A program made the translations under genes and the position numbers. From positions 21,339-74,759 of the forward strand of contig NZ_FMZO01000020.1 in the NCBI RefSeq assembly GCF_900101395.1: DNA of 53,421 nucleotides, given 5' to 3'. The stretch comes from Niabella drilacis (GTDB taxonomy: Bacteria; Bacteroidota; Bacteroidia; Chitinophagales; Chitinophagaceae). This document shows positions 1-53,421 of this stretch, one piece after another; position 1 is the first letter of the stretch, and each line of letters opens with the position of its first letter. The notes below the pieces were generated by a model that was not told where the DNA came from, searched no databases, and saw only the letters and a list, made by a program, of their open reading frames with translations.

Positions 1-58
1 TCAGTGGCTATAAATGCAAAGAGATCGTAGTTGTCGGTGTTTCAGCGCTTCAGTGGCC
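1..58. repeat. partial copy of the dispersed CTGTGGC/CAGTGG palindromic repeat
   Basis: The segment contains GTGTTTCAGCGCTTCAGTGGC and an opening TCAGTGGC, which resemble the arms of the 85-bp repeats at 16083-16167 and 16598-16683. It sits directly after the stop of the penicillin-binding protein gene and is cut by the window edge. The middle is diverged, so this is a degenerate relative at best. Confidence 0.45.
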
Positions 59-61
59 CCT

Positions 62-2509
62 TCACTGTTTCTCCGGCTCCTGTTTTTTATTTTTATCTTT
101 TTTCTTGAAAAGTCCGCCCAGGAATCCTTTTTTCTTTTTGGGTTCATCAGAGGAACCGATGGGTTTTCCCTGAACAGCCTTGGGCTCTTTTTGGGTGGTA
201 TCCTTTACCGGACCTTTATTTTCATCGGTTACCGGTTTGGATTCGGGCCCTATGTATTCATTGGTATTGGACATATAATCCTGCTCGGATCCAACACCGG
301 CATCTTCACCTTCGGCGGTGGGTTCCGCATTTTCAGAAGTTACAAACTGGGATGGGTCGGCGCTTAATATTTCGTTTTCCATAGTGGCCGGTTCTGCAAA
401 TTTTTCATCCCTGTTTATCCCCAGCGATTTATCGGCATATACCTTCTTAAAGAAGGCTTCCCATATCGGGCGGGCTGCTTCTCCTCCAAAACCGCCCCTG
501 CCTTCGTTGCGGATAAAACGGTCATCGCAGCCTACCCAAACGCCGCCCAGCAGTTGGGGGGTAAAGCCCATAAACCAGGCATCACTGTTATCGTTGGTGG
601 TACCGGTTTTGCCGGCCATCTCCGCTGCGCCCAGGCGGGCTCTTAGCCCTGCAGCCGTTCCTTTATCCACAATACCCTGCATCATCCGGCTCATAGTGTA
701 AGCCGTGGCTTCACTGATGGCTTCTTTTCGGTTCACACTGTAGTCAAAACGTTTGATCACGTTGCCGTTCCGGTCTTCGATCCGGCTGATAAAATAGGGT
801 TTGGTAGAAAAACCCCTTCCTCCGAAAATGGAATAGCCCCAAAGCATTTCGAACAGGGAAAGCTCGCAGGATCCCAGCGCAATGGAAGGGAAGGGCTGTA
901 TCTTGGTAGGGATATTGATCTGTTGCAGGAATTTGACAAATTGTGCCGGGCCTACCAGTTTCATAATATAGGCCGTGGCACAGTTCTTGGACCATGCCAG
1001 CGCCGAGGCCATGGTCATGGTTCTGCCGGAACAGGTGCGCCCGGTGGCGGGCACCAGCTGACCGTTGCCAAAATCCTGCTGCACATCTTCCACCATCGAT
1101 TCCGGTGTCATACCTCTTTCTTCAATCGCTTCGGCATATAACAGCGGTTTAATGGTAGAACCTACCTGGCGTTTGGTCCTCAGGTTTACGTGATCGTATT
1201 TATAGGTCTTAAAATCGATACCGCCCACCCATGCTTTTACCTCACCGGTTACGGGATCCATCACCATAAAGGCAGATTGCACCATGGTGCGGTGGTATTT
1301 TATAGAGTCATAGGGGGTCATCACAGTGTCTTTGCCTTTATATTTGGCGTCCCACGCAAATATTTTCATGGGCACTTTTTTATAAAAGCTGGCTTTGATC
1401 TCTTTATCGGAGAATCCGTCGTCGGCCATATTTTTCCAGCGGTCGCTTTCTTTCATGGCGCGGAGGAGTATGTTATCCCTTCCCTTCCAAACAGCCCCGC
1501 TTTTTATAAAGGACTGGCGCACCAGCGCGCGCTGCAGGTTGGGTACCTGCGTATAAACGGCTTCTTCTGCATATTGCTGCATGAGCGGGTTAATGGTTGT
1601 ATAAATCCTTAAGCCGTCTTCATAAAGACTATAGGATGACCCGTCCGATTTTTTGAGACCGGGGTCTTTGAGGATCGTTTTTAACTCATCGCGCAGCACG
1701 TCACGGAAGTAGGGGGCAAACCCTGTATTCTCGTCCATCTTTTTATAATTCAACCTCATTGGCATGGCGGCAACACGGCTCCCTTCGGCTGCCGACAGGT
1801 TCCCGTTGTCTACCATACGGGCTATTACCAGGTTCCTGCGGTCGATGGCCAGCTTGGGATTTCTCCGCGGGTTATAGATGCCGGGGCCGTTGATCATGCC
1901 TACCAGCAATGCCGCTTCATCCACGCTCAGGCGGTCGGGCTCTTTCTGGAACCAGGTCCTGGCGGCGTTCCGGATACCATATACATTATCGCTGAAGGGA
2001 ACTGCGTTAAGGTACAGGGCTACGATCTCTTCCTTGGTAAAATTCCGTTCCAGCTTTACAGAAATGATCCATTCTTTTAATTTCTGAATGACGCGCACGG
2101 CCTTATTGCTGGCCCGCTGGTTAAACAGGGCCAGGGCCAGCTGCTGTGTGATGGTACTGCCGCCGCCTTCTTTTCCCAGTAAAAAAATAGCCCGCAATGT
2201 TCCTTTCAGATCAATGCCGGCATGATCATAAAACCGTTTGTCTTCCGTGGCGATCAGGGCATTGATGACATTAGGGGAAATATCACGGTATTTCACAATG
2301 GACCGGTTTCCGTTGGGCAGGTAATATTTACCCATCAGTGTGCCGTCGGCCGCCAGTACTTCCGATGCCTGTGTAATGGTCGGGTTCTCCAGCTCTGCCA
2401 GCGACGGCATTTTCCCGAATACGCCCCAGTTGGCAAGCAGTACCGTTAATATACCCAGGCCAAACAAAATGAAAAAAATCCGCCAGAAAATACGAACCGA
2501 CCGCTTCAT
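62..2509 (-). CDS. penicillin-binding protein 1A-type transglycosylase/transpeptidase
   Basis: This is a class A PBP of 815 aa that polymerises glycan strands and cross-links peptides on the periplasmic face of the inner membrane. A single membrane anchor lies at about residues 7-27. The GT51 glycosyltransferase domain shows ATEDKRFYDHAG near residue 88 and GGSTITQQLA near 117. The transpeptidase domain shows the SxxK serine motif GSTIKP near 450, SKN near 508 and KTGT near 633, so all catalytic motifs are intact. The C-terminus is an acidic linker followed by a lysine-rich tail (GGLFKKKDKNKK), common in Bacteroidota class A PBPs. The gene is monocistronic here, with a TATTTTTG box at 2547-2554 upstream. 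Family assignment is firm; the exact paralogue (PBP1A versus PBP1C) is inferred, and the length and lack of a PBP1C tail favour 1A. Confidence 0.95.
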   Translation of the reverse strand: MKRSVRIFWRIFFILFGLGILTVLLANWGVFGKMPSLAELENPTITQASEVLAADGTLMGKYYLPNGNRSIVKYRDISPNVINALIATEDKRFYDHAGIDLKGTLRAIFLLGKEGGGSTITQQLALALFNQRASNKAVRVIQKLKEWIISVKLERNFTKEEIVALYLNAVPFSDNVYGIRNAARTWFQKEPDRLSVDEAALLVGMINGPGIYNPRRNPKLAIDRRNLVIARMVDNGNLSAAEGSRVAAMPMRLNYKKMDENTGFAPYFRDVLRDELKTILKDPGLKKSDGSSYSLYEDGLRIYTTINPLMQQYAEEAVYTQVPNLQRALVRQSFIKSGAVWKGRDNILLRAMKESDRWKNMADDGFSDKEIKASFYKKVPMKIFAWDAKYKGKDTVMTPYDSIKYHRTMVQSAFMVMDPVTGEVKAWVGGIDFKTYKYDHVNLRTKRQVGSTIKPLLYAEAIEERGMTPESMVEDVQQDFGNGQLVPATGRTCSGRTMTMASALAWSKNCATAYIMKLVGPAQFVKFLQQINIPTKIQPFPSIALGSCELSLFEMLWGYSIFGGRGFSTKPYFISRIEDRNGNVIKRFDYSVNRKEAISEATAYTMSRMMQGIVDKGTAAGLRARLGAAEMAGKTGTTNDNSDAWFMGFTPQLLGGVWVGCDDRFIRNEGRGGFGGEAARPIWEAFFKKVYADKSLGINRDEKFAEPATMENEILSADPSQFVTSENAEPTAEGEDAGVGSEQDYMSNTNEYIGPESKPVTDENKGPVKDTTQKEPKAVQGKPIGSSDEPKKKKGFLGGLFKKKDKNKKQEPEKQ

Positions 2510-2546
2510 ATATAAATGATAAAGTGTTTATAATTAAATCCGGTAC

Positions 2547-2554
2547 CAAAAATA
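2547..2554 (-). promoter_or_regulatory. candidate Bacteroidota -7 box (TATTTTTG)
   Basis: On the minus strand the sequence reads TATTTTTG, matching the TAnnTTTG -7 element of the Bacteroidota housekeeping sigma factor, about 38 bases ahead of the PBP start codon. Confidence 0.45.
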
Positions 2555-2692
2555 AGTAAATGCCCTTCTATAAACGGAAAAACCCCTGATAATTTAAGGT
2601 GGTTTTATCAATTGAATGCTCATTTCCAATGCTTTTTCTACGGCAGATATTTTATGATTGGCATAAACTTATGCAAAATGGTTACTTTTGCG

Positions 2693-2700
2693 ACGATTAA
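2693..2700 (+). promoter_or_regulatory. candidate -7 box (TACTTTTG) for comA-aroE
   Basis: TACTTTTG matches TAnnTTTG and lies 13 bases before the comA start codon, which implies a very short 5' leader. Confidence 0.55.
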
Positions 2701-2713
2701 TAACTGATACCGA

Positions 2714-3487
2714 ATGAAGTTTAATTTGACGCAAATGCCGGAACGGTACGTTCGTCCACGTACAAACGGCATTACCATGGTAATGGATAAGGGGTTGAGT
2801 ATTGATGAGGCAAAGAGTTTTATGAGTGTATCTTATCCCCACGTAGATGTATTGAAATTGGGGTTTGGCACTGCGGTGGTAACCCCCAACCTGGAGCAAA
2901 AGATTGAAGTATACCGCTCCTATGATGTTCCTGTTTATTTTGGGGGTACCTTGTTTGAAGCATACCTGGTGCGCAACCAGGTGGATGACTATATTGCCAT
3001 CTGCAAACATTTCGGGATCGATTACATGGAGGTCAGTGATGGCTCCATCAGTATTCCCCATGCGGAGAAATGTGGCTATATTGAGAAGCTGACACAGCAT
3101 GGAACGGTTTTAAGCGAGGTAGGAAGCAAGGACGCTACCCATATCATACCTCCCTACAAATGGATCGAGCTGATGAAAGCGGAGCTGGAAGCCGGCTCTT
3201 CCTATGTGATCGCCGAGGCACGTGAAGCAGGAAATGTGGGTATCTACCGGGGAACCGGTGAAGTGCGGGAGGGATTGGTACAGGAGATCCTGACCCAGAT
3301 ACCTTCTGAAAAGATCATATGGGAGGCACCGCAGAAAGCCCAGCAGCTGTATTTTCTGGAACTGATCGGGTGTAATGTAAACCTGGGTAATATTCCGCCG
3401 AATGAAGTGATCGCACTGGAAGCGATGCGTATTGGTTTGCGGGGCGATTCATTCAGTTTATACCTCGATAATAAAACTGCATTTTAA
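2714..3487 (+). CDS. comA: phosphosulfolactate synthase-like protein (ComA family)
   Basis: The 257-aa product has the size and sequence of the ComA family, whose founding members join phosphoenolpyruvate and sulfite to make (R)-phosphosulfolactate, the first step of coenzyme M synthesis in methanogens. Typical blocks visible are KLGFGTAVV near residue 47, YFGGTLFEAY near 75, EVSDGSISI near 106, ILTEVGSKD-like LSEVGSKDAT near 133, and EARE near 168. Bacteroidota do not make coenzyme M, so the product is more likely channelled elsewhere; sulfonate-headgroup sulfonolipids are an attractive but unproven destination. The stop codon overlaps the aroE start by one base (TAATG), so the two genes are translationally coupled. 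A soluble TIM-barrel enzyme is expected. Confidence 0.85.
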   Translation: MKFNLTQMPERYVRPRTNGITMVMDKGLSIDEAKSFMSVSYPHVDVLKLGFGTAVVTPNLEQKIEVYRSYDVPVYFGGTLFEAYLVRNQVDDYIAICKHFGIDYMEVSDGSISIPHAEKCGYIEKLTQHGTVLSEVGSKDATHIIPPYKWIELMKAELEAGSSYVIAEAREAGNVGIYRGTGEVREGLVQEILTQIPSEKIIWEAPQKAQQLYFLELIGCNVNLGNIPPNEVIALEAMRIGLRGDSFSLYLDNKTAF

Positions 3488-4218
3488 TGCGTCTGTACGG
3501 TTTGATAGGATTTCCGCTGAGCCAGTCTTTCTCCAAACGTTATTTCACAGAAAAGTTTGAAAAAGAGGGGATTGAGGGCTGCCGGTATGAGGCTTTCGAA
3601 ATTCCCTCCATCCGGCACCTGCCGGAGCTGCTGCAAAAGAACCCCGGGCTGGCCGGCTTCAACGTTACGATACCTTATAAACAGGAGGTGATGGCTTTTT
3701 TGCAGGACCTGGATGGTGAGGCGGAATCTATTGGCGCCTGTAACTGTATCAGGATCACGAATGGTCAGTTAAAAGGATATAATACGGATGCCGCTGCTTT
3801 TGAAACCACCCTGCTGGAGCAGCTGCAGCCTCATCATACGCAGGCCCTGATCCTGGGTACCGGCGGTGCGGCGCGGGCGGTGCGTTATACGCTGGAAAAA
3901 CTGGGTATTACCTACCGGTATGTTTCCAGGACCCCGGGGGAAAATGCATGGAGCTATCAAGAGCTGGATGCAGCCATAATGGAGGCTTACCCGCTGATTA
4001 TTAATACAACTCCGCTGGGAAGTTTCCCCAAAACAGAAGGGAAGCCGGATTTGCCCTATGCCCTCATCACGTCCCGGCATTATTTATACGACCTGGTGTA
4101 CAATCCCCCGTTAACGGCTTTTTTAAGCGAAGGAAAGGACCGGGGGGCTCTTATCAAGAATGGATATGATATGCTGGTTGCCCAGGCTGAACTGAGCTGG
4201 AATATCTGGAATAGTTAA
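3487..4218 (+). CDS. aroE: shikimate dehydrogenase
   Basis: AroE reduces 3-dehydroshikimate to shikimate with NADPH in the chorismate pathway. The 243-aa sequence shows the shikimate-binding block GFPLSQSFS near the N-terminus, NVTIPYKQE with the catalytic lysine near residue 64, GACNC near 89, the dinucleotide-binding glycine loop GTGGAARAV near 123, NTTPLG near 175, and the C-terminal NGYDMLVAQAE. It is about 30 residues shorter than the E. coli enzyme, which is normal for Bacteroidota. The start codon overlaps the comA stop. The region to the next gene holds only short GGTTTGAGG-like repeats. Confidence 0.95.
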   Translation: MRLYGLIGFPLSQSFSKRYFTEKFEKEGIEGCRYEAFEIPSIRHLPELLQKNPGLAGFNVTIPYKQEVMAFLQDLDGEAESIGACNCIRITNGQLKGYNTDAAAFETTLLEQLQPHHTQALILGTGGAARAVRYTLEKLGITYRYVSRTPGENAWSYQELDAAIMEAYPLIINTTPLGSFPKTEGKPDLPYALITSRHYLYDLVYNPPLTAFLSEGKDRGALIKNGYDMLVAQAELSWNIWNS

Positions 4219-4346
4219 GTTTCAGGTTTGAGGTTTAAAGTTTCAGGTTGGATCCGTTTTTATGCTTGAAGTACTTTTTTTATTCATGGTTCAGATTTTG
4301 ATTTCTGATTCACGCAGCACCAAGCGGAAACGGGATTCCCACATTT

Positions 4347-5225
4347 TCACATTGTTTTCATTGTGTGCTCCGCATCTGCATACAGCTGCTTCACCTTCCG
4401 GTCATACCACCATTTTGGGGATGTTTTTTTCATCAGGGTGTCAATATTACGCATACCAAAAAGGTTCCATACGCCCTTCAGTTTGCCGGTAATGCCGCTT
4501 TGTAATGCCCTCAGGCTCATTGCAAATCCCGCATCAATATATTCCATATGGTGCCAGTAGCCGGCCGGCATAAACAGGGTGTCCCCGTGTTCCAGTATCA
4601 CTTCATATCCCTTTGCACTTTTGGTGGCCGGGAACTTCTCATAGTCAAATTTATCATAATATTGGGCAAAATTTGCCAGGCTCAGCACTTCCCAGGGCTT
4701 CCGGTACAATTTGTGCTGTTCCTCAAAAGGAAAAAGCAGCACCCTTTTTTTTCCGATGAATTGGGTATGGAGGATATGGCTGAGATCGATATCAAAGTGC
4801 ATATGGGTTACAGACCCCTGGCCGCCAACAAAAAGCATGGGGAATTTTTTTACAAATCCCTTCATGTAGGTATCCGGCCAGGAAAAATCGGAAACGATCT
4901 GGGGCGCATGCTGGAAGATGTTAAAGAGAAAGATCCTTAGTTCTACCGGACCTCTCTTGACCATTTCCAGGTATGTTCCAAATTTCATATAGGCGTCTGC
5001 TGTGTTAATGGGAGTGTAGGAATCGCTTTTTACATTATTGTAAACACCTACTTCTTTATTACCAACGATGTCAATAAAATAATCCCAGTTCCACCGGGAG
5101 AAAGCGGGCCACTGGCGGGCCAGGTCGCGGATGACAACGGGCTGGTTCTTTTGATAATAGTTCTTTTTAAAATCTTCCGGGCTGATATGATCAAACTTAT
5201 CTAAAGTTGTTAAGCGCATAATCAT
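4347..5225 (-). CDS. JmjC-like cupin (Cupin_8) dioxygenase family protein
   Basis: The 292-aa protein resembles the cupin_8/JmjC group of Fe(II)- and 2-oxoglutarate-dependent hydroxylases. The metal triad is visible as HFD (within THMHFDIDLSH near residue 143) and the distal histidine in FMPAGYWHHME near 220; KKRVLLFPF in between fits the cofactor-binding strand. N-terminal PVVIRDLARQWPA is a family signature. The substrate cannot be read from sequence; relatives hydroxylate proteins or small molecules. Two in-frame ATGs (5225 and 5219) sit just below a TAAATTTG box at 5240-5247, so the leader is very short whichever is used. The gene is convergent with aroE. Confidence 0.85.
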   Translation of the reverse strand: MIMRLTTLDKFDHISPEDFKKNYYQKNQPVVIRDLARQWPAFSRWNWDYFIDIVGNKEVGVYNNVKSDSYTPINTADAYMKFGTYLEMVKRGPVELRIFLFNIFQHAPQIVSDFSWPDTYMKGFVKKFPMLFVGGQGSVTHMHFDIDLSHILHTQFIGKKRVLLFPFEEQHKLYRKPWEVLSLANFAQYYDKFDYEKFPATKSAKGYEVILEHGDTLFMPAGYWHHMEYIDAGFAMSLRALQSGITGKLKGVWNLFGMRNIDTLMKKTSPKWWYDRKVKQLYADAEHTMKTM

Positions 5226-5239
5226 TGAAATAAGAAGGA

Positions 5240-5247
5240 CAAATTTA
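5240..5247 (-). promoter_or_regulatory. candidate -7 box (TAAATTTG) for the cupin gene
   Basis: TAAATTTG on the minus strand matches TAnnTTTG and lies 15-21 bases ahead of the two possible start codons. Confidence 0.5.
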
Positions 5248-5353
5248 ATAATAGTTTGATAAATAAGGTGGCGCCGGAAGGTAAGGAATGGGGGCTGCTG
5301 TAAGCCTGTTTTACCGGAATTGGGGAATTCTGTGCCTGATAGGGTAAAAAAAC

Positions 5354-5361
5354 TATCTTTG
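5354..5361 (+). promoter_or_regulatory. candidate -7 box (TATCTTTG) for the glycan cluster
   Basis: TATCTTTG matches TAnnTTTG in the 356-base gap 5226-5581. It would give the first glycosyltransferase gene a leader of roughly 215 bases. I see no gene or clear RNA fold in the rest of that gap, apart from a short GTTGC/GCAAC palindrome near 5502. Confidence 0.45.
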
Positions 5362-5581
5362 CAACCTTAAAACAGGAGTGCAGCGGAAAGGTGCAGGCTG
5401 AAAACGATTCAATTGCCCCCCTTTGGGTAATGATAAGATCCGTAAGTTGTAAAAGAATTGATAAAATTCGGCATCCGGTATAAATCAAACTGACAAAAAT
5501 GTTGCGTTGCAACCATTTTTTACGTTATCAGGATATGATCGTTCCGGACGACCGGTCTAAACCAAAAAGCAGAAAGACAGA

Positions 5582-6388
5582 ATGTATATGAAAAAAACTC
5601 CTTTTACGGTAGCACTGATGATTTCCACCTATAAATGGCCGGAAGCACTCCAGTTGGTATTAAAAAGTGTATTGCACCAGAGCCGGAGGCCGGATGAGAT
5701 CATCATTGCGGAGGATGGTGATGATACCCGTACCGCATGGTGTATCGAAGACTTTAAAAAGATCCACGGGATCCCGGTAAAGCATGTATACCATGAAGAC
5801 CGTGGTTTCCGTAAAAGCCTGATCCTGAACAAAGCTATAAAAGAGATCGAATCGGACTATATCATTGAGATCGATGGCGACATTGTGATGCACCGGGAGT
5901 TTATTGCCGATCATGTAAGCGCGGCAAGGGAAGGGTATTTTGTACAGGGGAGTCGAACCATGCTTACAGAATGGAAGAGTAAGCGATTGCTGAAAACAAA
6001 GAATATAGACGCGCTTCACCCGCTTATGAGAGGGCTGTACAGCAGGTTTAATGCCGTAAGAGCGCCTTTGTTCTCTTCTTTTTTTAAAGTGGACCCCTGC
6101 AGCTCTCATAATGTAAAAGGCTGCAACCTGGCTTTCTGGAAGGCTGATTATGTAAAGGTGAACGGATATTATAGCGGGTTTGAAGGTTGGGGATGGGAGG
6201 ATTATGAATTTGGCGAGCGTCTTATTAATGTAGGAGTAAAAAAGAAGCGCCTGAAAATGGCCGCCATCGGGTACCATATTTTTCATCCCTTAAGTTCCCG
6301 CGCTAATTTTGTGCCCAATGAGCTCATTTACAGGGAAACAGTACGATATAAATATAGTTACCGGCCAAATGGATATATGGAGGCCTGA
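5582..6388 (+). CDS. family 2 glycosyltransferase with galactosyltransferase-type C-terminal domain
   Basis: The 268-aa protein has the GT-A fold opening TVALMISTYKWPEAL, the donor-binding IIAEDGDD near residue 40, the metal-binding DGD in IIEIDGDIVMH near 97, and a C-terminal FEGWGWEDYEFGERL block typical of Glyco_transf_7C. Together these suggest an inverting transferase adding one sugar of a surface glycan. No membrane segments are seen, so it probably acts in the cytoplasm. A second in-frame ATG lies two codons in. It is first in a same-strand run with the next two genes (12-base gap to the next). Sugar specificity is unknown. Confidence 0.88.
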   Translation: MYMKKTPFTVALMISTYKWPEALQLVLKSVLHQSRRPDEIIIAEDGDDTRTAWCIEDFKKIHGIPVKHVYHEDRGFRKSLILNKAIKEIESDYIIEIDGDIVMHREFIADHVSAAREGYFVQGSRTMLTEWKSKRLLKTKNIDALHPLMRGLYSRFNAVRAPLFSSFFKVDPCSSHNVKGCNLAFWKADYVKVNGYYSGFEGWGWEDYEFGERLINVGVKKKRLKMAAIGYHIFHPLSSRANFVPNELIYRETVRYKYSYRPNGYMEA

Positions 6389-6400
6389 GATAGGTAGGAT

Positions 6401-7369
6401 ATGATGCGACCCGGTATTTCCATAATACTCTGCACCTATAACGGGGCACTGAAACTTCCTGAAACATTGGGCTACCTTGCCCGTCAAAAAACGGATCAGC
6501 GTTTGGAGTGGGAGATCATATTTGTGGACAATAACTCCCATGATCATTCCACATCGATAGTTGAGGAAACATGGAGGCAACATAAAAGCCCGGCCCCTCT
6601 ATTTACCTATACCGAAACCACCCCCGGAAAATATTATGCCTTGCAGACTGCTATTGCCAGGGCTCATTACGATTATTTTATCATTTGCGATGATGATACC
6701 GGTTTTCACCCGGATTATTTATCACGGGCCTTTGAGCTGATGAATGCGCATCCGGAAGTAGGAGCAGCCGGTGGGCTTTCACTGTTAAAGCTGCCAGATG
6801 GAATAAAAGCTCCTGAATGGTTACCTGAGGACTATGAACCCTTTGCTTTAGGCCGGCAGGCCGACCGTACCGGGTATATACCAATGGTGAAGGGAAGACT
6901 TTGGGGGGCAGGGCTGGTTTCCAGGACGGATTTATATAAGAAGCTATATGCAACAATTCCTTCTTTGCTTATCGAATTACCGGATAAAAAGGCATTGATC
7001 TCAGAGGATACCGAGTTCTGCGCCCGTCTTATTCTAAAGGGGTATCAATTGTATTATGATGAAGGTCTGGTATTGCATCATATGCTGGACCATACAAAGC
7101 TGACTACAACGCATCGCGATAATCTCCGCTGTATACATGATGCTTCTGGAACAGTAATGGAACGGTATCGCATCGTAACCAAAGTAAGATTCAAAAAAAT
7201 CAAATGGCCTTATAAGCTAAAAGTTTTTTTTATAGTTCCCTTCCGAATGTGGTATACCAGTAATACGAAATCGAAGACACGGTACCGGAAACTATTACAA
7301 TATCTGTATCCCGGTTTATACGGCAGGGATATCATAATTGAACAAATACAGGAGTTTGCTGAAACGTAA
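6401..7369 (+). CDS. family 2 glycosyltransferase
   Basis: The 322-aa protein starts with GISIILCTYNG, has the UDP-sugar pocket block IIFVDNNSHD near residue 46, the metal-binding motif FIICDDDTGFHPDYL near 95, and the acceptor-side ISEDTEFCARL near 200, all GT2 hallmarks. The basic C-terminus (KVRFKKIKWPYKLKVFF) may touch the membrane surface. It follows the previous glycosyltransferase by 12 bases and precedes the WbsX-like gene by about 90 bases, so a shared transcript is likely. Donor and acceptor are not readable from sequence. Confidence 0.88.
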   Translation: MMRPGISIILCTYNGALKLPETLGYLARQKTDQRLEWEIIFVDNNSHDHSTSIVEETWRQHKSPAPLFTYTETTPGKYYALQTAIARAHYDYFIICDDDTGFHPDYLSRAFELMNAHPEVGAAGGLSLLKLPDGIKAPEWLPEDYEPFALGRQADRTGYIPMVKGRLWGAGLVSRTDLYKKLYATIPSLLIELPDKKALISEDTEFCARLILKGYQLYYDEGLVLHHMLDHTKLTTTHRDNLRCIHDASGTVMERYRIVTKVRFKKIKWPYKLKVFFIVPFRMWYTSNTKSKTRYRKLLQYLYPGLYGRDIIIEQIQEFAET

Positions 7370-7461
7370 TTTATTATTACGATAAGTTCGGAATGGAACG
7401 TTGCTCCTACACTTTAATCATACGTTCGGTTTTTGCTTTAGGGAGGCGTTAAAAAAATAAT

Positions 7462-8583
7462 ATGAACAATAAGGATGGTAGGAAAGATATAAAATGCCTG
7501 GCCTTTTACTTGCCACAATACCACCCCATACCAGAGAATGACGAATGGTGGGGAAAAGGGTTTACGGAGTGGACGAATGTAACCAGGGCAAAGCCCTTAT
7601 TCAGGGGGCATCAGCAACCCGTATTTCCCGCAGATCTGGGCTATTACGATCTAAGAGTGCCGGAGGTAAGAGAGGCGCAGGCGAAGATGGCAAAGGCGCA
7701 TGGCGTGCATGGGTTCATCTATTATCATTACTGGTTTGGTAACGGGAAGCAGCTTTTAGAGCGGCCGCTTAATGATATGGTAGCGTTAGAAAAGCCTGAC
7801 TTCCCCTTTTGCATCTGCTGGGCCAATGAAACCTGGAGCGGTATCTGGTATGGAGCGCCTGATCAGACATTGATCCGACAGGAATACCCCGGGAATGAGG
7901 ATATCGTTATGCATTTCGATTATCTGGTAAAAATCTTTGAAGACCCCCGGTACATCCGGGTAAATGGGCTTCCGCTATTTATGATCTATAATGGCTTAAA
8001 TCTGCCCGATAGTAAGTCTTATACAGATAAACTCAGGGAAGAGGCTGTAAAAAGAGGATTGGGCGGATTGTATATTATGGGATCAAATCTGCATCCGGAT
8101 AGTTGGGATTTTGAGGCCGCAGGGTTTGACGGAAGAGTTTCTTACGCTTATAATAAGGTGCAGTACCAGCTAATGTGGGAGGCAAAAAGACAACAGCAAA
8201 AAACAAGAGATCGTTTTTTGCGAAAGATTTTTTCAAAGAACAACGCCCCTCGTGTTACCCGTATTGACCAGCGTACATTGGTAGAAAACATTATTTTTGA
8301 AGATCAGCCGGGCGATATCTATCCGATGATACTACCCAACTGGGATAACACGCCGCGAAGCGCTCATAATGGCGTTGTGATTCAAAACACCAGTCCTGAG
8401 CTGTTTGAAACACAGATTCGTAATGCGATTGATTATATCAATAGCCGGGAGATGAGTGACCGGTTTATGATCCTTAAATCCTGGAATGAATGGGCAGAGG
8501 GAAATTATGTAGAACCCGATTCCCGGAATGGTTATGTCTATCTTGATGTTTTGAAAAAATATCTTACGCGGGCGGGTGTATAA
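7462..8583 (+). CDS. WbsX-like / glycoside hydrolase family 99-like protein
   Basis: The 373-aa product carries the WbsX/GH99-like signature AFYLPQYHPIPENDEWWGKG at the N-terminus, followed by FTEWTNVTRAKPLF and HGFIYYHYWF near residue 90. CWANETWSG near 128 and the late block LKSWNEWAEGNYVEPD near 340 are also diagnostic. The family is found in O-antigen and capsule loci, where it is often annotated as a glycosyltransferase or as a lipopolysaccharide-biosynthesis protein, although the fold is hydrolase-like (TIM barrel). No signal peptide is seen, so action in the cytoplasm is expected. Its position after two glycosyltransferase genes supports a glycan role; the reaction is unproven. Confidence 0.9.
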   Translation: MNNKDGRKDIKCLAFYLPQYHPIPENDEWWGKGFTEWTNVTRAKPLFRGHQQPVFPADLGYYDLRVPEVREAQAKMAKAHGVHGFIYYHYWFGNGKQLLERPLNDMVALEKPDFPFCICWANETWSGIWYGAPDQTLIRQEYPGNEDIVMHFDYLVKIFEDPRYIRVNGLPLFMIYNGLNLPDSKSYTDKLREEAVKRGLGGLYIMGSNLHPDSWDFEAAGFDGRVSYAYNKVQYQLMWEAKRQQQKTRDRFLRKIFSKNNAPRVTRIDQRTLVENIIFEDQPGDIYPMILPNWDNTPRSAHNGVVIQNTSPELFETQIRNAIDYINSREMSDRFMILKSWNEWAEGNYVEPDSRNGYVYLDVLKKYLTRAGV

Positions 8584-8641
8584 TGTATTTGCATAATTTT
8601 ATACCGGCGGGTTATTATAGTCGCAACCTGATAGGAGACCA

Positions 8642-9538
8642 TTAATGGAGCGCCGGTCCGGATGTTTGAGAAACGCGTCGCGCCTGCCTCATTTTTTTGA
8701 GCAATTTAAATGGCTTACTGGAGAATGGCTTTAGCCAGAAAAAATGCCACCAGTATTTCCAGGCCATGCGATCGAATCCTACATTCCAGGCATTCGCAAT
8801 AAATTCAATGTAATTTTTCTTTTCCAGCTGTGTTTTCTCCAATTGGGTCATACCCGGAGTGATATACAAGGGCAGGTAGGGGGCATAAAGGTCAAAAAAC
8901 AGATCAGCACTTTCAACCCAGCTTTTGTCCGGGTTTCCCATGGAGTAGTGGGTTATATCGATCAGGTCGGTACAAACCGCTTCATAGCCTTTCAGGTGCG
9001 CATCGATGGAGATGGCGAGGTCATATTGATGATAGCCCTTTAACTGCTCATTAAATCTCAAACCGGTTGATCTTCTCAGTGCAATAAACAGGCCATCCAG
9101 CGACAGAACCCTGATCAAATGCTCCTGTGTTTGTATTCCAAATCCATAACGCATGAGTTCATTTTCTTCTTTGCTCCCATGACGAACATAAACATATTTG
9201 GCATTGTCATCTATACCCCACCAGCCCGAAGGAGCTCTTGATTTATATTGCCCGCCCGCCACTCCAACCAGCCCTGTTTTTTCGTTTTGTTTAAAAATAT
9301 CCAGCAAAACATAGCCCCAGCCCTTTGTATTAAATAGGAGGTCCTCGTGCAGAAAAAGTACATAAGGGTATTGAGATTGATCCAGTCCTTTATTGTAAGC
9401 TTCGCATACTCCCATCAGCCCCGGGTTTTTGACCTGGATAAGCTCATAAATAATCCCGGAGCCTATCGTATCAGCGATATCTTTCTCTATTGCTGCATAA
9501 AAGGCTTCCCGGTATGAAGAAATGACGATCGACAACAT
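8642..9538 (-). CDS. StrF-type (Glyco_tranf_2_5) glycosyltransferase-like protein
   Basis: The 298-aa protein begins with LSIVISSYRE and includes a GVCEAYNKGLDQSQYPYVLF block near residue 62, an HED motif (LFLHEDLLF near 83) in place of a classic DxD, and GYHQYDLAISIDAHLKGY near 190. This matches the pfam Glyco_tranf_2_5/StrF group, whose members are probable glycosyltransferases. The C-terminus is rich in aromatic and basic residues (WKYWWHFFWLKPF). It is convergent with the WbsX-like gene and divergent from the exporter gene. Activity is inferred from fold only. Confidence 0.75.
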   Translation of the reverse strand: MLSIVISSYREAFYAAIEKDIADTIGSGIIYELIQVKNPGLMGVCEAYNKGLDQSQYPYVLFLHEDLLFNTKGWGYVLLDIFKQNEKTGLVGVAGGQYKSRAPSGWWGIDDNAKYVYVRHGSKEENELMRYGFGIQTQEHLIRVLSLDGLFIALRRSTGLRFNEQLKGYHQYDLAISIDAHLKGYEAVCTDLIDITHYSMGNPDKSWVESADLFFDLYAPYLPLYITPGMTQLEKTQLEKKNYIEFIANAWNVGFDRMAWKYWWHFFWLKPFSSKPFKLLKKMRQARRVSQTSGPALH

Positions 9539-10017
9539 AATCTAATAACAGTTAGATGCTGCAAAATACGAAGATCTCTTTCTTTAAAAAAAACAGCCGG
9601 GGAGGAAACATAGCTTTGGGATCAGGGCCCTCTGTATCTATGCGGCACCGGGAGCATCTTATCCCGGTTTTACCCTTTCAATTTTAAACGGGCTCTTTAT
9701 CTCTTTTTACGATAACATTATCGCCCTTAGGGGTTTATCTTAAGGATGGGCAATGGAGTCGTAGGTTCGTTCACAACGGGTTCGGGTTAAACCCTGTTGG
9801 GGCTTACGCAAGACATATGCGATCGTTCGGAACTGGAAAATGGACTGCTACCTCCGGTAAGCGGGCCCTTTTTTGCTCCGCGTAAACCCGGGGTACATGG
9901 TTAACCGCAATTTAATGGTCAGATTGCACAGGGAAAGCAAGGCAAGCGCCTCTGATTTCAGCATTGTTCAGCTCCGGAGGAGCAGCGCGTTTATAGCTAT
10001 GTGTTGTTTTGATTTAT

Positions 10018-10082
10018 CCGGCTCCTGTGGGAGCCACGTGTTTGTTTGGCGTGAAATTTTACGCGGCTCCCACAGGAGCCGG
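10018..10082. repeat. perfect 18-bp inverted repeat with 29-base spacer
   Basis: The left arm at 10018-10035 begins CCGGCTCCTG and the right arm at 10065-10082 ends CAGGAGCCGG; the two 18-base arms are perfectly complementary. There is no T-run after the right arm, so this is not a standard terminator. A REP-like or cruciform-forming element is possible. Confidence 0.8.
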
Positions 10083-10094
10083 AGGTTCCTCTTT

Positions 10095-10149
10095 AAATAC
10101 CTGGCTATAAGCACCAGGCATTTACAGTGCCTGCAAATGCTCCTGGTGC
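10095..10149. repeat. two mutually exclusive hairpins (CCAGG-type)
   Basis: AAATACCTGG (10095-10104) can pair with CCAGGCATTT (10114-10123) with one G-U pair. The same right arm is also part of GCACCAGGCATTT (10111-10123), which pairs with AAATGCTCCTGGTGC (10135-10149) with a two-base bulge. Only one can form at a time, the layout of a switch, although it sits upstream of the exporter promoter box rather than in its leader. Confidence 0.6.
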
Positions 10150-10213
10150 ACTCTTTTCACCCAATTTAGCCTGGCAAGGAAAAAAACCGGGGAGATACGC
10201 AACCTTTTTCTCG

Positions 10214-10221
10214 TAACTTTG
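10214..10221 (+). promoter_or_regulatory. candidate -7 box (TAACTTTG) for the ABC exporter
   Basis: TAACTTTG is an exact TAnnTTTG match 23 bases before the exporter start codon. Confidence 0.6.
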
Positions 10222-10244
10222 CGCGTTTTAATTTATAAACGCGG

Positions 10245-12059
10245 ATGAGGCAAAAAAAATTCAGTCGGCTATTTAAGTATATTGGCTATTACAAGGGAAA
10301 GATCATCCTGTATATTTCGCTTACCATCATCGCGTCTTCGTTGTCGGTGGTCTCTTTAACGATGCTGGCGCCCCTGATGTCGCTCATTTTTAAAGTGGAC
10401 GGTTTTGGTGGCCAGGCCTTACTGAACAAAATCCCGGGCGGAGGTTATATTGGTACAGAATTATCGAGACTGGTGAGCAGCGGCCAGCAGATGCATGCCG
10501 TGTTCCTCTGTTGCCTGCTGGTGGTCATCTCTGTTTTTTTGAAAAACCTGCTGCTTTACCTGTCTTCGCTGATTTCGGTGCCGGTGAGGAGCTCGATCAT
10601 TATTCACCTGAAAAATGATCTTTATGCCAAAGTGCTGCATCTGCCGGTGGGCTATTTTTCCGAACAGAAAAAGGGCGATATTATGAGCCGCATGACCAAT
10701 GATGCCGGACTTGTGGAAAGCTCTATTGTGAATACCATGGAAGGTTTGATCAAGGATCCGGTAATGGTTGTTAGCTATCTTGTGGCAATGGTGGGCATCA
10801 GCCCCAGTCTTTCGGTATTTTTACTGGTCCTGTTGCCGGTAACGGCCTTTATCATAGGCCGCATCAGCCGTACGCTTAAAAAACAAAGCAATGCCGCATC
10901 GCTGCGGGTGGGCGATACCCTGTCCATACTGGATGAAACCTTAACGGGGATCCGGATCATTAAAGCATTTACGGCCGAAAAGATCCTGAACAACCGGTTT
11001 GTTAGCCTTAATAATACCTTGCTGGGCATCAATAAAAAGATGGCGGCCCGCAGGGATCTCGCCTCGCCCCTGACAGAACTGTTGGGCGTAGCCGTACTCT
11101 GTGTGATCATTTATTTTGGCGCCAATCTTATTCTCAATGGAAATACATTGGATCCCGGAGGACTGATCGCATTTATCGCCATGTTTGCCATGATGATCAA
11201 CCCGGCCAAGTCGTTGGCGGCCTCTTTCTTCAGGGTGCAGGAAGGCGCTGCGGCTATCGAACGCATCGAAGCCTTATTAACCACACCGGAAACCGTTGAA
11301 GATACCGGAACCCGGAAACTCGAAGCGTTCAATGAGGGCATTGAATTCAGGAATGTGTCCTTTGCTTACAACGAAACCCCGATCCTGAAAAACATTAATC
11401 TTTTTATTCCCAAAGGGAAAACCGTAGCGCTGGTGGGCAGCAGCGGAGCGGGTAAGAGCACGCTGGCCGACCTGGTACCCCGTTTCCATGATGTAGGCGC
11501 GGGTGAGATCCTCTTTGATGGGGTCAATATTAAAGACTATAGCATCGAATCCATCCGGAAACAGATTGGTATTGTAAGCCAGGAGCCCATTCTCTTCAAT
11601 GATACTATTGGTAATAATATCAGCCTTTCAGACCCGGATGCCCCGTTGAGTGAAATAGAAAGCGCTGCCCGGATCGCGAATGCCTGGCGGTTTATTGAGC
11701 ATAAGCCGGAGCAATTTGATACCAATATTGGCGACAGGGGTGCTAAACTGAGCGGAGGAGAAAAACAACGGCTCACAATAGCCCGGGCGGTGCTGAAAAA
11801 CCCGCCCATCCTTATCCTGGACGAAGCAACCTCCTCCCTCGACACGGAAAGTGAACGCCTGGTACAGGATGCTATCAATAATATGATGAAGAACCGGACC
11901 TCACTGGTCATAGCCCACCGTCTGAGTACGGTGCGTCATGCAGACGAGATCATTGTGCTCAATAAAGGGGAGATCGCTGAGCGGGGATCCCATAAAACAC
12001 TAATGCAGATCGAAGGGGGCATTTACCGGAAACTGGTGGATATGCAGGAGATGGTTTAG
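10245..12059 (+). CDS. MsbA-type ABC exporter (fused membrane and ATPase domains)
   Basis: This 604-aa half-transporter has an N-terminal six-helix ABC type I exporter membrane domain (about residues 18-320, with clear hydrophobic stretches near 18-45, 85-110, 165-205 and 270-310) and a C-terminal nucleotide-binding domain. Walker A is GSSGAGKST near 403, the signature motif LSGGEKQR near 504, Walker B ILILDEATSSLD near 524, and the switch histidine IAHRLSTVRHAD near 558. Such proteins work as homodimers to flip lipid-linked molecules, including lipid A or glycolipids, across the inner membrane. Its place beside glycosyltransferase genes suggests a glycan or lipid cargo, but MsbA function itself is inference. 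The 310-bp repeat array starts 26 bases after its stop. Confidence 0.92.
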   Translation: MRQKKFSRLFKYIGYYKGKIILYISLTIIASSLSVVSLTMLAPLMSLIFKVDGFGGQALLNKIPGGGYIGTELSRLVSSGQQMHAVFLCCLLVVISVFLKNLLLYLSSLISVPVRSSIIIHLKNDLYAKVLHLPVGYFSEQKKGDIMSRMTNDAGLVESSIVNTMEGLIKDPVMVVSYLVAMVGISPSLSVFLLVLLPVTAFIIGRISRTLKKQSNAASLRVGDTLSILDETLTGIRIIKAFTAEKILNNRFVSLNNTLLGINKKMAARRDLASPLTELLGVAVLCVIIYFGANLILNGNTLDPGGLIAFIAMFAMMINPAKSLAASFFRVQEGAAAIERIEALLTTPETVEDTGTRKLEAFNEGIEFRNVSFAYNETPILKNINLFIPKGKTVALVGSSGAGKSTLADLVPRFHDVGAGEILFDGVNIKDYSIESIRKQIGIVSQEPILFNDTIGNNISLSDPDAPLSEIESAARIANAWRFIEHKPEQFDTNIGDRGAKLSGGEKQRLTIARAVLKNPPILILDEATSSLDTESERLVQDAINNMMKNRTSLVIAHRLSTVRHADEIIVLNKGEIAERGSHKTLMQIEGGIYRKLVDMQEMV

Positions 12060-12085
12060 GAAATTTGAAAATTTAAGGATTGAAT

Positions 12086-12101
12086 CCCGATGGCTATCGG
12101 G
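12086..12101. repeat. CCCGAT-GGCT-ATCGGG hairpin heading unit 1
   Basis: A perfect six-base stem with loop GGCT. Units 2 and 3 replace it with 13-base arms ATGCGCATGCGAT and ATCGCATGCGCAT (12391-12420 and 12700-12729) around the same loop. Units 4 and 5 have the left arm of the long type and the right arm of the short type. Confidence 0.8.
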
Positions 12102-13346
12102 AGCGCATCAAGATAAAAAACAGGTCTATTGCCATAAAATGTAGCGTGAATAAGCCTTTGGAGGCCAAAAAAGACCTGATCTTTTCATAGCAGGCGCAGC
12201 GCGCCGTAAATAATGGTAACAAGAACTCCCAGGGACTTACCCGTAGCCGCAGCGCGGCGGGAATCTTTTCGGGGGAGGCTTATAGTACCGGTGCCCTGCA
12301 CCTCTGTTCTGTCTCCTGTCCATTGCTAATAAGCGCAACGCTGCGCTGCAGCTTTTGCCTTTAACCACTATTCCTAAAATTAACCTGCTGATGCGCATGC
12401 GATGGCTATCGCATGCGCATCAAGATAAAAAACAGGTCTATCGCCATAAAATGTAGTATGAATAAGCCTTTGGAGGCCGAAAAGGACCTGATCTTTTGAT
12501 AGCAGGCGCAGCGCGCCGCAAATAATGGTAACAGGAACTTCCAGGGACTTACCCGTAGCCGCAGCGCGGCGGGAATCTTTTCGGGGGAGGCTTATAGTAC
12601 CGGTACGCTGCACCTCTGTTCCATCTCCTGTTCGTTGCTAATGAGCGCGACGCTGCGCTGCAGCTTTTGCCTTTAACCACTATTCCTAAAATTAACCTAA
12701 TGCGCATGCGATGGCTATCGCATGCGCATCAAGATAAAAAACAGGTCTATCGCCATAAAATGTAGTATGAATAAGCCTTTGGAGGCTAAAAAGACCTGAT
12801 CTTTTGATAGCAGGCGCAGCGCGCCGTAAATAATGGTAACAGGCACTTCCAGGGACTTACCCGTAGCCGCAGCGCGGCGGGAATCTTTTCGGGGGAGACT
12901 TATATTACCGGTGCGCTGCACCTCTGTTCCGTCTCCTGTCCATTGCTAATAAGAGCGACGCTGCGCTGCAGCTTTGGCCTTTAACCACTAAATTCCTAAA
13001 ATTAACCTGATGCGCATGCGATGGCTATCGGGAGCGCGTCAAGATAAAAAACAGGTCTATGGCCGTAAAGTGTAGTATGAATAAGCCTTTGGAAGCCAAA
13101 AAAGACCTGATCTTTTGATAGCAGGCGCAGCGCGCCGCAAATAATGGTAACCAGAACTTCCAGGGACTTACCCGTAGCCGCAGCGCGGCGGGAATCTTTT
13201 CGGGGGAGGCTTATAGTACCGGTGCGCTTGCACCTCTGTTCCATCTTATGTTCGTTGCTAATAAGCGCAACGCTGCGCTGTAGCTTTTGCCTTTGACCAC
13301 TATTCCTAAAATTAACCTGACACATATGCGATGGCTATCGGGAGCG
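12086..13346. repeat. tandem array: four ~310-bp units plus a truncated fifth
   Basis: Units run about 12086-12390, 12391-12699, 12700-13009 and 13010-13319, with only the opening hairpin of a fifth at 13320-13346. The landmark CAGGTCTA recurs at 12121, 12433, 12742 and 13052 (spacing 312, 309, 310). Each unit has the same order of small palindromes: a head hairpin with loop GGCT, GGCGC-AGC-GCGCC, GCCGC-AGC-GCGGC, and GCGCA..TGCGC, and ends in ATTCCTAAAATTAACCT. By eye the units are well over 90% identical. Minus-strand open frames are broken by a stop in unit 1 and by single-base indels in units 3 and 4, so the array is probably non-coding. I recognise no named family. It lies between the exporter gene and rplK. 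Confidence 0.9.
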
Positions 13347-13552
13347 GTAATGTGGGAAGGTGGATTTTGAAGCTTCGGGGCGGTGTGAAATATAGATCTG
13401 ACCGGTGTCAATAGTCAAGAGGCAACAGGAAGGTTTCTGGTTGGATATTGCCTTCGAAGCATTTTTTCGTTGTTTATCAATGGATTACAGTACCTGCACG
13501 CCTTTGAAATTTTAAATTCGGTATTCTGCATTTTAGATTTCCCGTTTTCCCG

Positions 13553-13560
13553 TACCTTTG
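13553..13560 (+). promoter_or_regulatory. candidate -7 box (TACCTTTG) for rplK
   Basis: TACCTTTG matches TAnnTTTG and lies about 130 bases before rplK, giving the ribosomal operon a promoter of its own, as expected if it is separated from nusG. Confidence 0.6.
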
Positions 13561-13645
13561 CACCCCCAATCAGTTCTTTTCAGGTTCCGGTAAAGGCCGG
13601 AACAGAAGGTCCCGCTGTCCGATCGCTGTCGGGCCGGGATTGGGA

Positions 13646-13667
13646 GTACCCGGAAATTTTCGGGTAC
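13646..13667 (+). promoter_or_regulatory. leader hairpin ahead of rplK
   Basis: GTACCCG (13646-13652) pairs with CGGGTAC (13661-13667) directly upstream of the rplK ribosome-binding region. In other bacteria ribosomal protein L1 binds the rplK-rplA leader to shut translation down; this hairpin is a candidate for that role, by position only. Confidence 0.4.
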
Positions 13668-13691
13668 GTTTGAACCAATAAATCGAATAAA

Positions 13692-14135
13692 ATGGCAAAA
13701 GAAATCTCTGGCTTTGTAAAGCTACAGTGTAAAGGCGGTCAGGCCAATCCTGCACCCCCCATCGGGCCGGCGTTAGGTTCCAAAGGTGTGAACATCATGG
13801 AATTCTGCAAGCAATTCAACGCCCGTACGCAAGACAAAACGGGAAAAGTACTTCCCGTATTAATCACCGTTTATAGTGACAAAAGTTTTGAATTTGTAAT
13901 CAAAACCCCTCCCGCAGCCATTCAGCTGATGGAAGCCGCTAAAATTCAAAAAGGTTCTAAGGAAAGCAACCGCGCCAAGGTAGGTAAAGTTACCTGGGAG
14001 CAGGTGGAGGCTATTGCGAAAGACAAAATGCCCGATCTGAACTGCTTTACCGTTGATGCCGCCATGAAAATGGTTGCCGGTACAGCACGCAGCATGGGAC
14101 TGAATGTTGAAGGAAAAGCCCCGTGGGAGAACTAA
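13692..14135 (+). CDS. rplK: 50S ribosomal protein L11
   Basis: L11 forms the GTPase-associated stalk base of the large subunit with 23S rRNA. The 147-aa protein is full length and shows the family blocks [20 protein letters not shown] at the N-terminus, [17 protein letters not shown] near 30, and [10 protein letters not shown] near 68 leading to the C-terminal rRNA-binding domain. It is the first gene of rplK-rplA-rplJ-rplL. In most Bacteroidota nusG lies immediately upstream; here a repeat array and a promoter box lie there instead. Confidence 0.97.
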
Positions 14136-14193
14136 ATCCCCCTTTGAATTCCCCTGAGCGGGGAAGTTTCTTAAAACTTTAAAAGAATTTAAA

Positions 14194-14889
14194 ATGGCAT
14201 TCATTAGTAAAAAAAGAAAAGTTGCAAATGCAAAGGTAGACGCTAATAAGGCGTATTCCCTGAAAGAAGCCTCTGCATTGGTAAAAGATACAAGCGTAGC
14301 GAAATTCGATGCTTCTGTTGATCTGCACGTACGTTTGGGTGTGGATCCTAAAAAAGCAGACCAGGCGATTCGCGGTACCGTAACATTACCTCATGGAACC
14401 GGTAAAACAAAAAAAGTATTGGTATTGTGCACACCCGATAAAGAAGCGGATGCAAATACTGCAGGTGCTGACTATGTAGGTTTAGATGAGTTCATTCAGA
14501 AAATTGAAAGTGGCTGGACCGATGTGGATGTAGTAATTGCTACTCCGGCTGTAATGCCCAAGATCGGTAAACTGGGTAAGATCCTCGGGCCGCGTAACCT
14601 GATGCCCAACCCTAAAACAGGAACCGTAACCAATGATGTGGCAGCTGCTGTTACCGAGGTAAAAGGCGGTAAGATCGCGTTTAAGGTAGATAAAGCCGGT
14701 ATCGTGCACGCTTCTATCGGTCGCGTAAGCTTCAGCCCTGAAAAGATCGCAGAAAACGGCCAGGAGCTTTTAAATGCATTGATCAAGGCAAAACCCACTA
14801 CCGCAAAAGGAACCTATTTAAAAGGAATCAGCATGGCCAGCTCAATGGGCCCCGGCATTGCTTTGGATACAAAATCTTTTGTACAGTAA
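14194..14889 (+). CDS. rplA: 50S ribosomal protein L1
   Basis: L1 binds helix 76-78 of 23S rRNA and helps move tRNA from the E site; in many bacteria it also represses its own operon. The 231-aa sequence contains [16 protein letters not shown] near 42 and the signature region [19 protein letters not shown] near 125, with [15 protein letters not shown] near 152. It is full length and follows rplK by 58 bases. Confidence 0.97.
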
Positions 14890-14939
14890 TCACCCGGCAC
14901 TACCGGTTCTAATTTTAAAATCAGTCAAACCGCAATAAA

Positions 14940-15533
14940 ATGACTAAAGAACAAAAAAATGAAGTAATTGAGGTATTGAAGGGGAAATTCTCTCAATACA
15001 GCAACTTTTATATAACAGATACGGAGTCGCTTACTGTAGAACAGGTAGGCAAATTGCGCCGCGCTTGTTTCAACAAGAATGTGGAAATGAAAGTGGCCAA
15101 GAACACCCTGATCAAAAAGGCACTGGAATCACTGGATGCTGAAAAATATGCAGGCGTATATGACTCACTGCATAAGGTAACAGCCCTGATGTTTTCGGAA
15201 AACCCCAAAGAGCCGGCCGTTATCCTGAGCTCTTTCCGTACCGAAGCCAAGAAAGAAAAGCCGGAACTGAAACTGGCGTTCATTAACGGTGATCTGTATG
15301 CCGGAGATAACCAACTGGCTACCCTGGTTAAGATCAAAACGAAGAATGAGCTGATCGGTGAAGTGATTGGCCTGTTACTGTCTCCGATCCAGCGCGTGAT
15401 CGGTGCATTACAGAACAGACCGGAAGGTGAGGCGGCCGCCGTAGCTGCTGAGACACCTGCTGCTGAAGCGGAAAGTGCAGCAGCTCCCGAAGCAGATGCT
15501 CCGGCAGCGGATACTACTCCGGCAGCTGAGTAA
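14940..15533 (+). CDS. rplJ: 50S ribosomal protein L10
   Basis: L10 anchors the L7/L12 dimers to the ribosomal stalk. The 197-aa protein has the L10 core (TDTESLTVEQVGKLRRAC near 27, KVAKNTLIKKAL near 53) and then an alanine/glutamate/proline-rich tail of about 38 residues (from about 160) that extends beyond the roughly 165-aa E. coli protein. Such tails are seen in several Bacteroidota; the tail's role is unknown. Confidence 0.96.
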   Translation: MTKEQKNEVIEVLKGKFSQYSNFYITDTESLTVEQVGKLRRACFNKNVEMKVAKNTLIKKALESLDAEKYAGVYDSLHKVTALMFSENPKEPAVILSSFRTEAKKEKPELKLAFINGDLYAGDNQLATLVKIKTKNELIGEVIGLLLSPIQRVIGALQNRPEGEAAAVAAETPAAEAESAAAPEADAPAADTTPAAE

Positions 15534-15650
15534 TTAATCTATTGCAATATAGTCACGACCTATATTTAATAAACAAACAATTTTTTTAAACCCGCCGTCG
15601 GATCGGTCCCGATCTGGACAGGAAATGAAGACGGTAAAAATTAAAACAAA

Positions 15651-16025
15651 ATGGCAGATATTAAAACATTAGCAGAAAGCCTGGTAGGTTTAACTGTAAA
15701 AGAAGTACAGGAATTAGCAGATTTCTTAAAGACCGAGTACGGTATTGAGCCTGCTGCAGCTGCAGTAGTAGTAGCTGGTGGCGGCGACGGTGGTGCAGCC
15801 GCTGCTGAAGAAAAAACAGCATTTGATGTGATCCTTAAGAGCGCAGGTGCTTCTAAACTGAACGTTGTGAAGATCGTTAAAGATCTGACCGGCTTAGGTC
15901 TGAAAGAGGCAAAAGAACTGGTAGACGGAGCTCCGAAACCGGTGAAAGAAGGTATCTCTAAAGCTGAAGCTGAAGACATCGCTGCTAAACTGAAAGAAGC
16001 AGGTGCTGAAGTAGAAGTAGCTTAA
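15651..16025 (+). CDS. rplL: 50S ribosomal protein L7/L12
   Basis: L7/L12 forms the mobile stalk that recruits translation factors. The 124-aa protein has the N-terminal dimerisation helix region ([20 protein letters not shown]), an Ala/Gly-rich hinge near 38-52 and the C-terminal factor-binding domain ([20 protein letters not shown]). It ends the ribosomal operon here: a strong terminator follows, whereas rpoB normally comes next. Confidence 0.97.
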
Positions 16026-16045
16026 TCCTGTTGTAAAGAATAGGC

Positions 16046-16080
16046 GTCCTGTAAGGTCTGTGGATCTTACAGGACTTTTT
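16046..16080 (+). terminator. intrinsic terminator after rplL
   Basis: A perfect 10-bp stem, GTCCTGTAAG (16046-16055) with CTTACAGGAC (16066-16075), followed by TTTTT. It closes the rplKAJL operon. Confidence 0.9.
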
Positions 16081-16082
16081 AT

Positions 16083-16167
16083 TTGCCACAGAGACGCTGA
16101 AACACAGATTTTTTGATACCACTGCAAAGGGAAATAAAAGTCTTCAGTATTTCTGTGCTTCAGTGGC
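16083..16167. repeat. 85-bp palindromic repeat, copy A
   Basis: It runs from TTGCCACAGAGACGCTGAAA to GTGCTTCAGTGGC. Its two ends are imperfect inverted repeats of each other (GCCAC..CTGAAACACAGA against TCTGTGCTTCAGTGGC). Copy B at 16598-16683 differs at roughly ten positions and has the same orientation, so A and B form direct repeats around the GxxExxY gene. Confidence 0.85.
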
Positions 16168-16183
16168 AATAAAGGGCCGCGGC

Positions 16184-16582
16184 TCAGAAGCTAACCTGCT
16201 TGATCCGCCGCTTCATTTTCCCAAAATTCAGGATCAATCCAACCTTACAGCCGGAGCACTTAAGATAGTTGATTGTTTGCGCCAGGTCTTCTTCTGCTAC
16301 ACCGCCTTCTTTTGCTTTTATTTCGAGGATCACGGTGTCGAAGACAACGAAGTCTGCCTGGAACTGGTGTGGTAAAACGACATCTTTATACTGTATTTTA
16401 TACCTTCTTTCCCGGTCATACCAGATGGCGTTTTTTCCAAACTCGTATTCAAAGGCGTCTTTATAAAGGATTTCGAGGAAGCCAGGGCCAGGGGTCTTAT
16501 GAATTTCGATGCCGTATTTTATGATCGTGTCAGTTTCCCTTTGAAGGGGATAATTTTCGGGATCAAAGTTTTTGTTTGACAT
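16184..16582 (-). CDS. GxxExxY protein (PD-(D/E)XK nuclease-like)
   Basis: The 132-aa product (start at 16582, MSNKNF) contains the family motif GPGFLEILY, giving G-x-x-E-x-x-Y, near residue 34. Further on, a PD-(D/E)XK-like core is visible: an aspartate in FQADFVVFD near 72 and EIK in VILEIKAKEG near 85. The C-terminus KCSGCKVGLILNFGK is also typical. The fold points to a metal-dependent nuclease, but no substrate is established for the family. A longer frame reaches 16642, but its first 20 residues come from repeat copy B, so I reject that start. The gene is enclosed by 85-bp direct repeats on both sides and lies between rplL and a gene on its own strand. Confidence 0.88.
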   Translation of the reverse strand: MSNKNFDPENYPLQRETDTIIKYGIEIHKTPGPGFLEILYKDAFEYEFGKNAIWYDRERRYKIQYKDVVLPHQFQADFVVFDTVILEIKAKEGGVAEEDLAQTINYLKCSGCKVGLILNFGKMKRRIKQVSF

Positions 16583-16597
16583 AACGGTATTTTTTAG

Positions 16598-16683
16598 TTG
16601 CCATAGAGACGCTGAAACACAGATTTTTTGATAGCACTGCAAACGGAAATAAAAAGCGATCAGTGTTTCTGAGCTTCAGTGGC
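16598..16683. repeat. 85-bp palindromic repeat, copy B
   Basis: Near-identical to copy A and in the same orientation. Its right end runs into the 3' end of the HhH gene, supplying that gene's last codons and stop. Confidence 0.85.
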
Positions 16684-17571
16684 TTCAACCCGGATATACG
16701 GCTCCAGCTTTTCAAATACATCATTTGTCTGAGCTACCAGTACCCGCAATGCTTCCGGGGAGGTGATCGGCGCGGTTCTTCGTTGCTTAGTGATAAGATA
16801 GGCGAGCTTGCTGCTGATATAGGGATGCGCATTGAGGGTTTCATAGGAAGCGGTATTGATATCGAGCTGCCGGACCCCCGGGGTATTTAAACGGAGCAGG
16901 GGGCTTATTTTCCGGAACGTAGAATCAGGAACACCATAGGTTTCTCCAACCTGGCTGATAGTATAAAACCCGCCCAGCTTTTCCCGGTAATTCACGATCC
17001 TTGCAGCAAGTTTGCTGCCGATACCATAAAGCGTTTTATAAGCGAGGATATCTGCCGTATTCACATCAATGGTCTGTGGTGCTTTGCGTGCGCCTGTTTG
17101 TGCCGGGACAGGATATGTGGGCCCGGTGATCAGGATATAGGGACTGAGGCGTTCAAATTCATCCGGGTGCAGTCCGTAGATCTTTTGGAGGTCTTCCTTT
17201 TTGCGAAAGCGTCCTCCTTTTTTCCGGTAGTTTATGATCGTCCGGATCGTCCGCTCCCGGAGACCCAGCTGCAGCCATCCTTCTTCACTCAAAGTATTAG
17301 GATCAAAATTAAAGAGGATCACTTTTGAAGCAGGAACAGGATATTGATGAGACTTGTAATGCCCGGTACGTGCAGGTTCTGCGAGGGAATCTTTTTCTGA
17401 AGAAGTGTTTGGGGCTGTTGTGAGCGCGTTGAGTGCAGCCCGGTCTCTTTCATCCAGGGGCATGTTGGTATGTTGCCTGATAAAAGGAGCAACAGCAAAA
17501 AACAGGATAACGAACAGCAGCAGGCATAAACCCAATAACTCTTTTTTAGAGAATTTTAAATACGCTTTCAT
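16660..17571 (-). CDS. membrane-anchored helix-hairpin-helix (ComEA-like) protein
   Basis: The 303-aa protein has an N-terminal membrane anchor (LLGLCLLLFVILFFAVAPF, about residues 13-31), then three helix-hairpin-helix modules: FNFDPNTLSEEGWLQLGL near 87, IDVNTADILAYKTLYGIGSK near 167, and LDINTASYETLNAHPYI near 235. The FDPN/DVNTA openings are typical of ComEA-type DNA-binding modules, so binding of DNA outside the inner membrane, possibly in DNA uptake, is a reasonable guess. Its last eight codons (EATEAQKH region) and its stop lie inside repeat copy B, which suggests that the original C-terminus was replaced. Confidence 0.85.
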   Translation of the reverse strand: MKAYLKFSKKELLGLCLLLFVILFFAVAPFIRQHTNMPLDERDRAALNALTTAPNTSSEKDSLAEPARTGHYKSHQYPVPASKVILFNFDPNTLSEEGWLQLGLRERTIRTIINYRKKGGRFRKKEDLQKIYGLHPDEFERLSPYILITGPTYPVPAQTGARKAPQTIDVNTADILAYKTLYGIGSKLAARIVNYREKLGGFYTISQVGETYGVPDSTFRKISPLLRLNTPGVRQLDINTASYETLNAHPYISSKLAYLITKQRRTAPITSPEALRVLVAQTNDVFEKLEPYIRVEATEAQKH

Positions 17572-18119
17572 AGGTTGATCATTGAGCGGTGGTTAAAGAA
17601 AAAGGTGTTGACTAAATATAAAGAAAAATAAAATCATAAAAAAAAAATCATTAAAATTTAGTTTATTGTTATGGGGAAGCCTATCTTTATCCTCAGCTAT
17701 TGCATTGTAAACCTACTTTGAACTAAAAAAACTACTAAATATAACTCACAACGTGATAGCTTAAAAATGAAGAGAGTCCTTTAGTGATATGCTCCTCTTC
17801 ATAATGGTTTTGCAGATGTGTTGCACCAAAGCACTGTGTTTTTGGATTGCTCAAAACCAGCTGGCGTGAATACATAAGAATTATAGTATTGCAGTATTGT
17901 CCTGTTACCAGGGTAACTGCATAGGTATGTGATGTATCCGGCGATGATATATTGCTTAACGGCGATCTATTGTGATGTTTCCGGGTACGTAACCGGTGTT
18001 TTCTGTATTGTAAAACACCCGGGAGGTATGTGTGTATCCCGGGGGTGTAAAATATATCTATTATGAGAACCAATCAACCTTTTGGAACTGCCTTTAAACG
18101 GGCTGGCTTATGTGTATTC
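17572..18119. other. long gap ahead of the surface-protein gene
   Basis: No gene is supported in these roughly 550 bases. There is an AT-rich stretch near 17620-17660, a near-match promoter box (TACTTTG, one base short) at about 17714, and a hairpin at 18015-18048 in which ACACCCGGGA faces TCCCGGGGGTGT with a two-base bulge. Confidence 0.5.
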
Positions 18120-21100
18120 ATGAAAGAACTGAGCCTGAATTTTGGATTCAGGAGGAACAAAACCCTAACTTCTTTGCAGATCGCTGCGGTGATGCTTTTA
18201 AGTGTGCTCAGCGCTAAGGGGCAGATAACTGGTGCACCTACAAATATTTATCAGCCATGGACTTCGGATAAATTTTCAGCGCTTACGGTAACCAGCAGCA
18301 AGGCTGCAGGGTTTGATGAATTTCTCTTTAAGGGTAATGTTATTGACAATGATGCCAATGCAGATAACCCCAATTCCGCCTCCTGGACCGCACTTGCTGG
18401 AGGAGGATCGGCATGGTTAGAGGTGAAGGACGGAAATGCTGGCACTGCGGGGTATCCTGCAGGCACTTATGCGGGCTTTGTAGTCAGTGCAGGTTCATTG
18501 GCGAATATTACGGGTAACTCTATTACAATTACTACGTACCTGACCAGTAAGGGACCAAGTAATGCTCAACAGTTGCAAAATACGTATACCGCTTCAGACG
18601 CTGCATTAGCTATATCTCTTTTAAGTAGTAGTGGTAAGATTAAAGTTGGGTTTGTTACAGACCTGCCTTTTGACAGGGTACGGATTACGATACAAAATGG
18701 TGCCGGACTTCTTCCGACCTGGAGAATTTACTATGGAGAACTGGTGAGAGCGGGTGCCTATTCTGACCCCTCCTGTTCGACTAAACCGCTTGTGCAATCT
18801 GATTATCCATCAGTAGTAACAACCGGGACAACTGGCGCACTTAGTGTTGATTTACTTGGAGGTGTTTTTAACGCAACGGGCAACGTGGTGGATGGAAGTG
18901 CAACTAACCCAGCCACTATTACGTTACCGCTTGTAAACTTTGCTACAACAGCATATATCAGTGTAAGAGAAGCAGGGGGAGCCACACAGTACCATCATGC
19001 GGGCTTATATGCGGGCTTTGAAATAGGGCAGGCCAGCTTGCTGGGGTTAGGCGTACTTTCTAATTCAACGATCTCAACATACCTTAAAGGTCAGCCAAAA
19101 GAGAGCTTCTCCGGGGCTGCATTATTGGTATCTGCACCTGTTTTAACGGCTGCGGGAAAGTCTACAATAGGGTTTGTAACCACACAGGACTTTGATGAGG
19201 TCCGTTATACATTGAACCAGGGGGTCAATGTTAATTTAGGTACGGTAAATGTATACAGGGCTGTTATCAGGAATTTTTGTGAAAGGCCCACTGGTTTTAG
19301 CTGCAATACGCTATATGAACTGGATAGTAAAATTGACCCGGTATATATTAACATGGCGAATACTAAGGTTACCGGTGCTGTTTCCCTTAACAATAATATT
19401 GCAAACCTTGATCAGCTTATAGACGGTAATCCCAACACTGCTGCAACTATTAAGAGCCTGCTTGTAAACAATACGAGTGTTTTATCTCAAACGAGTGTGT
19501 CTGTTAAAAAGGCATTAGCACCCTATACACCGGGTTCGAACGGCTATTATGTAGCCTTTGATGTGGAATCCCAGGCAGTGTTGCTGGATGCGGCTGTATT
19601 ATCAACAGCTACAGTAACCACTTATCTTAATGGCGCGCCGCAGCAATCCAGCACAGGAGGAGGATTGCTGATTGGAACAAAGTCTACGTTAATCAGTGGT
19701 TCAGGTACGCCGAACCGGCAAAAGATCGGGCTGGTAGCCACGTCTCAGTTTGACGAAGTGCGGCTTACATTCAACCAGCCAATAAATGCTTCATTGGGTG
19801 ATGTTAATATATACGGGATAGAGGTGGAAAATCTTTGCACACATTCGCTTGACTGTAATACGACCAATGTGATTACGAATTCGCCTTCAGGGTTTGGGGC
19901 CATTATTGACAATGAAAGATCCGGTGTTACCGGGCTTGTGTGTGCTAATTGTAATATACAGAACATTAGTAACGTAGTGGACGATGACGCTACCAGCGCC
20001 GCTAAAATATTTGTTACGGCCGGAGCGCTTAGCACCTACGGGATAGCGGTGCAGGTTCCGGGGAATACCTTCCCCGCAGGGACTGTTGCCGGTTTCCGTA
20101 TCCGGACCAATAATACTTCATTGGTTGGGTTGGACCTGCTTAAATACCTGAAGATTGAAACGTTTAATAACGGTATGCCGGCCGAGAGCAGGACAGGAGG
20201 GGAATTGCTTGGGCTTGATCTGCTTACCTTGCCTATAATAGGAGGTTCGAATGCGGGCATGTATAATATTGGGTTTAAAACAAGCATGCCCTATGATGAA
20301 ATCAGAATTTCAACCACGAATGTGGTTGGGGCCGGCGTAATTGGCGATAAGGATTTGGACATATTTTATGCAACAGTGGATACCCGTTACATGTCTTCCG
20401 CACAACAGCAGGCTGCCGGTATGTCCTGCTCCCTGGTGTATACATTGCCGGATATTAATTATACTACTATTAATAAGTCGGTAAAAGGGTCGGTGGCTAC
20501 CAATGATGTAAAACCGGCTAATAATATTACTTACCTGGGGGGCACGTTGGTTGCCGGCGCTAACGGGCAAACCAGCCCCGCAGGATCTAACCCGCAACTG
20601 ACCTTGCAGTCCGGTGGTGACTATACGTTTGTAACGGATAAGCCCGGTGTATATAGCTATTCAACGACTATGCGTGATGCGAATACGAATCCGGCAACCG
20701 ATCATAAAGAGAACCTGACGATTATTGTAACCGATCCTGCTATAACTACCAATCCTCCTGTTGTAAACACGGATGTGGCGGCTGTGCTGTCTAATGACGG
20801 TTCGCCGGGGTATGCAGGTGTGATCATACCAGTACTGGCGAACGATAAGCCCAGTAATGCGGGCGCCACAGGCCTGAGCAATCCCACGGTACCTGCTGCA
20901 GGTGCAACCGGAGGGCCACAGCATGGAACGGTGCAGGTTAATCCTGATGGTACCATTACCTATAAGCCAGATCCGGGATTTGTGGGTACGGATATCTTTA
21001 CCTACACAACATGCGAACAGCCCAATGGCAGCCCCTGTGGTACTGCCTATGTGGAAGTAAAAGTGACCCCGAGGGCCATTCCGCCGGATGCGCCGGATGG

Positions 21101-22682
21101 GAATATTGTTGCGGCCGATGATTATACGCAAATCAAGGGAGGCAAGACGGTAACGGGCAATGTTAAAACAAACGACAGTGATCCTCTAGATCCCTCTGGA
21201 AACAGCTTAACAGTGACCACCCAAAACAGTAACGCTTACGGTTCGTTCAGCCTGGCTAGTGACGGTACATTTACCTTTAGCCCTGCCGTTGATTTTTCAG
21301 GAACAGCTGTGTTCCCCTATAGGGTCTCCGGTAGCGGGTCAAGATCTGCCTATGCTACTTTATACGTCTACGTGATTCCTTCGGGTTTAAATACCCTGCC
21401 GGACAACAATGTTGGGTTTAAAGACCTGGATATTAAAGGCAATGTGAGCACTAATGATCATGTGCCATCGGGTACTACCTATGGCACACCCGTAGCAATA
21501 GGAACACCGCCGGGTACGCCCACTACCTTTAGCATGAATACGAATGGGGTGTATACGTTCAAAAGCGGTACAATAGGTGTGTACAAATACAACGTGCCTG
21601 TAACAAACGATGGTATTACTGTAAACGAGCTGCTCACCATTACTATACTGGATCCGGCCATTAGTACCAACCCCCCGGTAGTGATGAATGATGTGGCAAA
21701 AACCACAGGAACTACTCCGGTTGCGATCCAGGTAAATGATAACGATAAACCCGGTAATACCGGCGGCAAGCTAAGTCCTCCGGAAATTAAAACCAATCCC
21801 GCCCATGGTAACGTAGTGGTGAACGCGGCAGATAGTTCTGTGACCTATACCCTCACTGATGCAGGTTTTACAGGCAAGGATATGTTTACTTATGAGAGCT
21901 GTGAAACGCCGGGCGGCAAATGCAGCATTGCCGAAGTGGTGGTAACCGTGATACCTGCCGGTACTGTAACAGCCAGTGCAGCCGATGATTATATGACCGC
22001 AGCAAAAGGATCTGCAGATGTTGCAGGCAATGTAAGTACCAATGACGGACCCAATCAGAATGTAACTACCGGCACGTTTATGGATGCTAGCAACAATAAA
22101 CTTGAAATAACCAATGCCAATGGTGATTACAAGTTTACACCATCGGCAAGCTTCACCGGTACGGCAGTATTTGAATATACTACCTGCACCCAGGACGGCA
22201 GCTCCTGTACCAAGGCTACCTTGTATGTAACGGTTAAGGAGGAATCTCCGGACCTGGTTGCACGCATTACCATGACTCCCAATAATATTATAGGGAAGAG
22301 CGATGTTGAAATAAAAGTGGGAATCTCTGAGATCAATAATATTGCAACGAATGGCCTTATTACCCTGTATGTAGATAAATCAAATCTCTTTGGTGATTTC
22401 TCTTTTGATAATAATGCAGTAAAGGATGCCGCAAATCAGCCGGTGAATAATAACGAGTTCTCGGTTGATGCTGTCAGTAACCCTGATTCTTATGTTATTA
22501 CTACAAATTCGAGCATCAAGGATGATATGAAATGGGTTACGTTTAAGGTAAAGGCAGATCCGAAAACAACCGCAGGACAAGGCTCTCTTACGGTGTTTGT
22601 AAAGACCGGGTCCGGTGGTGAAAAAAATAACGCCAACAATAGTTACTCAACAAGCATCGTGTTCTCATTTATAGCTCCCTAA
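18120..22682 (+). CDS. large secreted protein with four N-terminal repeats and Ig/cadherin-like repeats
   Basis: The product is 1,520 aa from the ATG at 18120, chosen because a signal peptide (LQIAAVMLLSVLSAKGQ) follows at the right distance; a start at 18063 would add 19 residues. Residues about 47-757 form four diverged repeats of 170-185 aa, each with an AGF(x)V/I block, an ISTYL-like strand and a closing FDEVR..N..G.VNVY motif. Residues about 760-1374 form Ig/cadherin-like modules with VLANDKP, HGTVQVNPDGTITYKPDPGF and DIFTYTTCE motifs. The last 145 residues resemble a CARDB-like domain. No clear type IX C-terminal sorting domain is visible. A cell-surface or adhesive role is inferred. 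Confidence 0.85.
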   Translation: MKELSLNFGFRRNKTLTSLQIAAVMLLSVLSAKGQITGAPTNIYQPWTSDKFSALTVTSSKAAGFDEFLFKGNVIDNDANADNPNSASWTALAGGGSAWLEVKDGNAGTAGYPAGTYAGFVVSAGSLANITGNSITITTYLTSKGPSNAQQLQNTYTASDAALAISLLSSSGKIKVGFVTDLPFDRVRITIQNGAGLLPTWRIYYGELVRAGAYSDPSCSTKPLVQSDYPSVVTTGTTGALSVDLLGGVFNATGNVVDGSATNPATITLPLVNFATTAYISVREAGGATQYHHAGLYAGFEIGQASLLGLGVLSNSTISTYLKGQPKESFSGAALLVSAPVLTAAGKSTIGFVTTQDFDEVRYTLNQGVNVNLGTVNVYRAVIRNFCERPTGFSCNTLYELDSKIDPVYINMANTKVTGAVSLNNNIANLDQLIDGNPNTAATIKSLLVNNTSVLSQTSVSVKKALAPYTPGSNGYYVAFDVESQAVLLDAAVLSTATVTTYLNGAPQQSSTGGGLLIGTKSTLISGSGTPNRQKIGLVATSQFDEVRLTFNQPINASLGDVNIYGIEVENLCTHSLDCNTTNVITNSPSGFGAIIDNERSGVTGLVCANCNIQNISNVVDDDATSAAKIFVTAGALSTYGIAVQVPGNTFPAGTVAGFRIRTNNTSLVGLDLLKYLKIETFNNGMPAESRTGGELLGLDLLTLPIIGGSNAGMYNIGFKTSMPYDEIRISTTNVVGAGVIGDKDLDIFYATVDTRYMSSAQQQAAGMSCSLVYTLPDINYTTINKSVKGSVATNDVKPANNITYLGGTLVAGANGQTSPAGSNPQLTLQSGGDYTFVTDKPGVYSYSTTMRDANTNPATDHKENLTIIVTDPAITTNPPVVNTDVAAVLSNDGSPGYAGVIIPVLANDKPSNAGATGLSNPTVPAAGATGGPQHGTVQVNPDGTITYKPDPGFVGTDIFTYTTCEQPNGSPCGTAYVEVKVTPRAIPPDAPDGNIVAADDYTQIKGGKTVTGNVKTNDSDPLDPSGNSLTVTTQNSNAYGSFSLASDGTFTFSPAVDFSGTAVFPYRVSGSGSRSAYATLYVYVIPSGLNTLPDNNVGFKDLDIKGNVSTNDHVPSGTTYGTPVAIGTPPGTPTTFSMNTNGVYTFKSGTIGVYKYNVPVTNDGITVNELLTITILDPAISTNPPVVMNDVAKTTGTTPVAIQVNDNDKPGNTGGKLSPPEIKTNPAHGNVVVNAADSSVTYTLTDAGFTGKDMFTYESCETPGGKCSIAEVVVTVIPAGTVTASAADDYMTAAKGSADVAGNVSTNDGPNQNVTTGTFMDASNNKLEITNANGDYKFTPSASFTGTAVFEYTTCTQDGSSCTKATLYVTVKEESPDLVARITMTPNNIIGKSDVEIKVGISEINNIATNGLITLYVDKSNLFGDFSFDNNAVKDAANQPVNNNEFSVDAVSNPDSYVITTNSSIKDDMKWVTFKVKADPKTTAGQGSLTVFVKTGSGGEKNNANNSYSTSIVFSFIAP

Positions 22683-22708
22683 TAATAAATATTTTAAATC
22701 CAAATACA

Positions 22709-23722
22709 ATGAAAATTAAATTTACCCTGTTAAGTACCTTTCTTTTCCTTCTCTCCATAGTTGCTTCGGCAGATGACTGGGTGTTAAATAATGGGACCAT
22801 GTCTGCTGCATCTTATCCCAATGGAAAGGTGGATATCTCTTTTGATTTTTTTGTGACCGGGACTCCTGGTGGCAATGGATATACTTTTACCACCAGTGGA
22901 AATAAAAGTGGAACAATTAAGTTTAGTTTCACCAAGCTGGATGCATCCGTTATTACCCCGGCCCCTTCAGGGGATGGGTCGGCTTTGTTTGACTGGACAT
23001 TATCAACCTCCGGAACCGGGGTAGGGCAAACTTACACCTGGACCGGCACTACAAAAGCGGTTACCATGCTTGAATATCAATCCCCTTCAGGAATGAGCTC
23101 AAAGTATAAAATCACATTTCTCCAGGTTCCGGTAACCTATCCTGCCACAGCCCAGGAAAACAATATAGGTGTTCATGGTATATTTACAACGCCAACACAG
23201 GCGACGGACCCGGTTCCTACAAATACCGACTATACGGTTAGCACAAATACTGCTGCCATGCCCGTTACCTTCCAATCCTACGACGCCAAACTGGTGGGGA
23301 ACAAACTGGTGGTGAACTGGACCACCGCTTCAGAAACCAATAATGATTTTTTTGATATACAGGTAATGGGCGCGGATTCCAGCTATAAGACCGTGGGCCG
23401 GGTAGCCAGCAAAGCCGAGAACGGGAACTCTGAAAAGGCTATTGAATACAGTTTTGAAAAGGACCTGGGCGCCGGTGGTGCTGCCTATATGGGTATCGCC
23501 ATTTTTGCGGCAGGATTTATCCTGTTGCTGTTCAATCGTAAAAACAAATTACTGTATACCTTCCTCATCGTATGTGGCATGAGTGTGTCCGCTATTTCCT
23601 GTCGCAAAAACGCGGAGGATAAGGAAAACCGGCAGCCAGACAGGCAAATGGTGCGGGTTGTGCAGGTAGATAAGGAAGGTCTGAAAGCCTATTCCAAAAT
23701 TGCTGTTGCAATACGTCAGTAA
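22709..23722 (+). CDS. secreted protein with C-terminal membrane segments, partner of the upstream surface protein
   Basis: The 337-aa protein has a signal peptide (FTLLSTFLFLLSIVASA), a beta-rich N-terminal domain, and a module PVTFQSYDAKLVGNKLVVNW followed by TTASETNN near residue 190. This last block is widespread at the C-termini of Bacteroidota secreted proteins. Unusually it is followed by two hydrophobic segments, GIAIFAAGFILLLF (about 260) and YTFLIVCGMSVSAISC (about 275), the second ending like a lipobox, and then a charged tail of about 45 residues. The gene starts 27 bases after the large repeat protein and is probably co-transcribed. Function is unknown; anchoring or processing of the partner is a guess. 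Confidence 0.7.
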   Translation: MKIKFTLLSTFLFLLSIVASADDWVLNNGTMSAASYPNGKVDISFDFFVTGTPGGNGYTFTTSGNKSGTIKFSFTKLDASVITPAPSGDGSALFDWTLSTSGTGVGQTYTWTGTTKAVTMLEYQSPSGMSSKYKITFLQVPVTYPATAQENNIGVHGIFTTPTQATDPVPTNTDYTVSTNTAAMPVTFQSYDAKLVGNKLVVNWTTASETNNDFFDIQVMGADSSYKTVGRVASKAENGNSEKAIEYSFEKDLGAGGAAYMGIAIFAAGFILLLFNRKNKLLYTFLIVCGMSVSAISCRKNAEDKENRQPDRQMVRVVQVDKEGLKAYSKIAVAIRQ

Positions 23723-23757
23723 GTTGCATTATAAGATAGCCGGGGAAACCCGGCACA

Positions 23758-23794
23758 GAACCCGGAGCCGGTATCGGTTCCGGGTTCCTTTTTT
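23758..23794 (+). terminator. intrinsic terminator
   Basis: GAACCCGGAGCCG pairs with CGGTTCCGGGTTC (one mismatch) around the loop GTAT, followed by CTTTTTT. It closes the two-gene surface-protein unit and insulates rpoB. Confidence 0.85.
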
Positions 23795-23877
23795 GTAATA
23801 AATTTTCAAAAATGGAAAACTCTGGCAATATTCTTGTGAGAAGTTTTCTTCTTTTCAAAGTTTTCCTTAACTTTGCC

Positions 23878-23885
23878 TTCCTTTT
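23878..23885 (+). promoter_or_regulatory. candidate -7 box (TAACTTTG) for rpoB
   Basis: TAACTTTG matches TAnnTTTG 136 bases before rpoB. An independent promoter is needed because rpoB is separated from rplL. Confidence 0.6.
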
Positions 23886-24020
23886 ATTTTGGCCAATAAA
23901 AAATTGATTAAACAAAATAAGTTCATGTAATTGAATTTCAATGGATTTCTTTTAGCAATAAAAGTAATCCTGTTCTTGTTTTGTACCAGATCAATCATTA
24001 AAAAACCGGGTTTATAACAT

Positions 24021-27000
24021 ATGTCATCTACAAAAGTGAATTCAAGAGTAAATTTCGGAAAGATCAAGCATTTAGCGGAAACACCGGATCTTCTGGAAGT
24101 TCAGATTCAATCCTTTAAGGAGTTTTTCCAATTAGAAACCACACCAGACAAACGCAATATTGAGGGCCTGTTCCGGGTATTTAAGGATAATTTCCCGATC
24201 ACCGATACCCGCAATATCTTTGTACTGGAGTTCCTGGACTACTTTATCGATCCTCCCCGTTACTCGATCGATGAGTGTATGGAGCGGGGCCTGACCTACG
24301 CTGTACCCTTGAAAGCAAAGCTGCGGCTGAGCTGTAATGACGAAGAGCACGTAGATTTTCAAACCATTGTACAGGACGTATTTTTGGGTAATATCCCGTA
24401 CATGACCCCCCGTGGTACCTTTGTGATCAACGGGGCAGAACGTGTGGTAGTATCCCAGCTGCACCGTTCCCCGGGCGTATTCTTTGGCCAGTCGGTACAC
24501 CCCAACGGAACAAAGATCTACTCCGCCCGTGTGATCCCTTTTAAAGGATCCTGGATGGAGTTCGCTACCGATATCAACAACGTAATGTACGCATATATCG
24601 ACCGGAAGAAGAAATTCCCGGTAACGACCCTGCTGCGTTCTATCGGTTATGAAACGGATAAGGATATCCTTGAACTTTTTGGTATGGCCGATGAGGTTCC
24701 CGGCGACCGCAAATCACTGGAAAAACAGCTGGGCAAACGCCTGGCGGCACGTGTATTGCGTACCTGGGTGGAAGATTTTGTGGATGAGGATACCGGTGAG
24801 GTGGTTTCCATTGAGCGGAATGAGATCGTAATGGAGCGCGATGTGGTGCTGGATGAGGAAGCGATCGATATCATTGCTGATATGGATGTGAAGAGCGTTT
24901 TTGTACAGCGTGAAGATGTGGGTGGAGATTATGCCATCATCTACAATACATTAAATAAAGATACTTCCAACAGTGAGCTGGAAGCCGTTCAGTTCATCTA
25001 CCGCCAGTTAAGAGGCGCAGATGCACCGGATAACGAAACCGCCCGCGGTATCATTGACAAACTGTTCTTTAGCGACAAGCGTTATGACCTGGGTGAAGTA
25101 GGCCGTTACAAGATCAACCGTAAGCTGAACATTGATGCACCTGTAACGCAAAAGACCCTTACCAAGGAAGATATTATTGAGATCATTAAATACCTGGTAC
25201 GTTTAACCAATGGTAAAGCGGAGATCGATGATATCGATCACCTGAGCAACCGTCGTGTACGTACCGTAGGAGAACAATTATATGCGCAGTTCGGTGTTGG
25301 TCTGGCCCGTATGGCCCGTACCATCCGTGAGCGTATGAACGTGCGGGACAACGAGGTGTTTACACCGGTTGACCTGATCAATGCCCGTACCCTGTCTTCT
25401 GTGATCAACTCGTTCTTCGGAACTTCCCAGTTATCGCAGTTCCTGGATCAGACCAACCCCTTATCAGAGATCACACACAAACGTCGTATCTCTGCACTGG
25501 GGCCAGGTGGTCTGAGCCGTGAGCGTGCCGGGTTTGAAGTGCGTGACGTACACTACTCGCACTATGGCCGTCTTTGTACCATTGAAACTCCGGAAGGTCC
25601 GAACATTGGTCTGATCTCTACGCTTTGCGTACATGCCAAGATCAATGAAATGGGCTTTATCGAAACCCCTTACCGCAAGGTTACCGATGGTAAGGTAAAT
25701 ATGAAGGAGCTGGAACTGCTGAGTGCAGAAGAAGAGGATACTGCAAAGATTGCGCAGGCAAGCGCTAAGCTGGATGAGCAGGGCAACTTTGTGAATGAGC
25801 GCGTGGAAAGCCGCGAAACCGGCGATTTCCCGATCCTAGACAAGAGCGAAGTAGAATATATGGATGTGGCGCCCAACCAGATCGTGGGACTGAGCGCCTC
25901 CCTGATCCCCTTCCTGGAGCATGATGATGCCAACCGGGCACTGATGGGATCAAACATGCAACGCCAGGCCGTTCCGCTGCTGCGTCCCGACGAGCCGATC
26001 GTGGGTACCGGCCTCGAAGGCAAGGCGGCACGGGATTCCCGGATCCAGATCCATGCTGAAGGAAACGGGGTGGTTGAATTTGTGGATGCCAACGAAATTC
26101 ATGTGCGTTATGACCGCGATGTGAATGAGAAACTGGTAAGCTTTGAAGAAGATCTGAAGGTTTATAAATTGACCAAGTTCATCAAAACCAACCACGAAAC
26201 CTGTATGAACCTGAACCCCGCTGTGAAGAAGGGGCAGAAGGTGAAGCTGGGCGATTTCCTCACCAACGGTTATGCTACCCGCAACGGTGAGCTGGCCCTG
26301 GGTAAGAACCTGAAAGTGGCATTCATGCCCTGGAAGGGTTACAACTTTGAGGATGCGATCGTGATCAGCGAGCGCGTGGTAAAAGAAGATATGTTCACTT
26401 CCATCCATATTTCCGAATATGAGCTGGAAGTACGGGATACAAAACTGGGTGAGGAAGAACTGACCTCGGATATCCCGAACGTTTCTGAAGAGGCGACAAA
26501 GGACCTGGATGAAAACGGTATCATCCGGATCGGCGCCCAGGTGAAGGAAGGCGATATCCTGATCGGTAAGATCACTCCGAAAGGGGAAAGCGATCCGACC
26601 CCGGAAGAAAAACTGCTCCGTGCCATCTTTGGTGACAAAGCCGGCGATGCAAAAGATGCGTCTTTAAAAGCGCCCAACGGGGTAGAAGGTGTGGTGATTG
26701 GTAAGAAACTGTTCCAGCGCGCCAAGAAAGATAAGAATGCAAAAGTTCGGGAGAAAGCAGCGATCGAAAAACTGGACAAGGCACACGAAAAGAACGAACA
26801 GGACCTGTTGAATGTGCTGCTGGAAAAACTGGCTACCATCCTGGAAAACCAGGTTTCTTCCGGTGTAATGAACAGCTTTGATGAGATCGTGATCGGCAAG
26901 GGATCGAAGTTCCATGCCAAAAACCTGGGCTCCCTGGATTATGCCAACATCAATCCTTTGGGCTGGACCAGCGACGACAAGATCAATGACCAGATCAATA

Positions 27001-27824
27001 CGCTGTTGCACAACTACAACATCAAATTCAACGAAGAGCTGGGAAGATACAAACGCGAGAAATTCAATATCTCCATCGGGGATGAGTTGCCCGCGGGTGT
27101 ATTGAAGCTGGCAAAAGTATACCTGGCTGTAAAGCGTAAGCTGAAAGTAGGGGATAAAATGGCGGGCCGTCATGGTAACAAGGGTATCGTAGCCAAGATC
27201 GTTCGGCAGGAAGATATGCCGTTCCTGGAAGACGGGAGCCCGGTGGATATCGTATTGAACCCGCTGGGGGTACCAAGCCGTATGAACCTGGGCCAGATCT
27301 ACGAAACCGTACTGGGATGGGCCGGTAAAGAACTGGGTGTGAAATTTGCTACTCCGATCTTTGATGGTGCCGAGCCGGAAGAGATTGAGAAATACTGTGC
27401 GGATGCGACGATTCCGAAGTTTGGCCACACGTTCCTGTACGATGGTGAAACCGGGGAGCGCTTCCACCAGAAAGCAACCGTGGGTGTGATCTATATGATC
27501 AAACTGCACCACATGGTGGATGACAAGATGCACGCACGTTCTATCGGGCCATATAGTCTCATTACACAGCAGCCGCTGGGTGGTAAAGCCCAGTTTGGAG
27601 GTCAGCGTTTTGGTGAGATGGAAGTATGGGCACTGGAAGCCTACGGAGCATCCAGCATCCTGCAGGAATTGTTGACCATCAAATCCGATGATATCATAGG
27701 CCGTGCAAAAACCTATGAGAGCATTGTAAAAGGCGACAATATTCCAAGAGCGGGAGTACCGGAGTCGTTCAATGTATTGATACACGAATTAAGAGGCTTG
27801 GGATTAGACCTGACCTTTGAATAG
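24021..27824 (+). CDS. rpoB: RNA polymerase beta subunit
   Basis: The 1,267-aa protein is full length for Bacteroidota. Landmarks are [14 protein letters not shown] near residue 150, the rifampicin-binding region [20 protein letters not shown] near 472 followed by [25 protein letters not shown] near 640, [15 protein letters not shown] near 1045, and the C-terminal [18 protein letters not shown] near 1195. The residues of the rifampicin pocket are the usual wild-type ones. It heads an rpoB-rpoC unit. Upstream lie a promoter box and another gene's terminator rather than rplL, the normal neighbour. Confidence 0.98.
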
Positions 27825-27833
27825 AGAAAGTGA

Positions 27834-27876
27834 ATAGTGAAAAGTCAATGGTGCATCTACTGTTGGCTTTCACTAT
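27834..27876 (+). repeat. hairpin in the rpoB-rpoC spacer
   Basis: ATAGTGAAAAGTCAA (27834-27848) pairs with TTGGCTTTCACTAT (27863-27876) with one bulge. The rest of the 163-base spacer is AT-rich low-complexity sequence. No T-run follows, so it is more likely a repeat-derived or processing hairpin than a terminator. Confidence 0.6.
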
Positions 27877-27987
27877 TGATCATCAAATCGGAATCAATAA
27901 CAAAGCAAAAAAGATAATTAAAATAGAGAAAAGGATGCTGACGATCTCAAGTCTCAAAATCCCGGATCTCAAATCTTCAATAAGATT

Positions 27988-30900
27988 ATGGCTACTAAAA
28001 AAGACAATCGCCCAAAGGCAGCGTTTTCAAAAATCACCATCGGTCTGGCTTCCCCGGATACCATCCTGGAAAAAAGTCATGGTGAGGTATTAAAGCCTGA
28101 AACTATCAACTACCGTACTTACAAACCGGAACGTGACGGTTTGTTTTGCGAAAGAATATTTGGTCCGGTAAAGGACTATGAATGTGCCTGTGGAAAGTAC
28201 AAACGCATCCGTTACAAAGGCATCGTGTGTGACCGTTGTGGTGTGGAAGTTACAGAGAAGAAAGTACGCCGTGAGCGCATGGGACATATCAAACTGGTGG
28301 TACCGGTGGTACATATCTGGTACTTCAAATCCCTGCCTAATAAGATCGGTTACCTGCTGGGAATGAGCTCCAAGAAACTGGAGACCATCATCTATTATGA
28401 AAGATACGTGGTGATCCAGGCGGGTGTGCGTGAAGATAAAGGTCAAAATTATGGTGACCTGTTAACAGAAGAAGAATACCTCGATATCCTGGATACGCTG
28501 CCAAAAGATAACCAGTACCTGCCCGATGATGATCCGCAGAAATTTATTGCGAAGATGGGTGCTGAAGCGGTGCATGACCTGTTGCAGCGCATCGACCTGG
28601 ATCAGTTATCCTTTGATCTGAGAAACTCCGCGGCTACCGAAACCTCCCAGCAGCGGAAAGCGGACGCACTCAAAAGGCTGAGCGTTGTCGAAGCCTTCCG
28701 CGATGCCAATACAAGGATCACCAACCGTCCGGAATGGATGATCATGCAGTACATCCCGGTTATTCCGCCGGAACTGCGTCCGCTGGTGCCCCTGGATGGC
28801 GGCCGTTTTGCATCTTCGGATCTGAACGACCTGTACCGCCGGGTAATTATCCGGAACAACCGTCTGAAGCGTCTGATGGAGATCAAAGCGCCTGAAGTGA
28901 TCCTGCGTAACGAAAAGCGGATGCTCCAGGAAGCGATCGACTCTTTGTTTGATAACTCAAGAAAATCCAATGCCGTTAAGGCGGAAGGCGGACGGGCACT
29001 GAAATCATTGAGTGATGTGCTGAAAGGAAAACAGGGCCGTTTCCGTCAGAACCTGTTGGGTAAACGTGTGGACTACTCCGGCCGTTCGGTAATTGTGGTA
29101 GGACCCGAAATGAAAATGCATGAATGCGGTCTGCCGAAAGACATGGCAGCCGAGCTGTTCAAACCATTTATCATCCGTAAACTGATCGAAAGAGGTATCG
29201 TAAAAACCGTAAAATCTGCCCGTAAACTGGTTGATAAAAAAGAAGCGGTGGTTTGGGATATCCTTGAAAATATTTTAAAAGGGCACCCGGTAATGTTAAA
29301 CCGTGCCCCAACGCTGCACCGTTTGTCCATCCAGGCCTTCCAGCCGAAGCTGATCGAAGGTAAAGCGATCCAGCTGCACCCCCTGGTTACTGCGGCCTTC
29401 AACGCCGACTTTGATGGTGACCAGATGGCGGTACACGTGCCCCTGAGCAATGCGGCCATCCTGGAAGCCCAGCTGCTGATGCTGGCCTCCCACAACATCC
29501 TGAACCCACAGAACGGTACGCCCATCACCCTGCCTTCTCAGGACATGGTACTGGGACTGTACTACATCACAAAAGGAAAGAAATCTACCGATACTGAAAA
29601 AGTACGCGGAGAAGGAAAAGCCTTTTATTCTGCAGAAGAAGTGATCATTGCGTACAATGAAAAGCAGATCGATCTTCATGCATGGATCAAGGTTAAAGGC
29701 ATTGTGCGGAATGAGAAGACCGGTGAGCTGGAAAAGAAATTAATTGAAACCACTGTAGGCCGGGTTATTTTCAACCAGAATGTACCGGAAGAAGTAGGTT
29801 TTGTAAATGCCTTGCTGACTAAAAAGAACCTGCGGGAGATCATCGGTGATATCATCGAGATCACCGATGTTCCCAAGACTGCGAAGTTCCTGGACGATAT
29901 TAAACAATTAGGATTCCGTACGGCCTTCCAGGGTGGACTGTCCTTTAGCATCAATGACCTGATCATTCCGGATATCAAGCAGGAACTGCTGGATAATGCG
30001 AAGGGTGAGGTTGATGAAGTGTGGGATAACTACAACATGGGATTGATCACCAATAACGAGCGTTATAACCAGATCGTTGATATCTGGAGCCGTGTGGATA
30101 CCCGTCTTACAGAAACACTGATCCGTGAACTGAGCACCGATAAACAAGGGTTCAACTCTGTATACATGATGCTGGATTCCGGAGCCCGTGGTAGCAAGCA
30201 GCAGATCAAACAGCTGGCAGGTATCAGGGGATTGATGGCCAAACCAAGAAAATCAGGTTCTACTGGATCTGAGATCATTGAAAACCCGATCCTTTCCAAC
30301 TTTAAAGGCGGACTGAATGTATTGGATTACTTCATTTCTACCCACGGTGCGCGTAAAGGTCTTGCGGATACGGCGTTGAAAACGGCGGATGCGGGTTACC
30401 TGACCCGTCGTTTGGTGGATGTAGCACAGGATGTAGTAATTACTGAAGAAGATTGTGGTACATTAAGAGGTATTTCCATTGTTGCGTTAAAAGACAATGA
30501 AGACGTGATTGAGCCGCTGGCTGATCGTATCGAAGGCCGTACTTCCCTGCATGATATCTATGATCCGCAGACCGACGAGCTGTTGCTGGAAGCGGGTACA
30601 GAAATTTCTGCAGAAAAAGCCCGTGCTATCGAAGCTGCCGGTATCGAATCCATCGAGATCCGCTCTGTGCTTACCTGCGAAAGCAAGCGTGGCTGTTGCG
30701 TAAAGTGCTATGGTAAGAACCTGGCATCCGGTATCCTCGCTCAGAAAGGGGACGCTGTGGGTATCATCGCAGCCCAGTCCATTGGTGAGCCGGGTACACA
30801 GTTAACCCTGCGTACCTTCCACGTGGGTGGTGTGGCCGGATCTGCTTCTGTAGATTCTACTTTGCTGGCCAAGTTTGACGGAACCATCCAGTTTGACGGG

Positions 30901-32283
30901 GTTCGTTCTGTTATAACCACCAATGCTGAAGGTGATGATGTACGTGTGGTGATCGGCCGTACCGGTGAAGCCCGTATCATCGACACCAAAAATGACCGCC
31001 TGTTAATTACCAATAATATTCCTTACGGATCTACCTTGCTGGTAAAAGATGGCCAGAAGATCACTAAGGGTGATGCGATCTGTTCATGGGATCCATATAA
31101 CAATGTGATCATTGCAGAAACCGATGGTGTACTGAAATTTGAAAATGTAATCGAGGGTATCACCTACCGTGAAGAAGCGGATGAGCAAACCGGTCACCGT
31201 GAAAAAGTGGTAATTGAAACCCGTGATAAAACAAAGATCCCATCGATTGTTGTGGAGGGCAAGGAAAATAAATCCTATAACTTACCAACAGGCAGCCACC
31301 TGATGCTGGACGATGGTGATGAGATAAAAGCCGGTAGAGTACTGGTGAAAATACCGCGGATCTTAGGTAAACTGAAAGATATCACCGGGGGTCTGCCTCG
31401 TGTAACCGAACTGTTTGAAGCCCGGAACCCCAGCAGCCCGGCTGTGGTATCGGAAATCGATGGTGTGGTTTCTATGGGCGCCATTAAACGGGGTAACAGG
31501 GAGATCATTATCGAAGCAAAAGACGGTGTAACCCGTAAATACTTAGTGCCGCTTACAAGACAGATCCTGGCACAGGATGGCGACTTTGTAAAAGCGGGTA
31601 GCCCGATGAGCGATGGACAGATCTCTCCGCAGGATATTCTTTCGATCCAGGGACCATTCGCCGTACAGCAGTACGTGGTAAATGAGATCCAGGAGGTATA
31701 CCGCTTACAGGGTGTACGTATCAATGACAAGCACATTGAGGTGATCGTTCGCCAGATGATGCGTAAGGTTAGCATCGTGGATCCGGGTGATACCCGTTTC
31801 CTGGAAGATGACCTGGTAGATAAGTTTGAATTTGTGGATGAGAACGATTTCGTATACGAGAAGAAAGTGATCACCGATCCGGGTGATTCTGGTAAACTGC
31901 GTGCGGGTCAGATCATCAGCCTGAGAGAGCTCCGTGAAGAAAATTCCGTACTGCGTCGTAACGACAAAAAAACAGTGGAGTTCCGCGATGCGCAGCCTGC
32001 CACTTCAGCACCTACGCTGCTGGGGATCACCAAGGCTTCTCTGGGTGTACAAAGCTGGATCTCGGCGGCTTCCTTCCAGGAAACCACCAAGGTACTGTCC
32101 TCCGCGGCTATTCATGGTAAAGCCGATGAAATGCTCGGTCTGAAGGAGAACGTGATCACAGGTCACCATATCCCTGCCGGCACCGGTTTGCGTGAGTTTG
32201 AGAACATGATCGTAGGAAGCAAGGAAGAATACGAGTTGTTGCAGACTGCACGTGAGGCGATGTCATTCGACGAAGAAGAATAA
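27988..32283 (+). CDS. rpoC: RNA polymerase beta' subunit
   Basis: The 1,431-aa protein carries the N-terminal zinc site ([20 protein letters not shown], about residues 66-85), the catalytic magnesium motif NADFDGDQ near 471, and the second zinc site [11 protein letters not shown] near 896. It includes the [16 protein letters not shown] block near 930 and the C-terminal E-loop region ending in SFDEEE. It follows rpoB after an unusually long 163-base spacer. A 15-bp-stem terminator lies 40 bases downstream. Confidence 0.98.
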
Positions 32284-32323
32284 TCCGGGCCAATAGGATA
32301 AAAAACCTTATTGACTTATTTTT

Positions 32324-32358
32324 AAAAACGTATAAGATAGAATCTTATACGTTTTTTT
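32324..32358. terminator. bidirectional intrinsic terminator after rpoC
   Basis: AAAAACGTATAAGAT (32324-32338) and ATCTTATACGTTTTT (32342-32356) form a perfect 15-bp stem with loop AGA. A-run and T-run on opposite sides allow it to work in both directions. It overlaps the last codons and stop of the convergent response-regulator gene. Confidence 0.95.
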
Positions 32359-33112
32359 CGTTTAGGGAAAGAAGCGCTGACTTTGTAAAGTCCTTTTTTT
32401 GCTTTGAGACGGGAACGATGGCGTTATCTGTCATGAGCAGGGAATAGCCGTCGGTCTTTAAAAAGCTTTTCACGAATGTCTTATTAACAAGATGCGATTG
32501 ATGGCACCGGATAAAGCCATAAGAGCCCAGTAATTCTTCATAGGTGGCAATAGGAGTGGTTGACAACAGTTTTTCTCCCCCCGACAGGTAAAAATAAGTA
32601 TAGGAATTTTCGCTTTTTGCCCTGATGATTTCCTGAACCGGAACAAGCCGTATTTCCCTGATCGAAGAAACTGCGATCCGGTGATTCGCTTTGTCACTGA
32701 TGTCCCGCAAATAGTGCAGGAGGTTTTTTAAATTTTTATTTTCGTGTTTCTGATGGATCCTTTCCGTGGCTTTTGTTACCGCATGGACCAATTCTTCAAT
32801 GTTCACCGGTTTCAGCAGGTAATCGATGGCCGAAAATTTTATTGCCTGGATCCCGTATTCGCTAAAGGCCGTAACAAATATAACTTCAAAATCATACTTA
32901 CCTAATTCCTGCAGTAACTGAAATCCGTTTTTCCGGGGCAGCTGAATATCTAAAAACAGGAGTTGTGGCTGAAGGGTATGGATCTGGCTGATGGCTTCGT
33001 CTGCATCCCTGGCTGTAGCCACTATATCGATGCCGCTGCAATATTTTTCTAATAAATACTGCAGATTATTGCGGTTGTGAAGTTCATCTTCTATTATAAG
33101 TGTCCTGATCAT
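32345..33112 (-). CDS. LytTR-family response regulator
   Basis: The 255-aa protein has a receiver domain (acidic IIEDE at the start, phospho-acceptor aspartate in LLFLDIQLP near residue 54, VTAFSEYG near 83, DYLLKP near 100) and a C-terminal LytTR DNA-binding domain (IAVSSIREIRLVPVQEIIRA near 148, FIRCHQSHLVNK near 205). It presumably pairs with the kinase encoded just upstream. ATG at 33112 is chosen over the TTG two codons earlier. The frame overlaps the kinase gene's end by 29 bases, so translation is coupled. Target genes cannot be read here. Confidence 0.93.
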   Translation of the reverse strand: MIRTLIIEDELHNRNNLQYLLEKYCSGIDIVATARDADEAISQIHTLQPQLLFLDIQLPRKNGFQLLQELGKYDFEVIFVTAFSEYGIQAIKFSAIDYLLKPVNIEELVHAVTKATERIHQKHENKNLKNLLHYLRDISDKANHRIAVSSIREIRLVPVQEIIRAKSENSYTYFYLSGGEKLLSTTPIATYEELLGSYGFIRCHQSHLVNKTFVKSFLKTDGYSLLMTDNAIVPVSKQKKDFTKSALLSLNEKNV

Positions 33113-34811
33113 TTTCAATCCAGTTTACAAACTCTAATATAACTGAAGTTCCGCCTGCCCCGCTTTTTATATGGAACTTAATTTTTCTTATGGCTGATGT
33201 GTTATTGAACAATGAGATCCGCTCCCGCACCAGGCGCAGCCCATTGCCGGCATGCGGGCGGCTGGTATCGAACCCGCAGCCATTGTCTTCGACCAGGATG
33301 CGTATATTATTCTTTTGTCTCTTCACAGAAAGGGTTACTACCAATGTGCCGCTGTCGTTTTTATGGCCATGCTTTACGGCATTTTCAATAAGAGGCTGAA
33401 AGAGCAGGGGCAGCATTTCTATTTCCTGGGGGGCGATACCGGGATCAAAGGTTGTGGTATATCGGAAAAATTGGCGCAGTTGCTCCAGGTTAGTATAGAT
33501 CTTCAGGTTTTTTAATTCGGCTTCTAAAGTAATATATCTTTTATTGGTGCCATCGAAGGTGGCCCGCAACAGGCTGCCAAAACCTGAAAGGTACTGGTTG
33601 GCTTCCTCTATCCGGCTGTTGTTTAATAAGCCCTGGATCGATCCCAAAGCGTTAAATATGAAGTGAGGATTGAGCTGGGCATAAAGCATTTTAATTTTAT
33701 TGCTTTGTTCCCGTTGTAGTCTTTGCTGGCGTTTTTGTTTGGCGTACGAAAGCAACAACAGCAGCGCCAGCAGGCTAAAAGCGGCAATGCCCCCCTTAAA
33801 CCAAAGTGCCTGGTACCACAGGCGGGCGGTATGAAATTTTTTTGTATAAATGTATTGCGGCTTATCAGCATATCTTACCTGAAGCTCGTATTGCCGGCCT
33901 GCCTTCAGCTGGGTTATAAAAATGATATGATCCGATTTCTTCCATGGGGCCGTTTGATCATTGCCTGTCAGTAACCGGTATTCAAATATGGAATCGTTGG
34001 CAATATCATCCCGTTCCCGGAAATAATATGCCGCTTTCGTATCGGGTAACAGTGTAATGTTGCCGGTGTCGCTTTGTCCCGGCCGGTCTTCGTAGAATTT
34101 TGTATTCCAGGATTGATACTGTTCCAACGCCTGACGAATGAATGGCACCAGCCCGGTGTTTTTATTGTGATTTTCCAGGACACCCATCAGGCAGGGTGGA
34201 GATTCCAGAGCCGACTTTTTTGTTAAATGGATCTTCAGGAAAGCTGTATTGTCGTTCCTTTGGCGAAAGGAAAGCGTTATTGTTTCACCATTTGCCAGGC
34301 TGTCATCACAGAGCAGATACCCGCTTCTGTAAAAGATGGTTTTCCGGGCATGAATGGAACGTACAACAGTGTCGGGGTATGCATTACTGCTCAGAACCGG
34401 CTTCCATTGGGTATCCGCAGTTCCCTTTTTATCCAGATGATATTCGAGAGTGGCTAAGTTGAAGTAGGGAATATCCGCCTTTACAGTATCCCGGATAGCG
34501 CTTTGTGTTGTATAGCCGCCTTTTTTTAGCAGGTCCTGCATATTATAAGTGGTGATCATGACACGGCTGCCGTAGATCGTAAAATAAAAGTCCCTAAAAG
34601 GCATTTTTACATCAAAAGGCTGGTATTGGATGTTATCATTATTGCGGATATAATTATTGCCGATAAAAATAGCTGTTGAATCATTGAAGAACAGCATTCT
34701 TGAGCCGTATTTTGTTTGCGCATCCGCTGTAAAGCACAGAAATAGGGAGAGCAGTACAAGTATGCTTAACCGATGCTGAGCCGGGGAGATGCCCGAAGCC
34801 ATTCTGTTCAT
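33084..34811 (-). CDS. LytS-type sensor histidine kinase
   Basis: The 575-aa protein has a signal peptide (LSILVLLSLFLCFTADAQ), a periplasmic beta-rich sensor domain of about 300 residues, one membrane helix (GGIAAFSLLALLLLLSY, about 337-353), a short coiled coil, the His_kinase box AQLNPHFIFNALGSIQGLL with the histidine near 381, and an HATPase domain with IENAVKHG near 475, VEDNGCGFD near 508 and GNGLRLVRERI near 520. It would sense an envelope signal and phosphorylate the overlapping LytTR regulator. The ligand is unknown. Confidence 0.92.
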   Translation of the reverse strand: MNRMASGISPAQHRLSILVLLSLFLCFTADAQTKYGSRMLFFNDSTAIFIGNNYIRNNDNIQYQPFDVKMPFRDFYFTIYGSRVMITTYNMQDLLKKGGYTTQSAIRDTVKADIPYFNLATLEYHLDKKGTADTQWKPVLSSNAYPDTVVRSIHARKTIFYRSGYLLCDDSLANGETITLSFRQRNDNTAFLKIHLTKKSALESPPCLMGVLENHNKNTGLVPFIRQALEQYQSWNTKFYEDRPGQSDTGNITLLPDTKAAYYFRERDDIANDSIFEYRLLTGNDQTAPWKKSDHIIFITQLKAGRQYELQVRYADKPQYIYTKKFHTARLWYQALWFKGGIAAFSLLALLLLLSYAKQKRQQRLQREQSNKIKMLYAQLNPHFIFNALGSIQGLLNNSRIEEANQYLSGFGSLLRATFDGTNKRYITLEAELKNLKIYTNLEQLRQFFRYTTTFDPGIAPQEIEMLPLLFQPLIENAVKHGHKNDSGTLVVTLSVKRQKNNIRILVEDNGCGFDTSRPHAGNGLRLVRERISLFNNTSAIRKIKFHIKSGAGGTSVILEFVNWIENDQDTYNRR

Positions 34812-35086
34812 ATAAATATTTTTTATGTTGATGATCTTATGAAACTCAAAGATCTGTCCCCGGAGCCGGAGCCGGATCCGGGTTCCTGAATCTGGCCGGG
34901 TTGATCCTGAGTTTGGCCTTTGCAGTGGTTTTAGCGTATGGAACAGAACAGATACGATACTGCTTTTTAAAAATTATAAAAGCGTTTGTATACATGTATT
35001 TGATGTGCTGGCTGTTCCGGGAAGAGTTGCCGCAGGCCTTTTATGTAATTTGTTGGCAAAAGCATCCTTGGTAAAATGAAATTTTT

Positions 35087-35647
35087 ATGCGTACCAGATA
35101 CCTTGTGCTGTTGTTGGCCGGGGCCTTGAGCGGATGCCGGTCAAAGCCAGTTGAAAGTACGTACCTTCAATTGCCGCGCTACCGGATGGAAATGATCGTG
35201 GATAGTGTGTCTAAGTATGACACGCGTAATCTGCAGCGGTTTGCCGTTCCTTCCGGGGATGATCGTTATTGGAACATTTTTGAAGTGAATCCGCAGCTTT
35301 CTGCTGATGCGGCCTATCAGCGAATGAATGGCAAAGAGGAACCTCTTTTAAACTCCTTTAAAGAGGCCGGTGACCATTCCCTTCCGGAAGGAGGTTCCAC
35401 CGAAGTAGATTATTATATTACCACACGAAATTATGTTGAAGGAAAGGAACCGTATTTCCAAAATAATATAGGGGCGCATAGTAATTGCCAGGCATATTTA
35501 AAAAATGACACCCTGAACATTCGGATAGGGGACAGCCTGTATGGCTATATTTCCTTCGGGTCCGTTTTTTATGATAAATACGGGTATCCCTCCGGCAACA
35601 AAGCCCGTGGTTTTTTCAGAACCGTAATTAAAAAACGCGATTGGTAA
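35087..35647 (+). CDS. hypothetical lipoprotein
   Basis: The 186-aa product begins with a lipoprotein signal (LVLLLAGALSGC, lipobox LSGC near residue 17), so it is probably anchored in the outer or inner membrane. The mature part has no family I recognise; it is mixed-charge with YDTRNLQRFAVPSGDD near 45 and ends in a basic stretch. The 275 bases upstream hold a GGAGCCGGAGCCGG tract and no gene. It lies ten bases ahead of the dead methyltransferase gene. Confidence 0.6.
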   Translation: MRTRYLVLLLAGALSGCRSKPVESTYLQLPRYRMEMIVDSVSKYDTRNLQRFAVPSGDDRYWNIFEVNPQLSADAAYQRMNGKEEPLLNSFKEAGDHSLPEGGSTEVDYYITTRNYVEGKEPYFQNNIGAHSNCQAYLKNDTLNIRIGDSLYGYISFGSVFYDKYGYPSGNKARGFFRTVIKKRDW

Positions 35648-35656
35648 TTTTGCAGC

Positions 35657-36524
35657 ATGGAGCAAAACAAATACGACGACTCCGCGTTTTTTGAAAGTGA
35701 TAGTCGCATGCCCCGTTCACAGGAAGGGTTGAGCGCAGCAGGAGGGCGGCCGGTGTTACGCGTCATGCTACCAGGTCTGAAGGGGAAGCGGGTGCCGGAC
35801 CTGGGCGTGGTTTGGATGGCATTGCCATTATACTGAAGAGCAGGGGACACAGGAGGTAACAGGCATAGACCTGTCTGCCGAAATGCTCGAACGGGCGGAA
35901 ATCGACGAGGAGTATTCCCGGATCCGTTACCTGAAGTTGCCTGATTGAAGCGATTAATTTTTCGCCGGACTTTTCTGACGTGGTAATCAGTTCGCCTGCA
36001 CTGCATTATGTAGCAGACTATGAGGCTGTTTGTGAAAAGATATTTGATAATAAGCCGGCATCAAAATTATTTCTTTTCACGGTCAGTGAGGACACTGACC
36101 GTGGCGTGGGCCGTGGTTTGTGTCCTCACAAACCACTAGTAATTACGCATTTTAATAAAATTGATTCCGGTTCATTATGAGATGCAGGCGCCAGGCGATT
36201 GCCGGGTTTTTTGGCGGAGCCCCCACATTTACTGTATAGGCAGCACAGGACTGGTTTTATAATGCCGCAGGAAACCGGGTGCGCTGGCCGGTGGATCGTT
36301 ACCCGGAAGAGGGAAGAAGGGTGACCCGTTTCCCGGATCATGAAGTGATCAAATAGCACCGGACGATGGCAACAGGGGTAAATACGCTTCTATGTTCGGG
36401 GTTTGTACCCCGTAAAATTGCAGTGCCTCAGCCTGATCCGGCGCTGGTTGACCGGCATACAGGTATGAGGGATGAAGCACGACGACCTGTTTTAATATTG
36501 AGAGCTGCGCAGAAACCGGAATAA
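35657..36524 (+). pseudogene. degenerate SAM-dependent methyltransferase gene
   Basis: Read across frames, the stretch rebuilds a class I methyltransferase: MEQNKYDDSAFFESDSRMPR, then KGKRVPDLG (motif I region), WFGWHCHYTEEQG, EVTGIDLSAEMLERAE, VVISSPALHYVADYEAVCEK, AAQDWFYNAAGNRVRWPVDR, HRTMATGVNTLL and EARRPVLILRAAQ. Lesions are frameshifts near 35808 and 35945, stops near 36233 and 36353, and a repeat element inserted at about 36047. The glycine-rich SAM loop is also damaged. This is a dead gene. Confidence 0.85.
36047..36136. repeat. REP-like twin-hairpin element, copy 1
   Basis: Bases 36047-36129 match 53021-53103 with only four differences in 83. Copy 1 forms two perfect hairpins: GGTCAGTG-AGGA-CACTGACC (36081-36100) and GTGGTTTGTG-TCCT-CACAAACCAC (36113-36136). 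The loops AGGA and TCCT are complementary. It interrupts the methyltransferase frame. Confidence 0.85.
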
Positions 36525-36620
36525 AATCCCCGGGAATTGCGTTATTTAGAGCTTTTATTTCCGGAATAAAAAAATATAAAAAAAGTAGCTAACAAAATTC
36601 ATTGAATTGCAAAAAAACCT

Positions 36621-36628
36621 TACCTTTG
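36621..36628 (+). promoter_or_regulatory. candidate -7 box (TACCTTTG) for the tRNA-tuf cluster
   Basis: TACCTTTG matches TAnnTTTG, 74 bases ahead of the first tRNA-like sequence. Confidence 0.55.
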
Positions 36629-36701
36629 CTTTCCAAATTTTTGGGGCGGTTGAGTAGCTCACAGGAGTACCTAACGATCAGAAAATTAGTTCTTTTTATA
36701 A

Positions 36702-36773
36702 GCCGAAGTAGCTCAGTTGGTAGAGCATCCCGCCTGTAGCGGGAAGGTCGCGGATTCAATCCCGGTCTTTGAT
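36702..36773 (+). pseudogene. degenerate tRNA-Thr-like sequence
   Basis: Its first 26 bases equal those of the tRNA-Thr at 36805, with an intact D-arm and an anticodon stem TCCCG/CGGGA. But the anticodon loop CCTGTAG lacks the universal U33, the T-arm (CGGATTCAATCCCG) is one base short, and the 3' side (TCTTTGATC) no longer pairs with GCCGAAG. It looks like a decaying tRNA duplicate. Confidence 0.6.
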
Positions 36774-36804
36774 CTGTCCAACGAGTAAAACGGAAACAAA
36801 ACAA

Positions 36805-36877
36805 GCCGAAGTAGCTCAGTTGGTAGAGCAGCTGATTTGTAATCAGCAGGTCGCGGGTTCGACTCCCTTCTTCGGCT
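36805..36877 (+). tRNA. tRNA-Thr (anticodon TGT)
   Basis: Acceptor GCCGAAG pairs with CTTCGGC, and the anticodon stem GCTGA/TCAGC encloses loop TTTGTAA with anticodon TGT. The outer T-stem pairs are weak (GCGGG against CCCTT), but the GTTCGA loop is present. Confidence 0.9.
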
Positions 36878-36909
36878 CAAAAGCATTCCTTCGGGAGTGG
36901 CTTTGGTTT

Positions 36910-36992
<83 letters not shown>

Positions 36993-37122
36993 CAGTTGAA
37001 TTTGCAAAATGTGCTGATTTGAAAATGACACATTTGGCAATTATTAACAGTTCTTTGAATTTGAATATTTGCAGGTAGGTTAATTTTAAAGTTAGCGTAT
37101 TCTCAAATTTTCAAATTGATAA

Positions 37123-37195
37123 GCGGGAGTAGCTCATTTGGTAGAGCGATAGCCTTCCAAGCTATAGGTGGCGAGTTCGAGCCTCGTCTCCCGCT
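37123..37195 (+). tRNA. tRNA-Gly (anticodon TCC)
   Basis: Acceptor GCGGGAG/CTCCCGC, anticodon stem ATAGC/GCTAT with loop CTTCCAA (anticodon TCC), T-arm GCGAGTTCGAGCCTCGT. Confidence 0.95.
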
Positions 37196-37214
37196 CCGTT
37201 TCGTTTGTAGTGTA

Positions 37215-37252
37215 CCTGCCCTTGCAGGCGGGTTTTTTGTAACAAAAACCCG
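37215..37252 (+). promoter_or_regulatory. competing hairpins between tRNA-Gly and tRNA-Thr
   Basis: CCTGC (37215-37219) and GCAGG (37224-37228) followed by CGGGTTTTTT form a terminator-like hairpin. CGGGTTTTT (37229-37237) also pairs perfectly with AAAAACCCG (37244-37252), which would use up the T-run. Confidence 0.45.
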
Positions 37253-37270
37253 GAGCTATCAACTGAGATC

Positions 37271-37342
<72 letters not shown>

Positions 37343-37507
37343 CTTCGCAGAAGCAACCATTCCGGTTCATCCGGGATATCGGGCGCTTCTTTTGGTATTT
37401 TAGATGAATTGCGTTTATACAGCGATTCAGCTAAAGCGTTGCAATCCAGCTTTGGCTGGATTTGTGAATAATAAAAATTTAGTAAAAACAATTAAAAAAA
37501 GATAACA

Positions 37508-38695
37508 ATGTCAAAAGAGACCTTTAAGAGGGAGAAACCCCACGTAAACATTGGTACCATTGGCCACGTTGACCATGGTAAGACCACTTTGACTGCCGCT
37601 ATTACCGATATTCTTTCTAAAAAAGGTTTAGCTCAGGCAAAAAAATACGATGATATTGATGGTGCACCCGAGGAAAAAGAAAGAGGTATTACAATCAATA
37701 CCGCTCACGTAGAATATGAAACTGCAACCCGTCACTATGCACACGTAGATTGCCCCGGTCACGCTGACTACGTTAAAAATATGATCACTGGTGCTGCTCA
37801 GATGGATGGAGCCATCCTGGTAGTAGCTGCTACTGATGGTCCGATGCCTCAAACAAAAGAACATATCCTTTTGGCTGCACAGGTTGGTGTACCTAAAATG
37901 GTGGTTTTCTTAAATAAAGTTGACCTGGTTGATGATCCTGAACTGTTAGACCTGGTTGAAATGGAAGTACGCGATGAGTTAACTAAGCGTGGTTTCGACG
38001 GTGATAACACTCCGATCATCAAAGGTTCTGCAACCGGCGCATTAGCTGGTGACGAAAAATGGGTTGGCGCCATCACTGAACTGATGGATGCTGTAGACAG
38101 CTACATTCCGCTGCCTCCCCGTCCGATCGATCTTCCGTTCCTGATGAGTGTTGAGGACGTGTTCTCAATCACTGGTCGTGGTACTGTTGCTACAGGTCGT
38201 ATCGAAAGAGGTAAAGTTAAAACCGGTGAGCCTGTAGAAATCGTAGGTCTGATGGAAAAACCCCTGACTTCTACTGTAACAGGTGTGGAAATGTTCCGCA
38301 AAATCCTGGACGAAGGTGAAGCTGGTGATAACGCAGGTCTGCTGTTGCGTGGTATTGAGAAAACCCAGATCCGTCGTGGTATGGTTATCTGCAAACCCGG
38401 ATCTATCACTCCGCACACTGAATTCAAAGCTGAGGTTTATGTACTGAGCAAAGATGAAGGTGGTCGTCATACTCCGTTCTTTAACAAATACCGTCCGCAG
38501 TTCTATTTCCGTACTACAGACGTAACCGGTGAGTGTACGCTGGCTGAAGGTACTGAAATGATCATGCCTGGTGATAACACTTCACTGACTGTAAAACTGA
38601 TCACTCCGATCGCGATGGAAAAAGGTCTGAAGTTTGCGATCCGTGAAGGCGGACGTACAGTAGGCGCAGGTCAGGTAACCGAGATCATCAAATAA
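37508..38695 (+). CDS. tuf: translation elongation factor Tu
   Basis: EF-Tu delivers aminoacyl-tRNA to the ribosome as a GTP complex. The 395-aa protein has the P-loop [10 protein letters not shown] near residue 19, effector region [14 protein letters not shown] near 57, [12 protein letters not shown] near 81, NKVDLVDD near 136, and the beta-barrel C-terminal domains ending [13 protein letters not shown]. Codons favour T-ending forms (GGT, GCT, GTT) more than neighbouring genes do, as expected for a very highly expressed gene. It follows four tRNA-type sequences and precedes tRNA-Trp. Confidence 0.98.
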
Positions 38696-38745
38696 GGCAC
38701 CATCCCCCCGAAAGGGAGTATGGACGCTGGCTAATATTTATATAG

Positions 38746-38814
38746 AGTACTTGGGCGGTACAGTCTAAGTACTTTATATTTAAAAATAGTTCTTAAGCCG
38801 GGTATATCCCGGCT
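38746..38814 (+). promoter_or_regulatory. two hairpins between tuf and tRNA-Trp
   Basis: AGTACTT (38746-38752) pairs with AAGTACT (38767-38773), and AGCCGGG (38796-38802) with CCCGGCT (38808-38814). The second ends four bases before tRNA-Trp. With no strong T-run they may be processing signals or weak attenuators. Confidence 0.5.
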
Positions 38815-38818
38815 ATAC

Positions 38819-38889
38819 ACGGGCATAGTTCAATGGTAGAATAGAGGTCTCCAAAACCTTTGATCAGGGTTCGAATCCTTGTGCCCGTG
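38819..38889 (+). tRNA. tRNA-Trp (anticodon CCA)
   Basis: Acceptor ACGGGCA/TGCCCGT with discriminator G, anticodon stem GAGGT/ACCTT enclosing CTCCAAA (anticodon CCA), T-arm CAGGGTTCGAATCCTTG. It sits between tuf and secE as in other bacteria. Confidence 0.95.
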
Positions 38890-38913
38890 CTAAACACGTT
38901 CATTGTTTATTCG

Positions 38914-38975
38914 TTAATAGTTCATAGTAATGTTACATAACCGTGAACCATAAACTATGAACCATAAACTATTAA
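38914..38975 (+). repeat. inverted and tandem repeat in the secE leader
   Basis: The 14-mer GAACCATAAACTAT occurs twice in tandem (38945-38972). TTAATAGTT (38914-38922) pairs with AACTATTAA (38967-38975), whose end is one base from the secE start codon, so the stem would cover the ribosome-binding region. Confidence 0.6.
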
Positions 38976-38976
38976 G

Positions 38977-39174
38977 ATGAGCAAGTTCGCAGATTATGTA
39001 AAAAACAGCTATAAGGAGCTGGCAGAAAAAGTGACCTGGCCAACCTGGAGTGAACTGCAGCAGTCTACTATGATTGTGCTGGGCGCTACAGTTTTGATCA
39101 CTGTGATGATCTGGCTGATGGATTTTATTGCCGGCGGTGGGCTGAATTTTTTATACAAAATCCTTTATAGTTAA
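38977..39174 (+). CDS. secE: preprotein translocase subunit SecE
   Basis: The 65-aa protein has the short SecE form: an amphipathic N-terminal helix (YVKNSYKELAEKVTWPTWSE) containing the conserved VTWPTW motif, then one membrane helix (STMIVLGATVLITVMIWLMDFI). SecE stabilises the SecY channel in the inner membrane. nusG begins three bases after its stop codon. Confidence 0.96.
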   Translation: MSKFADYVKNSYKELAEKVTWPTWSELQQSTMIVLGATVLITVMIWLMDFIAGGGLNFLYKILYS

Positions 39175-39177
39175 ATA

Positions 39178-39771
39178 ATGGAAGAGGTAAACACAACAGA
39201 TAACGTAACTCCCGAAGCGCCCCAGCAGGATACCAAGTGGTACGTACTGCGGGTCGTTAGTGGTAAAGAGCGGAAGGTGAAGGAGTATCTGGATAAGGAG
39301 ATCTCGAGAAGTGAGTTTGAGAAGGTAGTGAAGCAGGTATTTCTTCCGGTAGAAAAAGTATACAAGGTGCAGAATGGGAAGAAGGTGATGCGTGAGCGTA
39401 ACTATTATCCCGGTTATGTAATGGTTGAGGTGCTGGATGGTAAGATGAGCGATGACCTGAGGGACCTGGTTGTGAATACGAACAGCGTAATCCATTTCCT
39501 GGGTAAGGATAACCCGATTGCACTTCGCAAAGCGGAGGTGAATAAGATGCTGGGGCGGATGGATGAAATGGCTGAAGCGGGTGGTGTAAGCATGGTTGAG
39601 CCGTTTATCGTGGGAGAAACCATTAAGATTGTGGAAGGGCCATTCAATGATTTTAATGGTGTGATCGAAGAAGTGAATGATGAAAAGAAAAAACTGAAAG
39701 TGACCGTGAAGATCTTCGGCAGATCAACACCGGTGGAACTGAATTATATGCAGGTTGAGAAAATTGTATAA
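39178..39771 (+). CDS. nusG: transcription termination/antitermination factor NusG
   Basis: The 197-aa protein has the NGN domain (KWYVLRVVSGKERKVKEYLD near residue 19, RNYYPGYVMVE near 72, NSVIHFLG near 101) and the C-terminal KOW domain (GPFNDFNGVIEEVNDEKKK near 155). NusG binds RNA polymerase and couples it to the ribosome or to Rho. Normally rplK follows; here an intrinsic terminator follows within 30 bases. Confidence 0.97.
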   Translation: MEEVNTTDNVTPEAPQQDTKWYVLRVVSGKERKVKEYLDKEISRSEFEKVVKQVFLPVEKVYKVQNGKKVMRERNYYPGYVMVEVLDGKMSDDLRDLVVNTNSVIHFLGKDNPIALRKAEVNKMLGRMDEMAEAGGVSMVEPFIVGETIKIVEGPFNDFNGVIEEVNDEKKKLKVTVKIFGRSTPVELNYMQVEKIV

Positions 39772-39800
39772 AATGTTGACCTGCCAGCTTTATTAAAAAG

Positions 39801-39830
39801 GCCGCTCCAATCCATTGGGGCGGCTTTTTT
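39801..39830 (+). terminator. intrinsic terminator after nusG
   Basis: GCCGCTCCAA (39801-39810) pairs with TTGGGGCGGC (39815-39824, one G-U pair), followed by TTTTTT. It ends the tRNA-tuf-secE-nusG unit. Confidence 0.9.
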
Positions 39831-39930
39831 GTCCTGTTAACGCTTTCATAAGATAGCCGACAGCTTTTTTTTTTGTTTAATTCATTGGTATATTGCAAGT
39901 TGTTTTATATTTATTGTAAAAATCTGGGAA

Positions 39931-40533
39931 ATGAAGAATGCGCTCCTTGTTGTAAATGCATTACTGGTAGTAGCTGTAGCTTTTTTGTTGTACAAACAAC
40001 TTAACGGAAATTCCACGCCTCCGCATGCCGGTATGGTGCTTTCAAAGGGAAAAGATTCAATGATGCGTCATGATGCTATATTTGCCTATATTGATATGGA
40101 CTCTATTCAGCAGCATTATGAGCTGGCAAAGAATGTAGAGCGGGAAGTTGAAAGAAAAAAAAGCGCTATTACCGCTGAGCTCGACAGGATGGATAAGGCT
40201 TTTAAAGCCAAGGTTGGGGCGTATCAGCAGCAGAGCAATTCCATGACGGAGGAGCAGGCGCTGTCGGCCCAGCGGGACGTAGAAGCAAACCAGGCACAAA
40301 TGATGGAAAAACGGCAAAGCCTGATGGAGGAATACAACAATTTTTTGGCCAGCAAGAATATGAGCGTTAAAAAAAAGATCGAGGAGTTTTTGAAGACCTT
40401 TAATGCGGAAAAGAACTTTTCTTTCATTTTTGCGGATGATCCGGGTTTGTTCTACTACAAAGATACTGCGTATGATATTACAGGGGAAGTGGTGAAGGGG
40501 CTCAATGAGCAATACGGGAAGGAAAAGAAATAA
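39931..40533 (+). CDS. OmpH/Skp-like periplasmic protein
   Basis: The 200-aa product has an N-terminal hydrophobic segment (ALLVVNALLVVAVAFLLY) that may be an uncleaved anchor, then IFAYIDMDSIQQHYELAKN near residue 49, the OmpH/Skp opening, and a long charged coiled coil (about 60-150) followed by a small hydrophobic cap region. Skp-type chaperones hold unfolded outer-membrane proteins in the periplasm. Unlike classic Skp it seems to be tethered to the membrane. It stands alone between the nusG terminator and the permease gene. Confidence 0.8.
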   Translation: MKNALLVVNALLVVAVAFLLYKQLNGNSTPPHAGMVLSKGKDSMMRHDAIFAYIDMDSIQQHYELAKNVEREVERKKSAITAELDRMDKAFKAKVGAYQQQSNSMTEEQALSAQRDVEANQAQMMEKRQSLMEEYNNFLASKNMSVKKKIEEFLKTFNAEKNFSFIFADDPGLFYYKDTAYDITGEVVKGLNEQYGKEKK

Positions 40534-40703
40534 ACGATGCTGTAAAAATACCAAACGAAGATCGATTGCTTTTTCCTTTGAGCCTCCGTGTTTGTTGAAT
40601 ACCGGAACAAACTGCTTCCAATACCGGGCATAAAGAAAATGTGCTTTAGCCACAGGGACAGAAAAAGACCGGCGGCTAAAGTATAAAATCAAAGGGCTGG
40701 GAA

Positions 40704-40774
40704 TAAACTCAGTGTTCAGTGGCGCTGTAGCCTTCCTGGAAATTTTTGTGCTTCTGAACCTCTGTGGCCATTTA
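40704..40774. repeat. diverged copy of the CTGTGGC palindromic repeat, opposite orientation
   Basis: The stretch has TTCAGTGGC near its start and TTGTGCTTCTGAACCTCTGTGGC at its end, resembling the 85-bp repeats at 16.1 and 16.6 kb read on the other strand. It lies in the 281-base gap before the permease gene; nothing else is recognisable there. Confidence 0.5.
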
Positions 40775-40814
40775 TTTCCAATAAAATCTTATTTTGAGCT
40801 TATAAATTAAAACC

Positions 40815-42335
40815 ATGGCCGAGAAAGTTGCGTTTAAACAATCGCTCAATTTATTTGACGGAACGATGATCGTGGCCGGGTCCATGATCGGATCCGGTAT
40901 TTTTATAGTGACTTCAGACATGACCCGGCAGGTGGGATCGGCTGGCTGGCTGGTAGCCTTGTGGGTGATCACCGGTTTAATGACGGTTTTTGCCGCGATC
41001 ACCTATGGGGAGTTGTCGTCTATGTTTCCCAAGGCCGGAGGACAATATGTATATTTAAAAGAGGCCTATAATCCCATGCTGGGCTTTTTGTATGGGTGGA
41101 GCTTTTTTTCCGTTATTCAAACCGGAACAATTGCTGCTGTGGGTGTTGCCTTCAGCAAGTTTGCAGGTTATTTTATCCCGGCGCTGACCATGGATGAAAA
41201 GAACCTTCTTTTTGAGCTGGGCGGAATACGGATCTTTCCGGCGCAGCTGGTTTCCATTGCGTTGATCGTATTTCTTACTTATGTAAATACCCGGGGGGTA
41301 AAAGATGGAAAAATGATCCAGACGGTCTTTACCATCGTAAAACTGTTTTCCCTTTTTGGATTGATCGTTTTTGGACTGCTGATCGCGGCAAAAGCCGATA
41401 TATGGAATACAAACTGGGCCACCGGATTTGATATGAAATTTACAACACCTGTGAACGATACGGCCGGGGGCAAGCTGGGATGGTCTGTATTTCAGTCGCC
41501 CGGCAGTATGATGGTGGCCCTGGGACTGATCAGCGGAGCCATGGTAGGTTCTGTTTTCAGTAGTGTGGCCTGGGAAAATGTTACATTTATAGCAGGTGAG
41601 ATAAAGAATCCCAAACGCAATGTAGGAATGAGCCTTTTTTTAGGCACCCTGGTAGTGACGGTCGTTTACCTGCTGGCGAACCTGATGTACCTGGCTGTTT
41701 TGCCAATGTTCCCACCTGCTTCCGGTACGGAAGTGGCCTATGCCCCGGAGGTGGCCGGCCCTAATATTGCCTTTGCCGTTCAGGACCGTGTGGCCACTGC
41801 CGCAGCGTCTTCCATATTTGGTCATTATGGCGCTGCAATTATCGCTGTAATGATCATGATCTCCACTTTTGGATGTAATAATGGACTGATCTTATCGGGT
41901 GCACGCGTGTATTATACGATGGCCAAGGACAAACTGTTTCTTCCGCAGGCCGGTACGCTTAATAAGAATGCGGTACCTCAATGGGCATTGTGGGCCCAGT
42001 GCATTTGGGCCAGCGCCTTGTGTTTGAGCGGCCAGTATGGCGTTTTACTGGATTACGTAGTATTTATCACTGTGGTATTTTATATTTTAACCATTATAGG
42101 CGTGTTCCGTTTACGGCGCAGCCGGCCGGATGCTGAACGTCCGTATAAAGCATTTGGTTACCCGGTGATCCCCGTTATTTACCTGCTGATGGCAGGTACC
42201 CTGGGCATAGGGTTATTATATGCAAAGACCTTTACCTCATTATTAGGCCTGGTTATTGTTATTATTGGAGTGCCCATCTATTATTACTATGCCCGGAAGA
42301 CCCGTGGGCGTGCTGAGGGGGAATCGGAGGCGTAG
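40815..42335 (+). CDS. APC-family amino-acid permease
   Basis: The 506-aa integral membrane protein has about 12 hydrophobic helices and the APC superfamily substrate-binding start GSMIGSGIFIVTSD near residue 24, YGELSSMFPKAGGQYVYLKE near 66, and SSVAWENVTFIAGEIKNPKR near 248. It should import amino acids or exchange them in the inner membrane using an ion or antiport gradient. The closest functional types (LAT/serine-threonine exchanger-like) cannot be separated by eye. Confidence 0.9.
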   Translation: MAEKVAFKQSLNLFDGTMIVAGSMIGSGIFIVTSDMTRQVGSAGWLVALWVITGLMTVFAAITYGELSSMFPKAGGQYVYLKEAYNPMLGFLYGWSFFSVIQTGTIAAVGVAFSKFAGYFIPALTMDEKNLLFELGGIRIFPAQLVSIALIVFLTYVNTRGVKDGKMIQTVFTIVKLFSLFGLIVFGLLIAAKADIWNTNWATGFDMKFTTPVNDTAGGKLGWSVFQSPGSMMVALGLISGAMVGSVFSSVAWENVTFIAGEIKNPKRNVGMSLFLGTLVVTVVYLLANLMYLAVLPMFPPASGTEVAYAPEVAGPNIAFAVQDRVATAAASSIFGHYGAAIIAVMIMISTFGCNNGLILSGARVYYTMAKDKLFLPQAGTLNKNAVPQWALWAQCIWASALCLSGQYGVLLDYVVFITVVFYILTIIGVFRLRRSRPDAERPYKAFGYPVIPVIYLLMAGTLGIGLLYAKTFTSLLGLVIVIIGVPIYYYYARKTRGRAEGESEA

Positions 42336-42406
42336 TAACGGCCCGGTTGCAGTGGCGGAGGATCCTTGTGTCCTGGCTATAAGGGGTGCTAAAACAAAAT
42401 TCAAGA

Positions 42407-42955
42407 ATGCGACTGAACACTTTATTATGTACAGCGGTCCTGCTTTTGCTGGCTGCCTGTAAAGGCAAGATCACCATGACGGCCAAGCAGTACAGCGATG
42501 AAATTGCGCAACTGGAGCAAAGTCTGGCAGAACCCATCCGGGAAACAGAGAACGCGATCAAAAGGTATGCAGACAGTGCGGACTATAAAAATGTATCTGT
42601 AGCTGCCGGGAAGATGGAGACACTTATCCAGCAAAAGATCGATCAGATCGAAAAGGTTGATGTTTCGACATTTACAGGGGGAGAGGATTTTAAAACGGTT
42701 GCGGTGCGTTACTTTGAATACTTCAAAAGCCTTTATACGGCTTACAGGGAGATTGGCGATGCGCCGGATGAAGCGGCCCGCATCACGGCCAGTAACCGCA
42801 TGAACCAGGTACTGGTTGCCCAGGAGGAGGTGATCCTGCGCCTGCAGGACACACAGGTGCGCTTTGCCGCCGAAAATGGGTTTATGCTCGAAAAAGCACC
42901 ACTACAGCAAACGAACGTGACACCATCCGGGAAAGGAGACAGCGCCGGTGATTGA
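42407..42955 (+). CDS. hypothetical lipoprotein
   Basis: With ATG at 42407 the product is 182 aa and opens with a lipoprotein signal (LLCTAVLLLLAACKG, lipobox LAAC); an upstream start would add seven residues before it. The mature part is predicted helical and charged (KQYSDEIAQLEQSLAEPIRE near 26) with no cysteines, like small LIC11966-type envelope helices, but I do not recognise the family. It follows the permease gene by about 70 bases. Confidence 0.65.
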   Translation: MRLNTLLCTAVLLLLAACKGKITMTAKQYSDEIAQLEQSLAEPIRETENAIKRYADSADYKNVSVAAGKMETLIQQKIDQIEKVDVSTFTGGEDFKTVAVRYFEYFKSLYTAYREIGDAPDEAARITASNRMNQVLVAQEEVILRLQDTQVRFAAENGFMLEKAPLQQTNVTPSGKGDSAGD

Positions 42956-43038
42956 GGACAGAGATCAGGGTGCAGATTACCTGCAGGACCACTGGTTAAT
43001 CAATATGCGGCTCATCTGTGTTTGTATAAAAGGCACGG

Positions 43039-43770
43039 CTAAAGACCGCTTCTCATGATGAGCTGTCTTTTATATAATTGGATGGTATTTTCAAAACCAA
43101 GATAAAGAGCATCGCAAATAAGTGCATGCCCGATGCTGACCTCATCCAGCCATGGGATCTGCTGGCTGAAATAATTGAGATTGTTTAGATCCAGGTCATG
43201 CCCCGCATTGAGGCCCAGACCCAGCTCGCGGGCTTTTTCGGCCGCTTTTACATAAGGGGCGATAGCCGCTTCCCTGTTGGCGGTAAAATTGCGCGCATAA
43301 GCTTCTGTATACAATTCGATCCGGTCGGTTTCAACCGCTGCTGCGCCCTCCACCATCCGGGTATCCGGATCTACAAAGATCGATACCCGGATGCCCGCCG
43401 TTTTAAAGACCCGGATAATATCTTTTAGATAGTCTTTATGCTGAATGGTATTCCATCCATGGTCCGATGTCAGCTGCCCCGTTGCATCAGGGACCAGCGT
43501 TACCTGGTGCGGTTTTATATCCAGCACCAGGTCTACAAATTTTTGTTCCCTGCTATTCCCCTCAATATTGAGCTCGGTTGTAAGAACGGGCTTAAGGTCA
43601 TAGACATCCTGGTAACGGATATGCCGTTCATCCGGCCTGGGATGCACGGTAATACCATCGGTACCGAAATTTTCCGCATCCAGCGCCATTTTGACCAGAT
43701 CCGGGTTGTTGCCACCCCGTGAATTGCGGAGGGTGGCGATTTTATTAATATTAACCGACAATTTTGTCAT
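43039..43770 (-). CDS. pdxJ: pyridoxine 5'-phosphate synthase
   Basis: PdxJ condenses 1-deoxyxylulose 5-phosphate and aminoacetone phosphate to pyridoxine 5'-phosphate in the DXP-dependent vitamin B6 pathway. The 243-aa TIM-barrel protein shows LSVNINKIATLRNSRGG at the N-terminus, GTDGITVHPRPDERHI near residue 33, TLVPDATGQLTSDHGW near 95 and GLGLNAGHDLDLNN near 190. It ends a probable operon after the UbiA-like and 90-aa genes, with gaps of 22 and 29 bases. Confidence 0.96.
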   Translation of the reverse strand: MTKLSVNINKIATLRNSRGGNNPDLVKMALDAENFGTDGITVHPRPDERHIRYQDVYDLKPVLTTELNIEGNSREQKFVDLVLDIKPHQVTLVPDATGQLTSDHGWNTIQHKDYLKDIIRVFKTAGIRVSIFVDPDTRMVEGAAAVETDRIELYTEAYARNFTANREAAIAPYVKAAEKARELGLGLNAGHDLDLNNLNYFSQQIPWLDEVSIGHALICDALYLGFENTIQLYKRQLIMRSGL

Positions 43771-43792
43771 AGCAATAGGTGGTGGGGGACCG

Positions 43793-44065
43793 TTAATTGT
43801 TCAGAACACCTTCTTCCAGTTCGGTAATCAGTAACTCCCTGTTGTCGGTAACCCATTCCGGTATCGACATCTTGGAGGTAAGCGCCCATTCATTATCTTC
43901 TTTCAGAAGTCTGAAAAATAAGCGGTTGCCGCGGTCGTCTGCGGTATCCACGTCAAAAACATAGCTGCCGGCATTGTTATTTTTCCGGTAATTGAATTCT
44001 CTTAAACGGCCATTGATCTTTATCAGGCGGGTGAAGTGTACAATTTTATTAAATGAAGTATGCAT
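43793..44065 (-). CDS. conserved small protein of unknown function
   Basis: The 90-aa protein has no signal or membrane segment. It contains FDVDTADDRGNRLFFRLLKE near residue 37 and MSIPEWVTDNRELLITELEEG near 65, which suggests a compact alpha/beta cytoplasmic protein. It is tightly packed between the UbiA-like gene (29 bases) and pdxJ (22 bases). I do not recognise a family. Confidence 0.65.
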   Translation of the reverse strand: MHTSFNKIVHFTRLIKINGRLREFNYRKNNNAGSYVFDVDTADDRGNRLFFRLLKEDNEWALTSKMSIPEWVTDNRELLITELEEGVLNN

Positions 44066-44094
44066 AAGTTATATCTATCAATTTTTGTGCTAAC

Positions 44095-44964
44095 TTATTG
44101 TATGTACATCTCAAAAACGGTTTTCATAAAGTACAATACGGATGTCAGCGCCATCAGGCCGTCTAAAATAAAATAAAAAAGGTAATCATTTTTAGATTTT
44201 ATTGCAAAGGGGTATAGGAGGTATGTGAGCAGTGCCGGCAACGAAAGAAATACAAAATGTATAATGTCCTGAGTATAAGTATATAGTATGTAAGCGCCTG
44301 CTATGTTGACAATAATAAACAGCGTGAAAATTATTTTTATTTTTTCGAGAGGCAGTATGGTTACAAGGCTTTTGATGCCGGTCTGCCGGTCGAACTGTTT
44401 GTCTCTTAAATCAAAAAGAATGCAAATCGCAAAGATCAGGGCAAACCGGGCCGCAACATAGACGAAATGCGAAGTTTGCCAGGCAACCTGCTGAACAAAA
44501 AAAGTCAGTGCAGTAGTTACATAGGTCCACATAGCCGCCAGCAAAAAGGTTTTGCCGAGTATATACCGCTGCAGCGACCGGAAAAAACGATGCGGAAATT
44601 TTGGAGCTGTATATAAAAGGGTAAGTCCCACGGCAGGCAGGATATAGATCCAGTAGGGCTTTAACCGGATCAGGAAGATCAGTGTGCCTATCGCACTGAC
44701 CAGGAAAAAAAAAGCGTGAACTTTTTTATGTTGCCGGAGCCAGTCGGTACGGCTGGCAGTGGTTTCTACCTCCTCGTTGGTCAGGTACCAGTGAATGCTG
44801 TAGCTGGAAAGCGTAGAGAAGAAAACAAAGGCTACATAGTTGGAGGGCAGTTTCCCCAGGTTAAAGAAGGCGACCGTACTCAAACACATGGCTACTGCGC
44901 AGCATGCAATAAACAGGTTGCTGAAAATAATAAAATCAAAAAACACCTTGCCCTTTGTAGCCAT
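44095..44964 (-). CDS. UbiA-like polytopic membrane protein
   Basis: The product is 289 aa from the ATG at 44964. An ATG at 44985 is open but lies inside the TAAGTTTG promoter box at 44983-44990, so I reject it. About eight hydrophobic helices are visible. The second acidic loop DLRDKQFDRQTGIKSL near residue 190 matches the D-x-x-D-x-x-x-D motif of UbiA prenyltransferases; the first such loop (normally NDxxD) is not evident, being replaced by SIHWYLTNEEVETT. It may be a divergent or inactive UbiA relative. It heads the unit with the 90-aa gene and pdxJ. Confidence 0.7.
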   Translation of the reverse strand: MATKGKVFFDFIIFSNLFIACCAVAMCLSTVAFFNLGKLPSNYVAFVFFSTLSSYSIHWYLTNEEVETTASRTDWLRQHKKVHAFFFLVSAIGTLIFLIRLKPYWIYILPAVGLTLLYTAPKFPHRFFRSLQRYILGKTFLLAAMWTYVTTALTFFVQQVAWQTSHFVYVAARFALIFAICILFDLRDKQFDRQTGIKSLVTILPLEKIKIIFTLFIIVNIAGAYILYTYTQDIIHFVFLSLPALLTYLLYPFAIKSKNDYLFYFILDGLMALTSVLYFMKTVFEMYIQ

Positions 44965-44982
44965 AAGAACCCAATTCTGCTG

Positions 44983-44990
44983 CAAACTTA
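44983..44990 (-). promoter_or_regulatory. candidate -7 box (TAAGTTTG), divergent pair
   Basis: TAAGTTTG on the minus strand lies 19 bases before the ATG at 44964, which fixes the start of the UbiA-like gene and implies an almost leaderless mRNA. Confidence 0.55.
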
Positions 44991-45017
44991 ATCCTTTATT
45001 TATCTGCGCCCTATTTG

Positions 45018-45025
45018 TATTTTTG
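45018..45025 (+). promoter_or_regulatory. candidate -7 box (TATTTTTG), divergent pair
   Basis: TATTTTTG lies 12 bases before the ATG at 45037, 28 bases from the opposing box at 44983-44990. The two promoters must share or compete for space. Confidence 0.5.
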
Positions 45026-45036
45026 TGGCTTATCTT

Positions 45037-46023
45037 ATGGAAGTGGAAGCGTTAAGAGAAGCTATATTTGAGGTTGATGCAGCTGGCTTTGAATCCATTG
45101 CAAAGGAGGTTTTTTTGTTTCAGTATCAGCAAAATAACATCTACAGGAATTATACAGATGCTATCGGCTGCAGGGTATCTGCCGTTTCCTGTTTGTCCGA
45201 TATCCCTTTTTTACCGATCCGTTTTTTTAAAACACACGCGGTTACGGCTACTACGTTTGAGCCCGGCGTTCTTTTTGAAAGCAGCGGCACTACAGAAACC
45301 GTCAACAGCCGGCACCTGGTAAAGGACGCAGGCCTGTATGTAAGCAGTTTTACAAAAGCATTTGAACTTTTTTACGGGCATGCAGAAAATTACTGTATCC
45401 TGGGCCTGTTGCCGTCCTACCTGGAGCGGGGGCACTCTTCACTGGTCTATATGGTAGATCAACTGATCCGTGACAGCCGGCATCCCCGCAGCGGCTTTTA
45501 TCTTCATGATCTTGAAACCCTGGCCCGGACCCTTGAGGTTTTGGAAAAAAACGGTCAAAAAACGCTGCTCATCGGGGTAACCTATGCATTGCTTGACTTT
45601 GCAGAGCAATTCCCGATGCCGTTGCAACATACCACTATCATGGAAACAGGAGGGATGAAGGGAAGGCGGAAGGAGCTGATCCGGGCGGAAGTGCACAACC
45701 GGCTGAAACAATGTTTTGAGGTACCGGTCGTTCACTCTGAATATGGCATGACGGAATTACTTTCGCAGGCGTATTCAAAAGGCGATGGTATCTTTTTTAC
45801 CCCGCCCTGGATGCGTGCGGTGCTGCGGGAGGAAGACGATCCGCTTTCCGTAGTTACCCGGCCGGAACGGGGAGTGCTCAATATTGTTGACCTGGCAAAT
45901 CTTTATTCCTGCAGTTTCATCGCAACCGATGACCTGGGTGTTGTGCATGCCGACGGTGGCTTTGAAGTACTGGGCCGGCGCGACAACAGTGATATCCGCG
46001 GCTGCAGCCTGTTGGCGCTCTGA
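45037..46023 (+). CDS. LuxE/PaaK-like acyl-activating protein
   Basis: The 328-aa protein belongs to the LuxE/PaaK adenylate-forming group. It shows FLPIRFFKTHAV near residue 58, the phosphate-binding block FESSGTTET near 80, FYLHDLETL near 155, METGGMKGRRKEL near 202 and VHSEYGMTELLSQAY near 228. LuxE proteins activate fatty acids and pass them to a protein thiol in bacterial luminescence, but no lux genes are present here, so another acyl transfer is likely. The ATG at 45037 is preferred to GTG at 45025, which overlaps the promoter box. The 290 bases after the stop hold no gene. Confidence 0.85.
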   Translation: MEVEALREAIFEVDAAGFESIAKEVFLFQYQQNNIYRNYTDAIGCRVSAVSCLSDIPFLPIRFFKTHAVTATTFEPGVLFESSGTTETVNSRHLVKDAGLYVSSFTKAFELFYGHAENYCILGLLPSYLERGHSSLVYMVDQLIRDSRHPRSGFYLHDLETLARTLEVLEKNGQKTLLIGVTYALLDFAEQFPMPLQHTTIMETGGMKGRRKELIRAEVHNRLKQCFEVPVVHSEYGMTELLSQAYSKGDGIFFTPPWMRAVLREEDDPLSVVTRPERGVLNIVDLANLYSCSFIATDDLGVVHADGGFEVLGRRDNSDIRGCSLLAL

Positions 46024-46315
46024 ATCATCAAAGGCGGTGGAAATATCGGCAGAGGCATTACTTTGCTGCATCTGTGTTTACCCCGGCAATCCATGAGCGC
46101 TTACCTTTCGCGGATCCTGCAGAACTGTACAGGCAATCAGCCCGCCCTGTTTTTACTATGCGCGCTATCGGCGAAAAAGCGGCAGGACTTTGTACCCAAT
46201 TCTATAAGCCGGCTCATTCAAAAACAAAGATCCTGAAATGTTATGCACCCGTTTACGGGAAATGCGGTCTGACTTCAGGTAAATGTTGTATTTTCCCTTC
46301 TCAATGGTATTTTCT

Positions 46316-47689
46316 ATGCGTTTTTTTGCTCTTTTATGGTTTACCCTGGGATGGCTGACTGCACAGGGCCAGCTATCATCCCGGCTCTCCGTTGCAATGG
46401 AAACATTTAATGCAGATACACAGCTAAAGTATGCTTTAAGTTCCCTTTATGTAATAGAGGCGGAAACAGGGAAAGTGGTTTTTGATCAGAACAGCAATGT
46501 AGGTATGGCCACAGCATCTACCGAGAAAATCGTAACGGCCGCTACTGCTTTTGACATTTTAGGAAAGGACCACCGGTATGAAACCCGTTTCGGTATCGTT
46601 AATACTCCCGGAGGGAAGAGCTTATATGTAGACCCTTCCGGAGATCCCACGCTGGCCAGCTGGCGTTGGGAGGAAACAAAGGATATGGCTTTTCTGACAA
46701 GGTTGAAAGCGGCCATAAAAGAATCTGGTATTAAAGAACTGAATGGTATCCTGATCTATACCGGCAAATGGGGAAATGAAACCATCCCGGATGGATGGAT
46801 CTGGCAGGACCTGGGGAACTACTACGGCGCAGGTGCACAGGCGCTTAACTGGCGCGAGAACCAGTTTGATCTGGTGTTGAAGTCCGGCAGCACGGTGGGC
46901 AGCCCGGTTTCGGTGGTAAAAACGGTGCCCTATCTGTATGACTACCGGATCACATCGCTGGCTACCGCTGCTGAAAAGAATTCGGGCGATAACAGTATCC
47001 TGTACTATCCTTCTATGGGCCGGCAGGCAGGTGTGTTAACCGGAACCATTCCTGCCGGGCAAAGCAGTTTTGCGGTTTCCGGATCGATCTATGATCCGGC
47101 CAACCAGTTTGCAAAAACAGTGATCAACAGTCTTAAAGGTATGGTCCGTTTTTCCCGGGATAAAGTAAGTACAACCGATAAAGAGGCGAAGGATGTAAAA
47201 TGGATCTATACCAACAGCTCTCCCGAGCTTTCAAAGATCATTTACTGGTTTCTGCGGAAGAGCATAAATCTTTATGGAGAAGTATTGCTCCGGACCGTGG
47301 GTGGCGCCCAAAAGGGGATGGCTACAACAGACAATGGGATTGCCGCGTTGCAGGAACATTGGAAGGATAAAGGTGTGGCACCGGATGAACTGCATTTATA
47401 CGATGGATCGGGGCTGTCGCCCCAGAACCGGATCACCACAAGAGCACAGGTAACTATCCTGAACTATGCCCGCCGGCAACCCTGGTTTGCGGATTACTAC
47501 GAAGGCTTTCCACTCTACAATGATATGAAGATGAAAAGCGGCACCATTAACCGGGTAAAGGGATTTTCCGGGTATCAGAAGGCAAAGGACGGGAAGGATT
47601 ATATCTTTTCATTCCTCGTCAATAATTATAACGGCAGTGCTTATAACCTGGTGCGTAAAATGTATAAAGTGCTGGATGAGCTGAAGTAG
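46316..47689 (+). CDS. dacB: PBP4-type D-alanyl-D-alanine carboxypeptidase/endopeptidase
   Basis: The 457-aa protein (ATG at 46316, just before signal peptide FFALLWFTLGWLTAQGQ) is a class C penicillin-binding protein (peptidase S13). The SxxK serine motif is STEK near residue 67, the SxN motif SIN (in RKSINLYGE) near 315, and the KTG box is KSGT near 405, the serine variant. It trims or cleaves peptidoglycan cross-links in the periplasm. An upstream start at 46283 would place 11 residues before the signal peptide, so I reject it. Confidence 0.92.
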   Translation: MRFFALLWFTLGWLTAQGQLSSRLSVAMETFNADTQLKYALSSLYVIEAETGKVVFDQNSNVGMATASTEKIVTAATAFDILGKDHRYETRFGIVNTPGGKSLYVDPSGDPTLASWRWEETKDMAFLTRLKAAIKESGIKELNGILIYTGKWGNETIPDGWIWQDLGNYYGAGAQALNWRENQFDLVLKSGSTVGSPVSVVKTVPYLYDYRITSLATAAEKNSGDNSILYYPSMGRQAGVLTGTIPAGQSSFAVSGSIYDPANQFAKTVINSLKGMVRFSRDKVSTTDKEAKDVKWIYTNSSPELSKIIYWFLRKSINLYGEVLLRTVGGAQKGMATTDNGIAALQEHWKDKGVAPDELHLYDGSGLSPQNRITTRAQVTILNYARRQPWFADYYEGFPLYNDMKMKSGTINRVKGFSGYQKAKDGKDYIFSFLVNNYNGSAYNLVRKMYKVLDELK

Positions 47690-47785
47690 GGGCGTGTACG
47701 GGGAATGGTGAATAGGGAGGCGGAAATCATGGATGCCCTCTTTTTGCATTGATTTAGTGGAACATTGTTTTCCAAAATAAACCGT

Positions 47786-50005
47786 ATGAGATTATTTATA
47801 TCTGTTGTCTTATCATTCCCGATTTTAATTTCCTGTAAATCACAAAGCCAAACAAGCTCCCGCAACCTTAGTTTTGAAAACGTCTCTGGAGATTCTGCCA
47901 TTGGGTGGCAGGCTAATAGCCGGAATGACAGCTCAATATATGAGGCTGCATTAGATGCTGAAACCGTCAAAGACGGACGTTATGCTGCGTCCATTAGATA
48001 TAAAGGTGGCAAACCCGGTTTTGCCACCTGGAGGAGTGCTATACGTGAAAAATACGCGGGCGACAGTATTACACTCTCCGGCTTTATTAAAACAGAGAAT
48101 GTAACAGATGGTTTTGCCGGATTGTTTTTGGGGGTAGAACGAGGATTGGCTTTCGATAATATGAGTAATAAAGGCGTAAAAGGCACCACCGACTGGACAG
48201 AATATAAGATAACACTTCCTCTATTCCCTGAAAAGCAGGAAAGAATTCTATTTGGCGGCATATTGTCGGGAAAAGGGAAAATGTGGATGGACAGCCTTAA
48301 AATATCCATTGACGGAAAGGATATTGCTGAACTAAAGCCCATTGATAATACGCCGGCTTACAAGGATCATGAATATACCCCCGGTTCCCGGATAGAGATA
48401 AGCAGTTTGGATAGCAATAAGATAAATACCCTGTACCAGGTAGGCCTGATCTGGGGCTTTTTAAAATATTATCATCCCGGCATTGCTAAAGGTGATTATA
48501 ACTGGGATTATGCACTTTTTAGGGTATTGCCAAAAATATTAAATGCATCTGAAGCAGGAAAAGATGCGCTTTTATGCAACTGGATCGATACACTGGGGGC
48601 TTTAAAAAGTGCCGGGAAGCAGCAGACCATTGACAGTTCCATATTAAAAACAGACCTGGCATGGATAACTCAATCTGGTTTTTCCGAAAAGCTTCAGGCA
48701 TCACTATGGAACGTAAAAAATGCTGAAAGACCAGGAACGGAGCAATATTATGTAACAAAAGGACCGGCAGGCAACGTGGTTTTTAAAAATGAACGACCGT
48801 ATCAGTACCTCCCCTACACGGACGACGGGTTTCAGCTGTTGGCGCTGTACCGCTACTGGAACATGGTGCAATATTTTTTTCCGTACAGGGATCTGATCGG
48901 AGAAGATTGGAAAAATACCCTGCGAAAATTTATTCCAAAATTCCTGAATGCCAGTAATGAACTGGAATACAAATTAGCGGTGCTTGAACTTTGCGGGCAA
49001 ATACATGATACCCATGCTCAGGTGAATCAAGATTATGCTTTATATCATTTTTTTGGTACCCGGTATATACCCGTAAAGGTTCAATTTGTTGATGAAAAAC
49101 CCATAGTTGCCGGGTATCTTAATAAAGAGTTAGCTATAAAAAACGGCTTTCAGATTGGTGATCAAATAACAAAAATAAATAACCAGCCGGTTGAAGCGGT
49201 CATTGAGCATCTTGCAACATATACGCCCGCATCTAACCGGTGGACACAGCTGAGGGATATTGCCCGCAATATCACCAGGACAAATGACAGTACGCTGCAG
49301 GTGGAAACTTTACGAAACGGGAAGAAAATAAGCCGCAAGGTTTCCAGCTATGGGGGCGATAAATTACAATTTGGAGAGGCTTTTAGTGCAGTGTCGGCCT
49401 CTGTTTATAAATGGGTGGCCAATGGAATAGGGTATATTAATAATGGCAAACTGAAACGCGATGATGTTGAAAAAATTTTTACCGAATTTAAAAGCGCCAA
49501 AGGCATTATAATCGATCTCAGGAATTATCCTTCAGACAATTTAGCGTATACTATTCCTCATTATCTCTTGTCAAAGGAGGCGCCCTTTGTAAAATTCCTG
49601 ATGCCTCAAATTGCCCAACCGGGTTCATTTTATTATGCGCCTCCGATGAAAGTAGGCAGCCCCTTTTCAGGACCTGTCACCAAACCTTATACCGGAAGAG
49701 TAGTGCTGCTGGTGAATGAAACAACCCAAAGTTCCTCTGAATTTCACGCTATGGCATACAGAACCTATCCCAATTGCGTTGTAATGGGTTCAAATACGGC
49801 CGGTGCAGATGGGAATGTATCCGAAATGATGCTCCCGGGCAATATCAAAACAAGATTCAGCGGTATCGGGATCTGTTACCCTGATGGAACGCCCACACAA
49901 AGAACGGGAATCGTACCTGATATAGTAGTAAAACCCACGATAGCCGGAATCATCAGCAATAAAGATGAGGTATTGGAGAAAGCCATTCAACTGTTATCGA
50001 AATAA
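47786..50005 (+). CDS. S41-family (C-terminal processing-type) peptidase, lipoprotein
   Basis: The 739-aa protein (ATG at 47786) has a lipoprotein signal with lipobox ISC near residue 17, an N-terminal beta-sandwich that resembles a carbohydrate-binding module (LSFENVSGDSAIGWQAN near 28), a middle helical region, a PDZ-like domain (KNGFQIGDQITKINNQPVEA near 452) and an S41 catalytic domain. This shows IIDLRNYPSDN near 575, the nucleophile region TTQSSSEFHAMAY near 648 and GIGICYPDGTPTQRTGIVPD near 690. It probably cleaves proteins in the cell envelope. The family is clear; the substrate is unknown. Confidence 0.9.
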   Translation: MRLFISVVLSFPILISCKSQSQTSSRNLSFENVSGDSAIGWQANSRNDSSIYEAALDAETVKDGRYAASIRYKGGKPGFATWRSAIREKYAGDSITLSGFIKTENVTDGFAGLFLGVERGLAFDNMSNKGVKGTTDWTEYKITLPLFPEKQERILFGGILSGKGKMWMDSLKISIDGKDIAELKPIDNTPAYKDHEYTPGSRIEISSLDSNKINTLYQVGLIWGFLKYYHPGIAKGDYNWDYALFRVLPKILNASEAGKDALLCNWIDTLGALKSAGKQQTIDSSILKTDLAWITQSGFSEKLQASLWNVKNAERPGTEQYYVTKGPAGNVVFKNERPYQYLPYTDDGFQLLALYRYWNMVQYFFPYRDLIGEDWKNTLRKFIPKFLNASNELEYKLAVLELCGQIHDTHAQVNQDYALYHFFGTRYIPVKVQFVDEKPIVAGYLNKELAIKNGFQIGDQITKINNQPVEAVIEHLATYTPASNRWTQLRDIARNITRTNDSTLQVETLRNGKKISRKVSSYGGDKLQFGEAFSAVSASVYKWVANGIGYINNGKLKRDDVEKIFTEFKSAKGIIIDLRNYPSDNLAYTIPHYLLSKEAPFVKFLMPQIAQPGSFYYAPPMKVGSPFSGPVTKPYTGRVVLLVNETTQSSSEFHAMAYRTYPNCVVMGSNTAGADGNVSEMMLPGNIKTRFSGIGICYPDGTPTQRTGIVPDIVVKPTIAGIISNKDEVLEKAIQLLSK

Positions 50006-50198
50006 AGATCGTATATCTGATACTCGTATAGGTCTATAAGGCCGCCCTTCAATATTCTTTGAAAAACGCCATTATCCTTCATCTGGGTGACAAATCCTGT
50101 TTTTGTTCTGTCATTTCAAAACTGCCGGTAAAGATTGCGACTTTATCCGAAACCACAGTTAGCAGGTAATTCAATTCGCACAACGCCTCCTGCTCTAT
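49987..50198 (-). pseudogene. possible remnant of a small gene, two frames
   Basis: On the minus strand a protein-like stretch LCELNYLLTVVSDKVAIF..GSFEMTEQK breaks near 50108 and continues in another frame as TKTGFVTQMKDNGVFQRIL..LIDLYEYQIYDLYFDNS with a stop at 49987. It overlaps the end of the S41 gene by 19 bases. No start codon is visible. I cannot name a family; it is listed because the composition looks coding. Confidence 0.35.
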
Positions 50199-50274
50199 TC
50201 ACGGACGGCGGCTCCTCCGAACCATTTTTTTTACTACTTTAGTTGGATAACAATAATAGCAAAATAATAAACTG

Positions 50275-51264
50275 ATGAAATTTAATCCCTCGAGATACGC
50301 AGAAATGGAATACCGCAGGTGCGGTTTATCGGGTTTGAAATTGCCGGCTATTTCGCTGGGCTTGTGGCATAATTTCGGCGATGTAGATGATGAAAACGTT
50401 TACCGCAAAACCCTGCACAGCGCTTTTGACGCAGGCATCACGCATTTTGACCTGGCTAACAACTACGGACCTCCCCCGGGTTCTGCAGAGACCAATTTTG
50501 GAAAGCTCCTGCATACCGATTTCAAAAAGCACAGGGACGAACTGATCATTTCCACAAAGGCCGGTTACACCATGTGGGACGGTCCTTACGGGGATTGGGG
50601 ATCTAAAAAATACCTGGTTTCGAGCCTGGATCAAAGCCTGCGGCGGATGAAGCTGGAATATGTCGATATTTTTTATCATCACCGACCCGATCCGGAAACA
50701 CCGCTGGAAGAGACCATGACGGCGCTGGACCTGATCGTGAGGCAGGGAAAGGCCCTGTATGTGGGGCTCTCTAATTATCGCAGGGAAGAGGCTGCAAAGG
50801 CTTTTAAGATATTAAAAAAACTGGGTACCCCTTGCCTCATCCATCAGCCCAAGTACTCGATGTTCGAACGTTGGGTAGAAGATGGTTTGCTGGAGCTGCT
50901 GGAAAAAGAAGGTGTAGGCTGTATCCCTTTTTCTCCGCTGGCACAGGGTTTGCTGACCAACAAGTACCTGAAAGGGATCCCCAGGAACTCCAGGGCTGCC
51001 AAAAAGCATGGCTTTCTTCAGAAGGACCAGATCACAAAGGAGCGCCTGCAGCAGGTGCAGCAGCTGAATACGCTGGCTGTTGAACGCGGCCAAACCCTTG
51101 CTCAAATGGCCCTGGCCTGGCTTTTGAAAGATCCCGGAGTTACTTCTGTGCTGGTAGGAGCCAGTAGCAGTGCTCAGTTGCTGGATTCTGTTGGTTGCTT
51201 GAAAAACAGTACCTTTAGTAAGGAAGAACTGAGCCGGATCGGGCGTATTCTGAGAGAAATATAG
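50275..51264 (+). CDS. aldo/keto reductase (YghZ-like)
   Basis: The 329-aa protein has an NADPH-dependent aldo/keto reductase barrel. The catalytic tetrad is visible as ITHFDLANNYG (Asp and Tyr near residues 57-62), STKAGYTMW (Lys near 99) and FYHHRPDPETP (His near 133). The N-terminus YRRCGLSGLKLPAISLGLW and the insertion GPPPGSAET match the YghZ/voltage-gated potassium channel beta-like AKR group, whose E. coli member reduces L-glyceraldehyde 3-phosphate and other small aldehydes. Residues near 265-285 (LVGASSSAQLLDSV) form the cofactor phosphate site. Confidence 0.92.
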   Translation: MKFNPSRYAEMEYRRCGLSGLKLPAISLGLWHNFGDVDDENVYRKTLHSAFDAGITHFDLANNYGPPPGSAETNFGKLLHTDFKKHRDELIISTKAGYTMWDGPYGDWGSKKYLVSSLDQSLRRMKLEYVDIFYHHRPDPETPLEETMTALDLIVRQGKALYVGLSNYRREEAAKAFKILKKLGTPCLIHQPKYSMFERWVEDGLLELLEKEGVGCIPFSPLAQGLLTNKYLKGIPRNSRAAKKHGFLQKDQITKERLQQVQQLNTLAVERGQTLAQMALAWLLKDPGVTSVLVGASSSAQLLDSVGCLKNSTFSKEELSRIGRILREI

Positions 51265-51300
51265 GTATTGACGGATCTGTTTATTTTAAAATCATTTCTG

Positions 51301-52032
51301 ATGAAATTAAAATATCAACTCCCTTTATGGAGCATGTTTTGCCTGATCCTGTTTGCCGGGTTTACAGGGCTGGATACAAAGACCCCGGTAACCGGAAGCT
51401 GGATGCATACCCGGGGAAATGAGACCTGGATACTGATGGCAGCAGATAATTACTGCATGATCGCACACTATGACGCTACCGGGAAAAGGTTTTTCAAAAC
51501 CTTTGGCGGGTTTCAGCGTATCGAGAAGGGCAAGCTACAGCTGAACTACCGTTTTCATTCGGATGATAAAAGCAAGACCGGTACCCGGGATGTTTTTACC
51601 TGGAATGTAAAAGGCGGAAAGGCACAAAGTGATCTATCCGGGGAAACCGGCGAATGGGTTAAAGTAGGGGAAGCCAATAATAGGATGACAGGGATCTGGC
51701 GTATCACCAAACGCAGGGAGGGCAATGATCTTAAGGACATAAAACTGGCGCCGAGGCGTACCCTTAAATTCCTCACCAATGACCGGTTTCAATGGGCTGC
51801 TATTAATGTGGAGACGGGAGAATTTTCGGGCACCGGCGGCGGCACTTATACATTTAAGGATGGGGTCTATACCGAAACGATCGGCTTTTTCTCAAGAGAC
51901 AGCTCAAGGGTTGGGATGAAGCTGGAATTTAATGACCGGCTGGATGGCCCCGACTGGGTACATACGGGATTGAGTTCCAAAGGCGACCCGATCTATGAAG
52001 TGTGGTCCAAAACTGCGGAAAGCGAGCGGTAG
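51301..52032 (+). CDS. hypothetical secreted protein
   Basis: With ATG at 51301 the protein is 243 aa and opens with a signal peptide (LPLWSMFCLILFAGFTGL). The rest looks like two copies of a small beta-barrel: VTGSWMHTRGNETWILMAAD near 28 and MTGIWRITKRREGND near 130, each followed by a FKT/FLT-type strand, which suggests a lipocalin-like or duplicated fold. No family is recognised with confidence. An upstream start at 51268 would add 11 residues before the signal. Confidence 0.65.
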   Translation: MKLKYQLPLWSMFCLILFAGFTGLDTKTPVTGSWMHTRGNETWILMAADNYCMIAHYDATGKRFFKTFGGFQRIEKGKLQLNYRFHSDDKSKTGTRDVFTWNVKGGKAQSDLSGETGEWVKVGEANNRMTGIWRITKRREGNDLKDIKLAPRRTLKFLTNDRFQWAAINVETGEFSGTGGGTYTFKDGVYTETIGFFSRDSSRVGMKLEFNDRLDGPDWVHTGLSSKGDPIYEVWSKTAESER

Positions 52033-52064
52033 GGGAATGATTTTTAATTTCGGCAAAAAACACA

Positions 52065-52072
52065 TACCTTTG
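52065..52072 (+). promoter_or_regulatory. candidate -7 box (TACCTTTG) for the toxin-antitoxin pair
   Basis: TACCTTTG matches TAnnTTTG, 16 bases before the antitoxin start codon. Confidence 0.6.
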
Positions 52073-52088
52073 TGACAAATGTCGTACT

Positions 52089-52544
52089 ATGAAAAAAAAC
52101 GTAAAGCGATATCCTGTTGCAGAAGATCCCCCACTTTCACTTGTTTCAGATTTTGAGGCTATTTATCAGGTGCCGGATAAAGCCACAAAAAGAGCACCTG
52201 CAGTGAAAGATTTTACCTATGCCCATTTCAGAAAAATAGCGGACCGGGCACCGTTTAGTCTGAATGAGTGGGCTGATCTTCTTTATATCTCCGAACGTTC
52301 GCTGCACCGGTATGCGAAAGAAGACGGAGGTTTTAATGGTTTGCAAATTGAACGGATCCTTTTACTTGCAAAGCTCATTGATATCGGCAATGAATTTTTT
52401 GGGAAGGATGGTTTTCGCCAATGGCTGCACAGCCACCCCTTTTCATTAAACGGGGCAATGGTACAGGAGTTGCTCTCCACTCATACCGGTATCCAGGAGG
52501 TTATTGGTCTGCTTCATCGTATGGAACACGGAATTTCTGCCTGA
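52089..52544 (+). CDS. Xre/MbcA/ParS-type antitoxin
   Basis: The 151-aa protein has an N-terminal helical DNA-binding region (FSLNEWADLLYISERSLHRY near residue 57) and a C-terminal MbcA/ParS/Xre toxin-binding domain (IERILLLAKLIDIGNEFFG near 85, FRQWLHSHPFSLNG near 107). In RES-Xre modules this protein blocks the toxin and represses the operon. The stop codon overlaps the toxin start by one base (TGATG), so the pair is translationally coupled. Confidence 0.9.
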   Translation: MKKNVKRYPVAEDPPLSLVSDFEAIYQVPDKATKRAPAVKDFTYAHFRKIADRAPFSLNEWADLLYISERSLHRYAKEDGGFNGLQIERILLLAKLIDIGNEFFGKDGFRQWLHSHPFSLNGAMVQELLSTHTGIQEVIGLLHRMEHGISA

Positions 52545-52999
52545 TGCTTGTTTATCGCCTGGTGCATGCACCCTACAGAGAAGATATATCCGGTTTTGGG
52601 GCCTTTTTGTTCGGAGGGCGCTGGAACTCAAAAGGGGTATATGCATTATACACCTCTGAACATATTTCCCTTGCTGCATTGGAAATTGTTGTAAACTACG
52701 ACAGGAGCCTGTATAAAATGCTGCCGGAGTACTATCTCCTGACCCTGAAAGTACCGGAGAGCCGGATGGTACAGATCCAGCAAAACGTATTAAAAGAAAA
52801 ATGGGCGGAGGATTTTGAATATACCCGCTTTATGGGCGACCAGTTCCTGCAGCAGCAGTCGCATCTTGCTTTAAGGGTACCCTCTGCGGTGATCCCCGAA
52901 GAATCAAACCTGCTGTTGAACCCACAGCACCCTGATTTCAGGAAAATAAAAATTACAGACTCCCGGCCCTATGGATTGGATAACCGGTTGTTTGGGTAG
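52544..52999 (+). CDS. RES-domain toxin
   Basis: The 151-aa protein carries the RES motif set: the arginine in LVYRLVH near residue 5, the GGRWNSKG block near 27, a glutamate in AALEIVVNY near 46, and a conserved serine in SHLALRVPSAV near 110. RES toxins such as Mbt degrade cellular NAD+, stopping growth when the antitoxin is lost. The start at 52544 is chosen because it couples to the antitoxin stop; the longer frame from 52421 reads through the antitoxin gene. Confidence 0.9.
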   Translation: MLVYRLVHAPYREDISGFGAFLFGGRWNSKGVYALYTSEHISLAALEIVVNYDRSLYKMLPEYYLLTLKVPESRMVQIQQNVLKEKWAEDFEYTRFMGDQFLQQQSHLALRVPSAVIPEESNLLLNPQHPDFRKIKITDSRPYGLDNRLFG

Positions 53000-53020
53000 G
53001 CAGATTCCAATGGTTGTTTC

Positions 53021-53103
53021 ATAATAAGCCGGCATCAAAATTATTTCTTTTCTCAGTCAGTGAGGACACAGACCGTGGCGTGGGCAGTGGTTTGTGTCCT
53101 CAC
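53021..53103. repeat. REP-like hairpin element, copy 2
   Basis: It matches 36047-36129 at 79 of 83 positions. The outer GTGAGGACAC/GTGTCCTCAC pairing is kept, but the flank that completes the second small hairpin in copy 1 is missing. It lies 21 bases after the toxin gene. Confidence 0.85.
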
Positions 53104-53113
53104 CAATGCTATT

Positions 53114-53158
53114 AAAATAAGGCGTATAATCACCTTATGGGGAAAAACGCCTTATTTT
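53114..53158. terminator. inverted repeat, likely terminator
   Basis: AAAATAAGGCGT (53114-53125) and ACGCCTTATTTT (53147-53158) are perfectly complementary, with A- and T-rich ends. It would end the toxin transcript and insulate the transposase fragment. Confidence 0.7.
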
Positions 53159-53178
53159 GTGTTTGAAAACTAAAATAT

Positions 53179-53421
53179 ATGTCAAAAGTAACAAAATCTG
53201 AAGGAGCGCGCAGTAGCGAAGGCTCTAAAAAAAATCTTTTCTTTTGTTGAGCGCCCCGTTCTGGATAAGCAATATCTTAACCGTTCGGTTGATTTTACCC
53301 GTAACACCAAACTTAGCTTTTCATCCATTGTCCTGAAGATTGTTCATGGTTTTACCGATTCTGTGGAGTATGAACTATCTGCGTTTTTACCCCGGCTCAA
53401 CCTGAAGTCTATAACCGGGAG
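53179..53421 (+). pseudogene. N-terminal part of an IS4-like transposase, frameshifted
   Basis: From the ATG at 53179 the frame reads MSKVTKS and then stops early, but one base over it continues as KERAVAKALKKIFSFVE, DKQYLNRSVDFTRNTKLSFS and VEYELSAFLPRLN to the window edge, typical of IS4-type transposase N-termini. A single extra base near 53200 explains the break. The remainder lies outside the window, so decay versus sequencing error cannot be decided. Confidence 0.5.

Follow-up and report, generated by a model that had tools for sequence, protein, structure and literature searches.

What is a gene for a small nuclease-like protein doing between two near-identical palindromic repeats on the chromosome of Niabella drilacis? 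The gene belongs to the GxxExxY family and lies in a stretch of 53,421 nucleotides that we refer to as the window (G000:C39:21339-74759, G000 being the organism's own genome of 6.1 Mb). An initial annotation had described positions 16083-16683 as a gene packaged between near-identical direct palindromic repeats. We found these coordinates to be right, with the two repeats being 86 nt long, directly oriented and 90% identical (blastn E 1.2e-27 within the window). The features of the window that concern us are the following.

15651..16025, plus strand: rplL-like ribosomal gene, a neighbour of the unit (ORF)
16083..16168, no strand: repeat copy on the rplL side, an imperfect palindrome with 3 + 2 tandem 8-nt units of the CACNGANN type
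16184..16582, minus strand: GxxExxY gene (PD-(D/E)XK, Cas4/RecB-like), a 132-aa ORF with its ATG at 16582
16598..16683, no strand: repeat copy on the comEA side, in direct orientation relative to the copy at 16083..16168
16660..17571, minus strand: gene for a ComEA-like helix-hairpin-helix protein, a neighbour (ORF) that is co-directional with, and upstream of, the GxxExxY gene
1..58, no strand: gene-less diverged copy, right half, cut by the window edge (profile match and sequence)
40648..40770, no strand: possible strongly diverged composite copy, doubtful (by eye only)

We take 15651..16025 to be rplL on the strength of the gene order rplK-A-J-L, and the product of 16660..17571 is presumably a ComEA.

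The two repeats are built alike. In each, one arm consists of three 8-nt units (GCCACAGA GACGCTGA AACACAGA) and the other of two, and the palindrome ends are GCCAC..GTGGC. Folded as RNA, each forms a stem in which exactly 8 nt are left unpaired on one side, which amounts to one extra 8-nt unit. These RNA folds beat most shuffles (z of -2.7 and -1.9, with 2 and 5 of 200 shuffles folding equally well), whereas the DNA folds of both repeats are no better than shuffles (z of -1.0 and -0.8). Just ahead of the repeat-gene-repeat unit lies a terminator-like hairpin (an inverted repeat at 16046-16075). On the other side, the comEA-like frame takes its last codons and stop (16660-16683) from the repeat at 16598-16683, as it also does in the related genomes G005, G006 and G011; in G010 and G015 the comEA stop precedes the repeat.

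A profile of the repeat family recovers both copies, with E 3.1e-19 at 16083..16168 and E 1.5e-18 at 16598..16683. Two diverged, gene-less copies had also been proposed within the window. The first stands: the profile matches positions 13-57 with E 1.2e-4, and only the right half of the copy is seen because its left part falls outside the window, where the bases read N. The second, placed at 40704-40774, is doubtful, because it rests on a reading by eye (GCCACAGG.. at about 40648 and ..CTCTGTGGC at about 40768) and is not recovered by the profile at E 0.05. At gathering scores, Rfam finds six tRNAs in the whole window and nothing else. A different repeat, of ~310 nt, is present in about four tandem copies at window positions 12088-13346 and recurs elsewhere in the same genome (L014; L259 at 7199-7677); copies of it at G000:C25 have a partial GxxExxY match on either side (198395-198607 and 200024-200242).

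What kind of protein does the gene encode? Its product matches TIGR04256 (107 bits against a cut-off of 35, E 6.9e-31) and PF13366 (PDDEXK_3; 100 bits against a cut-off of 22, E 1.3e-28) and no other family, which means that it matches no HUH/Y1 transposase, no other transposase and no S23 protein. Nucleases of the RecB/Cas4 type are marked by the combination of D..ExK and QxxxY. In an alignment of 56 sequences of the clade, comprising the window sequence and those of 55 of the 75 stop-free loci, the residues G34, E37, Y40, D77, E87, K89 and Y106 (numbered as in the window protein) are invariant; Q102, present in the window protein, reaches 90% conservation or more among 18 diverse sequences and is not among the columns conserved at 90% in the 56. 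The predicted structure (pLDDT 88) has as its best Foldseek match the Cas4 protein SSO0001 (4ic1; E 2.9e-4, probability 1.00), with a TM score of 0.56-0.58 by query length but an rmsd of about 12. Further matches are, in order, LHK-Exo, AddB and lambda exonuclease, with an archaeal Holliday-junction resolvase being weaker. A search of PDB sequences gave five implausible matches with phmmer (E 0.37-1.1) and none with a profile. The D..ExK residues had been read earlier as fitting a PD-(D/E)XK nuclease, and the two family matches, the invariance of D77, E87 and K89 and the Cas4-like model bear this out.

The protein is under functional constraint (purifying selection) in the three pairs for which dN/dS could be computed. 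The ratio is 0.09 against locus L050, at a dS of 1.77 that is near saturation, and 0.05 and 0.06 in two Bacteroides-type pairs; three further pairs were saturated. Among 59 genomes, the organism's own and those of relatives, 42 have GxxExxY matches above the cut-off, at most 11 in one genome. We rejected the idea that the gene is phage or plasmid cargo: tblastn searches with the window protein (E 1e-5) matched 6 of 72,556 records in a plasmid collection and 0 of 50,697 phage records. Three relatives, belonging to another clade, were found on viral contigs.

If the arrangement in the window reflects a real link between gene and repeats, GxxExxY genes should generally have flanking repeats, and a survey of their flanks had been suggested for this reason. 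We surveyed the best 80 of 406 relatives of the window's protein clade. After 3 N-masked loci and 8 with short flanks were left out, 46 of 69 loci had an inverted or direct flank score of at least 20, compared with 5 of 289 other ORFs of the same loci, and the strongest of these five control matches turns out to be a further GxxExxY gene. Within 160 nt of the gene, 75 of the 80 loci have a GCCACNGA/GCCACGAA arm, and 54 have one on both sides, while control frames of the same loci have the motif on any side in 99 of 3,093 cases and on both sides in 2; the arm-motif fractions are favourable ones, because some of these loci had already been read when we settled on the motif, and the flank-score and shuffle tests are independent of it. 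When all clades were considered, in loci from the organism's own genome and relatives that include the window's, the repeat threshold was reached by 47 of 89 loci and by 4 of 42 control ORFs. This all-clade set comprises 90 loci, namely 30 of 36 that were fetched (including the window copy, L013) and 60 that were chosen, with L010 dropped here for its short flank and the fragments or contig ends L014-L017, L032 and L042 left out from the start. That GxxExxY genes should generally be without flanking repeats is contradicted by these results.

The loci below the repeat threshold, 23 of 69 in the clade and 42 of 89 in the all-clade set, are often not bare. In many of them, and in some above the threshold too, short inverted arms can be seen by eye (TCGCGCAAAGACGCTAAG, AACCACATAGACACATAG and so on); at L018, L038 and L244 none were seen by eye. 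Mispaired flanks of different loci match in 171 of 1,500 cases, which is frequent enough that part of the signal must be a shared motif; this figure comes from the first flank test, which included the N-masked L122 and took positions regardless of genes, and which was superseded by the later tests. Arms and gene occur in several orders, with L gene R at 22 of the 80 loci, LR gene LR at 9, R gene L at 9 and mixed orders at the remainder. The six matches in the plasmid collection reach other phyla, and three of them pass the flank score of 20 (Bacteroides finegoldii, inverted 24; Bernardetia, inverted 20; a Fusobacteria record, direct 34), with Treponema (inverted arm 12), Persicobacter (18) and Gemmatirosa (19.5) falling below it. 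Just after position 5372 of L084 there seems to be a second, 5'-truncated GxxExxY copy with one arm in between, by eye a tandem duplication of the unit.

GxxExxY genes are generally associated with inverted unit arrays, in a clade-specific manner. One could object that genes and repeats which both favour intergenic space are bound to meet by chance in repeat-rich genomes, and some control ORFs do have flanking repeats, as the 5 of 289 and 4 of 42 above attest. For the survey as a whole, however, coincidence is contradicted by the matched-ORF and matched-frame controls and by shuffles within genomes (see below), and we give it almost no credence.

The arms are made of short tandem units, the commonest period of which is 8 nt. 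In the autocorrelation of 100-nt flanks, 8 is the best lag at 40 of 80 clade loci versus 8 of 73 controls, and at 32 of 90 loci of relatives versus 7 of 89 controls; in the latter, a lag of 9 comes second (19 of 90 versus 14 of 89). As a control family for this unit test we took TIGR02436, the S23/IVS four-helix-bundle genes, which have 16 matches in the organism's own genome (e.g. G000:C29:501583-501903) and for which 29 loci from the genus were used (L158-L187, L184 being dropped). Their best lag is 7 at 25 of 29 loci versus 8 of 29 controls. Units of 7 nt (AGTTGAC, TTAGACG, GAGATTC, AGTTATC) form inverted or direct arrays around these genes, and 12 of the 29 loci reach the repeat threshold. 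The S23 family, though chosen as a control, thus has the same architecture with a 7-nt unit, and a gene set in inverted unit arrays may be a general design found in at least two protein families.

Does each protein have arms of its own? We compared protein similarity with arm similarity between genomes for 90 loci in 32 genomes, with ORFs excluded from the flanks, and used as the null 1,000 shuffles of the arms among the loci of each genome. (Earlier pairing tests were open to inflation by coding ends in the flank; the rerun with ORFs excluded went in the same direction.) The correlation is 0.455, and the maximum among shuffles is 0.171. It persists in pairs that share no neighbouring genes (r 0.353; shuffle maximum 0.124), and also when the upstream arm of one locus is compared with the inverted downstream arm of another (r 0.332; shuffle maximum 0.169). 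The signal sits in moderately similar proteins; between distant clades the arms are unrelated (median score 11). Because r lies above all within-genome shuffles, different clades in one genome tend toward differing arms, while one clade has similar arms at unrelated sites. By this correlation, gene and arms are inherited and exchanged together and remain matched.

The repeats are also found without the gene. An iterated profile search covered 490 kb of the organism's own genome, of which 400 kb were taken blind from contig C29 and the rest consisted of the window and of loci fetched through matches. It recovered gene-less copies of ~75-125 nt that share the plan of the window repeats, at four places in the blind 400 kb. 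The pattern GCCACNGANNCACNGA has 32 matches in this genome, 31 of them away from the window locus and none within 2 kb of other GxxExxY matches; the full palindrome was checked for only part of the single matches. In other genomes of the genus palindrome patterns form regular, BIME-like arrays (G015:C1:1772828-1773307 with ~102-nt spacing, for the clade B pattern, and G005:C11:938798-939353 with ~135-nt spacing). Gene-less palindromes are present across the genome, and presumably reached these places by an act of spreading.

A link of this sort would be called into question if the repeats were equally common in genomes without the gene, and here the answer is divided. The four genomes of the genus that have the window orthologue, intact or broken, contain 12, 19, 32 and 46 pattern matches, but the other 13 contain 51, 29, 23, 6, 3, 2, 2, 1 and, in five cases, zero, so that the three most populated of these rival the orthologue genomes. 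Pattern abundance follows the orthologue as a tendency, not as a rule. Among 248 genomes of the order, 11 have at least 5 matches to the window pattern; all 11 have some GxxExxY match (166 of the 248 do overall), and 5 carry the window's clade. That clade (at least 130 bits) is present in 24 genomes of the order, and 19 of these have fewer than 5 pattern matches, 15 having none. For clade C, the pattern is present in 5 of 5 genomes of the genus with the clade and in 0 of 12 others; in 3 of the 5, every exact match is the unit's own arm, and gene-less matches number, by our reading, about 24, dispersed, in G002 and 4 in G014. By eye, clade-C units at L024, L188 and L199 lie beside or at the end of genes resembling restriction-modification genes, and may have a preference for such operons. 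The clade B pattern was found in all 6 genomes that have the clade and in 5 of the 11 that do not (Fisher p 0.04); two of these five, G006 and G012, have a partial GxxExxY match beside a pattern match. Repeats lacking a cognate gene are also found in G008, and those of dialect B in G056 (with 21 matches), G005, G008 and G011. Outside the genus, GxxExxY matches are entirely absent from G021 (10 pattern matches, in another dialect) and from G032 (1 pattern match). Gene and repeats are therefore associated but separable.

Such genomes, with repeats and no gene, could be taken to mean that the repeats are an independent palindromic family and that the nuclease is a homing gene which lands in them and does not move them. 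The several orders in which arms and gene occur (see above) would agree with this. It sits poorly, though, with the finding that arms and protein clade co-vary across unrelated sites, including when upstream arms are set against downstream ones, and with a site in Bacteroides-type genomes (described below) at which both arms change with the clade; we regard this reading as very improbable.

The fate of the unit can be followed at its own site. We read by eye the 800 nt beside comEA in 17 genomes of the genus, all of which have a comEA-like match. An intact GxxExxY gene between repeats is present in G000, with one repeat on each side, and in G005, with several. In G010 and G006 the repeats are present and the frame of the gene is broken, G015 has one solo repeat between comEA and rplL and no gene, and G011 has repeat-like sequence and no gene. 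In the other 11 genomes we saw neither rplL nor a GxxExxY unit beside comEA (in one, L143, a contig end interrupts the region). The site thus exists in filled, decayed and gene-less form.

A second site, between radA and the gene for an FAD protein, offers more loci. We searched for the B. finegoldii region in 119 genomes of the genus of G489, the nearest member of which is 98% identical to the B. finegoldii record, and fetched the best 30 loci, a best-first choice that favours filled sites. Seventeen are filled, 11 are empty (spacer of 36-80 nt), one meets a contig end and one has another insert; with L273 and two further empty loci added, 18 are filled and 13 empty, some being nearly identical to each other. 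Empty sites, which the initial annotation had suggested looking for in relatives, are to be found in these 13 loci; at the window's own site, G015 is gene-less with a solo repeat. Filled units mostly span TTCACCAC to GTGGTGAA. Three protein clades occur at this one site, and the arms on either side are specific to the clade: CACAGAGGA units in one, a mixture of CACAGAGGA and CACAGAGTT in another, and CACAGATTA units in the third (CGCAGATTA in L304; L293 is mixed).

The tree of the flanking genes conflicts with that of the units. On the flank tree, presence and absence require 5 changes (1,000 label shuffles: mean 10.2, minimum 5), and four states require 11. The units of L288 and L287 are 97% identical and their flanks 90% and 82%, and L291, the flank sister of L288 (92-93%), holds the unit of another clade. 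This discordance shows an exchange of units between genomes at one and the same place, brought about either by the units themselves or by ordinary homologous recombination in the flanking genes. Units, then, both decay and are exchanged. We found no target-site duplication at filled/empty pairs, and a comparison of the empty L301 with the filled L285 shows a difference over the entire 80-nt spacer, so this was not a clean insertion. An insertion sequence or MITE with a DDE transposase was rejected as an identity for the unit, which contains no transposase and shows no duplication at these pairs.

The allele-like replacement of one clade by another at a single site also brings to mind a regulatory or defence locus. 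The arms would then be operators, attenuators or self-protection sites, the protein would act on foreign DNA, and the exchange at one site would reflect diversifying selection as in restriction systems. The position of some clade-C genes beside apparent restriction-modification genes (by eye) points the same way, as does a weak match to a Cas4b profile, for the protein of L035 only (E 9.9e-5). However, none of 5,027 PADLOC models is matched by the window protein or by that of L273, no known defence or phage family was matched by the window protein, and if the arms were operators, one would not expect to find them dispersed in gene-less copies and in arrays. We judge a regulatory or defence role decidedly unlikely.

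The genes around the unit bear on a further possibility. The upstream neighbour of the GxxExxY gene is co-directional with it in 131 of 155 cases, compared with 353 of 503 background pairs, and this enrichment fits a 3' passenger. A passenger of the IVS kind would live in transcribed regions, behind a gene of the same direction, and have arms that pair in RNA, so that RNase III cleaves the cassette out and the operon is spared; the nuclease would serve homing only, and gene-less hairpins would be decayed remnants. That the RNA folds of the window copies, and not the DNA folds, beat most shuffles is in keeping with this proposal, as is the setting of S23/IVS genes in similar arrays, since PMC4990558 describes an S23/IVS form inserted in the 23S rRNA of Coxiella that is excised by RNase III. 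On the other hand, co-direction is not raised among downstream neighbours (106 of 153), the gene-less palindromes are numerous and alike in plan, and pairing in RNA would not by itself require the arms to fit the protein clade, as they do. We therefore hold an IVS-like passenger to be possible, though unlikely.

How does the unit compare with known systems? The features of REP/RAYT systems (REPtrons, REPINs, BIMEs) are those defined in PMC2817692 and PMC3733652. Like them, the GxxExxY cassette has palindromes on both sides of its gene, further copies dispersed without the gene and copies in tandem arrays, and the clade of the enzyme correlates with its own repeat, per-genome abundance doing so only partly. 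Unlike them, it has a PD-(D/E)XK (Cas4/RecB-like) enzyme where the RAYT is of the HUH/Y1 type, its palindromes are without a GTAG (or GT(A/G)G) head, and its arms are arrays of ~8-nt units of which the repeat type varies between clades. Because the defining enzyme and the GTAG head are missing, the cassette resembles REP/RAYT systems and is not a member of them. The earlier description of a REP-like element with a cognate enzyme is accordingly upheld as regards the generality of the flanks, the clade-specific repeat and the dispersed copies, and is weakened by the genomes that have repeats without the gene. S23/IVS genes are alike in being small genes within inverted or direct short-unit arrays, with many chromosomal copies in the same genus, but belong to an unrelated protein family and have a best lag of 7 and not 8. 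The Cas4/RecB nucleases (4ic1, lambda exonuclease, AddB) give the best matches to the model and share the conserved D, ExK and Y, whereas the GxxExxY protein is a stand-alone minimal domain with no PDB relative found by sequence search. Homing endonuclease cassettes likewise show presence and absence and exchange between genomes at a fixed site, but the GxxExxY arms belong to a dispersed repeat family, and the spacer is replaced and not cleanly interrupted. The literature that we searched, which did not extend to subscription papers, preprints or the notes of the TIGR04256 curators, contains no account of a GxxExxY gene with repeats; GxxExxY receives passing mentions only, and the arm sequences, searched as words, led to nothing related.

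Taken together, we think it somewhat probable that the locus in the window is one copy of a selfish chromosomal cassette, in which a gene for a Cas4/RecB-like nuclease is framed by its own recognition repeats. The matching of arms to protein clades and the dispersal of gene-less palindromes suggest a nuclease that would recognise these arms, cut at them and in this way spread them. Most likely the nuclease would bind its cognate unit arrays, probably in extruded or single-stranded form, and cut at the bound arrays, after which recombination repair would place a copy of a palindrome, or of the entire cassette, at the cut site or at one next to it. A PD-(D/E)XK enzyme would thus, by analogy, fill the role that is thought to be played for REPs by the RAYT, an HUH transposase. 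Where a filled and an empty allele meet, the result would be homing-like. More tentatively, and with somewhat less than even confidence, we propose that this is a class of self-spreading repeat cassettes in which a lone Cas4/RecB-like nuclease reads short-unit arrays and drives the copying of both the hairpin and its own gene, the unit co-evolving with the enzyme and being clade-specific, and that S23 genes share the architecture.

GxxExxY is a curated nuclease family, and our results propose what the family is for. They also account for several short-repeat families in Bacteroidota, and they offer natural pairs of enzyme and recognition sequence in which the candidate recognition unit can be read from the genome. 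Nucleases of the PD-(D/E)XK (Cas4/RecB-like) kind are not known to move DNA alone. If the enzyme does drive the repeats, the REP/RAYT way of life would have arisen independently for a second time in these cassettes. The layout that they share with S23/IVS genes provides a testable link to the old puzzle of the intervening sequences in 23S rRNA.
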